DNA of 59,730 bases, taken from positions 1 through 59,730 of the forward strand of contig CANHCV010000006.1 of the NCBI GenBank assembly GCA_947459245.1, read 5' to 3'. The position numbers were made by a program, and so were the translations under genes. The first letter of the stretch is position 1, and every line of letters begins with the position of its first letter. Source of the DNA: Bacteroidota bacterium. Lineage in GTDB: Bacteria; Bacteroidota; Bacteroidia; UBA7662; CANHCV01. Shown one piece after another: positions 1-59,730 of the stretch. Under the pieces are notes generated by a model. The model saw only the letters and a program-made list of their open reading frames with translations, ran no database searches and was not told the DNA's origin.

Positions 1-287
1 AGTTCGCTGGGTTTTCTTCTGAAAACCATTTGCAATAACTACTAATTTTCCATCATCAAAAAAACAAAAAATTCGGAAAATATCACTGCCATGTTGAACA
101 CGAATTTCATAGAGTCCATTCGTATTTTCCAAGTGCTTTAAATAGATTTCTGGCACCCTTGGTAAGTCTTCTAGCAGTTCAAGAGTCCAAACAATTTTGG
201 CTTTTACTTTATTTGTTTGTTGATCAAAGAACTCTTGGAAATAGTTTTAATAGAGGAATTTTTTCTAACCTTTTCATTTTTGGCCAC
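1..287 (-). pseudogene. HigB-like (Gp49 family) toxin, frameshifted and cut by the window edge
   Basis: Reading leftward, a frame encodes a typical phage-derived Gp49/HigB-type ribosome-dependent RNase toxin core: YFQEFFDQQ, then a Trp-Thr-Leu-Glu-Leu-Leu-Glu segment, YLKHLENTNGLYEIRVQ, FRIFCFFDDGKLVVIANGFQ. This frame has an in-frame stop just upstream of YFQEFF. The expected N-terminus (a GTG at 287-285 followed by AKNEKVRK) is in another frame, so a one-base slip around 244-248, in an A-run, separates start from core. The C-terminus and any antitoxin lie outside the window. The family assignment rests on conserved motif order. A sequencing error in the homopolymer is the main alternative to real inactivation. 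Confidence 0.6.
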
Positions 288-304
288 ATAACAAAACTAC
301 AAAA

Positions 305-322
305 GTTTCCCTAAAGTGAAAC
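305..322. promoter_or_regulatory. Inverted repeat GTTTC-N8-GAAAC, candidate antitoxin operator (left copy)
   Basis: An 18-base inverted repeat with perfect 5-base arms around an 8-base spacer, just upstream of the leftward broken toxin gene. A further GAAAC half-site follows at 331-335. The same architecture recurs at 429-446 before the rightward toxin-antitoxin genes, suggesting one DNA-binding protein (probably the XRE antitoxin encoded at 830-1156) recognises both. Binding is inferred. Confidence 0.45.
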
Positions 323-428
323 TTAAAAATGAAACTATTTAAGAGTTAGTTAAGCAATTTAACCATCTGCATTTTTAAGGTTATTTCCTTAAAAGCTTCT
401 TGCTATTGAAAAAAAAACACAAAAAAAT

Positions 429-446
429 GTTTCCAAATTTAGAAAC
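429..446. promoter_or_regulatory. Inverted repeat GTTTC-N8-GAAAC, candidate antitoxin operator (right copy)
   Basis: Second copy of the inverted repeat with the same arms and spacer length but a different, AT-rich spacer. It lies about 40-55 bases upstream of the rightward toxin gene, the usual position of an autoregulatory operator in toxin-antitoxin loci. The conserved arms with a diverged spacer are what a protein-binding site would show. Confidence 0.45.
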
Positions 447-483
447 TTTCAATACCTTAGTGACGTTTAACAAGAGGCATTAA

Positions 484-825
484 ATAAGGTTTTTTGAAAC
501 AAAATTCTTAGAAGAAGCAGATGAGTTCATTTCGCAACTGGACCCAAAAACGATCAAGAAAATCTTATACAATATCGATCTTGCCGAACAGACGAATGAC
601 CCAAAACTTTTTAAAAAACTTCAAAATGACATTTGGGAGTTACGGACAAATTTCGCAGGACTTCAAATTAGACTTCTGGCCTTTTGGGACAAGACCGATA
701 ACAAAGAAACTTTGGTTATTGCGACCCACGGTTTCATCAAGAAAGTTGATAAAGTTCCTGCAAATGAAATTGACCGGGCAGTAAAACTTAGAAACAATTA
801 TTTTAACAATAAACCAAAAAAGTAA
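484..825 (+). CDS. RelE/HigB-type (Gp49 family) toxin, non-canonical or damaged start
   Basis: The frame encodes FETKFLEEADEF, DPKTIKKILYNID, KLFKKLQNDIWELRT, GLQIRLLAFWDK and TLVIATHGFIKK, the motif order of the Gp49/HigB mRNA interferase family, and ends 4 bases before an XRE antitoxin gene. Toxin-first order is typical of higBA-type loci, where the toxin cleaves translated mRNA and the antitoxin neutralises it and represses the operon. No ATG, GTG or TTG exists in this frame between the upstream stop (481-483) and the conserved core. The only plausible initiator is ATA at 484, preceded by AAGAGG six bases upstream. Alternatively, one or more T residues have been lost or gained in the T-run at 490-495 and the original start lay in another frame. 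The product is recognisable, but whether it is expressed is unclear. Confidence 0.6.
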   Translation: MRFFETKFLEEADEFISQLDPKTIKKILYNIDLAEQTNDPKLFKKLQNDIWELRTNFAGLQIRLLAFWDKTDNKETLVIATHGFIKKVDKVPANEIDRAVKLRNNYFNNKPKK

Positions 826-829
826 TTCC

Positions 830-1156
830 ATGGCAAAGAAAGATTTAAAAACTTATTCACTTGCCGAGATGAAAGACAAGTATATCGGCAAAGTTGGAAC
901 GACCGAACGAGACGAATACGAATACGAACTTCGTATGACTGTTTTGGGCACAATGATTAAAACTGCAAGACAAGAGAGAAACTTGACCCAAGAAGAACTT
1001 GGAAAACTTGTTGGAGTTCAGAAATCCCAAATCTCTAAACTTGAAAACGGTGCTAACAGTGCCACGATCGACACCATTTTGAAAGTGTTTAAGGCACTAA
1101 AAGCAGAAATAAACTTCAACGTAAAACTTGAAGATCACTTTGTTAAACTCGCTTGA
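830..1156 (+). CDS. XRE-family (HigA-like) antitoxin
   Basis: A 108-residue protein whose C-terminal half is a Cro/C1-type helix-turn-helix: RQERNLTQEELGKLVGV, then SQISKLENG, then TIDTILKVFKAL, covering about residues 47-92. The N-terminal ~45 residues are charged (TERDEYEYELR) and probably contact the toxin. It begins 4 bases after the toxin stop, so the two are co-transcribed. By analogy with HigA proteins it should neutralise the toxin and bind the operon promoter; the inverted repeats at 305-322 and 429-446 are the obvious candidate sites. Assignment to the XRE antitoxins is confident; the exact subfamily is not. Confidence 0.88.
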   Translation: MAKKDLKTYSLAEMKDKYIGKVGTTERDEYEYELRMTVLGTMIKTARQERNLTQEELGKLVGVQKSQISKLENGANSATIDTILKVFKALKAEINFNVKLEDHFVKLA

Positions 1157-1278
1157 AAACATTCAAAGGCGTATGAACCAACAGCACCTATCTAAAATGC
1201 GGGTGGGTTCAAAAAAAGTGAGTTTTTTGAGACAAATTTAGCGGTTAAACCGCATTGTGGAAGCTAAACAACATCCAA

Positions 1279-1899
1279 TTAACTTTTCAAACCCTTCTTG
1301 CACTTCGAACAAAAGGCCTTGGGTTCATTTTCAATGTTTGCCCCTTTGCCTTGGGCATCCTTCATCATGCAATGCGGAGTGACGCAATGCTCCAACCCGT
1401 AATTGTGACCCAATTCGTGCAACACCACGTAAGCCAATTTCTTCTGCAGTTTGTTGTTGCCGAAACGACTGCTGCTAACAACGCAAGCATTTCCCGGTTG
1501 CCGGCCTAATCCAAAAATGCGGTAGTTTGGGTAGATTTTCCCATTCAATTTCCGATCGGTGCAAATATCCAGATTCGTCAAGATCAAAACTTTGGCCTTT
1601 TTCGCCCCGTATTTTTGTTGGATAAAGCCGAGAATTTTGTTCGCGTTGTACCGCCCTTGGATGGGCGACATGCATTTTTTCGGAAACGAAGTGGGCGGTA
1701 AGGTTTTTGTTTTTACCCGGTAAAAACCCTCAATTTCCCGTTGCATCTTCACCACCAAATCGGGTGGGAATTGAAGGGTTGGAACCACATAAATAATTTC
1801 CTTAACGTCCGTTTTCCTCGCCTTGGAAGTCTGAGAATCTCCCGCCGTGGCGCAGAAAGCCAAGGCTAAGAGCAGAACGATTTTTTGAAGGTTTTTCAT
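1279..1899 (-). CDS. Archaemetzincin-like zinc metalloprotease with N-terminal signal sequence
   Basis: The 206-residue protein carries the archaemetzincin signature near residues 160-178: HELGHNYGLEHC, then a short loop and HCMM, followed by FCSKCKK. The HExxHxxGxxH motif binds the catalytic zinc with Glu as general base; the four Cys are the structural zinc site of this family. Unlike the cytosolic archaeal proteins, it starts with a basic stretch and a hydrophobic segment (IVLLLALAFCATA), predicting export to the periplasm or outer surface. The Cys in that segment is not in a good lipobox. Its ATG overlaps the stop of the upstream PLP-enzyme gene by 4 bases, so it is the third gene of a tightly coupled operon. 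Substrate unknown. Confidence 0.82.
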   Translation of the reverse strand: MKNLQKIVLLLALAFCATAGDSQTSKARKTDVKEIIYVVPTLQFPPDLVVKMQREIEGFYRVKTKTLPPTSFPKKCMSPIQGRYNANKILGFIQQKYGAKKAKVLILTNLDICTDRKLNGKIYPNYRIFGLGRQPGNACVVSSSRFGNNKLQKKLAYVVLHELGHNYGLEHCVTPHCMMKDAQGKGANIENEPKAFCSKCKKGLKS

Positions 1900-3041
1900 C
1901 CTCTTTCATTTTTTAAAACATCCAACAATTGCTGCAATTGGTTTTCATCGTTGAAGACCTGGAACGAATAACGCACAAACGTGTTTCCGTTTTGTTCGGT
2001 CACCGGAATTTCGATGCGGTAATGATCCACCAATTTTCTGTACAAATTTACTGGATTTTTGGTTGGAAACGGAATCGCAAACATCTGCCCCAACCAATCG
2101 GAAGTCATGGGCGCATGCGCCTCTACCCCTAACGCTTCCGTAAATCGTGGCGCCCAATCCCGAACAATTTGCTGGCACCGTTTCGCCACGTTCCACCAAT
2201 CGTTCTCTTCCATGTACCGAATGGCGGCAGGAACGGTGAGAAAGGCCGAATAATCGCGGGTTCCGTTCATTTGATGGTAATCCAAAAACAACGAATCGGA
2301 AGGTGCCGCACTTCGATACCCCCAACTGATCACCAACGGATCGATCCAAGCCTGTTGTTGGGGATTCGCGTACAGAAACGAAGCCCCCTTGGGCGCCATC
2401 ATCCATTTATGGCAAGCTCCGAAATACAAATCGGCGCCCAGTTCCCGAAGATTCAACGGCAATAGGGCGGGCGTGTGCGCCCCATCGATGATGGTGAGCA
2501 TGCCTCGGCGTTTGGCTTCAGCAATGATTTCTTCCACCGGTAAAACGAGTGCCGTAGAACTGGTGATGTGGCTCAAAAAAACGACCTTGGTTTTCTCCGT
2601 TGCTGCCAACCAAAAGTCTTTCAAAAATTGATCTTTCGAAACGATGGGCATGGAAATGTGGGCTCGTTTCATCACAAATCCTCGCTTTTCGGCGTAATAA
2701 TCCCAGGTGCGATCCATGGCGCCGTACTCCAAATTGGTGGTGAGCACTTCCTCCCCTGCCGCAATGGGCAAGGCGCGAACGATGGCATTTCCGGCGTAAC
2801 TCGGATTGGTCACAAACACCAAATCGCGGGCTGAAGCACCCAAATACTTCCCCAAAGCTTCCCGCGACTCGGCCAAAGCCTCCAATCCGAATTTGGTGAT
2901 GAATTGAACGGGGGAGGCTTCGAGCTTGCGTTGCCAATTTTGATATTCTTCAAACACGGGTCTCGGACAAGCCCCGAACGATCCGAAATTCAGAAACGAT
3001 AGCTCTCCATCGAGCAGAAAATCTTTTTTAAGCGGATTCAT
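1896..3041 (-). CDS. Class-V aminotransferase-fold PLP enzyme (isopenicillin-N-epimerase/cysteine-desulfurase-like)
   Basis: A 381-residue fold-type I PLP enzyme. The Schiff-base lysine is Lys212 in GACHKWMMAPKG, and the Asp that binds the pyridine nitrogen is in IIDGAHTPALLPL. This HKW context and the N-terminus (FLNFGSFGACPRPVFEEYQ) resemble isopenicillin-N epimerase-like and kynureninase-like members of the class-V group; substrate cannot be read from sequence. It overlaps the upstream permease gene by 14 bases and the downstream metalloprotease gene by 4, so the three are translated as a coupled unit. Association with an amino-acid permease suggests an amino acid or small peptide-derived substrate (inference). 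Confidence 0.8.
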   Translation of the reverse strand: MNPLKKDFLLDGELSFLNFGSFGACPRPVFEEYQNWQRKLEASPVQFITKFGLEALAESREALGKYLGASARDLVFVTNPSYAGNAIVRALPIAAGEEVLTTNLEYGAMDRTWDYYAEKRGFVMKRAHISMPIVSKDQFLKDFWLAATEKTKVVFLSHITSSTALVLPVEEIIAEAKRRGMLTIIDGAHTPALLPLNLRELGADLYFGACHKWMMAPKGASFLYANPQQQAWIDPLVISWGYRSAAPSDSLFLDYHQMNGTRDYSAFLTVPAAIRYMEENDWWNVAKRCQQIVRDWAPRFTEALGVEAHAPMTSDWLGQMFAIPFPTKNPVNLYRKLVDHYRIEIPVTEQNGNTFVRYSFQVFNDENQLQQLLDVLKNERG

Positions 3042-4365
3042 GCGATTTTTTTAAAAGCTTTTTAAGGATAAAATACAGGGGGAATCCGGCCAGGAACAGA
3101 CCCAAACCGATCCAAAATGCTTGCGGATCTTGAAGCATCACGCTGATGGTAACTCCCAAATAAATCAGTACAAAGAGGATGGGCCCCCAAGGGTAGCCTT
3201 TCATTTCAAAAATTTCGTTGGGGGCTTCAGCAGCTTTTTTCCTCAACCAAAAAATGGAAGCCGCACCAAGGATAAACCCAATGCTATCAAAAAACATCAC
3301 GTAACCCAAAATCTTTTGGAAGGATTCCAGAAATACCACCGAAAGCACCATCACCACACAGAAAAATCCGATTCCCCAAACGGGAACTTGTTTGGACTTG
3401 GACAACTTCTGAAAAACCTTGGGCAGCACTCCTTCTTCGGCCATGGCCACATAAATTCGAGAACTGCTGATGAGGGTGACGTTGGCAAAACTCATCACCG
3501 CCAAATAAAACAGTAAGTTCAGAAACAGTTGGGCTTGAGCTCCACCCATGAGAAACGTTAGATCCGACGCCAATGTGTTGGTGGATGCCATGTGCGGAAG
3601 TCCGAGAGCCGAAACATAACTCCAATTGATGGCCATGTAAAGCACCATGATGAGCAAAATTCCACCCAGAACGGCCTTGGGAATGGTTCGTTTCGGTTGG
3701 TCGATATCGCCCCCAAAATTGATGATGCTTTGGTAACCGCCGAATGTAAAAAAGATGGGAACGAAGCAAAGCAATAGATTTTTCCATGAGAACGGGGCCG
3801 GTGGAAGATCGTGAACCGCCGGAGAGGGAGTCACCCAAAACAAAGCCGAAATGAGGAACACCATCAATCCGATTTTGATGATCATGAGGATGTTGATGAG
3901 GCGGCTGCTCATTTTTAATCCAAGAAGATTGAAGCCCCATAAAAAGGCGATGGTGCACAGGGCGATGCTCCCTTCGGAAATGTTGAGGGAATACCCAAAA
4001 CGTCCGCCGAAGTCGTGCAGAAACGAATGCAGGTAACTGCTTCCGAGGAGGGTAACGGCCGTGGTGGCCCCTGCGTTGCTGATGACCAAAATCCAGTTCA
4101 CCATGAAGGCCACCACGGGATGGTACACCCGCGAAAAGACTTTGTAAAATCCGCCGCTCACGGGAAGTCGGGTGCCAATTTCGGCAAAGATGAACGATCC
4201 AATAAAGCTCACCGCTCCGCCCAAGATCCATGCCCAGAAATAAACGGCTTCCGATCCTTGGGCGTGCCGCGCCACTTCGGAGGGGGTTCGAAATATTCCC
4301 ATCCCAATAACCAATCCCGCCACAATGAAGGTGACGTCCAACGTTTTTAATCGGTGCTGACTCAT
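3028..4365 (-). CDS. APC-family amino-acid permease
   Basis: A 445-residue integral membrane protein with about 12 hydrophobic segments. The N-terminus (MSQHRLKTLDVTFIVAGLVIGMGIFRTP) has the GxxIGxGIF motif of transmembrane helix 1 of the amino acid-polyamine-organocation superfamily, followed by GSEAVYFWAWILGG and ARLP-type helix-2 sequence (AEIGTRLPVSGGFYKVF). It most resembles the LAT/SteT-like exchangers. It should move amino acids across the inner membrane; specificity is not predictable. First gene of a three-gene operon with the PLP enzyme and archaemetzincin; the 128 bases upstream contain no clear TAnnTTTG box. Confidence 0.88.
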   Translation of the reverse strand: MSQHRLKTLDVTFIVAGLVIGMGIFRTPSEVARHAQGSEAVYFWAWILGGAVSFIGSFIFAEIGTRLPVSGGFYKVFSRVYHPVVAFMVNWILVISNAGATTAVTLLGSSYLHSFLHDFGGRFGYSLNISEGSIALCTIAFLWGFNLLGLKMSSRLINILMIIKIGLMVFLISALFWVTPSPAVHDLPPAPFSWKNLLLCFVPIFFTFGGYQSIINFGGDIDQPKRTIPKAVLGGILLIMVLYMAINWSYVSALGLPHMASTNTLASDLTFLMGGAQAQLFLNLLFYLAVMSFANVTLISSSRIYVAMAEEGVLPKVFQKLSKSKQVPVWGIGFFCVVMVLSVVFLESFQKILGYVMFFDSIGFILGAASIFWLRKKAAEAPNEIFEMKGYPWGPILFVLIYLGVTISVMLQDPQAFWIGLGLFLAGFPLYFILKKLLKKSHESA

Positions 4366-4493
4366 GGGAAGTAAGATAAGAAGGAGGAGCGAATCAACCG
4401 AAAAATATTCAGTCGAATTTAGGTTGAAGCCTCCGCTTTAACCTTTGAGATGGGTTACGACTCGGTATCAAAACGATTTCTACCCTTCAATCT

Positions 4494-4907
4494 TTATAAC
4501 TTTAAGCACAATTCATCTGGAGATAACACCTCAATTTCGCTGGTTTTAAAATTCTTTAGATTTCTTGTAACCAAGTAATTCATTCCGGGAATGGATGATG
4601 CGCACTGCATTTGAACAGCATCTTCAAAGTCTTTAATGCTTGATCGCAAACCCTTTTTTAATCCATCTAAATCCACTGGAATAACTTCAATAAAGTCGAG
4701 TAGGTTGAAAAGAATCGTTCTAAGTTCCTTTTCATCCACGTATTTCTTCAACAAATAATGGGCGGTTACGATGGAATGGGAAGAGGTGTAAAGGTGTGTT
4801 TTGTTTTCTTCTTTGCTTTTGAAAATTTCGATGGCATGTTTGCTGAAGGGCTTCCGATCGGCGATGAGGTCGATCAAAATATTGGTATCGAGAAACACTT
4901 TTAACAT
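4494..4907 (-). CDS. PIN-domain (VapC-like) RNase toxin
   Basis: A 137-residue PIN domain. It begins MLKVFLDTNILIDLI, giving the first catalytic Asp (residue 7), and has a second acidic cluster in KDFEDAVQMQCA, the magnesium-binding site of PIN nucleases; the C-terminus keeps YLVTRNLKNF and the SPDEL segment common in Bacteroidota PIN toxins. VapC-type proteins cleave tRNA or rRNA. Its ATG shares one base with the TGA of the upstream antitoxin gene, the usual tight coupling of vapBC pairs. Confidence 0.85.
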   Translation of the reverse strand: MLKVFLDTNILIDLIADRKPFSKHAIEIFKSKEENKTHLYTSSHSIVTAHYLLKKYVDEKELRTILFNLLDFIEVIPVDLDGLKKGLRSSIKDFEDAVQMQCASSIPGMNYLVTRNLKNFKTSEIEVLSPDELCLKL

Positions 4908-5149
4908 CAGGAGTGCTTCTTTTCAATGGCAGATAATCGTTCTTTCGACTCGTCGAAATCTTCTGGTAGTTGAACGGAGCCGACCAACTTTTTTAGTTTT
5001 GGGGAAAGATCTGAGGGATTTTTTTCTTCGGTAATGGTTGCGAGGTAGTTTTCAACCAATTCAGACAGGCTTCTTCCGGTTTCTTTTGCGTAGGATTTCG
5101 CCTTTTCAATCACCTTTTTTTCTACGGTTAGGGTCAACTTGGTTAGCAT
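4907..5149 (-). CDS. DUF6364-like / ribbon-helix-helix antitoxin
   Basis: An 80-residue protein starting MLTKLTLTVEKKVIEKAKSY with a following SLSELVENYLATI, the beta-strand plus two helices of a ribbon-helix-helix DNA-binding fold as in DUF6364 antitoxins. The charged C-terminal half (PEDFDESKERLSAIEKK) probably wraps the PIN toxin. It lies directly upstream of, and overlaps by one base, the PIN-domain gene. The promoter carries repeated ACGTGTT motifs that are good operator candidates. Confidence 0.8.
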   Translation of the reverse strand: MLTKLTLTVEKKVIEKAKSYAKETGRSLSELVENYLATITEEKNPSDLSPKLKKLVGSVQLPEDFDESKERLSAIEKKHS

Positions 5150-5180
5150 AACACGTGTTTTATTTTCAAAGATACGTGTT
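5150..5180 (-). promoter_or_regulatory. Promoter and candidate operator of the VapBC-like pair
   Basis: On the minus strand a perfect Bacteroidota -7 box TATCTTTG lies at 5174-5167, predicting a start about 14 bases before the antitoxin ATG. It is flanked by a perfect 10-base palindrome AACACGTGTT (5150-5159) and a second ACGTGTT (5174-5180). Two half-sites bracketing the -7 box are what autorepression by an RHH antitoxin would require. The box is seen directly; operator function is inferred. Confidence 0.55.
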
Positions 5181-5229
5181 GCCGAGAATTATTCAATGGT
5201 TTAGGAAAAATGATAAGATAAAAATTACC

Positions 5230-5324
5230 TCACCCCTACTCCTCCCGAATCCGGGGATCGATCCACCGGTGGATGCGATCGGTGAGGGCTTGAAGGAACA
5301 TGAATAGGATGGAAACCAATAAAA
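5230..5324. repeat. 95-bp direct repeat, distal copy: orphan 3' end of the ABC permease gene
   Basis: Matches 6233-6327 over 95 bases with three substitutions and no gaps. Read leftward it encodes the same last 28 or so residues and stop codon of the permease (ending DRIHRWIDPRIREE). The three differences are all third-position synonymous changes (Phe, Ile and His codons). It is an orphan gene end separated from the intact permease by the Fic cassette. Confidence 0.9.
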
Positions 5325-5340
5325 AAGTTGAAAAATTTTG

Positions 5341-5348
5341 TACATTTG
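5341..5348 (+). promoter_or_regulatory. -7 promoter box of the Fic antitoxin-toxin operon
   Basis: TACATTTG, a perfect TAnnTTTG match, 22 bases before the antitoxin ATG and only 17 bases inside the cassette boundary, so the cassette brings its own promoter. No convincing -33 TTTG is visible. Confidence 0.5.
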
Positions 5349-5370
5349 ACCAAGGAATAATCCTAAAGAA

Positions 5371-5592
5371 ATGTACATCCCTATTGAAATTGACCGAGAA
5401 AATTTGACCATCATGGGGGTAAAATTTTCCGATTTAATAACTTTAGAAAACACTGCCAATGCAATAGGTAGTGCCATGTTTGAGGGTTTTCAACCTACTC
5501 CTAAGGGGATTGAAATCATTCGTGACTACGTGACCGGGAAAATTTCTCTAAAAGATTTCATCTTAAATGCCAAAGAAAAAGCTTTTGTCTAA
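5371..5592 (+). CDS. VbhA-like antitoxin of the Fic toxin
   Basis: A 73-residue protein with the class-I Fic inhibitor helix: SAMFEG (Ser-x3-Glu-Gly, matching the [S/T]xxxE[G/N] inhibition motif) followed by QPTPKGIEIIRDYVTGKISLKDFI, the typical VbhA 'EGxxP ... YVxGxIS' layout. In class-I systems the Glu occupies the ATP gamma-phosphate site of the Fic protein and blocks AMPylation. It overlaps the Fic gene by 26 bases. The N-terminal half (MYIPIEIDRENLTIMGVKF) is a short extension of unknown role. Confidence 0.85.
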   Translation: MYIPIEIDRENLTIMGVKFSDLITLENTANAIGSAMFEGFQPTPKGIEIIRDYVTGKISLKDFILNAKEKAFV

Positions 5593-6184
5593 TTCTTATC
5601 AGTACATCGATCCTCATTTTACCTACATTAATCCAAATTCTGGAATATTATTTAATTTACAAGGGATTGAAGATCCTGAAGTTTTTATTTTCTTTGAAAG
5701 TGGATCAGTTGCAAAAAGGTTAAATCAACTTCATGCAAATCCGATTAAAATAATAGGGATTGAAACCCTTTTTGAAATTCACAAATTTTTATTTCAAGAC
5801 ATTTTTTCATGGGCGGGGGAAACAAGAAAAGTTGAAATAAGTAAAGATGGAAAACAATTTTTCCCCATTGCATTCTTTGAAAGTGGTTTTAAATACTTGG
5901 AAAATCTCATTAACACGTACAAGTCAATCCCAAAAGATGATAAATTGCAACTGTCAGAAAAATTGGCAGAAATCCTTGATAATTTAAATTACTTACATCC
6001 ATTTAGAGAAGGTAACGGAAGGACTCAACGCGAGTTCCTTAGGGTTTTGGCACTAGAAAAAGGTTATTCACTAAATTTAAATCCTCCGGATAATAAGGAC
6101 ATTTACGATCGCTACATGAACGGAACAATAGATAGCGACTTGAAAATTCTAAACTCATTAATTTTTGAGCAATTAATGCATTAA
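5567..6184 (+). CDS. Fic-domain AMP-transferase toxin (VbhT-like, class I)
   Basis: A 205-residue Fic protein with the catalytic motif HPFREGNGR at residues 144-152 (His is the general base; Glu/Asn-Gly-Arg position the nucleotide phosphates) and an upstream FSWAGETRKVEISKDGKQFF segment that forms the target-docking flap. Such enzymes transfer AMP from ATP to target proteins, for example topoisomerase subunits in VbhT and FicT. It lacks the N-terminal inhibitory helix of class-II Fic proteins, in keeping with inhibition by the separate antitoxin. It overlaps the antitoxin gene by 26 bases. Codon use is AT-rich compared with neighbours, consistent with acquisition. Confidence 0.9.
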   Translation: MPKKKLLSNSYQYIDPHFTYINPNSGILFNLQGIEDPEVFIFFESGSVAKRLNQLHANPIKIIGIETLFEIHKFLFQDIFSWAGETRKVEISKDGKQFFPIAFFESGFKYLENLINTYKSIPKDDKLQLSEKLAEILDNLNYLHPFREGNGRTQREFLRVLALEKGYSLNLNPPDNKDIYDRYMNGTIDSDLKILNSLIFEQLMH

Positions 6185-6232
6185 AAATACTTTTCCCGTT
6201 TTTTTTCAAATTCTTTTGAATCTTACCTCCCC

Positions 6233-6327
6233 TCACCCCTACTCCTCCCGAATCCGGGGATCGATCCACCGATGAATGCGATCGGTGAGGGCTTGAAGAA
6301 ACATGAATAGGATGGAAACCAATAAAA
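6233..6327. repeat. 95-bp direct repeat, proximal copy: 3' end of the intact ABC permease gene
   Basis: This copy contains the stop codon (6239-6241 on the minus strand) and last codons of the intact permease gene. It pairs with 5230-5324 (92 of 95 bases identical). Similarity stops abruptly at the right boundary, where only this copy continues into the gene. Confidence 0.9.
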
Positions 6328-7285
6328 CAATGCCCATCAACACCGGCAAATCGGAGGCGTTCAAGGCATCCACGGTAAGTTTTCCCAATCCTTTCCAACC
6401 GAAAATGGTTTCCACGAAAACCGCCCCGGCCAACAAACTCGCCAACCATCCGGTAATCGTGGTCACCACCGGGGCCATGGAATTTCGCAAAACGTGCCAA
6501 CGAAATACGGCCCATTCCGAAAGCCCTTTGGCACGAGCCGTGCGGATGTAATCCATGGAATACGTTTCCAAAAAACTGGAGCGCGACATCTGCAAAACCA
6601 CCGCTAACGGACGAATGCCCAAGGTGAAGGCGGGCAAGATTAAATTCTTCCAAGCGATGTGTTTGCCTTCCCAAACATCGTAATCCATCCAACTTCCGCT
6701 GATGGGCAAACCCGTGGCATCGTGCCACCAATATCCCAAAAAGAAAGCCGCTAAAACCGCCGCCAAATAACTGGGGATGGAAATCCCCAAGGTAGAAATC
6801 CCAACCAAAGCCCGATCCAGCCAGGTTCCCTGCTTCCAAGCCGTTATTCCCCCCAAGGCCAATCCCAAAATCAATGCAATTCCAATGGCGGATAAGGCCA
6901 AAATGGCCGTTCCAGGCAAACTTTCCATCAATAAATCGGAAACCGAACGGTTGTTTTGAAAGGATTTCCCCAAATACGGCCACTTGAGCATGCACCCCTT
7001 TTCATCTCCCTTCCATACCCAAACCCCCGAAAACTCCAAGGATGTAGAATCGGTGGGGTGAAAACCAACGGGACTAAGGCGATTCAAAGTTTGCAAGTAT
7101 TGAACCGATAGCGGCTGATCCAATCCCCATTTTGTGCGGATGGCCTGACGGGTTTTTTCATCGGAATTTTGTCCTAAGGCCGATTCTACGGCATCGCTCG
7201 ATAGTCCGAAAAACAACAAAAACACCAAGGTCACTACGCCCCAAAGCGTAAAAAACCACAGCAATCCTTTTCTCAATCCGTGCAT
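6239..7285 (-). CDS. ABC transporter permease, DppB/OppB family
   Basis: A 348-residue inner-membrane protein with the first helix near the N-terminus (LLWFFTLWGVVTLVFLLFFG), an ~100-residue periplasmic loop, then five further helices. The EAA coupling loop is visible as DYIRTARAKGLSEWAVFRWHVLRN, split here by position rather than quoted further, followed by GAVFVETIFGWKGLGKL, both diagnostic of oligopeptide/dipeptide-type permeases. It begins 1 base after the upstream BT_3928 gene. No partner permease, ATPase or binding-protein gene is adjacent; these must be elsewhere or lost. Its last 95 bases are duplicated at 5230-5324. Confidence 0.88.
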   Translation of the reverse strand: MHGLRKGLLWFFTLWGVVTLVFLLFFGLSSDAVESALGQNSDEKTRQAIRTKWGLDQPLSVQYLQTLNRLSPVGFHPTDSTSLEFSGVWVWKGDEKGCMLKWPYLGKSFQNNRSVSDLLMESLPGTAILALSAIGIALILGLALGGITAWKQGTWLDRALVGISTLGISIPSYLAAVLAAFFLGYWWHDATGLPISGSWMDYDVWEGKHIAWKNLILPAFTLGIRPLAVVLQMSRSSFLETYSMDYIRTARAKGLSEWAVFRWHVLRNSMAPVVTTITGWLASLLAGAVFVETIFGWKGLGKLTVDALNASDLPVLMGIVLLVSILFMFLQALTDRIHRWIDPRIREE

Positions 7286-7286
7286 T

Positions 7287-8489
7287 TTATGGGATTAAAT
7301 CTTCGTTTTTCGGCAAATGAGCAGAACTCCAATGCTTCACCACCGTTCCTTTGCGAAGGTACGTTAACCCCGGGTTAGAACGAACGATGGTCTTCAACAA
7401 GGTGCGATCGCCCGTAAGCCATTCATAAGGAAGATGCGTTTGGCTTTGAATTCGCTCCACATCGGAAGGAAGTCCGGAAGTCCAAACAAACACCTTAAAT
7501 CCTTTGGAACGAAGCGAAGCAAACGCCTCAAAAGGTTGAAAATCGCTTCCATTGAGCTTCGACATATCGGAGGAAATGATGAGAAGTACGTTGGCTTCAT
7601 TTAAAATTTCGGCAGTTCGGTCGTTACCGGCCGAATCGGTTGCAACGAAATCGTGCACGGGCGGCCGATAACCTTCCCGCACTTTTCGATCTTTCCGATC
7701 CACAAATTCCCAACCCTTGCTGGGAAGGGCATCCATTGAAAATTCCTTCACTTCACCCGATTGAAGATTCTTGTAAACAAAAATCAATTCAAACGAATCG
7801 GTGGGTGCTCCTTCAGGAATTTTCATCAAATCGGGCAGATGATTCCCGGCCTTGAACGGCCGAAAATCGATGATGGGCAAGTAGCGCAAGGTGAACGTGG
7901 ATAGCAGCACAGAAAAAACGGCAGCCATTCCGGTGATCCATCGGCTGCGCTTCGGAGTTGTTAAAGGAGAAATCTCTCGGTGATGCACCAAAAGAAAGAT
8001 GATGAGCAACAACAAAACAACGTCTTTCCAAAAGCTCACCTTTGGCGAAAGTTTCAAGGCATCGCCGAAGCATCCGCAATCGGAAACCAATTGATTGGCT
8101 TCGTTGAACGGCTGAAAAAAGGAAGGCGATTGGCCGGCCGCTTCCGCTGCTGCGCGGAGATCGGGTTGGTAAAAGGCCGGATTCACGTATCCACTTAAAT
8201 AGGTGATGCCCGTAAGCAGCGTGAAGAAAATCATGGTCATTAGTAGTAACCAGGTCACGCGTTTCAGCTTAAACCCTAAAAACAGCATCACCCCGCAAAC
8301 CACTTCCAACACACACACCGAAATACCCAAAAATAGCGAAAGGGAATCGGAAACATCCCATCCAAAAACATGAAAATACTCGGTCAATTTGTAAGAAAAT
8401 CCCAGCGGGTCATTTAGTTTAATGAGGCCCGAGAGGACAAATAGCCCCGAAACCAAGCATTGGGAAAAGCGCAATAAAAATCGACCCAT
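7287..8489 (-). CDS. BT_3928-family protein: DoxX/MauE-like membrane domain plus C-terminal soluble domain
   Basis: A 400-residue protein. Residues ~1-190 hold about five hydrophobic helices, starting FLLRFSQCLVSGLFVLSG and continuing LIKLNDPLGFSYKLTEYF, the DoxX/MauE pattern seen in Bacteroidota BT_3928-type proteins; a conserved SDCGCFGD motif (about residues 137-144) offers a Cys pair suited to redox or metal chemistry. The C-terminal ~200 residues look like a periplasmic or cytosolic thioredoxin-like region but without a clear CxxC. It precedes the ABC permease by 1 base. A -7 box at 8494-8501 predicts an almost leaderless transcript. Exact function unknown. Confidence 0.75.
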   Translation of the reverse strand: MGRFLLRFSQCLVSGLFVLSGLIKLNDPLGFSYKLTEYFHVFGWDVSDSLSLFLGISVCVLEVVCGVMLFLGFKLKRVTWLLLMTMIFFTLLTGITYLSGYVNPAFYQPDLRAAAEAAGQSPSFFQPFNEANQLVSDCGCFGDALKLSPKVSFWKDVVLLLLIIFLLVHHREISPLTTPKRSRWITGMAAVFSVLLSTFTLRYLPIIDFRPFKAGNHLPDLMKIPEGAPTDSFELIFVYKNLQSGEVKEFSMDALPSKGWEFVDRKDRKVREGYRPPVHDFVATDSAGNDRTAEILNEANVLLIISSDMSKLNGSDFQPFEAFASLRSKGFKVFVWTSGLPSDVERIQSQTHLPYEWLTGDRTLLKTIVRSNPGLTYLRKGTVVKHWSSAHLPKNEDLIP

Positions 8490-8493
8490 AAAG

Positions 8494-8501
8494 CAAAGGT
8501 A
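8494..8501 (-). promoter_or_regulatory. -7 promoter box of the BT_3928-permease operon
   Basis: TACCTTTG on the minus strand, a perfect TAnnTTTG. Only 4 bases separate its final G from the ATG at 8489, so the mRNA should start at or within a base or two of the start codon. Confidence 0.5.
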
Positions 8502-8589
8502 TTAGGAAAGCAAGGAACACGGAAAAATCCAAGCTTCAACCTCACCATTTTTTTTGGACAGAGTGGGAGAAAATGTGGAAAACGTTGTT

Positions 8590-8597
8590 TACCTTTG
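8590..8597 (+). promoter_or_regulatory. -7 promoter box of the rpsF-rpsR-rplI operon
   Basis: TACCTTTG, a perfect TAnnTTTG. Transcription would start near 8601, giving a leader of about 29 bases before the rpsF ATG at 8630 and ruling out the in-frame ATG at 8573. The -33 element is not convincing. Confidence 0.55.
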
Positions 8598-8629
8598 CAG
8601 TCCATTTAAAAACCAAACCGTTTCTAAGT

Positions 8630-8992
8630 ATGAATCAGTACGAAACCATCTTCATCTTAACTCCCGTTTTATCGGACGAGCAGGTGAAGGAAGCGGTGGG
8701 TAAGTTCGAGAAGTTCTTGAACGATCGTGGAAGCAAGATGGTCCACCAGGAAAGCTGGGGACTACGCAAATTGGCTTACCCGATCCAAAAGAAAATGACC
8801 GGCTTTTACCACCTCTTCGAATTCCAAGCAGATCCAACCGTGATCGCATCATTTGAAGTTGAATTCAAGCGTGATGAGCGAGTTCTTCGCTTTTTGACCG
8901 TAAGACTCGACAAACACGCAATTGCGTTTAACCAATCTCATCGCGTTAAAAAAGGCGCTGCTGAGGCTGTAAATGAAGGAGGAGAAGCATGA
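8630..8992 (+). CDS. rpsF: 30S ribosomal protein bS6
   Basis: A 120-residue protein beginning [18 protein letters not shown], the characteristic bS6 N-terminus, with [17 protein letters not shown] and a charged C-terminal tail ([15 protein letters not shown]). bS6 binds 16S rRNA with bS18 on the platform of the small subunit. The start at 8630 is chosen over an in-frame ATG at 8573 because the family starts here and because the -7 box at 8590-8597 lies between them. There is no Shine-Dalgarno sequence upstream of the start, in contrast to the next two genes. The stop overlaps the rpsR start (ATGA). Confidence 0.97.
8976..8982 (+). promoter_or_regulatory. Perfect Shine-Dalgarno sequence of rpsR
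   Basis: AAGGAGG six bases before the rpsR ATG, inside the rpsF coding end. Bacteroidia genes usually lack such sequences because their ribosomes hide the anti-Shine-Dalgarno, so a perfect one before a gene for one of the hiding proteins is notable. Confidence 0.75.
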
Positions 8993-9246
8993 TCAGTAAT
9001 AGTTTCGCGGCTATTCCTACTCAAGAGGAAACCCGCAAAAAGTTTTGCCGCTTCAAAAAAGCAAGAATCAAGCACATCGATTATAAAGATGCTGATTTCT
9101 TGTTGAAATTCGTGAACGAACAAGGAAAACTTCTTCCACGTCGTATCACCGGTACTTCACTAAAATTCCAACGTAAAATTTCAGTAGCAGTTAAGCGTGC
9201 TCGTCACCTTGCTTTGATGCCTTACGTTGCTGATGGTTTGAAATAA
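8989..9246 (+). CDS. rpsR: 30S ribosomal protein bS18
   Basis: An 85-residue basic protein with [20 protein letters not shown], then [19 protein letters not shown] and [19 protein letters not shown], the full bS18 pattern; it forms a heterodimer with bS6 on the 30S platform. It overlaps rpsF by 4 bases and is preceded by a perfect AAGGAGG. In Bacteroidia, bS18 with bS6 and bS21 forms the pocket that sequesters the 3' end of 16S rRNA (established for Flavobacterium), which makes this Shine-Dalgarno a candidate feedback element. Confidence 0.97.
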
Positions 9247-9248
9247 TT

Positions 9249-9255
9249 AAGGAGG
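9249..9255 (+). promoter_or_regulatory. Perfect Shine-Dalgarno sequence of rplI
   Basis: AAGGAGG seven bases before the rplI ATG in the 16-base rpsR-rplI spacer. It is the second perfect Shine-Dalgarno in this operon; most other starts in the window have none. Confidence 0.75.
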
Positions 9256-9262
9256 ACGTTCT

Positions 9263-9706
9263 ATGAAAATTATTTTGAAAGAAGACGTTCGCGGACTTGG
9301 TTACAAGTACGACGTTATCACCGTTAAAAACGGTTACGGACTTAATTACCTTTTACCAAAAGGAATGGCGGTTATCGCTAATGAATCCAACATCAAAATG
9401 CGCGATGAAGATGTACGTCAAGCATCTCGCAAAATGGAAAAATTAAAAGGTGATGCAGAAGCATTGGCAGCTAAATTAGCTGAAGCTACACTTCGCATCC
9501 CGGCAAAAGTTGGAGAAGGCGGCCGTTTATTCGGTTCCATCACCACCAGTCACGTGGCTGAAGCCCTCGCTGCCAAAGGCATTGAGGTTGATCGCCGCCG
9601 CATGGCTTTCAACAACGATCCGAAAATGACCGGAACTTACACCGTGGAGGTAGATTTACACCGCGATGTAAAAGCGGAAGTGACGGTAGAAGTTGTTTCT
9701 GAATAA
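9263..9706 (+). CDS. rplI: 50S ribosomal protein bL9
   Basis: A 147-residue protein starting MKIILKEDVRGLGYKYDVI and continuing VKNGYGLNYLLPKGMA, the bL9 N-terminal rRNA-binding domain, then a long helix (about residues 45-75) and a C-terminal domain with GRLFGSITTSHVAEAL. Normal length for the family. Third gene of the rpsF operon, followed by a long-stem terminator. Confidence 0.97.
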   Translation: MKIILKEDVRGLGYKYDVITVKNGYGLNYLLPKGMAVIANESNIKMRDEDVRQASRKMEKLKGDAEALAAKLAEATLRIPAKVGEGGRLFGSITTSHVAEALAAKGIEVDRRRMAFNNDPKMTGTYTVEVDLHRDVKAEVTVEVVSE

Positions 9707-9720
9707 TATCATTCACCCAT

Positions 9721-9776
9721 AGGGTTGAGGTTCGAGCGTCCTTTATTGGAGCACATTCCTCAACCCTTTATTTTTT
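9721..9776 (+). terminator. Intrinsic terminator of the rpsF-rpsR-rplI operon
   Basis: Perfect 10-base stem AGGGTTGAGG (9721-9730) / CCTCAACCCT (9758-9767), followed by TTATTTTTT. The 27-base loop is unusually long and could itself fold around TCC/GGA. Confidence 0.75.
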
Positions 9777-9782
9777 AAATTT

Positions 9783-11792
9783 ATGAACTCCGGTAGAAAA
9801 CGCATTCGCCGGTCGGCCACCCCGGGATGGGGCCACCAAGCAGAAAACCAAGAACAGAAAAAACCTTTTCGTTCTGATTCCAAATCCAATTCAGAAGATC
9901 GTTCCCAGGATCTAAATTTCCGAAAATTCGACGTTGATCACGACCGTTCCAAAGAACGCTCCTTCAACCGAGATGATCGACCGTTTAACCGCGACCGCAA
10001 CGAACGCAGCGGAGATCGTCCCTTCAATCGGGAAGACCGCCCATTCAACCGCGACCGCAATGAACGCAGCGGAGATCGTCCTTTCAATCGAGAAGACCGT
10101 CCGTTCAACCGCGACCGCAACGAACGCAGCGATCGTCCCTTCAACCGGGAAGACCGCCCATTCAACCGCGACCGCAACGAACGCAGCGGCGATCGTCCCT
10201 TCAACAGGGAAGACCGTCCGTTCAATCGTGACCGCAACGAACGAAGCGGCGATCGTCCTTTCAACAGGGAAGACCGTCCGTTCAACCGCGACCGCAACGA
10301 ACGCAGCGGCGATCGTCCTTTCAATCGGGAAGACCGTCCGTTCAACCGCGACCGCAACGAACGCAGCGATCGTCCTTTCAACAGGGAAGACCGTCCATTC
10401 AACCGCGACCGCAACGAACGCAGCGGCGATCGTCCCTTCAATCGAGAAGACCGTCCGTTCAACCGCGACCGCAACGATCGCAGCGGCGATCGTCCTTTCA
10501 ATCGGGAAGACCGTCCGTTCAACCGCGACCGCAATGAACGCAGCGGAGATCGTCCTTTCAATCGGGAAGACCGTCCGTTCAACCGCGACCGCAACGAACG
10601 CAGCGGCGATCGTCCGTTCAACCGGGAAGACCGTCCGTTCAACCGCGACCGCAACGAACGCAGCGGCGATCGTCCCTTCAATCGAGAAGACCGTCCATTC
10701 AACCGCGACCGCAACGAACGCAGCGGCGATCGTCCCTTCAATCGGGAAGACCGTCCGTTCAACCGCGACCGCAACGATCGCGGAGATCAATCGTTCAGTC
10801 GGGAACCACGTGGCCGAAGTTTCGACCGCAACGAACGTGGTGGCTTCAATGGCCGTCCGAAATTAACTCCCGAGCAGGAAGAAGCCCGTCAACAACGCAG
10901 AAAACAAAAAAGAGAAGAGAATTTCAATCCATTCGAGAGCCGAAGCAACCAAGAAGACTCCCATTCCAACCATCAAGAATTTGGAAAATCGCGCTTTGAT
11001 AAAGGCGATCACCAATTGATGCGTTTCGAAATGAAAGGGCCAACACCAAAAGAAATTTCGTTTGCTCCCAAAGATGAGTGGCCGATTCGCCTCAACCGAT
11101 ATTTAGCCAATGCTGGCATTGCTTCACGTCGCGATTGCGATCAATACATCCAAGATGGACGTGTGAAAGTGAACGATGTGGTGATCAGCGAATTGGGTGT
11201 AAAAGTGAACCAAACCGACGTAGTTTTGTTCGACGACGAACCCGTTTCCAGAGAGAAATTGGTGTATGTATTGTTGAACAAACCCAAAAACTTCATCACC
11301 ACTACCGACGATCCGGAAGGGCGCAAAACGGTAATGGATTTGGTGAGCAAGGCCTCGGCGGAGCGTTTGTTCCCCGTGGGTCGATTGGACCGCAACACCA
11401 CCGGACTTTTATTGTTAACCAACGACGGTGGATTGGCTCAGAAACTCATGCATCCTTCTTTTGAAGCTGAAAAAGTTTACCATGTGATCCTCAACGAACC
11501 CTTGACCAAAAACCACCTGTTGGAAATTAGTGAAGGATTAGACCTGGAAGACGGAAAGGTACAGGTGGATGAAATTGCCTACGTAAAACCCGACGATAAG
11601 CGAGAAATTGGAGTGGAAATCCACACCGGAAAAAACCGCATCGTACGTCGTATTTTCGAAAGTTTAGGCTACACGGTTGAGAAGCTCGACCGCGTGGTGT
11701 ACGCTGGATTAACCAAGTTGGATCTTCCACGCGGCCACTGGCGCTACCTTACGTCCGACGAGTTACGCCGCTTGAAGCGCCTATCAAAATAA
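9783..11792 (+). CDS. Pseudouridine synthase, RluB/RsuA family, with a long repetitive N-terminal extension
   Basis: A 669-residue protein in two parts. Residues ~435-669 are the enzyme: an S4 RNA-binding domain (RLNRYLANAGIASRRDCDQY) and the RsuA/RluB catalytic domain with the nucleophilic Asp in GRLDRNTTGLLLL near residue 535, then LGYTVEKLDRVVYAGL. It should isomerise a uridine in 23S rRNA (RluB type) or 16S rRNA. Residues ~1-430 are disordered and charged; residues 78-335 are 13 tandem copies of a 19-20 residue Asp-Arg-Pro-Phe-Asn-Arg repeat (see 10014-10787). Arg-rich extensions occur on Bacteroidota RluB-like proteins, probably adding nonspecific RNA affinity (inference). Confidence 0.92.
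   Translation: MNSGRKRIRRSATPGWGHQAENQEQKKPFRSDSKSNSEDRSQDLNFRKFDVDHDRSKERSFNRDDRPFNRDRNERSGDRPFNREDRPFNRDRNERSGDRPFNREDRPFNRDRNERSDRPFNREDRPFNRDRNERSGDRPFNREDRPFNRDRNERSGDRPFNREDRPFNRDRNERSGDRPFNREDRPFNRDRNERSDRPFNREDRPFNRDRNERSGDRPFNREDRPFNRDRNDRSGDRPFNREDRPFNRDRNERSGDRPFNREDRPFNRDRNERSGDRPFNREDRPFNRDRNERSGDRPFNREDRPFNRDRNERSGDRPFNREDRPFNRDRNDRGDQSFSREPRGRSFDRNERGGFNGRPKLTPEQEEARQQRRKQKREENFNPFESRSNQEDSHSNHQEFGKSRFDKGDHQLMRFEMKGPTPKEISFAPKDEWPIRLNRYLANAGIASRRDCDQYIQDGRVKVNDVVISELGVKVNQTDVVLFDDEPVSREKLVYVLLNKPKNFITTTDDPEGRKTVMDLVSKASAERLFPVGRLDRNTTGLLLLTNDGGLAQKLMHPSFEAEKVYHVILNEPLTKNHLLEISEGLDLEDGKVQVDEIAYVKPDDKREIGVEIHTGKNRIVRRIFESLGYTVEKLDRVVYAGLTKLDLPRGHWRYLTSDELRRLKRLSK
10014..10787 (+). 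repeat. 13-copy coding minisatellite (60/57-bp units) in the pseudouridine synthase gene
   Basis: Eleven units of 60 bp and two (the second and sixth) of 57 bp, the short ones lacking the Gly codon, encode DRPFNREDRPFNRDRNERSG or its 19-residue form. Copies are near-identical in DNA; a degenerate first unit precedes at about 9960-10013. Because both unit lengths are multiples of three, copy-number change keeps frame. The array is also open in other frames on both strands. Confidence 0.95.
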
Positions 11793-11796
11793 AACC

Positions 11797-12282
11797 ATGA
11801 ACGCCACCAAACTTGAGTTGAATTTTGGAATCATTTTAGGATTGCTATCCTTCCTATGGTCCAACTTGGAAAAAGCCCTCGACTGGATTCCGTCGGGTGG
11901 CGTTCTTCCCTCCTCAAGTTTGTTCGGCTGGTTTACGGTGGCTGGCATGGTGCTGACCATCCAGGCCTTCAAAAAATTGCAACAAACCACCGATTGGACG
12001 TGGTGGAAAGGGACCGTTTCCCTCACCATTTCTTGCGGGTTGATGGCCATCGTGGCCATTCCACTGCATTGGGTTTTTGTGAAAGTTGCTAGCCCAACGT
12101 ATTGGGAGCAAGTGATTGCCGGTGGCAAAGCATTGGGCATGAATCCGAAAATGGTAGAACCCTTCGCTACGTTTAAAAACTACAGTTACACCTACCTCAC
12201 TTTCGGCATTGGCTTGGGCTTTCTTTGGGCCAGCATGGTGAATGCTGTATTGTTTCTACGGAAATCGAAATTGGGGAGATAA
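11797..12282 (+). CDS. DUF4199-like four-helix membrane protein
   Basis: A 161-residue protein with four hydrophobic segments: about residues 9-25 (FGIILGLLSFLW), 42-58 (GWFTVAGMVLTIQAF), 74-95 (LTISCGLMAIVAIPLHWVF) and 135-152 (YLTFGIGLGFLWASMV). The layout and loop length resemble DUF4199 proteins of Bacteroidota, whose function is unknown. It starts 4 bases after the pseudouridine synthase gene and is probably co-transcribed. Confidence 0.6.
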   Translation: MNATKLELNFGIILGLLSFLWSNLEKALDWIPSGGVLPSSSLFGWFTVAGMVLTIQAFKKLQQTTDWTWWKGTVSLTISCGLMAIVAIPLHWVFVKVASPTYWEQVIAGGKALGMNPKMVEPFATFKNYSYTYLTFGIGLGFLWASMVNAVLFLRKSKLGR

Positions 12283-12299
12283 TTTTTCATTTTTTTCTT

Positions 12300-12307
12300 T
12301 ATATTTG
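12300..12307 (+). promoter_or_regulatory. Possible -7 box before a small secreted protein gene
   Basis: TATATTTG matches TAnnTTTG exactly and ends 3 bases before the ATG at 12311. The spacing would make the transcript leaderless. An AT-rich context makes a chance match possible. Confidence 0.35.
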
Positions 12308-12310
12308 AGG

Positions 12311-12697
12311 ATGAAGAATTTGCTTTTTGTCTTTTTTCTATTCACTGGCTTTTCAACTTTCGCTCAATCTACAACACCTCAAGAGTTAACTTTCTCAAGG
12401 GTTATTCTTATTGATTCAGGGGTTGTTCCTTTTGGTAAAGTTTGGAAAGTTGAAAGTTATTTACCTGATTATATTACCCCTTCCTACGTTGACAATTTCT
12501 TTTATATCAATGGAAGACAAGTAACTTTCTATACAGGAGGAAGTTTTTCTGGTGGGGGGTTTGGAAATTCCATCAATATCTTCCCTTTTTGGCTCCCAGC
12601 TGGAACAACTATTGAAAGTAGAAAACAAAATATTTTTGGTCAAGGAACTACTTTATCTGTTGGCCAATTCTCCATCCTTGAATTCAACGTAAATTAA
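12311..12697 (+). CDS. Small secreted protein, family unknown (paralogue of 13154-13591)
   Basis: A 128-residue protein with a clear signal peptide (MKNLLFVFFLFTGFSTFAQ, cleavage likely after the Ala-Gln region). The mature part begins near QELTFSRVILIDSG and contains PFGKVWKVE, NFFYINGRQV, FPFWLPAGTTIESR and FSILEFNVN. The same order (TFSRV, PxGKxxKxE, FxING, xWLxxGxxIxxR, final beta strand ending I/L-E) occurs in the protein at 13154-13591, so the two are diverged paralogues. A compact beta-rich extracytoplasmic domain is likely. AT-rich relative to the preceding genes. No known family recognised. Start chosen because the signal peptide begins here. Confidence 0.7.
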   Translation: MKNLLFVFFLFTGFSTFAQSTTPQELTFSRVILIDSGVVPFGKVWKVESYLPDYITPSYVDNFFYINGRQVTFYTGGSFSGGGFGNSINIFPFWLPAGTTIESRKQNIFGQGTTLSVGQFSILEFNVN

Positions 12698-12701
12698 AAT
12701 C

Positions 12702-13151
12702 ATGAAGTTTTTCTTCCTTCTCCTTTTCTGCGCATTCGGTTATTTTGGATTTTCCCAAACCGTTCGCATGCCTTATCAGGCGATTGCCTTGGATTCTTTG
12801 GGAAAACCCATGAAAAACCAGAGCATTCAGCTGAGGTTGAGCATTCAAGATTCTTGCGCCACGTGTGCGGCGGTGTTTTCCGAAACGCACGCTGCCACCA
12901 CCGACGCTTCCGGTTTATTGACGTTGGCGGTAGGTGGAGGCACTCCCCTCCTCTCTTCCCTGGATTCCATCGATTGGGCGAACGGGAAAAACAAATGGTT
13001 GAGCATTGAAATTTGGAAGAACAACAACTACCAAATGATGGGGCAAGCGCCCTTGCTTTTTGCACCTTTTTCTTTGTACTCCAAACAAGCGGGAGAAGCG
13101 AAAAAAGGTCCTAAATCTTCCAATAACTACATTTTTTCAAAAGGATGGTAA
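12702..13151 (+). CDS. Secreted protein: isolated N-terminal domain of Bacteroidota tail-collar/FISUMP-type surface proteins
   Basis: A 149-residue protein with signal peptide (MKFFFLLLFCAFGYFGFSQ). The mature part follows a pattern common at the N-terminus of much longer Bacteroidota surface proteins: MPYQAIALDSLGKPM, SIQLRLSIQDS, VFSETHAATTDASGLL, LSIEIW and LLFAPFSLYSKQAGEA. Here it stops about 20 residues after the 'PFSLYSKQ' motif that normally joins the rest of the protein. It is therefore a truncated relic or a naturally minimal version. It sits between two paralogous small secreted protein genes (4 bases after one, 2 before the other). Confidence 0.65.
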   Translation: MKFFFLLLFCAFGYFGFSQTVRMPYQAIALDSLGKPMKNQSIQLRLSIQDSCATCAAVFSETHAATTDASGLLTLAVGGGTPLLSSLDSIDWANGKNKWLSIEIWKNNNYQMMGQAPLLFAPFSLYSKQAGEAKKGPKSSNNYIFSKGW

Positions 13152-13153
13152 GC

Positions 13154-13591
13154 ATGAAAAAACTGATTTTTATTTTTGCATTCGCCCTGCTGGGCACCTG
13201 TTTCCAATCGGCCAAAGCCCAAACGTTTTCGAGGGTGGTGACGGTGAATAGGTCATTAAATTACACACAATCAAATCAAAGAAATGGCCAAATTGATACT
13301 TTATTTACAGTTCCATCAGGAAAAATTTTCAAGATAGAATATTTACAAGGATCAAATTTTTACGACCTTAGGACAAATGTAATTGTTCCTGTTTTTATCA
13401 ATGGAATTTTAATTACTAGTGTTGATTCAAGATTAATTGGAAAATATGCAACATTTGGTTGTAATATTTCTTCCACCCTTATTAACACCTCCGTTTGGCT
13501 AAAAAGTGGAGATGTTATCTCATATAGAATTGAACCCTCCAATGGGGAATTCCAAGTCTTCCTCTCCGGCATTGAGTACGACGCCCAATAA
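13154..13591 (+). CDS. Small secreted protein, family unknown (paralogue of 12311-12697)
   Basis: A 145-residue protein with signal peptide (MKKLIFIFAFALLGTCFQ, then SAKAQ). The mature domain has TFSRVVTVNRS, VPSGKIFKIEYLQG, VFINGILITS, NTSVWLKSGDVISYRI and QVFLSGIEYDA, aligning segment by segment with the protein at 12311-12697. The ATG at 13154 is preferred to an in-frame ATG at 13145 because it starts the signal peptide and is preceded by AGGATGG. Function unknown; AT-rich in its central part. Confidence 0.7.
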   Translation: MKKLIFIFAFALLGTCFQSAKAQTFSRVVTVNRSLNYTQSNQRNGQIDTLFTVPSGKIFKIEYLQGSNFYDLRTNVIVPVFINGILITSVDSRLIGKYATFGCNISSTLINTSVWLKSGDVISYRIEPSNGEFQVFLSGIEYDAQ

Positions 13592-13641
13592 TTTTTTTTC
13601 AGAATCCATTCTACTTCATTTCTCCTACCCTTCTTTCTTCT

Positions 13642-13649
13642 TATCTTTG
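13642..13649 (+). promoter_or_regulatory. -7 promoter box of the SAM riboswitch-metH operon
   Basis: TATCTTTG, a perfect TAnnTTTG, ending 5 bases before the first strand of riboswitch helix P1 (13655). Transcription should therefore begin almost exactly at the riboswitch. Confidence 0.6.
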
Positions 13650-13654
13650 CACTG

Positions 13655-13736
13655 CTTATCCAGAAAGGTGGAGGGACTAGGCCCTTTGAAACCTTGGCAA
13701 CCCCGTACAGCTGGGTGCTAATTCCTACGAGATAAG
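13655..13736 (+). promoter_or_regulatory. SAM-I (S-box) riboswitch
   Basis: Closing helix P1 is CTTATC (13655-13660) with GATAAG (13731-13736). Between them lie conserved S-box elements: AGAAAGGTGGAGGGACT, AGGCCC, TTTGAAACCTTGGCAACC and the GCTGGGTGCTAATTCC segment that gives the last helix. It binds S-adenosylmethionine and lies 55 bases before the metH start, where it should reduce methionine synthase expression when SAM is plentiful. No clear terminator with a U-run follows directly; a weak hairpin around 13735-13753 overlaps the 3' strand of P1, so control may be translational. Confidence 0.93.
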
Positions 13737-13791
13737 GTGATGTTTCCATCTCCTCTTGCTCCGCTCTTTTTGGGTAACCTAACGCAAACTT

Positions 13792-14799
13792 ATGAGCAAG
13801 ATAACTGACCTTCTTCGCGAACGCATCCTCATCCTCGATGGAGCCATGGGTACCATGATTCAAAGGTACTCCCTCACCGAGGACGATTTTAGAAACGAGT
13901 CTTTAAAAGATCACACCAAACCCCTACAGGGCAACAACGATTTGCTTTCCATCACCCGCCCCGACGTGATCGCTGAAATTCATGCCGCATACTTTCGGGC
14001 GGGATCCGATATCGTAGAAACGAACACCTTCTCGGGCACCACCATCGCCCAGGAAGATTACGCCTGCGAGCACCTGGTGTATGACATCAATTACCTCTCG
14101 GCGAAAATTGCCCGAGAAGTAGCCGATCAATTCACCGCTTCCGAGCCCCACAAACCTCGTTTTGTGGCCGGTGCCATGGGACCCACCAACAAAACCGCTT
14201 CCCTCTCCCCCAACGTGAACGACCCCGGTTACCGGGCCATCACGTTCGACCAGCTCACCACCGCTTACGCTGAACAAGCGGCGGCCTTGATCGATGGAGG
14301 GGTGGACATTCTTTTGGTGGAAACCATTTTCGATACCCTCAACGCCAAGGCGGCTTTGTTCGCCATCGAGCAGGTGTTCGAAGAGCGCAATTTGCGCTTG
14401 CCCATCATGGTTTCGGGCACCATTACCGATGCCTCGGGAAGAACGCTTTCCGGACAAACGGCCGAGGCGTTCCTCATTTCCGTGGGGCATCTTCCTTTGT
14501 TATCCATCGGTTTAAATTGCGCTTTGGGAGCTTCAGCCATGTTGCCTTACCTCGAAGTGCTTTCCCAGCGAGCTCCTTTCGCCATTTGCGCTTACCCCAA
14601 TGCCGGACTTCCCAACCAATTTGGTGAGTACGACGAAACGCCGATGTTGATGGGAGAACAGGTGGAAGAATTTCTGAAAAGAGGCGTCATCAATATTTTG
14701 GGAGGATGCTGCGGCACCACCCCCGACCACATCCACCGATTGGCCGAAATCGCTAAAAACTATCCGCCACGAAGCATTCCTCAACTCGAAACGGCATGA
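13792..14799 (+). CDS. metH: Methionine synthase, homocysteine S-methyltransferase subunit (split MetH, N-terminal part)
   Basis: A 335-residue protein equal to the first domain of cobalamin-dependent Met[15 protein letters not shown] at the start, [15 protein letters not shown], and zinc-binding Cys in GLNCALGA and [11 protein letters not shown] near the C-terminus. It activates the homocysteine thiol on zinc. The remaining domains are encoded by the next gene, which overlaps by 4 bases (ATGA). Split MetH genes are common in Bacteroidota, so this is not a frameshift artefact. Controlled by the SAM-I riboswitch upstream. Confidence 0.95.
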
Positions 14800-17453
14800 A
14801 ACCAACCTTACAACTTTCGGGTTTAGAACCCCTTTACGTTACCGCAGAGTCGAATTTCGTGAACGTTGGGGAACGTACCAACGTTACCGGTTCCAAGAAA
14901 TTTCTCGACCTCATCAAGGCCGATAATTATGAAGATGCCCTCTCAGTAGCTCGAGACCAAGTAGAAGGTGGCGCTCAAATCATCGACATCAACATGGATG
15001 AAGGGATGATTGATGGAGTTGCCGCCATGACCCGTTTCCTTCATTTAGTGATGGCCGAACCCGATATCGCTCGGGTGCCCATCATGATTGATTCTTCCCG
15101 TTGGGAAATCATCGAAGCCGGATTGAAGTGCGTTCAGGGAAAGTGCGTGGTGAATTCCATCTCCCTCAAAGGCGGTGAAGCAGAGTTCATCCATCAAGCC
15201 AAATTTATCCGCCGATTTGGTGCGGCCGTGGTGGTGATGGCTTTCGACGAAAACGGACAGGCCGACACCTTGGACCGTCGCATTGAAATCTGCCAAAGAT
15301 CCTACAAAATCCTCACGGAAGTGGTGGGAATGAACCCCAACGACATCATTTTCGATCCCAATATTTTCCCCGTTGGAACCGGCATGGAGGAACATCGCCG
15401 TAACGCCATCGACTTTATTGAAGCCACCCGTTGGATACGTCAGAATTTACCGGGAGCACACGTGAGCGGTGGTGTTTCGAACATCTCCTTTTCCTTCCGT
15501 GGAAATACCCGAGTGAGGGAAGCCATGCACTCGGCTTTTCTTTACCACGCTATTCAAGCCGGCATGGACATGGGCATTGTGAATCCATCCATGTTGGAGG
15601 TTTACGACGACATTCCGAAAGACCTTTTGGAACGCGTAGAAGACGTTTTATTGGACCGCAGGCCGGATGCTACGGAGCGTTTGTTGGAGTTTGCGGAAAC
15701 CGTGAAAGGAGCTGGGAAACAAAAAGAAAAAGACGACGCTTGGCGACAACTTCCACTGAGAAAACGTTTGGAACATGCCCTGGTAAAAGGCATTACCGAT
15801 TTTATTGAATTGGATACCGAAGAAGCTCGGATGGAGTTGGGAAGCCCACTTTCGGTGATTGAAGGTCCTTTGATGGACGGGATGAACGTAGTGGGCGACT
15901 TGTTTGGAGCAGGAAAAATGTTCCTTCCCCAAGTCGTAAAATCGGCCCGGGTGATGAAAAAAGCCGTGGCCTACCTCACCCCGTTTTTGGAAGAAGAAAA
16001 ACGCAACAATCCGAATGCGAAAGCAGCCGGAAAAGTATTGCTCGCAACCGTAAAAGGCGACGTTCACGACATCGGCAAAAACATTGTTGGAGTGGTGATG
16101 GCCTGCAACGGATTTGAAATCATTGACTTAGGGGTGATGGTTCCTTGCGACAAAATTTTGGATGCGGCCCAAGAACATGGCGTTGATGTGATTGGTCTTT
16201 CGGGATTGATTACGCCTTCGTTGGATGAAATGGTTTATGTAGCCAAGGAGATGGAGCGCCGTGGGATGAAACAACCGCTGTTGATTGGCGGTGCCACCAC
16301 TTCGAAAGCGCACACAGCGGTAAAAATTGCGCCCCAGTACCACGGTTCGGTGATCCACGTGTTGGATGCTTCGCGTTCGGTGCCGGTGGTGAGTTCGCTT
16401 TTGAGCGATGAACAAAGTGCGGGTTTTATGGCCAAGGTCAAAGCAGAAAACGACCACATTCGGGAAGGTTTTCTGAATCGGCAGGCCGAAAAACGTTTTG
16501 TGCCTTTGGAAGAAGCTCGCAAACGAAAATTCCCGTTACAAGCTCCGGCTGCGCCGGCTCCGAAGCAAAGTGGCGTACAACATTTTGATTTAACGTTGAA
16601 GGAATTGGCGCCCTACATCGACTGGACTCCGTTTTTCCAGACGTGGGAATTGCACGGAAAATATCCCCGAATTTTAGAAGATGAAGTGGTTGGAAACGAA
16701 GCGAAACAACTGTTTGCGGATGCGCAAAGCATGCTGCAAGATTGGTTGAAAGATGCTCCCGTGATGGCCAAAGCCGTGGTGGGAATTTTTCCAGCTCAAC
16801 CGTTGGCCAACGATTCCACCCAACTTTTTACCGATGAAGACCGAAAACAACCGTTGGAAGTGCTGCATCATTTACGTCAGCAAAGCGAAAAATCCGACGG
16901 AATTTCCAACTTTTCCTTGGCAGATTTTGTGGCAGACAAAAACGATCACGTGGGCGCATTTTGCGTAACGGCGGGTTTAGGATTGGAAAAGTTGGTAGAA
17001 ATCTACGAAAAGGACCACGACGATTACCGCTCCATCATGGCGAAAGCCTTGGCCGATCGCTTTGCAGAGGCTGCTGCAGAATTTCTTCACGAAAAAGTTC
17101 GAAAAGAGATTTGGGGCTACGCCTCGGATGAAACCTTAGACAATGAATCGATGATTGGGGAGAAGTACCAAGGCATTCGCCCCGCACCGGGTTATCCCGC
17201 TTGTCCGGAGCACACCGAAAAGTTGACGCTTTTCCGCTTGTTGGAAGTAGAGAAACGCATCGGCGTAACGTTAACCGAAAGCATGGCCATGTGGCCGGCG
17301 GCCAGCGTTAGCGGATGGTATTTTGGTCACCCCGAGAGCAAGTACTTCGGTTTAGGAAAAATTCAGAAAGACCAGGTGTCCGACTACGCTACCCGCAAGG
17401 GATGGACGTTGGAGGAAGCCGAGAGGTGGTTGGGCCCGAATTTGGGGTATTGA
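14796..17453 (+). CDS. metH: Methionine synthase, folate-, cobalamin- and reactivation-domain subunit (split MetH, C-terminal part)
   Basis: An 885-residue protein with, in order: a pterin-binding methyltetrahydrofolate domain ([14 protein letters not shown] near the N-terminus, then [11 protein letters not shown] and PIMIDSSRW); a helical cap and Rossmann B12-binding domain with [11 protein letters not shown], whose His (residue 424) is the lower cobalt ligand, plus [12 protein letters not shown] and [11 protein letters not shown]; and a SAM-dependent reactivation domain from about residue 570 ([12 protein letters not shown]). It transfers the methyl group from folate through cobalamin to homocysteine bound by the partner subunit. 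All key motifs are present; translation is coupled to the first subunit. Confidence 0.95.
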
Positions 17454-17544
17454 GGGTTTGCGTCCTTCGCCCTTCGAGATCTTCAGGGAACGGGCAAAAC
17501 TATTGAACCTAGCTCACTCTTCCGGTGCCTGAGGTTATCGATTC

Positions 17545-17571
17545 CGGTGTCTGAAGCTGTCGAAGACACCG
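17545..17571. repeat. Intergenic hairpin repeat CGGTGTCT-N11-AGACACCG
   Basis: Perfect 8-base arms around an 11-base loop containing a GAAGCTGTCGA core. It resembles the dispersed GGTGxCTGAGCTxGTCGAAG-type intergenic hairpins seen in many Bacteroidota genomes. A degraded second copy starts at 17522. It lies in the 219-base spacer between metH and a convergent gene and may add to termination; no T-run follows. Confidence 0.6.
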
Positions 17572-17672
17572 TACAAATCCTTTTTCCTTCTCCCTTCGGT
17601 CGAATAACTCGAGGGTTTTCAATAAAACATTTAAAAACCGGGTAAATTTCCGTGAGTCGCAAGTTGAAGGGA

Positions 17673-18215
17673 TTAGAATTTATAACCTATTCCTAATCCC
17701 ACGTTGGGTTCTAGAAACGGGTCTAGTTCAGTCATCAAAGGAGCCTGAATACGCGCTAATCCTACGTATCCTTGCCAAAAAAGCCCGAAGGCACTCGTTC
17801 CTTTATATCCAGCAATCATGGAAAAACCGAGGAAAAACCGTTGATCGGGACTTTGAGGAAGCATTTCAGAACTGAAAAAAGCACTGATCAATTGAGGACC
17901 TAATATCAATCGGTGTTTTCTTCCGTACTCTAAATTAATTCCTAGTGCAGAATTCATCCACAATCCTTCCGAATGAACCGTGTCGGTTTGATCGGGCGGG
18001 CCACCAATCGAAACACCTGTTCCCAAAAAAGGAGTCAAACGTAGATTTTCCTTGCATTTTATTTGGTATTCAATGATCGAACCTACTCCCCCGTACAACA
18101 AACCGGTTCCCAGTTGGATACCAAGTCCTGCTTTATTGACCTTGTTCGGATTGTCTTGCTGAGCAACCAAATGATTGGTAAAAAAGAGCGCAGTAATAAA
18201 AATTATTTTTCTCAT
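17673..18215 (-). CDS. Exported beta-barrel-like protein, function unknown
   Basis: A 180-residue protein. From the ATG at 18215 it has a signal peptide (MRKIIFITALFFTNHLVAQQ). The mature part consists of alternating short strands with Gly and aromatic residues: GLGIQLGTGLLYGGVGSIIE, LRLTPFLGTGVSIGG, ALGINLEYGRKHRLILGPQL, and a C-terminus PNVGLGIGYKF ending in aromatic Phe, as in small outer-membrane barrels. An in-frame ATG at 18290 would put 25 polar residues before the signal peptide and is disfavoured. No family recognised. Convergent with metH. Confidence 0.6.
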   Translation of the reverse strand: MRKIIFITALFFTNHLVAQQDNPNKVNKAGLGIQLGTGLLYGGVGSIIEYQIKCKENLRLTPFLGTGVSIGGPPDQTDTVHSEGLWMNSALGINLEYGRKHRLILGPQLISAFFSSEMLPQSPDQRFFLGFSMIAGYKGTSAFGLFWQGYVGLARIQAPLMTELDPFLEPNVGLGIGYKF

Positions 18216-18628
18216 CGTTTTTGAATTTAGTACTGTAATTGGAATTAGCGCTTTGATTGACCAATCATGGAGCTGTTCAACGAAATTCACAATAATCCTT
18301 CTCTTGCACTCCCTGTTTTACTACGAAGCAGCCTTGATTGACTTTTTTTTACATCAGGGTGAATGTACATTGCTAAAAGTACACCAATATCAGACATCAA
18401 ATTCAAAAAAAGATTTTAATCGGATTTATTTTTTAATGATCCCTCTCAGATTTTCGGATTGAGGCCAACTGACGTTGTTTTTTCAAGATTGAAGACTTTC
18501 TCAAAATGGCTTTCATTTCCCTTGGTACATCCCGAAAAATTTCGATACAATCGGGCACCTCGATTCATTTCGACAGCCATCCAATTAACTAGGTCATCGC
18601 TTTCTCCAACGAAATGTTGGACAAGTCC

Positions 18629-18685
18629 GACCCCTCCCCAGAAGTAAAGTTAAGCCTCAGAGCCGTTTCAACCGTTTCCAATTTT
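18629..18685. repeat. 57-bp direct repeat, copy 1
   Basis: Starts GACCCCTCCCCAGAAGTAAA and ends in CCAATTTT. Identical to 18754-18810 except for one C/T difference. The copies are 125 bases apart start to start; the intervening 68 bases are not repeated. Origin unknown. Confidence 0.9.
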
Positions 18686-18753
18686 TTGAATTTACCGATT
18701 TCAATGGATGAAGAAGAATTCCAAAAGATGCAAGTATCAGGCGGGATAAGCCT

Positions 18754-18810
18754 GACCCCTCCCCAGAAGTAAAGTTAAGCCTCAGAGCCGTTTCAATCGT
18801 TTCCAATTTT
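18754..18810. repeat. 57-bp direct repeat, copy 2
   Basis: 56 of 57 bases match 18629-18685. It ends 13 bases before the terminator of the glyS operon. Similarity continues weakly for a few AT-rich bases (GAAT) beyond the element. Confidence 0.9.
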
Positions 18811-18823
18811 GAATACCACAAAA

Positions 18824-18843
18824 AAACCGCCTTTCGGCGGTTT
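18824..18843 (-). terminator. Intrinsic terminator downstream of glyS
   Basis: Perfect 8-base stem AAACCGCC / GGCGGTTT with a 4-base loop, flanked by an A-run on the left, so the leftward transcript ends in a U-run after the stem. It lies 24 bases past the glyS stop. Confidence 0.8.
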
Positions 18844-18867
18844 CCATATTCTAATGATCAAAGAATT

Positions 18868-20403
18868 TTATCCTACAAACAAATTCCGCATCTCGGTTTT
18901 GGCGATAACCCTGCTACGCAACTCCGAAATCGGAATGCGCTCTTGCTCCATGGTGTCGCGATCGCGAACCGTTACCATTCCATCTACCAAAGAATCGTGA
19001 TCCACCGTTACGCACAAAGGCGTACCAATGGCATCCTGACGGCGATAGCGTTTCCCAATGCTTTCTTTGGAATCGATTTGTGCGGTTACATCGAAGCGAA
19101 GCAAATCGAAGATTTCCCTCGCCTTCTCCGGCAATCCGTCTTTGTTCACCAAAGGTAAAACGGCTACTTTTACCGGCGCAACAGCGGCCGGAAACTTCAA
19201 AACCTCCCGTGTACTGCCGTCGGCCAACGTTTCAACTTGGTAGGCGGTAGATAATACTGCCAAAAATAAACGGTCCAAACCAATGGAGGTCTCCACCACA
19301 TAAGGGATGTAACTCTCGTTCAATTCCGGATCGAAATACCTTAATTTCTTACCACTAAACTCTTCGTGCTTGCCCAAATCGAAATCGGTGCGGCTGTGAA
19401 TTCCTTCCAATTCCTTGAATCCAAAAGGAAACTTAAACTCAATATCGGCAGCAGCATTGGCATAGTGCGCCAATTTCAAATGATCGTGGAATTTGTATTT
19501 GTCGGCTCCCAATCCCAAAGCATGGTGCCACTTCATGCGGGCTTCTTTCCAATGGTGGTACCACTCCATTTCGGTTCCAGGACGAACAAAAAATTGCATT
19601 TCCATCTGTTCAAATTCGCGCATGCGGAAAATGAACTGACGTGCAACAATTTCATTGCGAAATGCTTTTCCCGTTTGAGCAATTCCGAAAGGAATCTTCA
19701 TGCGGGCGGTTTTCTGCACATTCAAGAAGTTCACAAAAATTCCCTGAGCCGTTTCCGGGCGCAAATAAACCGTGGTAGCCCCCTCGGCGGTTGCGCCCAT
19801 TTCGGTTCCGAACATCAAATTGAACTGACGAACCTCCGTCCAATTGCGGCTGCCACTAACCGGACAAACTATTTCGCAGTCAACAATCAGCTGCTGAAGG
19901 TCTTCCAAATTGCCCGACTCCAAAGCAGCTTTCATGCGTTCTTCTACCTTCTGAATTTCTTCCCGGTAACCCAAAACTCGCGGATTGGTATTGGCATACA
20001 TTTCAGGATCGAACGTTTCACCAAAGCGTTTGGCCGCTTTTTCAACTTCTTTATCAATCTTGCCTTGAATTTTCGCCATGTGGTCTTCCAACAAAACATC
20101 GGCGCGGTAACGCTTTTTGCTGTCTTTGTTATCGATCAACGGATCGCTGAACGCATCCACGTGTCCGGAAGCTTTCCAAGTGGTAGGATGCATGAAGATG
20201 GCTGCATCAATTCCAACAATGTTCTCGTTCAACTGGGTCATGGCGGTCCACCAGTAACGGCGAAGGTTATTTTTCAACTCACTGCCAAACGGACCGTAAT
20301 CGTACACCGCACCCAAGCCGTCGTAAATTTCAGAAGAAGGAAAAACGAACCCATACTCCTTGGCATGGGAAACCACATTTTTGAAAATTTCGTCCGGATT
20401 CAT
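18868..20403 (-). CDS. glyS: Glycyl-tRNA synthetase (single-chain, homodimer type)
   Basis: A 511-residue class-II aminoacyl-tRNA synthetase. The N-terminus (FKNVVSHAKEYGFVFPSSEI, then YDGLGAVYDYGPFG) is diagnostic of the alpha2-type GlyRS found in Bacteroidota and eukaryotes. Class-II motif 2 is FRNEIVARQFIFRMREFEQ and motif 3 is VETSIGLDRLFLAVL; ETAQGIFVNF is also present. The C-terminal anticodon-binding domain contains VKVAVLPLVNKDGL. It charges tRNA-Gly with glycine. Starts 3 bases after the ALDH stop; last gene before the terminator at 18824-18843. Confidence 0.97.
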   Translation of the reverse strand: MNPDEIFKNVVSHAKEYGFVFPSSEIYDGLGAVYDYGPFGSELKNNLRRYWWTAMTQLNENIVGIDAAIFMHPTTWKASGHVDAFSDPLIDNKDSKKRYRADVLLEDHMAKIQGKIDKEVEKAAKRFGETFDPEMYANTNPRVLGYREEIQKVEERMKAALESGNLEDLQQLIVDCEIVCPVSGSRNWTEVRQFNLMFGTEMGATAEGATTVYLRPETAQGIFVNFLNVQKTARMKIPFGIAQTGKAFRNEIVARQFIFRMREFEQMEMQFFVRPGTEMEWYHHWKEARMKWHHALGLGADKYKFHDHLKLAHYANAAADIEFKFPFGFKELEGIHSRTDFDLGKHEEFSGKKLRYFDPELNESYIPYVVETSIGLDRLFLAVLSTAYQVETLADGSTREVLKFPAAVAPVKVAVLPLVNKDGLPEKAREIFDLLRFDVTAQIDSKESIGKRYRRQDAIGTPLCVTVDHDSLVDGMVTVRDRDTMEQERIPISELRSRVIAKTEMRNLFVG

Positions 20404-20406
20404 GGA

Positions 20407-21933
20407 TTATAGGTCGAATTTAATTCCTTGTGCCAAAGGAAGTTGGGTAGAATAATTGATGGTATTGGTTTGGCGGCGCATGTAAACTTTCCAAGCATCG
20501 GAACCCGACTCACGGCCGCCACCGGTTTCTTTTTCACCACCGAAGGCGCCACCAATTTCAGCACCCGAAGTGCCGATGTTCACGTTAGCGATTCCGCAAT
20601 CGGAACCAGCAGCACTGAGGAACAATTCTGCCTCCCGCATGTTGGTGGTCATGATGGCCGAAGATAATCCTTGAGCTACACCGTTTTGCAAAGCAATCGC
20701 TTCTTCAATGGTGTTGTATTTCATCACGTACAAAATGGGAGCAAACGTTTCGGTTTGAACGGCATGGAAATGATTCTGGGCTTCCACAATGGCAGGCTTC
20801 ACGTAGCATCCGCTTTCGTAACCTTCTCCTTGCAACACCCCGCCTTCTACCAAAACCTTACCGCCTTCGGCAACCACAGACTCCAATGCCTTGGAATACA
20901 TTTCCACAGCACCGCGGTCGATCAAAGGACCAACGTGGTTGGCTTGATCCAACGGATTTCCAATTTTCAATTGTCCGTAAGCCTTGGTTAAGCGATTCAC
21001 CACCTCGGAGTACATGCTTTCATGAATGATCAAGCGGCGGGTGGTGGTGCAACGTTGCCCAGCCGTACCCACAGCTCCAAATACAGCACCGATGATGGTC
21101 ATGTCCAAATCGGCGTTGGGAGTAACGATGATGGCGTTGTTTCCGCCCAATTCCAACAAAGCGCGGCCCAAACGTTCGGCCACTTTTTGGTTCACGGCTT
21201 TCCCCATGCGGGTAGATCCAGTGGCCGACACCAACGGAACGCGGTGGTCGGACGACATCCACTCCCCTACTTCGTAATTTCCTTGAATAAGTACCGAAAT
21301 GCCTTCAGGCAATTGGTTTTCATTCAACACTTCAGCAATGATGTTCTGGCAAGCAACGCCGCAAAGTGGTGCCTTTTCGGATGGTTTCCAAACGCAAACG
21401 TCGCCGCAAATCCAAGCCAATGCCGTATTCCACGCCCAAACAGCAACGGGAAAATTGAAGGCAGAAATGATCCCCACAATTCCGAGCGGATGGTACTGCT
21501 CGTACATGCGGTGAAGCGCTCGCTCGGAATGCATGGTTAATCCGTAAAGCTGACGCGAAAGTCCAACAGCGAAATCGCAAATGTCGATCATCTCCTGAAC
21601 TTCACCCAAACCTTCTTGAAGGGATTTTCCCATTTCGTAGCTCACCAAGGTACCCAAAGCGGTTTTCTTCTCGCGAAGTTTATCTCCAAATTGGCGAACG
21701 ATTTCGCCTCGCTTTGGGGCAGGCATCATTCTCCAAGATTCAAAGGCTTTTTGAGCCGAAACAATGGCAGCCTCGTATTCTTCTTTGGTGGTATTGGCTA
21801 CCGTTCCAATGAGTTTTCCATCAACGGGAGAAAAACTTTCAATTTTTCCCGTTCCAGGCATCCATTGAGATCCGGTTGAGGTTGCAGCATTGTGCGATTG
21901 AATGCCTAATTCGGCCAAAACATGTTGTATCAT
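20407..21933 (-). CDS. Aldehyde dehydrogenase, ALDH7 family (alpha-aminoadipic semialdehyde / piperideine-6-carboxylate dehydrogenase type)
   Basis: A 508-residue NAD-dependent aldehyde dehydrogenase. The ALDH7 character shows in SPVDGKLIGTV, MHSERALHRMYEQYHPLG, VGIISAFNFPVAVWAWN and the C-terminal GGAFGGEKETGGGRESGSDA. The catalytic Cys is in GTAGQRCTTTRR (about residue 294) and the general base Glu in LELGGNNAI. Family members oxidise aminoadipate semialdehyde in lysine breakdown; Bacteroidota ALDH7 genes are usually annotated this way. In a run with metF and glyS (3-11 base gaps), hence probably co-transcribed. Substrate is inferred. Confidence 0.9.
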   Translation of the reverse strand: MIQHVLAELGIQSHNAATSTGSQWMPGTGKIESFSPVDGKLIGTVANTTKEEYEAAIVSAQKAFESWRMMPAPKRGEIVRQFGDKLREKKTALGTLVSYEMGKSLQEGLGEVQEMIDICDFAVGLSRQLYGLTMHSERALHRMYEQYHPLGIVGIISAFNFPVAVWAWNTALAWICGDVCVWKPSEKAPLCGVACQNIIAEVLNENQLPEGISVLIQGNYEVGEWMSSDHRVPLVSATGSTRMGKAVNQKVAERLGRALLELGGNNAIIVTPNADLDMTIIGAVFGAVGTAGQRCTTTRRLIIHESMYSEVVNRLTKAYGQLKIGNPLDQANHVGPLIDRGAVEMYSKALESVVAEGGKVLVEGGVLQGEGYESGCYVKPAIVEAQNHFHAVQTETFAPILYVMKYNTIEEAIALQNGVAQGLSSAIMTTNMREAELFLSAAGSDCGIANVNIGTSGAEIGGAFGGEKETGGGRESGSDAWKVYMRRQTNTINYSTQLPLAQGIKFDL

Positions 21934-21944
21934 AATTTTTTATT

Positions 21945-22076
21945 TTATCGAATGAAAAAATGGTAAAGGGCATAACCCAACACCACAACGAGAGCAATTT
22001 TCAACAAACTTTTGAAGAATTTCCAGATCAGGAAAAGGACTAAAATTCCTCCAAGGATAACGTAAAGGTGCTCCAT
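21945..22076 (-). CDS. 43-residue single-span membrane peptide
   Basis: A short frame fits tightly between metF and the ALDH gene: its ATG is 3 bases after the metF stop and its stop is 11 bases before the ALDH start. The peptide begins MEHLYVILGGILVLFLIWKF, continues FKSLLKIALVVVLGYALYHF and ends FIR: two hydrophobic stretches (about residues 4-18 and 26-41) around a basic FKSLLK turn, so one long or two short membrane spans. Gapless packing in the operon and the hydrophobic pattern argue that it is real. No family recognised. Could be a membrane-tethered regulator or simply a conserved small orphan. Confidence 0.6.
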   Translation of the reverse strand: MEHLYVILGGILVLFLIWKFFKSLLKIALVVVLGYALYHFFIR

Positions 22077-22079
22077 CCG

Positions 22080-23036
22080 TTAGAAAATTTGCTTGCAGAT
22101 GGCCGCGGTTGCCTTGGCCTTACTCATGGTGTAAAAATGAAGAATCGGAACACCGGCGGCTTTCAATTCTTTGCATTGCTGAATGGCCCACTCTACTCCA
22201 ACTTCCATCACCGCGGCATTGTTGTTGCACTTTTCTACGGCATCCGCCAAATCTTCGGGAATATCAATATGGAAGGATTTGGGCAACAAGGAAAGTTGAG
22301 CTTTGGTGGTGAGCGGTTTCAACCCTGGAATGATGGGCACGTTAATTCCCATGCTTCGAACTTGGTCAACAAACTCAAAAAACTTGGCATTGTTGAAAAA
22401 CATTTGAGTAACGATGTACTCGGCTCCCAAATCCACTTTTCTTTTCAAAAACTCCAAATCTTTCTTCAAATTGGGAGCCTCGTGGTGCTTTTCTGGATAA
22501 CCAGCAACCCCAACGCAAAAGTTCGACTTCGACGTATTTTCCAAATCCTCATCCAAATACATTCCTTTGTTCATGTCGAGCATTTGCTCAATCAACTCCA
22601 AGGTATTTTGGTTGCCATCGGGTTGCGGATTGAACTTCTGTTCCGATTTCATGTTATCGCCACGAAGCGCCAACACATTATCAATTCCTAGGAAATTCAA
22701 TTCAATCAAAGCATTTTCGGTTTCTTCTTTGGAAAAACCTCCGCAGATGATGTGCGGGACCGTATCCACTTTGTATTTGCTGGTAATGGCCGCACAAATC
22801 GCTACCGTTCCCGGGCGTTTGCGGGTGATCACCTTATCGTAACCACCGCCCGGACGCTTGCGCAACACGTAATCTTCCCGGTGGTAGGTAACATCAATAA
22901 AACTGGGAGAGAAATCCAACAAGGGTTCAATTCCATTGTAAATTCCTTCGATGCCTTGCCCTTTTTCAGGAGGAAGAATTTCGAAAGAAAACAACGTTTT
23001 CCCGTTCGATTTTTCAATATGTTCGGTAATTTTCAT
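22080..23036 (-). CDS. metF: 5,10-methylenetetrahydrofolate reductase
   Basis: A 318-residue flavoenzyme. The family hallmarks are SFEILPPEKG near the N-terminus, PSFIDVTYH, ALRGDN and GAEYIVTQMFF, then IPGLKPLTT. It reduces methylene-THF to methyl-THF, the methyl donor for MetH, so it is functionally tied to the split metH at 13792-17453, though not in the same operon and with no SAM riboswitch here. Starts 16 bases after the amino-acid dehydrogenase gene. Confidence 0.96.
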   Translation of the reverse strand: MKITEHIEKSNGKTLFSFEILPPEKGQGIEGIYNGIEPLLDFSPSFIDVTYHREDYVLRKRPGGGYDKVITRKRPGTVAICAAITSKYKVDTVPHIICGGFSKEETENALIELNFLGIDNVLALRGDNMKSEQKFNPQPDGNQNTLELIEQMLDMNKGMYLDEDLENTSKSNFCVGVAGYPEKHHEAPNLKKDLEFLKRKVDLGAEYIVTQMFFNNAKFFEFVDQVRSMGINVPIIPGLKPLTTKAQLSLLPKSFHIDIPEDLADAVEKCNNNAAVMEVGVEWAIQQCKELKAAGVPILHFYTMSKAKATAAICKQIF

Positions 23037-23052
23037 AGGGCTAAACTAACAC

Positions 23053-24282
23053 TTAAAGAAGTTGATCCAATGCGATCTCAAACCCGGTGGCTGAAAGATT
23101 GGTTTTGGTTTGATTTTTCTGATGAATATTTCCGAGCGCTTGTTCCATGATTTGGGTTACATCCCCAAAAATGGCTTCATCGGTTAATTCTGCCTTCCCG
23201 CTCATCAAATAAGCAAACGTTCGAGCCATGCCGCAATTGGCAACAAAATCGGGAATAACGCTGATGCGTGCATCCGCACTTTGTGCAATAGGGCCAAAGA
23301 AAATTTCAGCATCGGCAAACGGCACATTGGCGCCGCAAGAAACCGTCTTCAATCCAGCTGCAATGAGGCGATCAATCTGGTCCTGAGTAACCAATCGGGA
23401 AGCGGCAGCCGGTACAAAAATATCCGCTGAAACATCCCAAACTTTCTTCTGCATCTCTTCCGATGATAGCATGTTCGGTGCATTCAAGGCATTTCCATTT
23501 CGGGAAATAAACATCTCAGCGACCTCATTCAAACCGTACCCCTGCCCCTCATGAATCAATCCGCCATTGCGGTCGATCACAGCTTTCATTCCTGCACCTT
23601 GTTGGGCCAAGAAAAACGCTGCAGCTGCAGCAACATTTCCCCAACCTTGCATGATGAACGTTTTGCCTTCCAAGGTTTCGCCTTGATTTTTGGTGAAAAT
23701 GCGAATGGATTCACTCACACCCCAACCGGTAATCATGTCGGCAACGGTATATCCCTTTCCCAGAGCAGGAACGTAGTTGCCGTTCTCTACCACTTTCGAC
23801 ACCCCAATTTGCAGGGCAGAAATCCGATTCTGTTTGTCGGCGTGATCGGTTTTGTAATGCCCGTTAACAACGCCTTCTTGCGGATGCAACAGGCCGTATT
23901 GGGATGTAATGGGAATCACTTCGTGAATTTCATCGATGTTTAAATCGCCACCCGTGCCGTAGTAATTTTTCAAAAGCGGCATCACGGCTTGGTACCAACG
24001 ACGCAAAACGCCTTCTTTTCGAGGGTCGGCAGGATTGAAGTTGATGCCCGATTTGGCTCCACCGATGGCGGGACCACAAACAGAAAACTTCACTTCCATG
24101 GTTTTAGCCAACGATTCCACTTCCCGCTGATCCAATCCTACCCGCATCCGGGTACCGCCTCCAGCAGCTCCACCACGCAGCGAATTGATCACCACCCAAC
24201 CTTGGGCTTCGGTTTCAGAATCGTTCCATTCGAAAATGATTTCGGGCTTTTTGGCCTCGAATTGCTTCAACTTATCCAACAT
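23053..24282 (-). CDS. Glu/Leu/Phe/Val-family amino-acid dehydrogenase
   Basis: A 409-residue NAD(P)-dependent dehydrogenase. The catalytic Lys is in the GGAKSGINF motif, with the upstream substrate-binding RGGAAGGGTRMR and a Rossmann MQGWGNVAAAAAFFLA. It oxidatively deaminates (or aminates) an amino acid; whether Glu or a branched-chain amino acid is the substrate is not clear. Start set at the ATG at 24282 (MLDKLKQFEAK), because the in-frame ATG at 24300 lies within the -7 box at 24298-24305. Confidence 0.9.
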   Translation of the reverse strand: MLDKLKQFEAKKPEIIFEWNDSETEAQGWVVINSLRGGAAGGGTRMRVGLDQREVESLAKTMEVKFSVCGPAIGGAKSGINFNPADPRKEGVLRRWYQAVMPLLKNYYGTGGDLNIDEIHEVIPITSQYGLLHPQEGVVNGHYKTDHADKQNRISALQIGVSKVVENGNYVPALGKGYTVADMITGWGVSESIRIFTKNQGETLEGKTFIMQGWGNVAAAAAFFLAQQGAGMKAVIDRNGGLIHEGQGYGLNEVAEMFISRNGNALNAPNMLSSEEMQKKVWDVSADIFVPAAASRLVTQDQIDRLIAAGLKTVSCGANVPFADAEIFFGPIAQSADARISVIPDFVANCGMARTFAYLMSGKAELTDEAIFGDVTQIMEQALGNIHQKNQTKTNLSATGFEIALDQLL

Positions 24283-24297
24283 CGAAAAAAATTTTCG

Positions 24298-24305
24298 CAA
24301 AGGTA
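24298..24305 (-). promoter_or_regulatory. -7 promoter box of the amino-acid dehydrogenase operon
   Basis: TACCTTTG on the minus strand, ending 15 bases before the ATG at 24282. It excludes the longer start at 24300 and could also drive metF, the small peptide, ALDH and glyS. Confidence 0.5.
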
Positions 24306-24353
24306 CGGATAAATCAACAGTTAAAACTGCCTTTTTAGCGCGAATCGGATCGA

Positions 24354-25943
24354 TTAAAAATCGGAAATAAAATGGAATTTGGCGTTCGGAAAATCTTCCT
24401 GAGCCATCTGAATGGCATAAGCACTATCGGCCAAAAAAACCGGACGCTGATGCTTATCCAAGGCAAAAGATCGAAGCTTTTTCCGACGAAAATCTTCCAA
24501 CTCTTTGGGATCACTCAGTTCCACCCAGCACGCTTTGTAAATGTTGATGGGCTCCCATTTACACTTCGCTCCGTATTCGTGTTCCAAACGGTGTTGAATC
24601 ACCTCAAATTGAAGGGGACCAACGGTACCGATGATTTTCCGATTGGTCATTTGGTGCACGAACAACTGAGCCACTCCTTCGTCCATCAATTGATCAATTC
24701 CTTTAGCCAGTTGTTTTTGTTTGAGCGGATCGGCATTCTCGATGTAGCGGAAATTTTCGGGCGAAAACGAGGGAATGCCCATGATGTTCATTTTCTCGCC
24801 CTCGGTGAGGGTATCCCCAATTCGGAAGTTTCCGGTGTCGTGCAAACCCACAATATCGCCGGGATAAGCTTCGTCGACCGTCGATTTTTTCGAAGCCATG
24901 AAAGCGGTTACCGACGAGAATTTCATCATGCGCTCCTGGCGCACGTGGAGGTAATTTTGGTTGCGGTGGAACGTGCCCGAAACAATTTTCACGAAAGCAA
25001 TTCGATCGCGGTGTTTCGGGTCGATGTTCGCGTGGATTTTAAAAACGAATCCGGTAAATTTATTTTCGGTTGGTTCAACCACCCGTAAATCGGTTTTGGC
25101 CGGCAAGGGCATGGGCGCAATTTCGATGAACGTTTCGAGCAATTCTTTCACCCCGAAATTATTCACCGCCGATCCGAAAAACACCGGACAAACCTTCTGG
25201 GTGAGGTAATCTTCTCGTTTGAATTCGGGATAAACCGCCGAAACCATTTCCAAATCTTCCCTCAATGCATCGGCAAAATCCGCCCCAACTTGACGATCCA
25301 ATTCTGGATCTTCCAAGTTTTGGATGGACGCCCATTCTTCGGAAACGGTGGTGGAAGACGGACGAAATAATTTCAAATCTTTCTTGTAGATGGAATACAC
25401 TCCTTTGAAGTGAGGTCCCATCCCAATGGGCCAAGATAGGGGCGTAACTTTCAATTTGAGGCGTTGTTCAACTTCATCCAAAAGGTCGATGGCATCTTTC
25501 CCGAAACGGTCAAGTTTGTTGATGAAAACGATGATGGGGATGGAGCGCATGGTGCACACTTCCACCAATCGTTCGGTTTGTGCCTCCACCCCTTTCGCCA
25601 CGTCGATGACTACGATCACTGAATCCACAGCGGTTAGCGTTCGGTAGGTATCTTCAGCAAAATCTTTGTGGCCGGGGGTATCGAGGATGTTCACTTTGCA
25701 TCCTTGGTATTCAAAACCCATCACGGAGGTAGCCACCGAAATTCCCCTCTGCTTTTCAATTTCCATGAAATCGGAGGTGGTTGATTTTTTGATTTTATTG
25801 GATTTTACGGCTCCAGCTTCTTGAATGGCTCCTCCAAACAACAGCAGTTTTTCGGTGAGGGTGGTTTTACCGGCATCGGGGTGGGAAATGATCCCAAATG
25901 TTCTTCTACGAAATATTTCAGATTGAAAATCGGGTGCGCTCAT
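24354..25943 (-). CDS. prfC: Peptide chain release factor 3
   Basis: A 529-residue translational GTPase. G1 is SHPDAGKTT, G3 is DTPGHKDF and G4 is NKLD; the RF3-specific N-terminus FRRRTFGIISHPDAG and the C-terminal region with FEVIQHRLEHEYG are present. It removes RF1/RF2 from ribosomes after peptide release. The start at 25943 (MSAPDFQ) is chosen because the in-frame ATG at 25952 overlaps the -7 box. Divergent from sbcD, with 78 bases between start codons. Confidence 0.96.
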   Translation of the reverse strand: MSAPDFQSEIFRRRTFGIISHPDAGKTTLTEKLLLFGGAIQEAGAVKSNKIKKSTTSDFMEIEKQRGISVATSVMGFEYQGCKVNILDTPGHKDFAEDTYRTLTAVDSVIVVIDVAKGVEAQTERLVEVCTMRSIPIIVFINKLDRFGKDAIDLLDEVEQRLKLKVTPLSWPIGMGPHFKGVYSIYKKDLKLFRPSSTTVSEEWASIQNLEDPELDRQVGADFADALREDLEMVSAVYPEFKREDYLTQKVCPVFFGSAVNNFGVKELLETFIEIAPMPLPAKTDLRVVEPTENKFTGFVFKIHANIDPKHRDRIAFVKIVSGTFHRNQNYLHVRQERMMKFSSVTAFMASKKSTVDEAYPGDIVGLHDTGNFRIGDTLTEGEKMNIMGIPSFSPENFRYIENADPLKQKQLAKGIDQLMDEGVAQLFVHQMTNRKIIGTVGPLQFEVIQHRLEHEYGAKCKWEPINIYKACWVELSDPKELEDFRRKKLRSFALDKHQRPVFLADSAYAIQMAQEDFPNAKFHFISDF

Positions 25944-25949
25944 GGGGAG

Positions 25950-25957
25950 CAAAGGTA
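25950..25957 (-). promoter_or_regulatory. -7 promoter box of prfC
   Basis: TACCTTTG on the minus strand with 6 bases between its final G and the prfC ATG. The predicted mRNA has at most a few untranslated bases. Confidence 0.5.
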
Positions 25958-26021
25958 CCGAATTTTAGAAAAACTTTTTTGTGTCGGAAGATGTCGCAAT
26001 TTATTTCTTCCTTTGTAAAGC

Positions 26022-27245
26022 ATGATTCGACTATTACATACCGCCGATTGGCATTTAGGCAAACGATTGAAGCAGCAATCGTTGTTGGAGGAACAGCAGT
26101 TATTTTTAGAATGGCTGCTTGGGTGTTGCGTGGAGAAGGAAATTGATTACATTTTGATGGCTGGCGACTTGTTCGACGTTGCGAATCCGCCCCAAGATGC
26201 CGAGCAGATGTACTACAGTTTTTTGGCGCGATTGGGGAAGGAAACGAATACGAAAATCATCATTACCGGTGGAAATCACGACTCCATTGGGGCGGTCAAC
26301 GGGATTCGTCCGTTGGCGGCCGCTTGGGATGTGATTTTGGTGGGCGAACCTTTCCCCGAAGATCCTTCCCAAGAGTGCTTTCCGTTGTACAATCGTTCCG
26401 GGGAAATGGAAGCTGTGGTGGCCGCCACTCCTTTTTTGCGCGAGAAAGATTTCCGATTGCCCGAAGGGTTTGAAGGCGATATCGAGCAACGATTAACCGA
26501 GGCCCATCGCGTTCACTACCGCAAATTGGCCGATCATTGCAACGAACAATTTCCAAACGCAACGCAGATTGGCATGGGCCATTTGTTCGCCGACAAATCG
26601 CTATCCAGCGATTCGGAACGTCAGGTGGGAACTTTAAATGGGCTACCTCTCGACATTTTTCCGGAGTCCTTTGCCTATGTAGCATTGGGTCATATTCACA
26701 AACCCCAATCTCCACAAGAAAATCGGATCATCTACTCTGGTAGTCCGAACATGCTCTCTTTTTCTGAAACCGAATATGCCAAACGGGTAGTCCTGTTGGA
26801 AGTATCAGCTACCGGCATATCGTCCATCGAGTCGGTTCCCATTCCCGTATTTCGGAAATTGTACGATTGGACGGGCACTTTTCAAGAAATTCAAGAAAAA
26901 ATTGATCAATTTGAAAACCCAGAAGGATTGGTTCCCTGGATAAAAATCAATGTTCGCGAAGAGAAAATTCAAGGAAATGAATACGCCAATTTATTGGAAA
27001 TGATTCAAATAGCGCAACAATCATGGAACGGGAGCGCCATCATTTTGGATCATTCCCTTCAGTTCACCGGAAATCATCCCCAAGCCGGGATGCATCAAGC
27101 TGCAGTTCCTGCCGATTCGGTTACTCCTGAACTGATTTTTGATTCAACCTTTCACCGGGATCATTTCGAGCACATTGAAATCTTAAAAGAAATTTTTGAC
27201 GGATTAATTGAAGAAATACAAATGAACGAAGGGGGGCAATACTGA
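26022..27245 (+). CDS. sbcD: Exonuclease subunit SbcD (Mre11-type phosphoesterase)
   Basis: A 407-residue calcineurin-like phosphoesterase: HTADWHLGKRLKQ (metal ligands), AGDLFDVANPP, ITGGNHDSIGA and YVALGHIHKPQ. With SbcC it forms the Mre11-Rad50-like nuclease that opens hairpins and processes double-strand ends. It shares one base with the sbcC start (TGATG). A near-match -7 box TTCCTTTG (26008-26015, one mismatch) ends 6 bases before the ATG. Confidence 0.95.
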   Translation: MIRLLHTADWHLGKRLKQQSLLEEQQLFLEWLLGCCVEKEIDYILMAGDLFDVANPPQDAEQMYYSFLARLGKETNTKIIITGGNHDSIGAVNGIRPLAAAWDVILVGEPFPEDPSQECFPLYNRSGEMEAVVAATPFLREKDFRLPEGFEGDIEQRLTEAHRVHYRKLADHCNEQFPNATQIGMGHLFADKSLSSDSERQVGTLNGLPLDIFPESFAYVALGHIHKPQSPQENRIIYSGSPNMLSFSETEYAKRVVLLEVSATGISSIESVPIPVFRKLYDWTGTFQEIQEKIDQFENPEGLVPWIKINVREEKIQGNEYANLLEMIQIAQQSWNGSAIILDHSLQFTGNHPQAGMHQAAVPADSVTPELIFDSTFHRDHFEHIEILKEIFDGLIEEIQMNEGGQY

Positions 27246-30200
27246 TGAAAATTCTATCCATCACCATCGAAAACATTCAGTCGATAGCTGCAAAAACAAC
27301 CATCCGTTTTGATGGAACCCCTTTTTCAGAAGAGGGGATCTTTCTCATTTGCGGACCAACGGGTTCGGGGAAATCAACCATTTTGGATGCGATCAATTTG
27401 GCTTTGTTCAAAGAAACTCCGAGAACCGGGGGGAAGATTACAGCCCCAAGCATCAACGAACAAGGGATGGTGATTACGCGGGGAGCCATTTCGGCTACGG
27501 CAGAGATCATCTACGAAATGGATGCAAAAAATCGATTCAAGTCGCAATTCAGGGCTGAACGCACAGCACGATCCCAAGGATTCAACTCGGCCCACCTTAA
27601 AATGACCCTGATGAAATGGGTTGGTGGAAAATGGGAATTGGTTACCGATAAAGATAAAGAGGTTGTTGCTGAAAACACCGCCAATATTGGATTGGATGCC
27701 AACCAGTTCCGAATGGCGGTGATGTTGGCCCAAGGAGATTTTGCAAAATTGCTCAAAGCTGAAGCCACCGAACGCGCTCAATTGCTGGAAAAAATCACGG
27801 GAAAAACGCTTTTTAGGAGTTTAGGGAAGAAAATATCAGAAAAATTCCTCGCGAAAAAGAAAGAAATCGAAGCGGCAGAAATTGCTCTGGGATCCATTGC
27901 CCTGTTAACCGATGAAGAAAAAGAAAAACTTGTTCAATCGCTAACCGAAATTCAGCAATCGATCTCTGCTCTCGAAGACGGAATTCAGCAAAACCGAACG
28001 GAAGTTCTGTGGTGGGAAAACCACCGAGAACTGGAATCAAAAAAGGAGAAACAAGTTCAATTGCTTCAAAAAAAGAGAGAGTTGGAACACCGCTTTTCTG
28101 CTGTTTCTGAAGCCTACGACCGACACGAAAAAGCGGAAAGGTTCATACCCATCCTCCAACAACGAAGCCGCTTGATCGAAAACATTGCTTTTCAAACCAA
28201 CCAGTCCACTCAATTGGAAGAAGAAAAGAGTCGTCTCCATCAAGAAATCACGGAAATCAAAAGCAACATTGATTCGCTCAAACCGAACTTTTTAACTCAA
28301 ACCGATTGGCTCAGTGAGCTTGAACAAAAAAAGCTTTTGGCCCAATCTGAAAAAGAAAAAATTCAATCCCTACAAACTGAACTCGAACAACGGAAGCGTT
28401 CCATTGCCGATTTGGTAGGGCGTTGGAATTGGTCCTTCGAAACTCCAACAGCCACCTGGAAAGCCTGGAAATCAGAAACCGAATTGCTGTTCAAGCGCAT
28501 GAACATCCCGGTGGAAGAGGTGGAGAAAGAAGTTTTACAATGCAGCCAACAAAAGCAAAACGCCCTGCAATGGTTGGAGAGCGAAAAACAGTTGGAAATT
28601 AAGAGAACCCAAATAACCCAAAACGAATCGAGCCAGAAGACCCTTGCCAACGAAATTCAAGAAATCGCCCAACAACTTGAGGGCCCTTCTATGGAATTGG
28701 AATCGGCGCAAAAACAAGGGGAAGCTGCTCAATTGGAGGTGGAAGGACTTCAAAAAATAGCCGATGCGTCTCAAATTCGGGCAACTTTGGTGGAAGGACA
28801 ACCGTGTGTGGTGTGTGGATCGTTGGAACATCCCTTCGCGCATCAACCGTTCGATGATGCTTTGCAAAAGAAAACCGAAGAGCGCGACGGTTGGAACCGG
28901 AAATGCGTGGCTCTTACCCAAATCGTTGCTCAATTGCAAAACAAAGAAAGGGAACTCCATCAAAAGATGGCCGTTTTTGGTGGACAGTTGGACACGCTGA
29001 AAGCCGATGAATTATCGCTTTTGGGCAAACTGAAACAACAAAAAATAGGAGGATTTGAATCGGCACAGTCGGCCATCGACCACTTTCAAACCCAAGGGGA
29101 ACAACTGCAATCGGCCCGTGAAAAAGTGGAACAATACCAGCAATTGGAACGGGCCGAACCAATTTTCCAACAGATTCCACCCCTTCAAGAAAAATTGGAA
29201 CTCGCTACCCAATCCTATTTTGAACAATTTCCCTCCAATTTCTTGGGAGTAGTTGATGGGTGGATCAACGCTGTTTCTTCCAAAAAAGAGCAGCTATCCA
29301 ACAATCAGGAAAAACAAGAAAAAACATCGAATACCATCTCCAATGGGCAAAAAGACCTGATGAATTTGGAAGAAAGCATCCTATCAGAAATTCGAAAAGT
29401 TGGATTTTCAACCTTGGAAGAAACGGAGTCGAGTTGGATCAAAGGAGAAGAAATAAAGGAATGGAGAGGATGGAAAACGGAAATGGAGAGCCAACTCCCT
29501 CTGCTTCGGGATTTAGAGAATGAAATAACGCGTCGGGAAGCCGCCCAAGCAAATCAGCCGCAGCCCGCCCAAACCGAAGATGAATCAAAACAGGTTCTTT
29601 TAGGGCGGGAAACCGAACTGAAGGAAAAGCTCATCCACCAAGGCAACATCCAAACTGAAATCAAAACCGAACAATCCAAAAGAGAACAGGCCGGCTCCAA
29701 ATTGGAAGAAATTCAAACCTTAAAAGCCGAATTCCAACATTGGAATGTGCTAAACACGGCCTTCGGCGATACCAACGGCGATCGTTTCTCTAAAATTGCT
29801 CAACAATATACCCTCGATTTGCTGATTCAAATTGCGAACAAAAAATTGGGAGATTTCAAAGCAAGGTACATCCTTCAACAGGAAAAACACCCGAAAGGCG
29901 ATAGCCACTTGGTGGTCGTCGATCAATACTTGGGCAATCAAATCCGAAGTGTGGACACCCTCTCTGGGGGCGAAATGTTCCTCACTTCCCTTGCATTGGC
30001 CATGGCCCTGAGCGAATTCGCCGCCCAAAATGCCCAATTGAATACCCTGTTCATCGATGAAGGATTTGGAACTTTGGATCCCGACTCTCTGAACGCAGCC
30101 ATGGAAGCCATCGATGCGATTCGACAACAATCGAAAAAAATGATTGGACTCATTTCCCACGTTCAAGAATTGAGGGAACGAATTCATTGCCAGATTGAAT

Positions 30201-30256
30201 TAAAACCCAAAGGGAACGGACAATCTACCATAGAAATTCGTCCTCAAAGCACGTAA
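27245..30256 (+). CDS. sbcC: Exonuclease subunit SbcC (Rad50-like SMC ATPase)
   Basis: A 1003-residue SMC-type ATPase. Walker A is GPTGSGKST (about residues 38-46), followed by two long coiled coils joined by a zinc hook Cys-Val-Val-Cys near residue 520, ABC signature LSGGEMF near 905 and Walker B LFIDEGFGTLD near 935. The ATPase head controls the SbcD nuclease and the hook links two coiled coils. Length is usual for the family. Translation is coupled to sbcD. Confidence 0.95.
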   Translation: MKILSITIENIQSIAAKTTIRFDGTPFSEEGIFLICGPTGSGKSTILDAINLALFKETPRTGGKITAPSINEQGMVITRGAISATAEIIYEMDAKNRFKSQFRAERTARSQGFNSAHLKMTLMKWVGGKWELVTDKDKEVVAENTANIGLDANQFRMAVMLAQGDFAKLLKAEATERAQLLEKITGKTLFRSLGKKISEKFLAKKKEIEAAEIALGSIALLTDEEKEKLVQSLTEIQQSISALEDGIQQNRTEVLWWENHRELESKKEKQVQLLQKKRELEHRFSAVSEAYDRHEKAERFIPILQQRSRLIENIAFQTNQSTQLEEEKSRLHQEITEIKSNIDSLKPNFLTQTDWLSELEQKKLLAQSEKEKIQSLQTELEQRKRSIADLVGRWNWSFETPTATWKAWKSETELLFKRMNIPVEEVEKEVLQCSQQKQNALQWLESEKQLEIKRTQITQNESSQKTLANEIQEIAQQLEGPSMELESAQKQGEAAQLEVEGLQKIADASQIRATLVEGQPCVVCGSLEHPFAHQPFDDALQKKTEERDGWNRKCVALTQIVAQLQNKERELHQKMAVFGGQLDTLKADELSLLGKLKQQKIGGFESAQSAIDHFQTQGEQLQSAREKVEQYQQLERAEPIFQQIPPLQEKLELATQSYFEQFPSNFLGVVDGWINAVSSKKEQLSNNQEKQEKTSNTISNGQKDLMNLEESILSEIRKVGFSTLEETESSWIKGEEIKEWRGWKTEMESQLPLLRDLENEITRREAAQANQPQPAQTEDESKQVLLGRETELKEKLIHQGNIQTEIKTEQSKREQAGSKLEEIQTLKAEFQHWNVLNTAFGDTNGDRFSKIAQQYTLDLLIQIANKKLGDFKARYILQQEKHPKGDSHLVVVDQYLGNQIRSVDTLSGGEMFLTSLALAMALSEFAAQNAQLNTLFIDEGFGTLDPDSLNAAMEAIDAIRQQSKKMIGLISHVQELRERIHCQIELKPKGNGQSTIEIRPQST

Positions 30257-30272
30257 TTGAGGCATTTTTCGT

Positions 30273-30280
30273 TACTTTTG
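30273..30280 (+). promoter_or_regulatory. -7 promoter box of porZ
   Basis: TACTTTTG, a TAnnTTTG match 5 bases before the porZ ATG and 17 bases after the sbcC stop. Predicts a near-leaderless transcript. Confidence 0.45.
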
Positions 30281-30285
30281 TTGAG

Positions 30286-32562
30286 ATGCTAAAAATCGTA
30301 TTCGGAATCGTTGCAACGTTGATCTCCTGCTTTTCATGGAGTCAGGACTTGCCCATGGGAGGTTGGAGAACGCATTTGCCGTTTGCACAAGCCCAATGCT
30401 TGGAACCGGTAGGAACCAAAATCTTCGTTGGCACCAAAGGTGGATTATTTTCCTACGATTCAACCGATAACGATTTGGAAATTTTTACCTCTGTAAATGG
30501 CTTAAGTGATCAAGACATTCGTTCAATTTCCTACAATACCGATCAGCAAACCTTGGTGATTGGTTATGCGTCTGGAAACATCGATTTGCTGAAGAACGGG
30601 AACGTTAAAAACATCAATGCCATCGTTGCCAAAAATATTCCTGTCAATAAATCCATCAATCACATTTTGCAAAGAGGAAACCGCGCCTATTTGGCTACCG
30701 GTTTTGGTATTGTTGAGGTAGATTTGATTTTGGGAGAAATAAAAAATACGTATTTGATCGGATCTGGGTCCAAATACGTGGGTTGCTATCAACTAACAAG
30801 CGATGGAACTCGGATTTTGGCGGCCACCGACTCGGGAATCTTTCGAGCCAATTGGGCCGCACCCAACCTATCCGACTTTCAGTATTGGTCGCTGGATCCG
30901 CAGTGGGGGAAAAAGCGGGTAAAGCACCTGGTTCATCAACAAGGAATTCTGTTCGCTGCCTCCAATGATTCGTTGTTTTCCAATGCCTCTGGCACCTTTA
31001 CCCTCCTCTACCAAACCCCCAATGAAATTCGAAAAGTACGGGCCGACCGTGGAAAACTTCAGGTTTCAATCTTCTACCGAATCCTTGAATTGAATCTGCA
31101 AGGTCAACTCCTTTTTCAAACAGGGATCGATGCCCAGGTTCAAGATGTAAAAGACGGCCTCATCGATGCCAATCAACACTGCTGGTTGGCCGATAACGCC
31201 GTGGGCTTGGGCTACTACCACGAGTATTACATGCTGCGATTCTTGCCGAACGGTCCCAATTCGGTGGAAACGTTTGACTTGTTTTCCGAAGGCCAAAACA
31301 CCTACGGCGTTTCAGGCGGTATGACCAAGAGTTTTGGGAATTTGTACTTAAAAGGTGGCATTTACCGATTCGATGGTCAGAAATGGAAAAATTTCAATGC
31401 CACCAATCTTTCCCTTATTTCCGATACTCGAGATTTTACTTCAGTGAAGAAACAACCGGAAACCAACAAATGGTATGTTTCTACCTGGACCCGCGGTTTG
31501 TTGGAGTTTGATGGAGATTCTTTGATTCAACAATACCAAGATACCGGAACGGCGTTGATTCGACAGAAAAACTCCAACCTTGGTAATCCTGGAGGAGATT
31601 TCATTCGTGTTGGGTTCATGGATTTCGATAAGTCGGGAAATTTGTGGATGACCAATTACGAGGTTCCTTCTCCACTGGTTGTAAAGCGAACCGACGGAAC
31701 ATGGAACAGTTACCCGTTACCTTCCGGCCTAACCAAAGCAGTGTACTTCTTAATCGATGATTTCGATCAAAAATGGGTGGTGGTACCCGGTTTGGGGATT
31801 TCGGTTTTCAATGCTGCCACCACCCAATCAAAATTGCTCACTTCGGCCGCAGGAAACGGAAATATTCACAACGCCACCATTCAATGCATTACCAAAGATT
31901 TGGACGGTGTAGTTTGGATTGGAACGCCCGAAGGGCCAACGGCTTTTTACAATCCTGGGGGAGTCTTTTCCAATAATGAAGTGAATGCCCAACGGGTAAA
32001 AATTGCAAAAAACCAGTTCGACAATTTTGTTGATTACCTATTGGAAGATCAAAGCATCAACGACATTGGCATCGATGGGGCGAATCGGAAATGGTTTGCC
32101 ACCAACAATGGAGTATGGTTGATGAGCTCCGATTGCCAAACACAAATTCATCATTTCACCAAAGAAAACAGTCCGCTGTTGTCCAACAACGTTTTAACCG
32201 TTACGGTCGATGGGAAAACCGGGGAAGTTTTTTTCGGAACAGAAACCGGATTATGTTCCTACCGGGGCGACGCAACCGTTGGAGCAAGTTCGGGAAGTAA
32301 TCCGGTAAAAGTTTTTCCCAATCCTGCACGTCCAGATTTAGAAGGGCCCATTTCCGTTCAAGGATTGGTTGCTAACGCATGGATCAAATTTGTTGATGCC
32401 GCTGGCAATTTGGTTTATCAAACCAAGGCCAATGGTGGGACGGTAACCTGGAATGGAAATGATTTACAGGGGAATCGGGTAGCCACTGGAACCTACTTCA
32501 TTCTTGCCTCCGATGATTTTGGAAGCGAGCGACAAGTAGGAAAAGTGTACTTGGTTCGTTAA
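30286..32562 (+). CDS. porZ: PorZ-like type IX secretion system protein (beta-propeller with T9SS sorting domain)
   Basis: A 758-residue protein: signal peptide (MLKIVFGIVATLISCFSWSQ), then GGWRTHLPFAQAQCLE and repeated two-component-regulator-type propeller blades (GTKGGLFSYDSTDNDLEIFT, NGLSDQDIRSISYN, and later VWIGTPEGPTAF), then a C-terminal secretion domain from about residue 670 (VKVFPNPARPD ... GTYFILASDDFG). This architecture and length are those of PorZ, which sits on the cell surface with PorU, PorV and PorQ and delivers anionic LPS for cargo attachment in Porphyromonas. Its stop overlaps the convergent folA stop by 4 bases. Confidence 0.85.
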   Translation: MLKIVFGIVATLISCFSWSQDLPMGGWRTHLPFAQAQCLEPVGTKIFVGTKGGLFSYDSTDNDLEIFTSVNGLSDQDIRSISYNTDQQTLVIGYASGNIDLLKNGNVKNINAIVAKNIPVNKSINHILQRGNRAYLATGFGIVEVDLILGEIKNTYLIGSGSKYVGCYQLTSDGTRILAATDSGIFRANWAAPNLSDFQYWSLDPQWGKKRVKHLVHQQGILFAASNDSLFSNASGTFTLLYQTPNEIRKVRADRGKLQVSIFYRILELNLQGQLLFQTGIDAQVQDVKDGLIDANQHCWLADNAVGLGYYHEYYMLRFLPNGPNSVETFDLFSEGQNTYGVSGGMTKSFGNLYLKGGIYRFDGQKWKNFNATNLSLISDTRDFTSVKKQPETNKWYVSTWTRGLLEFDGDSLIQQYQDTGTALIRQKNSNLGNPGGDFIRVGFMDFDKSGNLWMTNYEVPSPLVVKRTDGTWNSYPLPSGLTKAVYFLIDDFDQKWVVVPGLGISVFNAATTQSKLLTSAAGNGNIHNATIQCITKDLDGVVWIGTPEGPTAFYNPGGVFSNNEVNAQRVKIAKNQFDNFVDYLLEDQSINDIGIDGANRKWFATNNGVWLMSSDCQTQIHHFTKENSPLLSNNVLTVTVDGKTGEVFFGTETGLCSYRGDATVGASSGSNPVKVFPNPARPDLEGPISVQGLVANAWIKFVDAAGNLVYQTKANGGTVTWNGNDLQGNRVATGTYFILASDDFGSERQVGKVYLVR

Positions 32563-33047
32563 ACGCGTCTTTCGTACCGTTCAAAAGAAAAATCGAATGC
32601 GTGCCGCCCGTCTTTTTCGTGATCCTCTGAAGAAGTCAATAACCACTCATCAGCAGAAATAGCTGGGAAAAACGTATCGGCCTCAAACGTAGCGTGAACT
32701 TTGGTGCATTCAATGGCCGAACAATGAGGCAAAAGCGCTTGATAAATTTCACCTCCACCAATGACGAAAATTTGTTCGGATTGCGCAACTTGAATGGCGT
32801 GTTCCAAAGACGAAACAACGGTTGCGCCATCTATCGAAATGTTTTGCCGACTCAAAATCAAATTCAAACGGTTGGGTAAAACCCTTCCAATGCTCTCAAA
32901 AGTTTTTCGGCCCATCAAAATGGGAAATCCTGAGGTGATGGTTTTAAAATGCTTCAAATCGTTAGGCAGATGCCACAACAACTGATTGTCTTTCCCAATT
33001 CCTCCTTGCTCATCGGTTGCAACAACTGCAATAAGTTCTGTCATCAT
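32559..33047 (-). CDS. folA: Dihydrofolate reductase
   Basis: A 162-residue enzyme beginning [19 protein letters not shown], then [25 protein letters not shown] and [15 protein letters not shown], all DHFR hallmarks. It regenerates tetrahydrofolate consumed by thymidylate synthase, whose gene directly precedes it with a 4-base overlap. Its stop overlaps that of porZ on the other strand. Confidence 0.97.
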
Positions 33048-33838
33048 ACCGCTACAGGTGCTTTAATTCCAGGATGTGGATCGTAACCTTCAATTTCGAA
33101 ATCTTCGAAAACAAAGTCGAATAAATCGGTTACGGCAGGATTGATTTTCAATTGAGGAAGTGGGCGGAATTCGCGAGACAACTGCAATTGAACTTGATCC
33201 ATATGATTGAGGTAGATGTGCGCATCGCCCAGGGTGTGCACAAAGTCTCCAACCTTCAATCTACAAACCTGAGCGAGCATATGGGTTAGGAGAGCGTAGG
33301 ATGCGATGTTGAATGGAACGCCCAGAAAAATATCGGCGCTTCGTTGGTAGAGCTGGCAGGAAAGTTTTCCATCGGCAACGTAAAACTGGAAGAAGGCATG
33401 GCAAGGCGGAAGCGCCATGTTTTCAATTTCACCCACGTTCCAAGCGGAAACAATGATTCTTCGGGAATCAGGTTGGTTCTTCAGTTGATTGATCACTTGG
33501 GAGATTTGATCGATGGAAGAGCCATCAGCTTTGGGCCATGATCTCCATTGCGAGCCATAAACGGGTCCCAAATTTCCATTTTCGTCGGCCCATTCATCCC
33601 AAATGGAAACCCCATTGTCTTTCAGGTATTGAATGTTGGTTTCTCCCTTGAGGAACCACAGTAGTTCATGAAAGATGGATTTGGTATGAAGCTTTTTGGT
33701 GGTAAGCATGGGAAAACCATCGTTCAAGTTGAAACGCATTTGATATCCGAAAACACTGATCGTACCGGTTCCGGTGCGATCGGTTTTTTTAACCCCATGT
33801 TCAAGAACATGTTGAAGTAAATCATGGTACTGCTTCAT
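33044..33838 (-). CDS. thyA: Thymidylate synthase
   Basis: A 264-residue enzyme, exactly the usual ThyA length. The nucleophile Cys146 is in [36 protein letters not shown] and [20 protein letters not shown] are also present. It makes dTMP from dUMP using methylene-THF, coupled to folA downstream. No TAnnTTTG box is seen in the 60 bases upstream, which hold the terminator of the preceding leftward gene. Confidence 0.98.
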
Positions 33839-33850
33839 GTTGTAAAAATA

Positions 33851-33880
33851 AAAAAAGGCAACCTGATGGTTGCCTTTTTT
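33851..33880 (-). terminator. Terminator of the leftward giant surface protein gene (33900-39053)
   Basis: Perfect 13-base stem AAAAAAGGCAACC / GGTTGCCTTTTTT with loop TGAT. The stem is symmetrical, so it can end transcription in both directions. Nearly the same stem recurs at 39145-39172 behind the paralogous gene. Confidence 0.85.
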
Positions 33881-33899
33881 AAATCAACATTTTACTCCA

Positions 33900-36800
33900 T
33901 TACTTCAATAAGGTAATGGTTCCTTTACGAAAATGCTTTTTTTGATCCTTCCCTTTGGCATTCAAAACATAAACATATAGACCCGGTTGACATGGTTCAC
34001 CTGTATTTTTCATCTTTCCATTCCAACCATTTTGGAGATTATTTGATTGAAAAACACATTCTCCCCAGCGGTTATACACCAAAAAATCGATGGTTTTTAT
34101 GGCAACTCCATGAACAAAATGAACATCATTGGTACCATCATTATTCGGTGAAAAAGCGGATGGGACAATTATTTCTGAAGGATATACGATTGGAGCAATA
34201 TTGGAAAAAGAAGAATCATAGTTAACTTCGTTTTCAATGGCTTTGATTCGATATAAATAAGCTCCTTCAATTTCATTTCTAGGTACATTCACATCTAAAA
34301 ATGAATAGGTATTTCCAGGAACTGAACCAATGTTTCTCCAACCATTCGGATACTTCACTTCAATATCATAACGAATGATTCCACTTTTCCAAGTTGAATA
34401 AGGAGTCCAATCGATTTTCATATCATAAGCTTCATAATTAGCCATTTTCACGGCAGAAGCAACCGCTAAAATGTTTACTGAAGTATCGGAGGAATTGGAA
34501 AGATTTCCGCACTGATCTTCATATCGAACAACATACTTGTACACTTTTGAAGTTGCATCAATTTTTACATCAGAGAAAAAGGTTTGTGTTCCATGATAAA
34601 TCAAAACAGGCGTAGAGAAATTGGAATCTATTCTTTCTAAAAAATAGTTTTTCAAGACTCCGGTGGCCAATGGAGCAGGCGTCCATTGCATGGATATTTG
34701 ATCGGCTGCATCAACCGTTACATAATTGATTTCGACCGGAGCACGTATTACATTGAAGTTCGCAACAATGGAATCATAATTAGAAATGGAATAATAGCCA
34801 ACTGATGCATTGAAATAATTCTTGTGAAGAGCTTTTACATAGTAGTAATAGATGTTTGAACATAACCCAGAATCCGCATATTGATAGATGCTCGAATCAT
34901 TGTTAGGAACAACGTCACCTATTTTTTGAAATAACCCTAAATTTCCATTTTTTCGAAAAATTTCATACGATTGAATCGTATTTTGATTACCCCATCCTTG
35001 ATACGCATTAAAATGGAGGAAATTCGTGGCAAAACTGTTGGAAGTTTTGGTGGTCACTTGAAGAAAAATAGTGGAATGGGTGGAATCAAAATGAGAAGTT
35101 CTTCCACAACCATCGGTTAAACGAATTTTGTACTGCTGAGTCGCAGCAGCAGAAATAACATCCAATGAATCAATAAAGTATGAAGTATTCATAAATAGTA
35201 TGTTTGAAATCCACTGGTTATTTCTGAAGATTTCATAATGAGAAAACTCCGGAATATTTCTAGGAGTCCAATTGACTTCTACGTGATTTCGAAGAGAAAG
35301 TGGATCTACGGTAACATACGTGGGCGACATGGGCGAAGGAGGCATGGTGTCTCGAACCGTGATATAATTTGGTTTGGTAATAGAGTCTGTACAACCTAAG
35401 GAATTAGTAACTACCAAAGTGATGGAGTGTTGGGTATTGGAATTGGCACCTGGAACAGTAAAATTAATGGGTCCAGCTACATTTCCATTGGAAACCCAAC
35501 CGTTTTGTGCATGAGGTACCGCCGTTGGATCGCTCCAATACCACTTTCTTTGCACAGGGTTAGCATTGTGATACATCGAAGCATCTCTAAATACAAATTG
35601 ATTGTTTCCGTTGGACCAACATTTGATGGAATCGATCGCATAAAAGTTGGCGATGGGAGTGTCTAATACCTTTACTGCTTGCAAAATTCCAGTATCTACA
35701 CATCCCCAAGGATTGACAATGGCCAAGTTAATTCCGTAATTTCCAGGGGATGCAATTGTTCTCCGAAAAGTTCTATTTGAGAGTGGGGCCGTTTGAGAAG
35801 TCCAACCCATTCCATCATTAAAATTCCAAGAAAAAATGGTGTTAGAACTCCCTGTTCCGTAATTTCCATTGGGTGAAAATTTAGAGGTATCCAAGATGGA
35901 AAATGTTGCTGGGCTGCAAAGTGAATCAGAAAGTACAACACCCCCAACTTTCGGACGTGGGAAAACCGTAATGGTATCACGGTATGGAATAATGCAACTT
36001 TGCCCAATGGCCAACAATTGAAAAATAAAGGAAACTGCAGAATCTGTTCGTAAGGTGTATGGATAGGAATAGACATGGGTATTGGACCGACCAAGCCAAT
36101 AATCTGATGAACCATCTCCCCAACTAAATACATATCGATCAATATTTTGAGATCGATCCAGAAGTATCACTTGCAAAGAGTCACAGCCTTTTTTTGAGGT
36201 AGGAGATACCACAGTAATGGATGGAATTGGACCACCCACCTGAACATTCATCATCGTATCATCTACACAACCATACATAGAACTTACCGTTAGTTTAACC
36301 GTTTTCATCCCACCAATTCCGAAAAAACCAAGCACTGAATCCATCGGTGCCGCATTGGTTAAAATAGTAACCAATGGATTTCCTTGGTTACCAATTGGAT
36401 CGGTAAATTCCCAGCGGTAACTAACGGCATCTTGATTCAATGATCGAAACATTTGATATCCAGGGCAAGCCATGAGGGTATCCGGGCGAATAACCGCCGT
36501 AATACGACTACCTTGGACAATCAATTGGGCAGAATCAACACAACCGAATTCATTGGTTACATAGACCACCAAATAAACTGGTTGGAGATTACTAAAGTGA
36601 AAAATGGGATTACTGGAGGTATCGCTATTCATGGTTACTGGAGATCCTGCCAATAAAGGATTAATCTGAAGTCCTTTCCCCGAAGGAGTAGCACGAAAAA
36701 CTTCCCATCGAAATGATAATCTTTGCCCTAAACTCCCATTTCCTATGATTTGAGTAACATCGGTGTTTGCGCAAATTACTAAAGTATCACCTTTATTCGG

Positions 36801-39053
36801 AGCTGGTGATATGGACGCTATTTCTCCCACTTGAACCTGCGATCTCAATTCACGGGTACAATTTCCATTGGATTTCACTTGGACATATATTTGATAAATT
36901 CCTGGGCTGGAAAAATTAAAATTTACCCATGGAGAATTGGTAGTGACGATTTGACTTGTATTTGGGCCCATTAGTGTCCAAATGTATTCAAAGGGCTTGT
37001 TATAGGCCGGCCAACGATAAAGGGTATCTTCATAAATATGAAAAGTCTGCTGAACAGGCGCTCCATTGGGGCCCAAACAAATTCCTGAAGGATTAGGTAA
37101 AACGGTACCATTCATGATTCTACCCCAGTTAATACGAAAATTTTTTACAAAAAAGGTTTTTTCAATCGTATCCGAACACTTTGAAAATTTTGAGTCCAAT
37201 CCTACAATTTGACGAACAATGTTCGGACCTATCCAAAAGCAATGAATGGGCCTCATTTTTTCCCAAGTCGTATCTTTAATGGATAAACATGGATCATTGC
37301 TTGCAGGCCAAATTGGACTAAACAACTTTACATTGTAGTAAAAATAAGGAGTTTCAGGATTGGGAATAATGGAATAATAAGGATATCCAACAAAGGAATT
37401 GTAGGCCTGAAATGCTAATGGAAAAGCTGATGGAAGTGGTAAATACATCGAATCACAGGAAAGAGTATCAAGGGTTTGATGAGCAAACCAAGGAAAAGGA
37501 GCAAATTCAGCTTTCGGTTTTCGTGTTTCGATTCGAATTTTTATGGAAGTAGCTTCACAACCATCGGAAGAAATAATTTTTAACTGATAAAACCTGCGTT
37601 CAGACAACCATCGAATGGTATCAGAAAAAGTACTTTTTGGTGTCCCCTCGACACTATCGATCAAATTAAATAATGAATCATACCGAAACCACCGATGAGT
37701 ATAAGTAAAACCATTTGGCTTCCAAGAAGTACTATCACTTAATAAAAAGGAAAATGGTGTATCACAATCAATTGGCAATAATGGCTGAATGATTTTTATT
37801 TTAGCCAATGGCCCTTTCGTAATAACTATATTTTTTAAGGTATCAGAAACCCCACATGCACCTGTCCAGCGAAGAATGACCGAATTTATTCCAGAATCTA
37901 AAGAAGAAATTTTCGTATAAGAAAATAGATCAATGTTATTTCCTCCTGCTTTTCTTCCTTTATACAAGGGTGAATAATTAGCCTTTACAGCACCTGAATT
38001 TCTTGTTAACCCATAAAAATCCCAAATAAAGGAACCTCCAGGTGAGTTAGAAGGAATGACCGTTTGATTATTTAATTCAAAAGATTGGTCTAAGCAAACT
38101 TGAATTGGCGTTTTTCCTCCATTAACCGTAAAATTTAATACGGGTGACGCATCAACTGTAAAATCAAACGGATTAGAAATGTTGGATGAACAACCTAAGG
38201 AAACAACAACCAAGGATACTTGATAATTTCCAGGTTGATGAATCGTTGGCAATTGGAATGTACTTAACTGAGAATTAGTCGTTGTAAAATTCTGACTGCT
38301 TGGGGGTGTAACACTTAAATTTGTTAAGGTCCAAACAATGGCCTGTGCACTGCGTCCGGCAGGAAACTGAATCTGAGGAGTAAAACTATAATTGGCAGGT
38401 AAACAAGATTCCGGTCCTCCTGAAGAAGAAAAAGAACCTTGAATTGGTGGAATCAATTTGATTGGGAAAAGAATAGAGGTATCCCGAACACAATTATCTC
38501 GATTAAAAACAATGGCCTTGATCCTAAAGGTATCCGAAACCGTAAAATTATAATTTAAGGCAAAATTTGAACCAGAAAAAGATTGGGTACCTGAAATTTT
38601 TACACCAGAATTTGAATAGACTTCCCAAACTACCGAAGAAACCCAATTGGTGTCCAATAACTGAAATGTTTTTGAAACCGAAGAAGAACAAACTAAGGAA
38701 GCTGTCGGCTGATCTTCAAAAAACATCGGATTGGGCTTGTCTCGAATAGAAATCGAAGTTCGATATAGAACAAAAACCCCAGGAGAAGTTTCAATTTTAC
38801 AAACAATATTCTTGACACCTGGAGTAGAATAAATGCCCTGAGCTCGAATTGAATTATTACAAACAAATCCAAGACCATCCCCCAAATCCCAACAAATGGA
38901 TGCTGGATTATTCGGAGGATTGCTTAATTGAAATGAATGTGTAGAGGAAGGAAGGCAAGCATTAATTACTTGGGATGAAATTTGAGAAAACATTTTAAGT
39001 GATCCAATCAAAATTAAATTGATCACTAAGAAAATTTTTAAAATCGTTTTCAT
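33900..39053 (-). CDS. Giant T9SS surface protein with gliding-motility-type C-terminal domain (paralogue 1)
   Basis: A 1717-residue secreted protein from the ATG at 39053, where the signal peptide begins (MKTILKIFLVINLILIGSLK ... FSQ). The N-terminal domain has SICWDLGDGLGFVCNN; PKD-like modules follow (YVFSWGDGSSDYW, TIFSWNFNDGMGW), then three fibronectin-III-like modules (VNWTPRNIPEFSHYEIFRN, ISMQWTPAPLATGVLKNY, IDWTPYSTWKSGIIRYD). The last ~90 residues, from VPSAFSPNNDGTND to GTITLLK, are the gliding motility-associated (CHU_C, type B) T9SS sorting domain. A surface adhesin or filament is likely. It aligns along its whole length with the protein encoded at 39193-44370. AT-rich compared with its paralogue. 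Confidence 0.88.
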   Translation of the reverse strand: MKTILKIFLVINLILIGSLKMFSQISSQVINACLPSSTHSFQLSNPPNNPASICWDLGDGLGFVCNNSIRAQGIYSTPGVKNIVCKIETSPGVFVLYRTSISIRDKPNPMFFEDQPTASLVCSSSVSKTFQLLDTNWVSSVVWEVYSNSGVKISGTQSFSGSNFALNYNFTVSDTFRIKAIVFNRDNCVRDTSILFPIKLIPPIQGSFSSSGGPESCLPANYSFTPQIQFPAGRSAQAIVWTLTNLSVTPPSSQNFTTTNSQLSTFQLPTIHQPGNYQVSLVVVSLGCSSNISNPFDFTVDASPVLNFTVNGGKTPIQVCLDQSFELNNQTVIPSNSPGGSFIWDFYGLTRNSGAVKANYSPLYKGRKAGGNNIDLFSYTKISSLDSGINSVILRWTGACGVSDTLKNIVITKGPLAKIKIIQPLLPIDCDTPFSFLLSDSTSWKPNGFTYTHRWFRYDSLFNLIDSVEGTPKSTFSDTIRWLSERRFYQLKIISSDGCEATSIKIRIETRKPKAEFAPFPWFAHQTLDTLSCDSMYLPLPSAFPLAFQAYNSFVGYPYYSIIPNPETPYFYYNVKLFSPIWPASNDPCLSIKDTTWEKMRPIHCFWIGPNIVRQIVGLDSKFSKCSDTIEKTFFVKNFRINWGRIMNGTVLPNPSGICLGPNGAPVQQTFHIYEDTLYRWPAYNKPFEYIWTLMGPNTSQIVTTNSPWVNFNFSSPGIYQIYVQVKSNGNCTRELRSQVQVGEIASISPAPNKGDTLVICANTDVTQIIGNGSLGQRLSFRWEVFRATPSGKGLQINPLLAGSPVTMNSDTSSNPIFHFSNLQPVYLVVYVTNEFGCVDSAQLIVQGSRITAVIRPDTLMACPGYQMFRSLNQDAVSYRWEFTDPIGNQGNPLVTILTNAAPMDSVLGFFGIGGMKTVKLTVSSMYGCVDDTMMNVQVGGPIPSITVVSPTSKKGCDSLQVILLDRSQNIDRYVFSWGDGSSDYWLGRSNTHVYSYPYTLRTDSAVSFIFQLLAIGQSCIIPYRDTITVFPRPKVGGVVLSDSLCSPATFSILDTSKFSPNGNYGTGSSNTIFSWNFNDGMGWTSQTAPLSNRTFRRTIASPGNYGINLAIVNPWGCVDTGILQAVKVLDTPIANFYAIDSIKCWSNGNNQFVFRDASMYHNANPVQRKWYWSDPTAVPHAQNGWVSNGNVAGPINFTVPGANSNTQHSITLVVTNSLGCTDSITKPNYITVRDTMPPSPMSPTYVTVDPLSLRNHVEVNWTPRNIPEFSHYEIFRNNQWISNILFMNTSYFIDSLDVISAAATQQYKIRLTDGCGRTSHFDSTHSTIFLQVTTKTSNSFATNFLHFNAYQGWGNQNTIQSYEIFRKNGNLGLFQKIGDVVPNNDSSIYQYADSGLCSNIYYYYVKALHKNYFNASVGYYSISNYDSIVANFNVIRAPVEINYVTVDAADQISMQWTPAPLATGVLKNYFLERIDSNFSTPVLIYHGTQTFFSDVKIDATSKVYKYVVRYEDQCGNLSNSSDTSVNILAVASAVKMANYEAYDMKIDWTPYSTWKSGIIRYDIEVKYPNGWRNIGSVPGNTYSFLDVNVPRNEIEGAYLYRIKAIENEVNYDSSFSNIAPIVYPSEIIVPSAFSPNNDGTNDVHFVHGVAIKTIDFLVYNRWGECVFQSNNLQNGWNGKMKNTGEPCQPGLYVYVLNAKGKDQKKHFRKGTITLLK

Positions 39054-39144
39054 AACTTTTTTTAACAAAAACGAATGATGGACTTAACAAATTGTTAATC
39101 CTAAATAATTTATTTTTTATTAATATGTAAAAGCTATGAAACAA

Positions 39145-39172
39145 AAAAGGCAACCCAGTCGGGTTGCCTTTT
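39145..39172 (-). terminator. Terminator of the leftward giant surface protein gene (39193-44370)
   Basis: Perfect 12-base stem AAAAGGCAACCC / GGGTTGCCTTTT with loop AGTC, 21 bases past the stop. The stem is almost the same as that at 33851-33880, so gene and terminator were probably duplicated together. It separates the two giant genes transcriptionally. Confidence 0.85.
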
Positions 39173-39192
39173 CAATCTACATTTTATTCAGA

Positions 39193-42100
39193 TTACTTCA
39201 AAAGGGTGATGATGCCTTTTTGGTTGTAACGTTTGAAATCTTGTCCTTTGGCAATCAAGATGTAAGAGAAAATTCCTGATTGGCAAGGATCGCCGGTGTT
39301 CTGCAAACGGCCATTCCATCCTTCAGTAATGTCGGTGGATTGGAATACGCATTTGCCCCAACGATCGTAAACGCGGAAATCATATGCTTTCAATCCGGCT
39401 CCATTCACGAACAAGGTATCGTTCAACAAATCTCCATTGGGTGTAAACGCCGTAGGAATAAGGATTTTAGAAGGATAGTTGATACACGTTTCGTTCGAGA
39501 AAGAAGAATCGGGTGTTGCATCGTTTTCGATGGCTTTCACGCGGTAGCAATATGCTCCATCAATTTCATTGCGAGGAGCGTTAACATCGGTGAAGGTCAA
39601 GGAATTTCCAGGAACGGAACCGATGGTTCTCCAACCGTTAGGATACTTCACTTCCACATCGTAACGGATCACTCCATTTTTCCATGTAGCGTAAGGTGTC
39701 CAGTCGATCTTCATGTCGTAGGCATCGTAATTCGGAATTTTTACCGTAGATGAGGTGGCAAGAATATTCACAGAAGTATCGGAAGGATTGGAAAGATTTC
39801 CGCACTGATCTTCGTAGCGAACAACGTACTTGTAAACCTTGGTAGATGCATCTACCGTAACATCAGAGTAGGAAGTTGCTGTTCCACGGTAAATGACTAC
39901 AGGGGTAGGATTGGATGGATCAATACGCTGAAGGATGTAATTCTTTAGGACTCCTGTTGCTAGAGGTGCAGTCGTCCAAGTCATCGAAATTTTATTATTG
40001 GCTTCAACGGTTACGTAGTTGATTTCAAGTGGCGTAACAACCACGCTGAAATTGGCTACAATAGAATCGTAATTAGAGATCGAGAAATAACCGAAACGTG
40101 GATCTGCATAATTCTTATGCAACGCCTTTACATAGTAGTAGAACGTATCAGAGCAAAGGCCAGAATCTACATACAAATAATTGGTATTTCCAACCACAGG
40201 AGCCACACGACCAACTGGAGCATAAGCACCGGTTGTACCTTTTTTACGGAATACTTCGTAATAATCCAAAGCAGTTTGAGCACCCCAAGCTTCATAAGCA
40301 TTGAAGGTAATGTTATTGGTTGCGTATCCACCGGTTGCCACTCCATTAACGCTAACTTTAATAGTACTGTGGGTGGTATCAAACGATGAAGGTTGATTAC
40401 AAACGTCGTTGATGCGCATTTTGTAATTTACGCTGCTACCAGCATTCACAACATCAAACACATCGGTGTAGGTGGTGGTAGTTGAATTGGTGATGGTTGC
40501 AATGGAGGTATTGTTTCTAAAGATTTCGTAATTCAAGAATTCGGGAGCAGTTCTAGATCTCCAATTGATTTCTACGTGATCGCGAAGAGAAAGTGGATCT
40601 ACTGTGATGTAGGTTGGCGTAATTGAAGCCAAAGGAACCGTATCGCGAACGGTAATGTAATTGGGTTTTGAAATAGAATCGGTACAACCGAAGGCGTTGG
40701 TAACCACCAAAGAAATGGTGTGAGTGGTGTTGGTATTAGCTCCAGGAACAGTAAAGTTTACAGCTCCAGTTGATGGACCAGTAGTATTGTATCCATTTAG
40801 TCCGTTCGGAACAGCAGTTGGATCGCTCCAATACCATTTCCAACCCCTTGCAGAAGAATTTGGATAAGTAGATGCATCGTTGAAAATGAATCCATTCGAA
40901 CCGTTTGCCCAACATTTAACTGAATCAACAGCATAGAAATTGGCAACTGGGGTGTCTAATACACGAACACGAGCTAAACGGTTGGTATCCACACATCCCC
41001 ATGGATTGGTAATGGCAACCAAAACATTGTAAATACCGGGTGTTGCAATGGTTTTTGTACGATTGCGAGAAGGTACAGGAGCGGTTTGAGTATTCCAACC
41101 GGTACCGTCTCCAAAGTTCCATGAATAAATGGTATTGTTTGTTCCAGCGCCGTAGTTTCCGTTGGGAGCGAAACGAGAAGTATCATTCAACGTAAAGGAA
41201 GCGGGGCTACACAAAGAATCTGCAACAGCAAATCCACTTACAATTGGACGAGGGTAAACCGTAATGGTATCGGTGTACGGTACCACACAGTTTTGACCGA
41301 TGGCCAAAAGGTTGATGGTGTAGATGACCAAAGAATCGTTTTTAACGGAATAGGGATACTTATAAACGTGGGAATTGGTTTGTCCGAGCGTGTAGTTAGA
41401 AGAACCATCGCCCCAACCAAACACAAATCGATCAATATTTACAGATCGATCTTGAATAACCACATTCAAAGAATCGCAACCGCGTTTGGAGGACGGTGTT
41501 GTAACTGTTAGAGATGGAATGGGTCCACCTACATTTAGATTGATGGTGGTATCATCGATACATCCGTACTGAGAGGTAACCGTTAATTTCACAGTTTTGA
41601 TACCACCAATACCGAAAAATCCTAATGAAGAATCCAAGGGATAAGCATTATTCAAAGTAGTAACCAAGGGATTACCCAAATTACCGATTGGATCGGTAAA
41701 CTCCCAATCGTAGCTCACCGCATCAGAGTTGTAGGATAAGAAAGATTTGTATCCAGGGCAGGCCATGGAGGTATCGGGTCTTAACACAGCAGTAATGGAA
41801 CTGCCTCGAACGACGATTTCAGCCGTGCTGGTACATCCACGATCGTTGGTTACCGTAACAACAAGGTAATAGGCATTATTATTCTTGATGCGGAAGGTGG
41901 GATTAAAGTCGGTTAGGTTGCTTACAAAAACAGGGGAAGTTGGCAAAGCAGTATTTACCACAGCTCCTTTACCTGCTGCTGTTGCATTAAATACAGCCCA
42001 ACGGTAAGTAAACGAAGCTCCTTGGCTACCATTAGCCGAGATGGAAGTAATATCCGTATTTGTACAAACTACCAATGAATCTCCAGAATTTGGAGATGCT

Positions 42101-44370
42101 TGAATAGAAGCAATCGTTCCAACCTCGAAAGACATGGATTTAATCTTGATGCATTCTCCTTTTGATTTTACGGTAACGGAAATGTTGTAAGTTCCATTTG
42201 CTGAAAAATTAAAGGTATTCGAAGGTGTTGTTGTTGTAATGGGAGAAGATTGACTTCCGGAAGGGTCTGTAATGGTCCAAATGTATTCGTAAGGAGCATT
42301 ATAAGCTGGCCAACGTTGAGCTACATCTTCATATACATAAAAGGTTTGGTTAAAGGCTGCACCACCAGCACCCAAACAGCCTCCGGTTGGATTTGGAACT
42401 ACGTTTCCACCTACCAATCTACCCCAATCAATAAAGTAATTCTTTACGAAGATGGTTTTTTCAACGGTATCGGTACAACGGTTCAAAAGCGGACTAATAC
42501 CCATGGTTTGGCGAATAACGAAAGCGCCACTTGAATCGGTTAAAACAATGGGTTGAATGTTGGTCCAGTTCGATGGGCCAGAAGTTCTTAGGATGTTCGA
42601 AGGATTACCTGGGCGATACACTTCAATTTTATATTGGAAAAGTGGATTGCCTGGATCAGGAATCAAGTGAGTTAAATTAGCAACTGGAGGAGCAACTACC
42701 GCAGGCGGAGATTTTAAATCCAACAATTGGTCGCAAGTAAGGGTATCTCCAAGTGTTTGAGAAATCCAAGGAGAATTAGCGAAAAGTGCATCTGGAACAG
42801 CTCTTTGAACCGAAATTCGGGTAGAAACATCTTCACAACCATCAGATGACACCAATCGAAGTTGGTAAAATCTTTTTTCACCCAGCAAATTAATGGTATC
42901 CGTAAAAATATTAATTGGTGTTCCAACAGTACTGTCAATGATAGTAATATTATCTGCAGCATAACGAATCCAACGATTGGTGTAGGTATTTCCCGCAGGT
43001 CTCCATGATGTTGAATCAATCATTTGGAAAATAAAAGGAGAATCGCAACTTACAGGAGGATTAGGATTTCTCAGTAAAAATCTGGCAATCGGGCCTTTTG
43101 TGCGAATAATATTATTGAGGGTATCAGCTGTTGGGCAAGCTCCATTCCATTTAAGAATGACAGAATTCAGTCCAGAATCCGTTGCAACAATGGTAGAATA
43201 CTTGTACTTGGCCAAACCTGTTGTGGGAGAACCACCGGGCGCTACCACAGCTTTATAGGTTGGACGAATTGCCCCAGTGTTTTTAACCAAGCCATAGAAA
43301 TCCCAGCTGAAGGTTCCTCCAGGCAAATTGGATGACGTATTGGTGCTGTTTTGCAAATCAAAAACCTGGTTCATACAAACTTGCACTTGTGAACGTCCGC
43401 CATTGATTGTAAAATTCAAATTTGGTGCGTTATCAACTTTAAATGATCCAAAAGGAGCAGCGATGGTTGAAGAACAACCACGAGCAATCACCAACAATGA
43501 AATTTGGTACTCGCCAGGAGTAGTAAAGGTTGGTAATGCCAAAGGTGCGGAAGGAGGACTTGTTCTTACGAACACTTGTGGTGGGGGCGGTGTTGCGCCC
43601 ATGGTAGTAAGCGTCCAAACGGCAGAATCAACCACCACTCCGCTAGGGATGGACAAATTGGGTGTAAATGTATAGTTTGCTGGTAAGCAAGAATTAAAAC
43701 CTAAAGAAGATGAAAAATTACCTTGAATTGGACGAATAATGGTAATAGGGAAAAGAATGCTAGTGTCCTTTACGCATTGGGTATTATCAAAAACAACAGC
43801 CTTTACGCGAAAAGTATCGGAAGATGTAAAAGTAAAGCCCATGGAAAAAGGTGGAGACGTAGAAACAGTAGAGGTTTGGGCGAAAATTTTATTCCCGCTG
43901 CGGTTATAAACCTCCCAAACAACGCTATTTACATTGCTGGTATCAACCAACGAAAAGACCTTTCGAATGGGCGTTCCGCACGATGAAAAAATGTTGTTAT
44001 CTACTGTAAAAGCTGGATTTGGAAATGCATTAACCGTAATGGAGGAGTTGAAGGTGGTGAATACACCGGGAGCAGTTTCAACCCTACAAACAATGTTCTT
44101 TGGCCCTGCGGAACTATAAATCCCTTGAGCAATAGGTAAATTATTACAAACAAATCCATTCCCATCACCCATGTCCCAACAAATAGAAATAGAATTTGCA
44201 GGTGGATTGTTAAGGGTAAAGGAGTAGGCTGCCGTTGGCAAACAACCAACCAAGACAGTGCTGCTAATTTGTGCTTTCAAAGCACTAATTCCGGCTAAAC
44301 CAACTAGAAACGTTAATGTTAAGAATAATCTACGCATGTGTGTTTTCATGTCCATCTTTTCTGTTTTCAT
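39193..44370 (-). CDS. Giant T9SS surface protein with gliding-motility-type C-terminal domain (paralogue 2)
   Basis: A 1725-residue secreted protein, full-length paralogue of 33900-39053: matching N-terminal SICWDMGDGNGFVCNN, PKD-like FVFGWGDGSSNYT and YSWNFGDGTGW, fibronectin-like segments, and the same C-terminal sorting domain (IPTAFTPNGDLLNDTLF ... GIITLLK). The start is uncertain: ATG codons at 44370, 44349 and 44337 precede the signal peptide (RRLFLTLTFLVGLAGISALK, then AQ). The first ATG is only 5 bases after the hldD stop, so it is read through from hldD. GC-richer at third positions than its paralogue, suggesting different selection or expression. Confidence 0.88.
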   Translation of the reverse strand: MKTEKMDMKTHMRRLFLTLTFLVGLAGISALKAQISSTVLVGCLPTAAYSFTLNNPPANSISICWDMGDGNGFVCNNLPIAQGIYSSAGPKNIVCRVETAPGVFTTFNSSITVNAFPNPAFTVDNNIFSSCGTPIRKVFSLVDTSNVNSVVWEVYNRSGNKIFAQTSTVSTSPPFSMGFTFTSSDTFRVKAVVFDNTQCVKDTSILFPITIIRPIQGNFSSSLGFNSCLPANYTFTPNLSIPSGVVVDSAVWTLTTMGATPPPPQVFVRTSPPSAPLALPTFTTPGEYQISLLVIARGCSSTIAAPFGSFKVDNAPNLNFTINGGRSQVQVCMNQVFDLQNSTNTSSNLPGGTFSWDFYGLVKNTGAIRPTYKAVVAPGGSPTTGLAKYKYSTIVATDSGLNSVILKWNGACPTADTLNNIIRTKGPIARFLLRNPNPPVSCDSPFIFQMIDSTSWRPAGNTYTNRWIRYAADNITIIDSTVGTPINIFTDTINLLGEKRFYQLRLVSSDGCEDVSTRISVQRAVPDALFANSPWISQTLGDTLTCDQLLDLKSPPAVVAPPVANLTHLIPDPGNPLFQYKIEVYRPGNPSNILRTSGPSNWTNIQPIVLTDSSGAFVIRQTMGISPLLNRCTDTVEKTIFVKNYFIDWGRLVGGNVVPNPTGGCLGAGGAAFNQTFYVYEDVAQRWPAYNAPYEYIWTITDPSGSQSSPITTTTPSNTFNFSANGTYNISVTVKSKGECIKIKSMSFEVGTIASIQASPNSGDSLVVCTNTDITSISANGSQGASFTYRWAVFNATAAGKGAVVNTALPTSPVFVSNLTDFNPTFRIKNNNAYYLVVTVTNDRGCTSTAEIVVRGSSITAVLRPDTSMACPGYKSFLSYNSDAVSYDWEFTDPIGNLGNPLVTTLNNAYPLDSSLGFFGIGGIKTVKLTVTSQYGCIDDTTINLNVGGPIPSLTVTTPSSKRGCDSLNVVIQDRSVNIDRFVFGWGDGSSNYTLGQTNSHVYKYPYSVKNDSLVIYTINLLAIGQNCVVPYTDTITVYPRPIVSGFAVADSLCSPASFTLNDTSRFAPNGNYGAGTNNTIYSWNFGDGTGWNTQTAPVPSRNRTKTIATPGIYNVLVAITNPWGCVDTNRLARVRVLDTPVANFYAVDSVKCWANGSNGFIFNDASTYPNSSARGWKWYWSDPTAVPNGLNGYNTTGPSTGAVNFTVPGANTNTTHTISLVVTNAFGCTDSISKPNYITVRDTVPLASITPTYITVDPLSLRDHVEINWRSRTAPEFLNYEIFRNNTSIATITNSTTTTYTDVFDVVNAGSSVNYKMRINDVCNQPSSFDTTHSTIKVSVNGVATGGYATNNITFNAYEAWGAQTALDYYEVFRKKGTTGAYAPVGRVAPVVGNTNYLYVDSGLCSDTFYYYVKALHKNYADPRFGYFSISNYDSIVANFSVVVTPLEINYVTVEANNKISMTWTTAPLATGVLKNYILQRIDPSNPTPVVIYRGTATSYSDVTVDASTKVYKYVVRYEDQCGNLSNPSDTSVNILATSSTVKIPNYDAYDMKIDWTPYATWKNGVIRYDVEVKYPNGWRTIGSVPGNSLTFTDVNAPRNEIDGAYCYRVKAIENDATPDSSFSNETCINYPSKILIPTAFTPNGDLLNDTLFVNGAGLKAYDFRVYDRWGKCVFQSTDITEGWNGRLQNTGDPCQSGIFSYILIAKGQDFKRYNQKGIITLLK

Positions 44371-44375
44371 CTAAT

Positions 44376-45344
44376 TTAAAGGATCGATGAGGAATTTTCC
44401 TTTTTAAGTTCGCGAACGTACTCGGAAACCCCGCCTTCGATAGGGGTAAAAATAAGAGATTTTTTTTTGAAAAACGAAATCATATTTGCTTCCGTAAAAT
44501 ATTGGTATTGTTTTTGAAGCACATCGGGCATATCAACATAGACCACTTTTTCAGGCAAACCCAGCGCATTGAAAATTACTGTTGATAACTCGTTGAAAGA
44601 CCGAGCGCAACCTGTTCCAGCGTTGAAGATTCCAGTTATTTTACGATCTAACATGATGTTTATCATCATGATAACCAAATCTTTAACGAAAACAAAATCT
44701 CTTTTCTGCTCTCCATCCGGCACCGCTTTGCGGTAAGATTTGAAGAGTTTTAATTCTTGTGTTGAGGCAATTTGTTGATAAGCATGGTACACCACCGAGG
44801 CCATTCTTCCCTTGTGATTTTCCCGATTTCCGTAAACGTTAAAAAATTTTAAGCCTACCCACTGAACGGGTTTCCTTTTTTGCTCTATGGCCCAAAGATC
44901 AAACCGATGCTTGGACCATCCGTACGGATTCAACGGCTTTAGTTGATGAATTCTAGACAAATCGTCGTCGAAACCCTCGGAACCATCGCCATACGTTGCA
45001 GCCGAACTCGCATAACACAACGGCAATCCAAACCGAACACAATGCTCCCAAACGTGCTTAGAATACTCAAAATTCAACCGATTCAGCACCTCTTCATCTT
45101 GCTCAAGCGTATTGGTTCGAGCTCCCAAATGAAAAACGTATTGAACCTGTTGATGATGCTGCTGCAACCAATCAAAAAAACCATCCCGATGAACCAATTC
45201 TTTGTAAATCAATCCTTCCCAATTGGCTTTTTTCTCTGGAACTGAAAAATCATCTACCAAAACCAAGTCGCGAAACCCCTTCTCAGCAAGGCCTTCCGCC
45301 AAATGGCTTCCAATAAATCCAGCTGCTCCAGTAATAACAATCAC
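44376..45344 (-). CDS. hldD: ADP-L-glycero-D-manno-heptose 6-epimerase
   Basis: A 322-residue short-chain dehydrogenase-type epimerase: MIVITGAAGFIGSHLAEGL (NAD binding), VFHLGARTNT, SSAATYGDGSEGF, and the catalytic YxxxK as NPYGWSKHRFD; GLKFFNVYGNRENHKGRMAS is typical of HldD. It makes the L,D-heptose donor for the LPS core. The downstream giant T9SS cargo gene begins 5 bases after the stop. As T9SS cargo is anchored through LPS in the best-studied systems, the pairing may be functional (inference). Confidence 0.9.
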   Translation of the reverse strand: MIVITGAAGFIGSHLAEGLAEKGFRDLVLVDDFSVPEKKANWEGLIYKELVHRDGFFDWLQQHHQQVQYVFHLGARTNTLEQDEEVLNRLNFEYSKHVWEHCVRFGLPLCYASSAATYGDGSEGFDDDLSRIHQLKPLNPYGWSKHRFDLWAIEQKRKPVQWVGLKFFNVYGNRENHKGRMASVVYHAYQQIASTQELKLFKSYRKAVPDGEQKRDFVFVKDLVIMMINIMLDRKITGIFNAGTGCARSFNELSTVIFNALGLPEKVVYVDMPDVLQKQYQYFTEANMISFFKKKSLIFTPIEGGVSEYVRELKKENSSSIL

Positions 45345-45360
45345 AATTTTTCCTTTTTAG

Positions 45361-45368
45361 CAAAGATA
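45361..45368 (-). promoter_or_regulatory. -7 promoter box of hldD
   Basis: TATCTTTG on the minus strand, 16 bases before the hldD ATG. It faces away from the identical box for queD (45379-45386); the boxes are separated by only 10 bases, so the two promoters must compete for polymerase. Confidence 0.55.
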
Positions 45369-45378
45369 AACGTGTTTG

Positions 45379-45386
45379 TATCTTTG
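45379..45386 (+). promoter_or_regulatory. -7 promoter box of queD-fabD
   Basis: TATCTTTG, a perfect match, 4 bases before the queD ATG at 45391, predicting a leader of about one base. Confidence 0.55.
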
Positions 45387-45390
45387 CATC

Positions 45391-45804
45391 ATGATTTTTG
45401 TGACAAGAAAAATGCATTTCAATGCAGCACATCGGGTTTATCAACCCAATTGGTCGGAAGAACAAAACCAAGCCTGCTTTGGAAAATGTGCCAATGCGAA
45501 TTGGCATGGCCATAATTACGACCTTTTTGTAACCGTTAAAGGCGAAATAAATCCCGATACTGGATTTGTTGTTGATTTGAATTGGATGAAAAAAATCATC
45601 GAAGAACACATCATCGATGTATTGGATCATAAAAACCTCAATCTCGACGTTCCATTTATGAAGAATAAAATGGCATCTACCGAGGTTCTTGCCGTTGAGA
45701 TTTACAACATTTTGCAACCACTCCTTGCTGGAGCGACCTATTCGTTGCACGGAATTAAACTGGTTGAAACCGAGCGGAACTTTGTTGAATATTTTGGAAA
45801 TTAA
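45391..45804 (+). CDS. queD: 6-pyruvoyl-tetrahydropterin synthase / 6-carboxytetrahydropterin synthase family
   Basis: A 137-residue protein with the zinc-binding His of FNAAHRV and NWHGHNYDL, catalytic Cys in GKCANANWHGH, and the C-terminal STEVLAVEIYNIL. Family members make carboxytetrahydropterin for queuosine or act on pterins; in Bacteroidota QueD is the usual role. Start: ATG at 45391 (MIFVTRKMHFNAAH) fits the family N-terminus; the alternative ATG at 45412 would remove the first strand but give a normal leader. Followed by fabD after 4 bases. Confidence 0.85.
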   Translation: MIFVTRKMHFNAAHRVYQPNWSEEQNQACFGKCANANWHGHNYDLFVTVKGEINPDTGFVVDLNWMKKIIEEHIIDVLDHKNLNLDVPFMKNKMASTEVLAVEIYNILQPLLAGATYSLHGIKLVETERNFVEYFGN

Positions 45805-45808
45805 TCCC

Positions 45809-46693
45809 ATGAAAGCATACATTTTCCCGGGCCAAGGCGCCCAATTCCCTGGAATGGGAAAAGATTTATTTGATTCCTCGGAAATAGCGAGAAACATGTT
45901 CCATCGCGCTAACGAAATCCTCGGATTCGACATTTCAAAAATCATGTTTGAAGGTTCGGAAGAAGACCTTCGCCAAACCAAAGTAACCCAGCCTGCCGTG
46001 TTCATTCACTCGGTTGTCCTTGCCACGTTGTTGGGAGATCAATTCCAACCCAACATGGTCGCCGGCCATTCGCTTGGAGAATTTTCCGCACTCGTTGCGG
46101 CCGGCGCCCTCTCTTTCGAAGACGGCCTCCGTTTGGTTGCTGCTCGCGCCATGGCCATGCAAGAAGCTTGCGAAATGCAACCTTCCACCATGGCGGCCAT
46201 CCTCGGACTCGAAGATGCGGTTGTAGAATCGGTTTGCAACCAAATCACCGAAGAAGTGGTGGTTGCGGCCAATTTCAATTGCCCCGGACAAGTAGTTATT
46301 TCCGGATCTTTGAAAGGAGTAGAAATCGGATGCCTCAAACTCACCGAAGCCGGCGCTAAACGCGCAGTGCCCCTTTCCGTTGGTGGTGCATTCCACTCCC
46401 CTTTGATGGCACCCGCTCAAGAAAAACTTGAAGCCGCCATCAATCAAACCGAAATCAATACCCCCCGATGCCCCGTTTATCAAAACGTGGTGGCTCGAGG
46501 CGTTTCCAACCCCGACGAAATTAAACATAACCTCAAGATTCAACTTACCGGAGCTGTTCGTTGGACCCAAAGCGTGCAACAAATGCTCACCGATGGAGCA
46601 ACCGAGTTTTACGAAGTTGGCCCCGGAAAAGTCCTCCAAGGGTTGGTGAAGAAAATCGATCGGAACGCAACCGCAGAATCTGCTCAATTTTAA
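45809..46693 (+). CDS. fabD: Malonyl-CoA:ACP transacylase
   Basis: A 294-residue acyltransferase starting MKAYIFPGQGAQFPGMGKDL. The catalytic Ser88 lies in AGHSLGEFSALVAAG and the catalytic His in GGAFHSPLM; YEVGPGKVLQGL is the C-terminal signature. It loads malonyl groups on ACP for fatty acid synthesis. An in-frame ATG at 45689 lies within queD and is rejected. Followed by a 19-bp stem terminator. Confidence 0.97.
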   Translation: MKAYIFPGQGAQFPGMGKDLFDSSEIARNMFHRANEILGFDISKIMFEGSEEDLRQTKVTQPAVFIHSVVLATLLGDQFQPNMVAGHSLGEFSALVAAGALSFEDGLRLVAARAMAMQEACEMQPSTMAAILGLEDAVVESVCNQITEEVVVAANFNCPGQVVISGSLKGVEIGCLKLTEAGAKRAVPLSVGGAFHSPLMAPAQEKLEAAINQTEINTPRCPVYQNVVARGVSNPDEIKHNLKIQLTGAVRWTQSVQQMLTDGATEFYEVGPGKVLQGLVKKIDRNATAESAQF

Positions 46694-46711
46694 TAATTAT
46701 CCAAATCATCA

Positions 46712-46753
46712 TTCACGAAAAAGCCCCGAAGGAATTCGGGGCTTTTTCGTGAA
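46712..46753. terminator. Bidirectional terminator between fabD and the LamG gene
   Basis: Perfect 19-base stem from TTCACGAAAAAGCCCCGAA (46712-46730) to its complement at 46735-46753, loop GGAA. T-runs occur inside both arms, so it serves both convergent genes. Confidence 0.9.
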
Positions 46754-46765
46754 ATCTATTTTCTT

Positions 46766-49700
46766 TTATCTCTGAATCATGAGTTTCTCAAGATGGCGAA
46801 CCACTTGCTGATTTAAATCGGTAGCAACCACTTCCAGATGGTACAATCCTTCAGCCAAATTCTGATAGTTCAACGTTTGAACATCAACTGGAGATAACAT
46901 TTCGCGCTTAACCAAACGGCCATCGCTGGAATACAAACTCACTTGAACATTCGACACCGTGGTTCCTAACTGCAACTGGAATTCTCCACGGTTAGGATTC
47001 GGATAAATTGCAACGTTGAATCCAGCAGAAGAAATGGAACGGCAAGCAACAGTGCTGATAGCCAAGACTCCAGGCTGCGACCATCCGCAATTTGAAGTGA
47101 GATATTGCGCTCCCAACGAACCTGAAATGAACGAACCTGCATTTCTAATGACCGCACTGTTCGCGTTCTGACTCACCAAAACCAACCCGGCGGGCAAATT
47201 GAAGCGGTAACGCGTTGCAGTGGATACCGCTGGTATCGAAAATGTAGCAGTATCTCCCGGACAAAGAACACTTGGGCCGCTAAGTACCGTCTTGGGCAAT
47301 AAATTGATGCTGATCGATCTTGAATTCGTATTCCCACAAGGAGAAAGTCCTACCACGGTAATTCTTCCGCTGGTAAATGCTGATGCAAACATGACCTGAA
47401 TACTGGTGGTTCCCTGACCCGAAACTAACGTTGCATTTCGAGGAACGGTCCACAAATATCCATTGCATCCATCGGCCTGAAAAACGGTATAAGTTGCCAA
47501 ATTTGCAGTACCTCGAAGGTCACAAACTGCAATATCTGCTTGAGCAACCATTGGTGCATCTGTTGGCTTACCGGTTCTTGGGTAAATCGCCCTAGGCTGC
47601 CCACTTCCGCAAGCATTGATTGGCGTAACACGAATTTGGCCGGTGGTATAATTGGCTGGATACAACACCTGAATAACATGGCTATCCGTTCTTCCAACAG
47701 CTACAATACCGTCGGTTAACATCCACGAATAGGAGGAAGCCTCGGAATCCCGATCAACAGAATAGGTGGCTAAATTATTGGTTCCGCGGATACCACAAGG
47801 ATTCATGAATCCAATGATGGTATCAGGGCGTACAGGAACGGTTAAACGCTGAATCACCACTTGGGAATCGCTTCGAGAAATGCAACCATTGAAATCGGTC
47901 ACTTCCACCCAAACGGAATTGCTTTGACGGACTTGAATGCTGGAACTTCGGGCACCCGTGCTCCACAAGAAAGAACGACCTGCTGAAGCCACTAAAGTAA
48001 CAGAACCATTTCCACAGAATTCAAGTGGGCCATTTGCGGTAATCACCGCTTTTTGTATTTCATTCACCACCAAATTCAAAACAACCGTGGTGGTACATCC
48101 TGATTGATTTACGCTGATAAACGAATACTGACCAGAATTCGAATAATTCTGCCCTCCAAACGAATAAACTTGTCCACGACAAATGGAATCAACAATGGTA
48201 ATCACTGGGTTGGCGTTTACATTCAAAGTAAGAATGATCACCGAATCACAACCTTGGCTGTTGGTTAAAATGGATTGATAAACCCCTGGCTGAGTAAGAT
48301 TTTGGCCATTGAAAGCATAACTGCTACCGTTGCAAATAGCGGTACTGATGCGCTGGGTATCGGGTTGGGCAAATTGAAGATCTAAAACCACGAAAGAATC
48401 GCAACCAAAAGAACCAAGCAAGGTATCGACATAGAACCCTGATTGGGTTAATGTTTCTCCTCCAAAAATGTAGGTTGAGTTTCCACAAACCTTCGCAGAA
48501 ATGGAATCCACAGAAATCGGATTAACGTTCAAACTCAAGGTAACAACCGAGTCGCAACCATATGAAGAACGCAAACTATCTACGTAAACACCAGGTTGCG
48601 AAATCAACCTTCCACCAAAAACATACGGCTGATTGGAACACGTATTGGCTTGGATGGACGTAGCTTGAGGAGTTCCTACCCGAACCACAATGCTGTCGGT
48701 ACAAAACGTATAACCGTTCGTAACCGTGCAGTAATAAGTAGTCGTTTGAGTTGGGGCAACCGTGATGGAAGAAGTGGTATCTCCCGTAGTCCACAAATAC
48801 GATTTTTTATCGGTTGTACCGGTAACCAATGCGGTTAACTGGGCCGTTGAGGTGCCCCAATTGGAGGCAAAAATGGCAATGGAGTTGTATCCTTGAATTA
48901 AATTCTGGGCAATCGGATACGTTTGTTTTGCTCCCATGCTGCTGTTTCCGTACCCAACAAAACGACCGTTGACAAACGCATAATATTCGTTTTCTGCCGA
49001 AACCTCCAATTGGAAATCGGTATTCGGTTGGCCATTCACCTCAAATACTTTGCGGAAATACGCATCGTAAACTCCAGTTCCATCGGGATGCCAAATGGGT
49101 TGAGCTCCGGAAATGTTGGAAGTCCCTTGAATTCTTGCAGATGGCCAGAAGGAATTGGTATCGTTAAATCCAACGTATTCCCATCCTTCCGGATTCAAAA
49201 CACTCACTTTCCAAGAAGCATCCGTGGGTACAAAAATGCTATCAGGGGTGGTATTTCCTAAATTTTGTCCTTGAACGCTCAAAGTAATGGATGATCCGAT
49301 GCAAATGCTGGTATCTCTTCCCAAATCCAAGGTCAATAAATCAACATAAGAAGAATCGGTAGCAGTACATCCGTTCTGATTTACAACAACCGAGTACCAA
49401 CCGCCATTCACGGGCAAGATGGTTTGGGTGGTCGCTTTATTGCTCCACAAATAGGTGGCTCCAGGATTTCCGGCATCCAAACGCCCGGGATTTCCGCATT
49501 GGAAAAGGGTGTCGGGAAGGGCAACCACGGGAGGATTGGGCTTAACGGTAATGGTAACACTATCAACACATGAAGTGACGCCGTTGCTCACGGTACAATA
49601 GTACGTGGTGGTTTGAGTTGGAGTAACACCAATGTAAGGCGTAGTTGCTCCGTTGCTCCACAAGTAAGTGAACTGATTTTGAGAATTTTGAAGCTGGTAG

Positions 49701-52516
49701 AGCGCTGAAATTTCATTGGAATCCAAGGCGCGATTGTACATGAACACTTCGTCCATGCTACCATAGAATGGATACCAGAAAGGAGACTGATTCCCATATC
49801 CGTAAGTACCGAAATACAAATTGTTGCGGTTCGCAGCCAAGAACGTTGATGGCATGGAAGCGAACTTCACTTTCACTCCATTGATGTAGGTTTCGGCGTA
49901 ATCTTTGGTGTTCACAATCACCACATGTTTCCAAGTGGAATCCACCTGCATGGGGTGACTGAATTGAGCTTGGAATTTCGAACGCACCCCGCAGCAACCG
50001 TCAACCTGCAAATAATTTAGGCTGTAACCGCCGTTGGCGTTGTAGTTGATGTCGGCAAAAAATCCGGGAGGTGTTCCAATTCCGTCGCCTTCTTTGGCGA
50101 ACAAAGCGGCTGTTCCGTTGGTGGGAGAATAGGCCCCTACCCCGTTCATGGCATTTCCTGGAATTTCTTTGTACCACAGCGACATGGTGTACACCGAATC
50201 GATGTGCATAGAAGGATGGTTGGGAACGAAAACGTGGTCGTTCTTGCCGAATCCGCGGAAGAAATACGCTCCGTTAGGATTTCCAAAACGGTCGGTAGTG
50301 GGCGTTACACCCCGGGGTTTTCCGTGGTTTCCGTTGCCCGAAAAATCGTAAGCATTTCCATCGAAGGAGTAAGCGGCCATCAATCCGTTTTTCAAATTCG
50401 GATTTCCTTTCACGAAAGGATTGATGAGGTACGTTTCTCCCGCACAAATGGCGGTATCGTTACCGAGCTCCACGGAAAGAAGATCTACGTACGTGGTGTC
50501 GGTAAAGGTGCAGCCACCCGATTGAACGGAAACGCTGTAGGTGCCTATTTGAGTCACTTGAATGGAAGAAGATGTAGCTCCGGTGCTCCACAAAGTTGTA
50601 CCGGGGTAATTACCTGAGGAAAGGGTTACGGAACCGCAGCCCGAAGTAGTATCGGCAAATAAGTTGGCCGAAGCCGTTCCATTCACGGTTACTACGATGC
50701 TATCCGTGCAAGTGGTAATGCCGTTGCTGATGCTGCAATAATAGGTGGTGGTTCGAGTGGGGGCTACGTTGATCGATGGGGTGGTATCACCGGTGGACCA
50801 GAGGTAGGTAATAATGTTTGAATTATTTGTAGTTGGCACATCTAGTGAATAGGTAGCATTGTGTATTTGACCATGGTTATTATTCCCACTTTTATCAATT
50901 GCAATTGTTCCGTTACCTTCATTGAAATCCCATAGACCTAAAGTAAATAAATCATTTTTCCAATGATTTGTTGGCTGAAAATTACTACTGTAACGACATG
51001 TATTTGATACCCTGATGTCGTCATAATAAACAGTCATTCGATGAGACGAAATATCACCGCCGCGCCACCAGAAGTGAGTATTAGTCATGAGTGGATACAT
51101 GGTATTGATTGAAACTGTGTCCCCAGAAATCCAAGACTCTTTAAGTTGACCGTTTAAAAATAATCGGTATGTTCCCCGAGAAAACGATAATGCAAAATGA
51201 TTCCAATTGGAAGTAGGATAATTGTACCCATTTGAAGTTGAAGACCCTCCTACATTTGAATTACCATATGCCCAGACCTGAGGTGACCATGATGACATTA
51301 TTACATTTCCACCTGCATTCTCAGGATTACCTAGTGATAATATTCCCTCTTCTTGGGATGAAATAATTTTAGCCCAACATTCTAAAGTCCAATTTGGATA
51401 ATTGGTATTCAAAGTTGAAGATACTGGGAAAACGACATAGTCATCATTTTGAGGATCTGAAAAGTAACCACCTCCCACATGATATAAGGAATAATTTATT
51501 CCATTCGCTATATTCATATTCGCTTTAATACTTAAATTTCCTCCCGCACAAATAGCGGTATCGTTTCCGAGATTCACAGAGAGGAGGTCCACGTAAACGC
51601 TGTCGGTGGCAGTGCAATTGTTTTGAGAAACGGTAACACTGTACCAACCGGAAGTGGTAGCCGAAAGGGTTTGATTGGTTGAGCCATTATTCCAAACATA
51701 AGAGGCACCGGCATTACCAGCGTTCAAGGTTACCGAATTACCGCAAGCCGATAAAGTATCGGTATTGGAAAGATTCACGGTTAGGTTACAACCCGATTGC
51801 CCGGAGTACAATTGCTGCACTTCGGCAGCAGAAAGCGCACGGTTATAGATGGCGATGTCGTCGAGGAGGCCGTTGAAAAATCCCAAAAATCCGTAATTTG
51901 CAGCACCTAATCTCCGATTTCCATTCCATGATAACACCGGTGGTTGATTATTGGTCATACTGTCCAAATTTCCATCAACAAATAACTTAAATTCGCCATT
52001 TTTTAATGTAATAATAATTGAATGCCACCTGCCATCTGCAATCCTATTTGAAGACCTGCTCCACATACCTTGAGTGGCATACCCTATTTGACCAGAACCG
52101 TTTTGGTAACCGTCATTAATTCCAATTGTAATACCCCCACTATTTGAAACAAGCTGATTCCCAAAAGAAAAAATAGTATTACTTACACTGGTAATTACTA
52201 AGGATTTTAACCAAAAAGATACAGAAAAATTTCCAGTAACATTTAGACTCGTATTTTGTCCCGAAGAGTATTCAATCCAATCATTTACCCCATCAAACGA
52301 ATACGCTTTTCCTGCATTTCCAAACCGGTCCGCAGCTAGCGTAGCGCCGTTCACGGTACCGTTATTGCCGTTTCCACTTTCGTCGTTGGCGTTACCATTG
52401 AACGGCCACCAACCCACCAATCCTTGGGTAGGCACGTAAGATGGAATGGCAGATTGCGCCTGCATCGTTCCCCATCCAACAAATAATAACAAGAATAGTA
52501 GAATTCCTTTTTTCAT
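46766..52516 (-). CDS. Giant LamG/Ig-like T9SS surface protein with nested domain insertions
   Basis: A 1916-residue secreted protein. The ATG at 52516 starts the signal peptide (MKKGILLFLLLFVGWGTMQA); an in-frame ATG at 52555 lies upstream of the -7 box. Domains (residues counted from 52555): LamG ~38-255; Ig-like units; LamG ~345-577; LamG ~718-958; a galactose-binding-like beta domain ~1100-1240 (WKVSVLNPEGWEYVGF, EYYAFVNGRFVGYG); four ~50-residue Cys-paired repeats (YVFGGRLISQPGVYVDSL, YIFGGETLTQSGFYVDTL, YAFNGQNLTQPGVY, YSFGGQNYSNSGQY); Ig-like modules; and a C-terminal type A T9SS sorting domain (VAIYPNPNRGEFQLQL ... LMIQR). Likely a glycan-binding adhesin. Three Ig-like units are interrupted by whole inserted domains. 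Confidence 0.88.
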   Translation of the reverse strand: MKKGILLFLLLFVGWGTMQAQSAIPSYVPTQGLVGWWPFNGNANDESGNGNNGTVNGATLAADRFGNAGKAYSFDGVNDWIEYSSGQNTSLNVTGNFSVSFWLKSLVITSVSNTIFSFGNQLVSNSGGITIGINDGYQNGSGQIGYATQGMWSRSSNRIADGRWHSIIITLKNGEFKLFVDGNLDSMTNNQPPVLSWNGNRRLGAANYGFLGFFNGLLDDIAIYNRALSAAEVQQLYSGQSGCNLTVNLSNTDTLSACGNSVTLNAGNAGASYVWNNGSTNQTLSATTSGWYSVTVSQNNCTATDSVYVDLLSVNLGNDTAICAGGNLSIKANMNIANGINYSLYHVGGGYFSDPQNDDYVVFPVSSTLNTNYPNWTLECWAKIISSQEEGILSLGNPENAGGNVIMSSWSPQVWAYGNSNVGGSSTSNGYNYPTSNWNHFALSFSRGTYRLFLNGQLKESWISGDTVSINTMYPLMTNTHFWWRGGDISSHRMTVYYDDIRVSNTCRYSSNFQPTNHWKNDLFTLGLWDFNEGNGTIAIDKSGNNNHGQIHNATYSLDVPTTNNSNIITYLWSTGDTTPSINVAPTRTTTYYCSISNGITTCTDSIVVTVNGTASANLFADTTSGCGSVTLSSGNYPGTTLWSTGATSSSIQVTQIGTYSVSVQSGGCTFTDTTYVDLLSVELGNDTAICAGETYLINPFVKGNPNLKNGLMAAYSFDGNAYDFSGNGNHGKPRGVTPTTDRFGNPNGAYFFRGFGKNDHVFVPNHPSMHIDSVYTMSLWYKEIPGNAMNGVGAYSPTNGTAALFAKEGDGIGTPPGFFADINYNANGGYSLNYLQVDGCCGVRSKFQAQFSHPMQVDSTWKHVVIVNTKDYAETYINGVKVKFASMPSTFLAANRNNLYFGTYGYGNQSPFWYPFYGSMDEVFMYNRALDSNEISALYQLQNSQNQFTYLWSNGATTPYIGVTPTQTTTYYCTVSNGVTSCVDSVTITVKPNPPVVALPDTLFQCGNPGRLDAGNPGATYLWSNKATTQTILPVNGGWYSVVVNQNGCTATDSSYVDLLTLDLGRDTSICIGSSITLSVQGQNLGNTTPDSIFVPTDASWKVSVLNPEGWEYVGFNDTNSFWPSARIQGTSNISGAQPIWHPDGTGVYDAYFRKVFEVNGQPNTDFQLEVSAENEYYAFVNGRFVGYGNSSMGAKQTYPIAQNLIQGYNSIAIFASNWGTSTAQLTALVTGTTDKKSYLWTTGDTTSSITVAPTQTTTYYCTVTNGYTFCTDSIVVRVGTPQATSIQANTCSNQPYVFGGRLISQPGVYVDSLRSSYGCDSVVTLSLNVNPISVDSISAKVCGNSTYIFGGETLTQSGFYVDTLLGSFGCDSFVVLDLQFAQPDTQRISTAICNGSSYAFNGQNLTQPGVYQSILTNSQGCDSVIILTLNVNANPVITIVDSICRGQVYSFGGQNYSNSGQYSFISVNQSGCTTTVVLNLVVNEIQKAVITANGPLEFCGNGSVTLVASAGRSFLWSTGARSSSIQVRQSNSVWVEVTDFNGCISRSDSQVVIQRLTVPVRPDTIIGFMNPCGIRGTNNLATYSVDRDSEASSYSWMLTDGIVAVGRTDSHVIQVLYPANYTTGQIRVTPINACGSGQPRAIYPRTGKPTDAPMVAQADIAVCDLRGTANLATYTVFQADGCNGYLWTVPRNATLVSGQGTTSIQVMFASAFTSGRITVVGLSPCGNTNSRSISINLLPKTVLSGPSVLCPGDTATFSIPAVSTATRYRFNLPAGLVLVSQNANSAVIRNAGSFISGSLGAQYLTSNCGWSQPGVLAISTVACRSISSAGFNVAIYPNPNRGEFQLQLGTTVSNVQVSLYSSDGRLVKREMLSPVDVQTLNYQNLAEGLYHLEVVATDLNQQVVRHLEKLMIQR

Positions 52517-52540
52517 CTTTCTCTTTTTTAGAAATTTTCC

Positions 52541-52548
52541 CAAAGGTA
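52541..52548 (-). promoter_or_regulatory. -7 promoter box of the LamG surface protein gene
   Basis: TACCTTTG on the minus strand, 24 bases before the ATG at 52516. It shows that the in-frame ATG at 52555 is not the start. Confidence 0.55.
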
Positions 52549-52585
52549 GGAACAATTTTTTAATATGTAGTATCTATTCGGAAAA

Positions 52586-54775
52586 TTAATCTTGAAGTAC
52601 CGTGAATTTTATCACCGATGTTTTTACTTTTTGTCCATTTCTCTTTACCCAAAATTCGGCGAAAAAAGTACCATAAGGCCATCCTTCTACCGAAAATTCT
52701 CCCTGTTGAACCACACCAAAATCTTTTTGAAATAATGAATTCCCAGAAATGCCATAAACCCTGATTTCGGTGGGCAACATCCGAGCAAAGGAAAAATACA
52801 CCTTGTTGGAAGCCGGATTAGGGTACAGCTTAACGCTCTCATTTTCCACTTTGGAAAGGTCTTTCCCATTTAGAACCAAAATACTTTTAGGGTCGGAAGG
52901 AATGGAACCCAAACTGTCGCAACCGTACACGCTGCGAACCACGTAAGTGTATTGGCAAGTATCTCTCGACAAGCTCCGATCCACCCAACCTAACTGCTGT
53001 ATCCAACTCAACTGGGCACTATCGGTTAATCCAGCAGGTTTCCAAAGCGTAACAAGCGGCGACATTCCAGCTCCACAGCTATCTCGGTAAATTTGAAGCC
53101 CATGAAAACGATTTACCCTCCGAAAGACCGATTGTTGTAAACTAGTATCAAAGGCCTCTTGGCTGGAAATATCTACCAAATTGCTCAAAGTCATTTGAAT
53201 TTGAGATGGCAAAAAAGTTAAATTATCAATGGTAGGTTTGGGAATGGAAACCTCCTTCAAAACCAAATTCAATGAAAACGTATTTTTCCCATTGAAAGGA
53301 CACTGATTGTCGTTTGCTACGAAATTCAAAGGGTAATATTGTGGAAAAACTTGCCCTAAAAAACTGGAGTCTTTCTGAATGGATTGAGCACAACTGGTTT
53401 TCCATTTAATTTGAAAAGCAACATTATTCCGAGCTTTTACCCCGTATCCTACCTCCATTCCATTCAAGCTAATTTTTGGAATGACACTGGTTGAATTGGG
53501 AAGAATGCTTCGAATGCTGGCACAAGGTGGAGCAAAACACCCTGAATCTACCCGAAAAGTATCTAACCCAGTTTGATAGGTTCCCAAAAAAGAATTGGAA
53601 GTAAATCTCACGGTAACCGAGTCGGTGGCTGGTGCAAAATCCGAGGCTCGAACCTCCAATTGAATCTCATCCCCAAAAAATCGAACCATGTTTTCACCCG
53701 AAATCAAACCATTACCACTTAACAAATTTTTCCCGAAAATTCTTGGTGCAGATTGACCCGATACATATCCCAATCCGGGAGAATTGGTAATGATCACCGT
53801 TTGAAAATCCCTAAAATTTTCAGCTACTTTTTGTCCATTTTTATACGTGGATACTTTAATACAAATCAGAAAATTTCCTTGCGTGTTGGGCAGCATTCGA
53901 ATGATCCCCGAAAGCGAATCAATGGGTTGATTGGCGCCCCCATACGCCGGCACCATGTTCGGCATCGGGTTATTGATGGAATATCCCCGATTGTACGAAC
54001 AAGGAGTATTTATTGCAGAAAATGGATTATCGATGGAATAAACCATTTTATCCAAATCACGATCAACGGCACCCAAAAGAAGTAAAGTTGTATCGGCCGT
54101 TCCTGAAGTTTGTACCATGTTAGAATTGGGGAATTCCAAAAATTCGGGGGAATCATCCCCCAAACGTTGAACAGGAATTCCAACGGTTGGCCCATTGGAA
54201 GTGGATTGAAAATAGGGCAACATTCTAGCACGCAAAATCATATCACCTGTACAACCTGTGTTATCGTTTGCATTGCGGCAACAAGGAATGGCTCCTGCCG
54301 ATGATTGAAAGAACCACCCCGAACCAGGAGGAACCCCGGTTAACCAAACGGTATCTGACCAAAACTGAACTGCAGCAATGGCACCTCTGCTTGCAACACC
54401 TCCGCCACCACTTAATGGATTTCCGGCTCCGCAGCGAACGATACTGGTCGTTCCATTACAAATTGGGGTAATTTCATAGCCGGTTCCCAAACGACCTGGG
54501 GCGGGGCTCAAGGAAATGGAATTCACCACTGAACCAAATTTATCCACTGGATTTCCTTGCACCATCATGCTCGGATTAAGTCCATTCATGGGAATACCAC
54601 TGCAATCGCGGTAAAGGGTCATGATGAAAATAAACCCATACCCATCTCGTTGAAAGTTTGGAGCATTGTTATCCCGAACAGCTTTCCAGGTAATTTCACC
54701 ACCGAAAACGTGGCTGGCCATTGTTTTTGAAATAGCGAAAACAATACAAATGATTCCAATGATTACTTTTTTCAT
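52586..54775 (-). CDS. T9SS-secreted surface protein with 'SHVFGGEI' N-terminus
   Basis: A 729-residue secreted protein with signal peptide (MKKVIIGIICIVFAISKTMA) followed directly by SHVFGGEITWKA and YGFIFIMTLYRDCSG, a beginning shared by many large Bacteroidota surface proteins. The middle has ASRGAIAAVQFWSDTVWL, RLGDDSPEFLEFPN and QGNFLICIKVSTYKNGQ; the last ~85 residues (VKLYPNPASNKVYFSF ... VIKFTVLQD) are a type A T9SS sorting domain. Several Cys pairs suggest disulfides. Specific role unknown. It lies 69 bases upstream of the LamG gene's start, same strand. Confidence 0.82.
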   Translation of the reverse strand: MKKVIIGIICIVFAISKTMASHVFGGEITWKAVRDNNAPNFQRDGYGFIFIMTLYRDCSGIPMNGLNPSMMVQGNPVDKFGSVVNSISLSPAPGRLGTGYEITPICNGTTSIVRCGAGNPLSGGGGVASRGAIAAVQFWSDTVWLTGVPPGSGWFFQSSAGAIPCCRNANDNTGCTGDMILRARMLPYFQSTSNGPTVGIPVQRLGDDSPEFLEFPNSNMVQTSGTADTTLLLLGAVDRDLDKMVYSIDNPFSAINTPCSYNRGYSINNPMPNMVPAYGGANQPIDSLSGIIRMLPNTQGNFLICIKVSTYKNGQKVAENFRDFQTVIITNSPGLGYVSGQSAPRIFGKNLLSGNGLISGENMVRFFGDEIQLEVRASDFAPATDSVTVRFTSNSFLGTYQTGLDTFRVDSGCFAPPCASIRSILPNSTSVIPKISLNGMEVGYGVKARNNVAFQIKWKTSCAQSIQKDSSFLGQVFPQYYPLNFVANDNQCPFNGKNTFSLNLVLKEVSIPKPTIDNLTFLPSQIQMTLSNLVDISSQEAFDTSLQQSVFRRVNRFHGLQIYRDSCGAGMSPLVTLWKPAGLTDSAQLSWIQQLGWVDRSLSRDTCQYTYVVRSVYGCDSLGSIPSDPKSILVLNGKDLSKVENESVKLYPNPASNKVYFSFARMLPTEIRVYGISGNSLFQKDFGVVQQGEFSVEGWPYGTFFAEFWVKRNGQKVKTSVIKFTVLQD

Positions 54776-54840
54776 TTTTACAAATTTTGAGTAAAATTAC
54801 AAAACTCCATCGGTTACGGAAAGTTTTTTACCTTTAATCC

Positions 54841-56073
54841 ATGTTTCGAATTTTATTCAACCGCGTGGTCCTTTTGGCCGGGCTCGGTTTTTTTGTAGAT
54901 GTTTTTGACCTTTTCCTCTTTTCCGTGGTTCGGCGTCCGTCCCTCGCTTCCATTGGCATTACCCCCGAAAAAATGGGAGAAGTGGGCGAACAGTTGCTGG
55001 CCACCCAGATGTGGGGCATGCTCCTCGGCGGCTTCCTATGGGGGATTTTGGGCGACAAACGGGGCCGCCTCACCGTGCTCCTCGGCTCCATCCTCACCTA
55101 CTCCATCGCTACCGCTGCCAACGGACTGGTGACCGATCTTTCCGCCTACCACCTCTGCCGATTTTTAGCCGGATTGGGATTGGCGGGCGAACTCGGAGCG
55201 GGCATCAGCCTGGTGCTGGAACAATTGGAAGACAATCAACGCGGCATCGGCGGCTTTTTCGTGGCCACCCTCGGTGCCCTCGGAGCGGTGGTTGCCGCCC
55301 TCCTTGGCGATTTTCTCCCGTGGGAGACCACGTATTTCGTTGGCGGCGCGCTCGGAATTGTCCTTTTACTCTTCCGCTTTGGAGTAAAAGAGTCGGCCAT
55401 CTACCAAACCCAAGAAAGTCATTCCCACGAACGGGGTGCGCTGAAAATCCTCTTCCACAAATCGAACCGAAAAAAGTATTTCGGGTCGGTTCTTGCCGGG
55501 GTACCCATTTGGTTTTCAGCCGGTTTACTGGTGGGCTTTCTTCCAGAAATCACTCAATTTCACGGGTTGAATGGCATCAAAGTAACCACCGGTTTGATTT
55601 GTTTTCAGGCGGCTTTTTCGGTGGGCGACATGACTTCCGGGTTATTGAGCCAACGGCTAAAATCGCGAAAAATGGTGTTGAAACGTTACATTTTGGGGTG
55701 GTTGCTCACTGTTCTCGCATTCTTTTTGCTGTTGCAGTTTCAACCACCTCTTTTTTGGGTGTACACCTCGGTGGTTGTGCTAGGGTTATTCTCGGGGTAC
55801 ATGGCGGTTTTTGTAACATGCGTGGCCGAGCAATTCGGCACCAACGTTCGGAATACCGCCAGCAGCTCCATCATCAATTTAATGCGGGGAAGCGTGGTGA
55901 TCATGGTGCCTTTGCATTTGTTTTTGCAGCATCAGCTGCACCTTCCTTTGTCGGGCAGTTTGCTGTTGATTGCCGGGCTCGTTTTTGCTTCAGCTTGGTG
56001 GGGATTGAAGCAGATGGATGAAACTTTCCACATTTCTCTTCGCTTTACCCATCGCTCGAAACCCAATAACTAA
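54841..56073 (+). CDS. Major facilitator superfamily transporter
   Basis: A 410-residue protein with about 12 hydrophobic helices. The MFS motif between helices 2 and 3 is present as GGFLWGILGDKRGRLTVLLG, and FLAGLGLAGELGAGISLVLEQL is the helix 4-5 region; this resembles the metabolite:H+ symporter (sugar/organic acid) branch. A near-match -7 box TACCTTTA lies at 54829-54836, 4 bases before the ATG. Substrate unknown. GC-richer than the neighbouring surface protein genes. Confidence 0.88.
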   Translation: MFRILFNRVVLLAGLGFFVDVFDLFLFSVVRRPSLASIGITPEKMGEVGEQLLATQMWGMLLGGFLWGILGDKRGRLTVLLGSILTYSIATAANGLVTDLSAYHLCRFLAGLGLAGELGAGISLVLEQLEDNQRGIGGFFVATLGALGAVVAALLGDFLPWETTYFVGGALGIVLLLFRFGVKESAIYQTQESHSHERGALKILFHKSNRKKYFGSVLAGVPIWFSAGLLVGFLPEITQFHGLNGIKVTTGLICFQAAFSVGDMTSGLLSQRLKSRKMVLKRYILGWLLTVLAFFLLLQFQPPLFWVYTSVVVLGLFSGYMAVFVTCVAEQFGTNVRNTASSSIINLMRGSVVIMVPLHLFLQHQLHLPLSGSLLLIAGLVFASAWWGLKQMDETFHISLRFTHRSKPNN

Positions 56074-56103
56074 TTTTTCCGTTGTATCTTTCAAAAGAAG
56101 ACC

Positions 56104-56610
56104 ATGGAACCCATCGTTAATAAAGTCGCTGCTTCGGGCATCATTACCATCGATTTAGCCCGTTTTTTACCCGAAAAACCCCTGAAAATGGTGGACCTAT
56201 CTTCCTATTTATGGATGGGGATGGTTTTGAAGGAAAAGGAGTTTCGTGCAGCCGTTTTGTCCACCGATTGGACAATCTTTCAACAAGAAAACGTGGGATT
56301 GTATTGTTCTACGGATGCCATTGTTCCTACGTGGGCGTACATGTTGCTAGCGGGCAATTTGCAGCAAGCGGGAGCCACCGTTTATTTTGGAAAAGAGGAA
56401 GACATTTGCCAACAAATTTTGCTGAAAAATCTTGAGCAACTGGATGAATCGGCGTTCGTGAATGGAAAGGTGGTGGTGAAGGGGTGCGGAGATGACTTCA
56501 TTTCTGAGGCAGCTTACGTAGCCATTACGCTGAAGCTCAAACCGGTCGTGAAAATTTTGATGTACGGAGAGCCTTGCAGCACCGTACCCCTGTTTAAACG
56601 GAAGGAATGA
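56104..56610 (+). CDS. DUF2480 family protein
   Basis: A 168-residue protein matching the Bacteroidota-restricted DUF2480 family: MEPIVNKVAASGIITIDLAR at the N-terminus, YCSTDAIVPTWAYMLLAGNL in the middle, VVVKGCGDDFISEAAYVAIT and the highly conserved ending KILMYGEPCSTVPLFKR. Conserved Cys in KGC and EPCST hint at metal or redox chemistry, but the function is unknown. It overlaps the following lytic transglycosylase gene by 4 bases. Confidence 0.85.
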   Translation: MEPIVNKVAASGIITIDLARFLPEKPLKMVDLSSYLWMGMVLKEKEFRAAVLSTDWTIFQQENVGLYCSTDAIVPTWAYMLLAGNLQQAGATVYFGKEEDICQQILLKNLEQLDESAFVNGKVVVKGCGDDFISEAAYVAITLKLKPVVKILMYGEPCSTVPLFKRKE

Positions 56611-57536
56611 ATCGAAGGCAAAAATCCATCGGAAAAAACTTGGCCTTGTTTGCGGGTATTTTGTTGGCGGCAGGGCTGTTCAACGCTTGGATTTTTCACA
56701 CCAATTGGGACGGATACTTTCGAAAGGATCCCGTGTTGGATCACGGCACCATTTTTAAGTACGATCTGGGGAACATTCCGGTTCCCGACACCATTTTTTT
56801 TGCGGGGCAGCCGGTTCCGATGACGAAGAAACGATTCCGAAAAGCGGTTTATAAAGCACTGAAAGACCGCATGAAGCACCGGGATGCCACCATTTTCTAC
56901 TTGCAACAATCGGCCCGGTGGTTGCCGGAAATGAGCAAAATTTTAAAAGAAAAACAATTGCCCGACGATTTGAAGTTTATTCCGATTGTGGAAAGCAATT
57001 TAACGAATGTAACCAGCGCTCGGGGTGCGAAAGGGTTCTGGCAATTGCAAACGCGAACGGCCCGCAACTTTGGTTTGCTGATCAACGGAAGCATGGATCA
57101 GCGGTTGGATCCCTGGGCGAGCACCGAAGCAGCTGCCGATTATTTGAAGATGTTGTACGACACGGTGGGCAGCTGGCCGATGGTGATTGGCGGGTACAAC
57201 ATGGGCATGGGGGGCATTCTTTCGAAAATGAATCGGCAAAAGGAGGACGATTTTTATCAATTGCGGTTGGGTGCCGAAACCCAGGCCTTTTTACCGAAGT
57301 TAATTGCCTTCAAATTGGTGATAGAATACCCGCATTTGTACGGCTACCCCACGGAAGTTTGGAAGGAGAAACACCGTCCTTTCGAGTTTTTTACGACGGA
57401 TTCGGCGTTTTCGGCGGGAGAAATAGAGCAGAAGTTTCATTTGGCTGCGGGAACGGTTCGGAAATTGAATCCGTGGTTATTCGGTGCGGGATCGGCCAAT
57501 GCTCGCCGAAAAACCTTTCACATCCGCATACGGTAG
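56607..57536 (+). CDS. Membrane-anchored lytic transglycosylase, MltD-like SLT domain
   Basis: A 309-residue protein with one N-terminal membrane anchor (NLALFAGILLAAGLFNAWIF) and a goose-lysozyme/SLT fold. The catalytic Glu129 is in IPIVESNLTN, followed by SARGAKGFWQLQTRTAR and GGYNMGMGGIL, the SLT motif set. It cleaves peptidoglycan glycan chains forming anhydromuramic ends. A short C-terminal part after the domain (FHLAAGTVRKLNPWL) looks like a degenerate LysM repeat. Translation is coupled to the DUF2480 gene. Confidence 0.88.
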   Translation: MNRRQKSIGKNLALFAGILLAAGLFNAWIFHTNWDGYFRKDPVLDHGTIFKYDLGNIPVPDTIFFAGQPVPMTKKRFRKAVYKALKDRMKHRDATIFYLQQSARWLPEMSKILKEKQLPDDLKFIPIVESNLTNVTSARGAKGFWQLQTRTARNFGLLINGSMDQRLDPWASTEAAADYLKMLYDTVGSWPMVIGGYNMGMGGILSKMNRQKEDDFYQLRLGAETQAFLPKLIAFKLVIEYPHLYGYPTEVWKEKHRPFEFFTTDSAFSAGEIEQKFHLAAGTVRKLNPWLFGAGSANARRKTFHIRIR

Positions 57537-57538
57537 GC

Positions 57539-57780
57539 CGGCCCTCGATAAATTCCCGACATTCGTCGGGATGGTTCGAGACAACCCTTCGGTCGAACCA
57601 CTCGGGCACCGGCCCTAATTTCGATAAACTTCTCCCTTCGGGCAAACCACTCGGGCGCCGGCCCTAATTTCGATAAACTTCTTCCTTCGGTCGAACCACT
57701 CGGGCACCGGGCGTTGGGGATAATCAAAGCGCGATCCTAGATGAGGTGGTCGAGTGTCCCGACATGCGTCGGGATGGTTC
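57539..57780. repeat. Intergenic repeat cluster: 49-bp tandem units between two CCCGAC hairpins
   Basis: Two adjacent 49-bp units start at 57611 and 57660 (GGCCCTAATTTCGATAAACT ... ACCACTCGGGCxCC); a third, diverged copy ends at 57610. The block is framed by two near-identical 23-base elements (57555-57577 and 57758-57780, one difference), each with a perfect CCCGAC/GTCGGG hairpin. Probably a dispersed Bacteroidota intergenic repeat family; it fills the 276-base gap and may work as a terminator for the convergent genes. Confidence 0.75.
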
Positions 57781-57812
57781 AATAGGAACGTCGTTCGACC
57801 AACGTTTTTTTC

Positions 57813-58190
57813 TTACTGATGTTCCTTCCAATACAACCGAACATCTTCTCCTTGTTCGTACAGCATCAAGTCAAGGGCAAAAGAGCCCGATTTTACCACC
57901 TTTGATTTTGTTCCGCACTTGGAGGTCATGCGCCCTATCCTTTGGCCTTTCACCAAGGCAGTGGGTTGGAATAAGGGAAGATTGCTTTGCAATACCAATT
58001 CCGTCATCCCAGAAATAATCTTCATCGAATCGTTAGGGATCGAACCAAAGTAAACGGAGCCCATGGCAACGGAATCCAAATCAATTCCCGTTTTGTTGTG
58101 AATCTTGATGGTAACCCCCTGGGCTTTTCCAAGATTTGGGTATGCAAAACAAATGCAAACAAACAGGAAATAAACTAGTCTGTAATGCAT
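57813..58190 (-). CDS. Small exported protein, function unknown
   Basis: A 125-residue protein. The ATG at 58190 starts a signal peptide (MHYRLVYFLFVCICFAYPNL, then GKAQ); an in-frame ATG at 58235 overlaps the upstream gene and adds a polar stretch. The mature part reads GVTIKIHNKTGIDLDSVAMG, VYFGSIPNDSMKIISG and ends GEDVRLYWKEHQ, a likely beta-rich domain. Two Cys are few. No family recognised. It follows the FISUMP gene by 29 bases on the same strand. Confidence 0.6.
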   Translation of the reverse strand: MHYRLVYFLFVCICFAYPNLGKAQGVTIKIHNKTGIDLDSVAMGSVYFGSIPNDSMKIISGMTELVLQSNLPLFQPTALVKGQRIGRMTSKCGTKSKVVKSGSFALDLMLYEQGEDVRLYWKEHQ

Positions 58191-58219
58191 TTTTTGTTGT
58201 AAAATGTACCCGTTACCGA

Positions 58220-58846
58220 TTATTTTTTCAAACACCGAACAGAAAACCCGGTTAATTTAAAATCTGAATAAGTTTCAGAAGTATTCTTCTCTGCCTCTAA
58301 GTATCGCACAAATGCTCCAGATCCTTCTCCCTCTGTTGAGGTCCACCATCCGCCAGTTTCTCCCAATCCGCTAAAAATACCGTTATTAATCAGAAACCCG
58401 CCGGGCAGTCCATTGAATCCATTGGGATTAACTCCATTTCCATTGTTTTTCCAACCCGTTGCGCTCTTCAACTTCTTCCCTGCTTGCATTATTCCTCCAG
58501 AAAAATCTACTAGCTTCAACCAATCTTCGGCAGTTGGAATACGATAACCCTTGGGAGCCAATCCTCTTTTATCGTTTACTGCATACCAATTGTATAAAAT
58601 ACCGTACTTTTTCCCATTTTCTGGCAAAAAATTGTAATAACACCACATGGGTTTTTCCAACTTCGCAGCACTATCCCACTCTGCTGCAGTTTTTGCCTGA
58701 GGGATATTTTCCCCATTTGCAAATTTTGTTACACTTAAATTTTGGGCAGTCCAAATCTGTGTTCCAATTTTCACTTCCTTTAAAGGTTGAGAAATAGAAG
58801 TTGTTATTCCCGTGAAAAACAACATCAATAAAAACAAAGCTTTCAT
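58220..58846 (-). CDS. FISUMP-domain secreted protein
   Basis: A 208-residue protein with signal peptide (MKALFLLMLFFTGITTSISQ, from the ATG at 58846) and a full 'Fibrobacter succinogenes major paralogous' domain: VKIGTQIWTAQNLSVTKFAN, AAKLEKPMWCYYNF, YGILYNWYAVNDKRGLAPKG, YRIPTAEDWLKL, NGFNGLPGG, WWTSTE and SVRCLKK at the end. FISUMP domains occur on exported proteins in Bacteroidota and Fibrobacteres; biochemical role unknown. Normal length. An upstream in-frame ATG (58867) is less likely because of the signal peptide. Confidence 0.88.
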   Translation of the reverse strand: MKALFLLMLFFTGITTSISQPLKEVKIGTQIWTAQNLSVTKFANGENIPQAKTAAEWDSAAKLEKPMWCYYNFLPENGKKYGILYNWYAVNDKRGLAPKGYRIPTAEDWLKLVDFSGGIMQAGKKLKSATGWKNNGNGVNPNGFNGLPGGFLINNGIFSGLGETGGWWTSTEGEGSGAFVRYLEAEKNTSETYSDFKLTGFSVRCLKK

Positions 58847-58893
58847 AAATCTATTTTTTGGCTCCACGTCAAAAATGATGCCATTTGTTGTAT

Positions 58894-59730
58894 TTACCTC
58901 AATTCCCTTGTTAAATCCATCAAATCGAAGCGGGCGGTAAACATCACCCGTCTAAAAACGCTGTTGTACCGCCCGAAATACAAATCGAAATCAGACGAAT
59001 ACATCAACGGTAAGTTCACGGTAAAGACTTTACCCCTTCCAAAACTCAAAAACTCGTACTGCAAACCCGCAACGTACAAACTCGATTTCTGAGACGGTAA
59101 GATCGATTTCGCGTTGGCAAACATGGCTAAATCGGCATACACCTGAACAGGAACCGGTAAGGGCAAATGGGAAGTGAACTGAATGGATGCCGCCCAATCG
59201 TTGGTAAAATTAAATCCAGTAAACTGGTTGTACGGCAAGGCGATCCTCAAACCGGCATCCCGAACGTTTCGGTTCTTCGCAAACAACCCCGTTTCACTGC
59301 TTCGGCAAGGTTGAACCTGCTCCAAGGTGTAATCATCGGCACCGCTCGAAGCCAAAACACGAATGCCAGGATTGGCCACATATCCTTTGGAAAAAGGAAA
59401 CGAATCGGAAGTCATGATGCCCATTTTCCCTGCGTAAATCCGGAAATCTGCACCCCGCCCTTTTTTCTCAAAACTGATGCGTTGGGTCCACTCCAATCCC
59501 AATTTCCAATAATCTGGATTTCCCTCCAAATCTACCGAAAACGAAGAAGGATTGATGGGTTGAGCATTTTTTCGGCGGTACTCCAATCGGTAAATGGGAA
59601 GCGTTCTTCCCTTTCCATCGTACACCAATTGATTGGCGCTATCCAAACCGTACTGATCTAAAATATTCATGAACGCCACCGCCGAAAGGGTGTTGGAAAC
59701 GGTGGAAAACGCTCCACCTCGTTCCCCAAA
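58894..59730 (-). CDS. C-terminal part of a probable outer-membrane protein, cut by the window edge
   Basis: The frame is open to the right end of the window, so at least 278 residues of a longer protein are present. Content: an initial helical stretch (GGAFSTVSNTLSAVAFMNIL), then many alternating amphipathic strands with aromatic ends (WKLGLEWTQRISFEKK, DFRIYAGKMGIM, FNFTNDWAASIQFTSHLPLP, SLYVAGLQYEFLSFGRGK, FDLYFGRYNSVFRRVMFTAR), which resembles a beta-barrel C-terminus of a large Bacteroidota outer-membrane protein. The final residues are DLTRELR. The N-terminal domain and therefore the function are not visible. Confidence 0.6.
   Translation of the reverse strand, partial: FGERGGAFSTVSNTLSAVAFMNILDQYGLDSANQLVYDGKGRTLPIYRLEYRRKNAQPINPSSFSVDLEGNPDYWKLGLEWTQRISFEKKGRGADFRIYAGKMGIMTSDSFPFSKGYVANPGIRVLASSGADDYTLEQVQPCRSSETGLFAKNRNVRDAGLRIALPYNQFTGFNFTNDWAASIQFTSHLPLPVPVQVYADLAMFANAKSILPSQKSSLYVAGLQYEFLSFGRGKVFTVNLPLMYSSDFDLYFGRYNSVFRRVMFTARFDLMDLTRELR

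Follow-up and report, generated by a model that had tools for sequence, protein, structure and literature searches.

The window analysed here, a 59,730-nucleotide stretch of Bacteroidota DNA, carries three overlapping genes on its reverse strand. The first (positions 3028–4365; 445 aa) was recognized from the list of open reading frames (ORFs), Pfam, NCBIfam and solved-structure matches as an amino-acid permease of the APC superfamily (LAT-like), and has orthologues with the same overlap in two relatives, G001 and G002. The second (1896–3041; 381 aa) encodes a fold-type I, class V PLP enzyme of the Egt2/PvdN/SufS superfamily, with K212 in the motif CHKWM as the expected PLP lysine. The third (1279–1899; 206 aa), identified by its ORF, Pfam and a structure model, encodes an archaemetzincin (AMZ) of peptidase family M54 with the motif HELGHNYGLEHC..C.M..C..C. 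By the ORF coordinates, the permease and PLP genes share 14 nt (3028–3041) and the PLP and AMZ genes share a 4-nt ATGA (1896–1899); both overlaps are the same in the relatives. The first-pass annotation had named these overlaps and the three gene products, and both are borne out, the proteins scoring above the Pfam cut-offs for AA_permease_2, Aminotran_5 and Peptidase_M54. The overlapping genes are presumably translationally coupled, as that annotation had held.

Conservation of the trio within the genus

The trio is present with identical 14- and 4-nt overlaps in all three genomes of the genus (the window's included), which is the only genus in the family as sampled; the adjacency is not peculiar to the window's genome. 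In G001 the trio is split across two contigs, with the same PLP sequence on both sides of the break. Relative to the window, the G001 and G002 permease and PLP proteins are 86–89% identical and the AMZs 64–71% identical. The dN/dS ratios between the window and its relatives are 0.16–0.18 for AMZ, 0.14 for the PLP gene and 0.08–0.10 for the permease, which indicates purifying selection on the trio genes; the value of 0.58 (0.112/0.193) between the G002 and G001 AMZs is inflated because the N-terminal block has been replaced. This block, which spans the 3′ end of the G001 PLP gene and the AMZ signal, differs from that of G002, yet the 4-nt overlap is kept, and the AMZ ATG that overlaps the PLP stop codon is conserved. 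Permease, PLP enzyme and AMZ form a real operon of overlapping genes, whose co-transcription we infer. Predicted sigma-70-type promoters (9 versus 10.0 in shuffles) and terminators (7 versus 12.2) show no excess and were not used.

Upstream neighbors

An oppB-like ABC permease gene (6239–7285, reverse strand) lies upstream of the permease gene, at 34–35 nt in G001 and G002 and at 1873 nt in the window. It is preceded by a gene for a BT_3928 family (DoxX/MauE) protein (7287–8489, reverse strand), the first gene of a five-gene run, BT_3928-oppB-permease-PLP-AMZ, in both relatives. In the window this contiguity has been lost to two toxin-antitoxin-like inserts, a PIN/DUF6364 pair (4494–5149, reverse strand) and a VbhA-like/Fic pair (5371–6184, forward strand), neither of which lies in the corresponding gap of G001 or G002; the Fic cassette is flanked by a 97-bp repeat of the oppB 3′ end (5228–5324; 94/97 identical to 6231–6327). 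One SBP_bac_5 (PF00496) match is found elsewhere in the source genome.

Of the 20 genomes of the order in which oppB has a match, 19 have BT_3928 and oppB side by side and the remaining one is cut by a contig end; none of the 17 outside the genus has a permease, PLP or AMZ match beside the pair. The first-pass annotation had proposed a peptide-processing and amino-acid uptake/conversion route, here a dedicated peptide-scavenging operon in which the exported AMZ would cleave peptides, the oppB-like and APC permeases would import the products, and the PLP enzyme would degrade a released amino acid. The inclusion of oppB in the five-gene run, the gene order with the predicted export of AMZ, and the SBP_bac_5 match are consistent with such an operon. 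However, the BT_3928-oppB pair occurs order-wide without the trio, and oppB is therefore an old neighbor that lends the trio no support; in the window, moreover, oppB and the trio are no longer contiguous. We consider this operon improbable.

Distribution outside the genus

Neighbors were checked over at least 1.5 kb on each side where the contig allowed, a range that would not capture partners lying farther away. Neither a PLP orthologue nor a related permease adjoins AMZ at the 57 AMZ places of the class sample that lie beyond the genus, a sample with 45 AMZ-bearing genomes outside it. Among the 42 genomes of other genera that carry the PLP gene, none has AMZ next to it, and a PLP relative adjoins AMZ at none of the 58 named AMZ loci. 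The PLP gene was counted in 45 of 395 genomes, including seven matches at only 25–38% identity (G309 among them). AMZ and PLP co-occur in 5 of the 395 genomes (5.5 expected), and outside the genus in 2 of 392 (4.8 expected); with close PLP orthologues alone, G205 is the only co-occurrence outside the genus. Co-occurrence is no more than chance, and a shared pathway is therefore unproven.

Several weaker matches (E ≤ 1e-3) lie near these genes, none of them adjacent. A PvdN-like class V fragment is found near AMZ at L107 and at five named Chryseobacterium loci (L116, L124, L129, L137 and L139), in the latter with 27–28% identity over about 120 residues and roughly 4–6 kb away; RidA lies about 2.5 kb from AMZ at L217, a permease of 22% identity lies about 5 kb from the PLP gene at L075, and one of 25% is present at L148. 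A candidate AMZ+PLP locus, L209 in G108, was rejected: its enzyme, a desulfurase of SufS-like type encoded amid suf-like genes, has 26% identity to the window enzyme and is not an orthologue of it. The permease-PLP pair itself recurs in one of the 42 genomes, G149, from another family, with a permease of 47% identity and a 6-nt gap.

The full trio has been seen only in one small genus of Bacteroidota. Neighborhood and co-occurrence counts lead us to reject a conserved permease-PLP-AMZ system, the trio is not a conserved multi-gene route, and the conservation across Bacteroidota that the first-pass annotation had put forward as a check does not hold. These counts also bear on a neutral explanation, namely that AMZ is a passenger inserted behind permease-PLP, keeping its own exported-peptidase job and sharing only the transcript. 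AMZs elsewhere adjoin varied genes and never a PLP orthologue at the loci examined outside the genus, co-occurrence is at or below chance, and AMZ has diverged faster than its two partners. Retention of the 4-nt overlap in all three genomes, even in G001 with its differing block, suggests instead that coupling is tolerated or favored, although overlaps are kept anyway in compact genomes. We regard a passenger AMZ as quite possible, without leaning towards it.

The archaemetzincin

AMZ matches Pfam PF07998 (Peptidase_M54) with 44.2 bits (gathering score 24.4), and residues 161–200 match the full motif, HEXXHXXGXXHCX4CXMX17CXXC, given as the archaemetzincin consensus in PMC3427221. The catalytic Glu162 and the three zinc-binding histidines are present, and the protein may be proteolytic. 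The AlphaFold (AF2) model (pLDDT 91) has a predicted archaemetzincin fold, with a Foldseek E-value of 1.7e-13 to 2x7m and a superposition on Archaeoglobus fulgidus AmzA (4axq) of Z 24.2 over 160 residues (rmsd 1.6); fold families missing from the VIA-align list were not counted as absent. The fold (modelled; Z 20.7–24.2) and the full motif are shared with the archaeal AmzA structures (4axq/3zvs, A. fulgidus; 2x7m, Methanopyrus kandleri; 3lmc, Methanocorpusculum), whereas identity is 22–24% and the window protein has 30 extra N-terminal residues resembling an export signal. Against NCBIfam NF033823 it scores 102.1 bits over residues 36–203 (cut-off 145), and we therefore treat it as a divergent M54 protein and do not file it there. 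Assignment to the CarG-type non-proteolytic group (NF033824) was rejected, with 24.7 bits against a cut-off of 250 and Glu162 retained; in CarG, according to PMC3427221, Gln replaces the catalytic Glu of HEXXH.

The predicted export signal and linker (residues 1–30; 1810–1899, reverse strand) were delimited by a crude hydropathy rule and the structure model. K2 and K6 are followed by a 10-residue stretch of mean hydropathy 3.28 and by ATA/GDS, which we take to be a putative cleavage site. The model predicts a helix at residues 2–20 and has low confidence around 21–30, and AmzA superposes from residue 31 on. The window AMZ is thus probably exported, and the signal sequence noted in the first-pass annotation is probable. 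Cys16 is present with Phe at −1; since Phe before a lipobox-like Cys is atypical for signal peptidase II, the lipoprotein call fails for this protein and is not claimed.

A signal-like hydrophobic start is found by the same rule in 78 of 82 distinct AMZ N-termini, mostly from Bacteroidota, versus 1 of 37 PLP orthologues. The 78/82 is an upper estimate, because the start-choice rule favors hydrophobic starts and was laxer for AMZ, where starts up to query residue 32 were accepted, than for PLP, where the limit was residue 8, and because only AMZ matches above 60 bits were counted, leaving out weaker ones such as Ignavibacteriota proteins without a signal. By a crude rule, then, an N-terminal signal, often of lipoprotein type, appears to be the rule for Bacteroidota AMZs, and export is therefore not the oddity that it was first taken to be. 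No description of an exported M54 branch was found in the open-licence literature searched.

The lipoprotein-type AMZs of other Bacteroidota (Flavobacterium, Chryseobacterium, Chitinophaga and others) are about 27–40% identical to the window protein by best local match; HExxHxxGxxH is present in 51 of 53 among the named proteins listed, most have a hydrophobic export signal, and none of those examined lies within a permease-PLP operon. The AMZ tree comprises 63 rows (3 from the genus, 12 of 17 other class-sample loci with wide flanks, and 48 named proteins of 150–300 aa), with L094, L096, L097, L102 and L107 left out for truncated or wrong-frame ORF picks. A lipobox-like cysteine is found in 39 of the 63, whereas in the proteins of the window and G002 Cys16 is preceded by Phe; eight rows lack a signal, at least two of which (L103 and L139) look like start-choice or threshold failures. 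Because branch support in the tree is low (9 of the 60 internal branches carry a star) and lipoprotein status would have to change 14 times, we propose no single origin for this type. Alignment A1 includes one wrong ORF (L097, neighboring frame), and its column counts were not used.

Alternatively, the hydrophobic N-terminus could be a cytosol-facing membrane anchor, or the true start could lie downstream, leaving AMZ unexported. This would suit the Phe before Cys16, the crudeness of the hydropathy rule behind the export call, and the order's only other AMZ (L091 in G006), which has no signal in the ORF chosen. The prevalence of hydrophobic signals among AMZs but not PLP orthologues (again an upper estimate), the conserved ATG over the PLP stop codon, and the G001 N-terminal block, which has no BLAST-detectable similarity to that of G002 and is again signal-like, all argue for export, and we find a non-exported AMZ very improbable.

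The PLP enzyme and the permease

The PLP enzyme falls in the class V aminotransferase superfamily (Pfam PF00266, Aminotran_5; 104 bits, gathering score 21.5), and K212, D186, H189 and R357 are invariant in all 17 aligned sequences. The closest solved chains by sequence are Egt2 C–S lyases. Fungal Egt2 (PDB 5uts) and the PvdN/SufS group can be aligned over residues 2–366 and share the PLP lysine and the YGA tyrosine, but the match is only 97 bits, and the enzyme does not reach the cut-off of any of the 24 NCBIfam families listed. SufS (TIGR01979, 86.2 bits; cut-off 475.1), IscS, EgtE and PvdN identities were rejected on scores far under curated cut-offs. Y106, also invariant in 17/17, aligns with a position occupied by Tyr in 5uts but by Phe in 5v12/5v1x, presumably the active-site Tyr134 of Egt2; a PvdN-like paralogue has the same Tyr, and Y106 therefore does not single out a lyase. 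The RidA family comprises enamine/imine deaminases, and outside the genus 3 of the 42 genomes with the PLP gene have a RidA-family gene directly 3′ of it; two of the three share one genus, and a further class V enzyme is encoded there as well. The chemistry is probably an elimination, with alpha,beta-elimination the best candidate. Among the papers listed by a literature search on class V relatives, none concerned Bacteroidota.

The permease matches Pfam PF13520 (AA_permease_2) with 158.1 bits (gathering score 27), placing it in the APC/LAT family. Its best solved matches, full-length at about 101–102 bits, are the neutral amino-acid transporter LAT2 (7b00) and chain 6f2g, which we take to be the exchanger BasC; it differs from such exchangers in falling short of the cut-off for each of the 17 NCBIfam families listed (L-type, 136.8 bits; cut-off 701.8). 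Its substrate may be a neutral amino acid.

Interpretation

With a probability of about 0.5, we propose that the permease together with the PLP enzyme makes up a small unit for amino-acid uptake and conversion, to which an independently working exported peptidase has become attached in this genus. The permease would import or exchange a neutral amino acid, and the PLP enzyme, which is related within class V to C–S lyases and desulfurases, would convert it in the cytosol, most likely by that elimination. AMZ would be a peptide-trimming enzyme of the periplasm or cell surface. Only in this genus would its expression have become linked to that of the transport/PLP pair; here the trio lies downstream of an oppB-like peptide-transporter gene. 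Evidence for this reading comes from the identical overlaps in 3/3 genomes, the dN/dS ratios, the five-gene run, the M54 motif and model, the Egt2, LAT2 and 6f2g matches, RidA, and the G149 pair; against it stand the single G149 pairing among 42 genomes, the low RidA count, the Tyr in the PvdN-like paralogue, the chance co-occurrence and the inserts parting the trio from oppB. Since the trio was found in one genus only, it gives only a weak hint of amino-acid or peptide use, and that AMZ feeds the permease-PLP pair is likewise a weak suggestion.

A broader and rather doubtful proposal is that Bacteroidota have an exported, often lipid-anchored M54 branch acting as envelope peptidases, and that in this genus one of them has come to be co-transcribed with a lyase and with transporters for peptides and amino acids. 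If true, the locus would offer the first genetic context for reading an archaemetzincin's natural substrate. Export of the Bacteroidota branch, if it takes place, would put the substrates outside the cytosol, where changes in the secretome or peptidome of a deletion mutant could reveal them.

A three-gene operon conserved within one genus

The three genes lie on the minus strand and encode an APC permease (445 aa; 4365-3028), a class V PLP enzyme (381 aa; 3041-1896) and an archaemetzincin (AMZ) metalloprotease (206 aa; 1899-1279), which score above the gathering thresholds of Pfam families AA_permease_2, Aminotran_5 and Peptidase_M54, respectively. The ORF coordinates give overlaps of 14 nt (permease/PLP) and 4 nt (PLP/AMZ), the same values as in the first-pass annotation. 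The AMZ is the sole match to itself in its own genome (2.35 Mb, 99.96% complete).

The family sample consists of three genomes, all of one genus, and AMZ is present in all three. Relative G002 has the complete trio with identical overlaps. In the second relative, G001, contig ends fall inside the PLP gene: contig C257 carries permease-PLP with the 14-nt overlap, and C114 the PLP end and AMZ with the 4-nt overlap. The trio is very probably contiguous here as well, since the two contigs agree in PLP sequence where they break and share a variant not in G002. The operon is real as a conserved gene arrangement. Its three proteins are intact and under purifying selection, with dN/dS values between the window and its relatives of 0.16–0.18 for AMZ, 0.14 for the PLP enzyme and 0.08–0.10 for the permease. 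The AMZ value is higher between G002 and G001 (0.58), raised by a divergent stretch of about 147 bp that spans the 3' end of the PLP gene and the AMZ signal (about 102-248 of G001 locus L090, compared with L088); the flanks on both sides are 97–99% identical. Both versions of the stretch keep a hydrophobic AMZ N-terminus and the 4-nt overlap, and the difference is an apparent replacement of a signal sequence.

Nucleotide identity also varies along the region. In 300-bp steps, the oppB-like gene of G001 (L089, about 2400-3600) matches its G002 counterpart at 75–84% identity, with flanks at about 87–97%, and the window trio (1279-4365) is 73–82% identical to that of G002, with oppB at 92% and rplI at 96%. 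This mosaic divergence of oppB and the trio suggests local allele exchange.

Upstream genes and inserted cassettes

The permease begins 34–35 nt past the oppB-like gene in G001 and G002, and a BT_3928-family gene directly precedes oppB, so that the order in both is BT_3928-oppB-permease-PLP-AMZ. The BT_3928-oppB pair is an old neighbourhood: the two adjoin in 19 of the 20 oppB-matching genomes of the order (the contig ends there in the exception, G015), and an oppB match is absent from one of 21. No permease, PLP or AMZ match stands beside the pair in the 17 genomes of the order outside the genus.

In the window, two toxin-antitoxin-like pairs lie between oppB and the trio. A PIN-domain/DUF6364 pair (4494-5149) adjoins a Fic cassette, and is not in the same 34–35-nt gap of G001 and G002. 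The VbhA-like/Fic cassette lies between 97-bp imperfect direct repeats (94/97) of the oppB 3' end, 5228-6327 with the repeats included, and oppB was therefore left intact by the insertion. What we take to be the Fic motif, HPFREGNGRTQR, and the SxxxEG motif of the small protein look complete; the small protein scores just below the Pfam VbhA cut-off (24.5 versus 25.9). A mechanical minus-strand ORF at 5193-5477 joins the duplicated tail of oppB to sequence of the Fic insert, and is probably not a separate gene.

Elsewhere in the window, a 60-bp unit is repeated in tandem 13.8 times (9961-10781) within the N-terminal extension of a 669-aa pseudouridine synthase (S4 plus PseudoU_synth_2); the G002 homologue has 631 aa, and BLAST matches recur across its region in 60-bp steps.

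The PLP enzyme and the permease

By sequence, the solved chains closest to the PLP enzyme are fungal Egt2 C-S lyases (97 bits), followed by other class V enzymes, and its score is under the cut-off for every NCBIfam family listed. K212, R357 and Y106 are invariant in 17/17 aligned sequences. Y106 aligns with a Tyr of Egt2 (5uts), the position being Phe in 5v12; a PvdN-like paralogue has Tyr as well, so that this residue is no specific mark of a C-S lyase.

Orthologues are scattered across the class. RidA, whose role bears on enamine products, lies directly downstream of the PLP gene in three of the 42 PLP genomes outside the genus (G162, G191 and G169), and in each case another class V enzyme is encoded upstream. 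Because of these neighbours, our best guess at the chemistry is elimination yielding an enamine. The cluster of second class V enzyme, PLP orthologue and RidA (L071 7176-10006, L073 and L048) occurs in two families (G162/G191 and G169), and in L071 the N-terminus of the second enzyme is twin-arginine-like.

For the permease, LAT2 and chain 6f2g, which we take to be BasC, are about equally good matches. This points to neutral amino acids, with no finer prediction.

Distribution outside the genus

A sample of 395 genomes from the class includes 48 with an AMZ match (E <= 1e-3) and 45 with a PLP match (E <= 1e-40), the latter at 44–55% identity in 35 genomes outside the genus and at 25–38% in seven. 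Both occur in five genomes (three of the genus, G205 and G309), where 5.5 are expected; outside the genus, the count is 2/392 versus 4.8 expected (Fisher p 0.20), and in G205 and G309 the two genes are on separate contigs. Neighbourhoods were covered for all 60 AMZ places, 57 of them outside the genus, with 1.5 kb or more per side where the contig allowed, and around the PLP gene for all 42 PLP genomes outside the genus. At these 57 places and in these 42 genomes AMZ is never adjacent to a PLP orthologue or related permease, also when the search is repeated at E <= 1e-3. One class V neighbour of AMZ, at L209, is SufS-like and was not counted as an orthologue. Among the matches listed, none of the 58 named AMZ loci has a relative of the PLP enzyme, and one (L148) has a permease, at 25% and non-adjacent. 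A related permease adjoins the PLP gene in one of the 42 genomes (G149; 47% identity, 6-nt gap).

Co-translation would match the levels of permease and PLP enzyme for the import and degradation of a single amino acid; an exported AMZ would trim peptides, and its products might feed the permease-PLP pair. The new peptide and amino-acid route first suggested for the trio is unsupported beyond one genus, with no AMZ-PLP adjacency at the other loci covered and co-occurrence at chance level. Because of that chance-level co-occurrence and the age of the oppB neighbourhood, AMZ may instead be a passenger beside the permease-PLP pair, a possibility to which we give somewhat less than even odds.

A probably exported archaemetzincin

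The window AMZ carries HELGHNYGLEHC-VTPH-CMM-x17-CSKC, matching the archaemetzincin consensus as given in PMC3427221, and its active-site motif is intact as judged from sequence. The AlphaFold model has a mean pLDDT of 91, and all five Foldseek matches under E 0.001 are archaeal M54 proteins. VIA-align superposes model residues 31-206 on residues -3 to 160 of archaeal AmzA (4axq; Z 24.2, 160 residues, 1.6 A); since only these model residues are taken, 4axq has no counterpart of residues 1-30. Within these residues are positive charge at the start, 10 residues in a row with a hydropathy of 3.28, and ATA|GDS, presumably the cleavage site.

Under a crude common rule, laxer for AMZ, signal-like N-termini were found in 78/82 distinct AMZ (matches of at least 60 bits only) versus 1/37 PLP orthologues. 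In a 63-row AMZ set, a lipobox-like cysteine is present in 39 rows, a hydrophobic N-terminus alone in 16 and neither in eight; five of these eight form one branch with two other rows (Ignavibacteriota, Chloroflexota, one Pseudomonadota and one Bacteroidota record). The window's order has one other AMZ, in G006, and the ORF picked for it shows no signal. With such N-termini common in these sets and absent from the G006 ORF, predicted export seems normal, if not universal, for Bacteroidota. The earlier remark that archaemetzincins are usually cytosolic agrees with the archaeal and outgroup proteins; within Bacteroidota, an exported AMZ looks typical of the phylum. Bacterial members are known, M54 homologues having been counted in 47 bacterial species, as stated in PMC3890501; titles and abstract openings in the open-licence literature yielded no paper on an exported bacterial branch. 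This putative exported M54 branch is worth separate study.

Follow-up and report, generated by a model that had tools for sequence, protein, structure and literature searches.

What holds the complete domains that interrupt the Ig-like modules of a large bacterial surface protein: is each module a single fold opened at one loop to carry a guest, or do the domains merely follow one another along the chain? The question is raised by a gene on the minus strand (46766–52516) of a 59,730-nucleotide stretch of Bacteroidota DNA, called the window here. The gene encodes a multidomain protein of ~1916 amino acids (Met start at 52516, in a frame open from 52573); all its features given below lie on the same strand. 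At the N-terminus is a hydrophobic segment read by eye as a signal peptide (MKKGILLFLLLFVGWGTMQAQS; 52454–52516), which is common to the orthologues and has 86–94% DNA identity to those of two congeners, G001 and G002. A free-standing LamG domain (LamG1, 51800–52453; Laminin_G_3, PF13385) precedes three pairs of Ig-like modules, each made up of an intact module (IgA) followed by a split one (IgB). The remainder consists of a stalk of Cys-containing repeats (47894–48649, recognized by sequence and by matches in relatives) and PKD_6 modules (47024–47893), and of a T9SS type A C-terminal sorting domain (46817–47008; PF18962, TIGR04183).

The intact modules IgA1, IgA2 and IgA3 occupy 51578–51799, 50483–50674 and 49334–49525, respectively. 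IgB1 begins with an N-half (51518–51577; profile positions 1–21) comprising strands A and B with the motif DTAICAG, is interrupted by insert 1 (50816–51517), and resumes with a C-half (50675–50815; profile positions 20–65) that reads YLWSTGDTT...TTTYYC. The halves of IgB2, placed with the intact-module profile, lie at 50420–50482 and 49526–49675 on either side of insert 2 (49676–50419), and those of IgB3 at 49253–49333 and 48650–48799 on either side of insert 3 (48800–49252). The limits of insert 1 coincide with the limits of homology to a paralogue (L044, below), and the insert boundaries proposed originally never depart from those given here by more than a few tens of bases.

Between DTxICxG and YLWSxG..TTTYYC the window gene has 251, 263 and 171 residues, all in one reading frame, while a regular-expression survey of ~310 intact copies in relatives gave a spacing of 15–24 residues. 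A profile was then built from 314 intact modules only, with no site of interruption preset, and run on all reading frames of the loci, where it found ~1055 uninterrupted copies of the module, along with 24 pairs of segments that were candidates for split modules. All pairs with a strong second half break at profile positions 17–24 of 67, which is the B-C loop; the remaining candidates are weak and probably due to chance. Taken alone, the N-halves score just 4–13 bits, yet they are always well placed and end where the C-half starts. The original prediction of whole domains nested at the same loop of three Ig-like modules is thus borne out by the single frame and the single break site. Gaps of 80–106 residues in the regular-expression survey were rejected as inserts, being missed modules, and the weak pairs at L107, L031, L021 and L025, together with 12 loci of a wider list, were discarded as chance matches or skipped modules.

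Alternatively, the domains could be arranged as beads on a string, the N-half acting as a linker or cap, the C-half and the next module forming a domain of their own, and the LamG domains standing in series. The low scores of single N-halves are in line with such an arrangement. In each case, however, the two halves tile the intact-module profile end to end, without gap or overlap, and beads on a string would require a module that lacks exactly the strands found on the far side of the insert. Cys residues are near-invariant at profile positions 10 and 54 (97% and 96% of 766 intact modules), position 10 belonging to the N-half and position 54 to the C-half. Since the insert sits between the members of this pair, a disulfide bridging it is likely, judging from the sequence. 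In relatives, domains as different as a beta-propeller and a C-type lectin are found between the same two half sequences. In an AlphaFold model of IgA2-IgB2{LamG}-IgA3, IgB has two strands ahead of the insert and four behind it, arranged in the same order as those of the intact neighbour. A second model (20 aligned rows) reached a pTM of 0.66, with pLDDT values of 76–88 for the C-half and 64–81 for the N-half; the lower values of the N-half again lean towards a separate linker. Structure prediction therefore agrees with a common fold in strand order, although the models are of only moderate confidence (mean pLDDT 67–68). Profile tiling, the divided Cys pair and strand order together favour one split fold, the flanks behaving as one domain and not two, and support the packing of both halves into a single predicted Ig sandwich; we regard the serial arrangement as unlikely.

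Inserts 1 and 2 both belong to the LamG family (PF13385, 39–43 and 48 bits, respectively; cut-off 27.6), but the LamG types of the two modules align badly with each other. A sequence search of solved structures returned no useful match. The model of insert 2 showed Foldseek likeness to AbnA domain 4 and to CBM40 folds. Foldseek matches to clostridial neurotoxin binding domains were taken to reflect the common LamG jelly roll only. Insert 3 resembles the galactose-binding-like family BetaGal_ABD2 at 23.0 bits, exactly the cut-off of 23, and at 18.9 bits within a search of the whole protein. A permuted form of LamG, in which the strand that comes first in LamG1 (WDFNEG...SGNNNHG) stands at the C-terminus, occurs in insert 1, in module 2 of L041 and at residues 1150–1440 of an L066 open reading frame.

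Insert 1 had been described as compositionally foreign, with limits matching those of the domain. It is indeed AT-rich (GC 0.36, GC3 0.27, against 0.51 and 0.64 in the C-terminal flank), and the best GC change-point (50809/50810) falls exactly at its C-terminal edge. The other limit is not matched: low GC continues through the N-half and LamG1 to ~52303. The AT-richness is common to LamG1 and to nearby surface-protein genes (GC3 0.29–0.38), so it is weak evidence for a separate origin of the insert. Inserts 2 and 3 are not distinct in composition. A search for a foreign donor gave best relatives at 24–35% identity among 295 genomes and cyanophage virion proteins at ~26%, and no donor can be named from these. 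Two adjacent minus-strand genes in the window (33900–39068 and 39193–44370; GC3 0.29–0.36) encode PKD proteins of 1.7 thousand residues each with CHU_C type IX signal domains.

Comparison with the congeners gave a different account of how insert 1 arrived. Both carry the same gene at the corresponding locus, which has FabD and an MFS gene on its two sides. From residue 695 to the end, DNA identity is 87% with G001 and 76% with G002; inserts 2 and 3 are present in both species and are therefore older than the split of the genus. Residues 40–694 of the window protein, by contrast, have the arrangement LamG1-IgA1-IgB1{LamG}-IgA2, while the congeners share a different region, 90% identical between them. 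By DNA comparison, the block at 50492–52457 stands for a different block of 1.76 kb in the syntenic orthologues, and with G002 as the outgroup it is the ~2-kb block of the window species that appears as the newcomer. Insert 1 was thus not dropped alone into a module that the gene already had, as the original prediction implied; rather, LamG1, IgA1, the first split module and IgA2 were exchanged as a block, and the insert came together with its module. Between the window gene and the MFS gene lies a gene for a secreted protein of 729 amino acids (52586–54775, minus strand), which has no counterpart at the syntenic locus of G001. Its likeness to the N-terminal region found in the congeners instead of the exchanged block is weak (23%).

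The paralogue in the same genome (L044, G000:C8) has a C-type lectin where the window protein has insert 1. DNA identity to the window block is 72–78% on both sides, running to residue 350 and resuming at residue 590, while the Lectin_C domain aligns with the LamG of insert 1 no better than shuffled sequence does. With homologous flanks and a different insert, this pair is direct evidence that one genome fills the same socket with different domains.

Insert 2 is the most constrained part of the shared protein, and purifying selection acts on it very strongly: when the window species is compared with G001, this insert has 2 amino-acid differences against 55 base differences (dN/dS 0.008), as opposed to a dN/dS of 0.05–0.13 in the rest of the shared protein.

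We collected 45 curated inserts at the B-C loop from ~23 Bacteroidia genomes (17 that fall under about nine family labels, plus six MAGs that include several from Flavobacteriales or Chitinophagaceae). LamG accounts for 24 of the 45 and Lectin_C for three; the others include FISUMP, fibrinogen-like, BetaGal_ABD2, glycine-rich, arabinofuranosidase-like (an ArabFuran-catal match at its cut-off) and DUF4961 domains, Sortilin/BNR beta-propellers and domains without a family match. The intact module is the norm, and in relatives, too, split modules are found alternating with intact ones. The idea of an Ig-like array as a platform into which domains are plugged therefore holds across many proteins and genomes as well as for the Lectin_C paralogue. 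Because at least eight unrelated domain types occupy one loop, the module has the look of a socket that can be used repeatedly to display binding domains.

Both LamG and Ig-like segments are abundant in the genome (19 LamG matches), and the window locus itself has undergone block exchange, so one could suppose that common segments were fused at random or by repeat recombination, with no favoured socket. The breakpoints, however, are found at one loop only. Within the genus the inserts have also been conserved, with purifying selection acting on them, and it is mostly the PTxTTTY subtype that is split (25 of 32 split modules, against 198 of 1180 intact ones). The bait used to find relatives was a C-half or a LamG junction, so this enrichment may be inflated and the counts above are no prevalences. 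We consider chance fusion very improbable.

What the sockets are for is a separate matter. Some loop inserts are not known binding domains (propellers, DUF4961, glycine-rich domains and those without a family match), some are enzyme-like (the ArabFuran-catal match, the BNR propeller and a glycosylhydrolase family), and binding is not proven for LamG and FISUMP. The split modules might accordingly hold enzymes or sensors, making the protein an extracellular catalyst or a signalling receptor. The window protein, however, has no match to a catalytic family, its inserts being LamG and a beta-galactosidase accessory domain, and for this protein we think a catalytic or sensory role quite unlikely. 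We favour, with reasonable though not full confidence, a T9SS-exported rod whose IgB sockets project domains of carbohydrate-binding type for multivalent attachment to glycans. Ig-like and PKD-like modules would build up the rod-shaped body of the protein. At each IgB the chain would form two strands, exit the sandwich through the B-C loop, fold into a complete beta-rich domain whose ends lie close together, and return to complete the Ig fold. This would hold the binding domain out to the side of the rod and leave its outer face exposed, with the intact IgA modules acting as spacers between sockets. Besides the end-on LamG1, the array would show two LamG domains and one galactose-binding-like domain, most likely attaching the cell to glycans on particles, algae or other cells. 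In the course of evolution, sockets would receive new domains, and groups of modules would be exchanged as units. The split layout, the use of one loop, the diversity of inserts, their fold assignments, conservation and purifying selection, and the sorting tail are seen directly in the sequences; glycan binding, surface anchoring and adhesion are what we infer.

Export by the T9SS is plausible on sequence grounds. The sorting tail scores 33.3 bits with PF18962 (cut-off 27) and 26.9 bits with TIGR04183 (cut-off 23), and the same genome encodes SprA (567 bits) and 76 sorting-tail matches. No Pfam or NCBIfam match to an RTX nonapeptide beta-roll or a type I secretion signal was found in the window protein.

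Among RTX adhesins, split Ig-like domains that display another domain are already known. FrhA of Vibrio cholerae projects its ligand-binding domain from one (PMC10865825), and for AhLap of Aeromonas hydrophila split domains served as the criterion for finding ligand-binding domains (PMC12077191). The window protein shares with these adhesins (FrhA SBD-UKD, AhLap, MpIBP) a long tandem array of Ig-like domains in which a complete domain emerges from a discontinuous one, and a sideways projection with adjacent insert ends, which is here predicted. The place of exit differs: FrhA has one 12-residue strand before the insert and 106 residues after it (PMC10865825), and in AhLap the chain also leaves after the first strand (PMC12077191), whereas the window protein has two strands (~20 residues) before and ~45 residues after. 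RTX adhesins are type I secreted with one to few split domains; the window protein has a T9SS tail and serial splits alternating with intact modules. The T9SS tail, the lack of an RTX roll and the exit after two strands mean that it resembles RTX adhesins but is not one of them. In RrgA-type pilus adhesins a vWA domain is inserted in an Ig-like stalk domain, but these belong to Gram-positive sortase pili, have a single insertion and use another fold. With multidomain T9SS surface proteins the window protein has in common the signal peptide, tandem Ig-like/PKD modules, Por secretion tail and LamG; such proteins are usually described with their domains in series, whereas here domains are nested in one loop. 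No description of nested sockets in Bacteroidota was found in a full-text literature collection that covers only a minority of subscription papers. Relative to the RTX adhesins, the differences are the secretion route, the loop, the serial array and the variety of inserts.

Split-domain display, so far described from type I RTX adhesins, is thereby extended to another phylum and another secretion system, which makes it look as if the same solution was reached independently. In many environmental Bacteroidota, giant T9SS proteins have binding parts that go unannotated because they interrupt repeat modules instead of following them. If the one loop is a general socket, reading from ICxG to YLWSxG would give a simple rule for finding recognition domains, unknown folds included, and, should the rule be true, for comparing the attachment targets of related species. 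Nature also provides, in these socket modules, scaffolds able to accommodate inserts of very different kinds.

A broader reading takes the module as a Bacteroidia-wide socket and its B-C loop as a site of exchange, the scaffold being kept while the insert is swapped or rapidly replaced; we advance it tentatively, as somewhat short of an even chance. If true, the socket would amount to a natural and general means of display by which surface recognition is diversified. In another genus, the loci L205 (G256:C2) and L206 (G038:C5) carry orthologous LamG inserts whose cores look as if exchanged or diversified: identity is 82–93% over the first 60 insert residues and 84–91% in the Ig halves, against 19–25% in the LamG core. 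Divergence of this type is absent from insert 2 of the window species, and no donor for the variable cores of L206 was found in either congener. Two further proteins deserve mention. At L203 (G070:C1), one protein has the same loop filled with Gly_rich_2, ALK_LTK_GRD and an arabinofuranosidase-like domain. In a 3063-residue Flavobacteriales protein at L066, a domain that looks by eye like discoidin (residues 1800–1973) occupies the corresponding loop of another Ig-like subtype.
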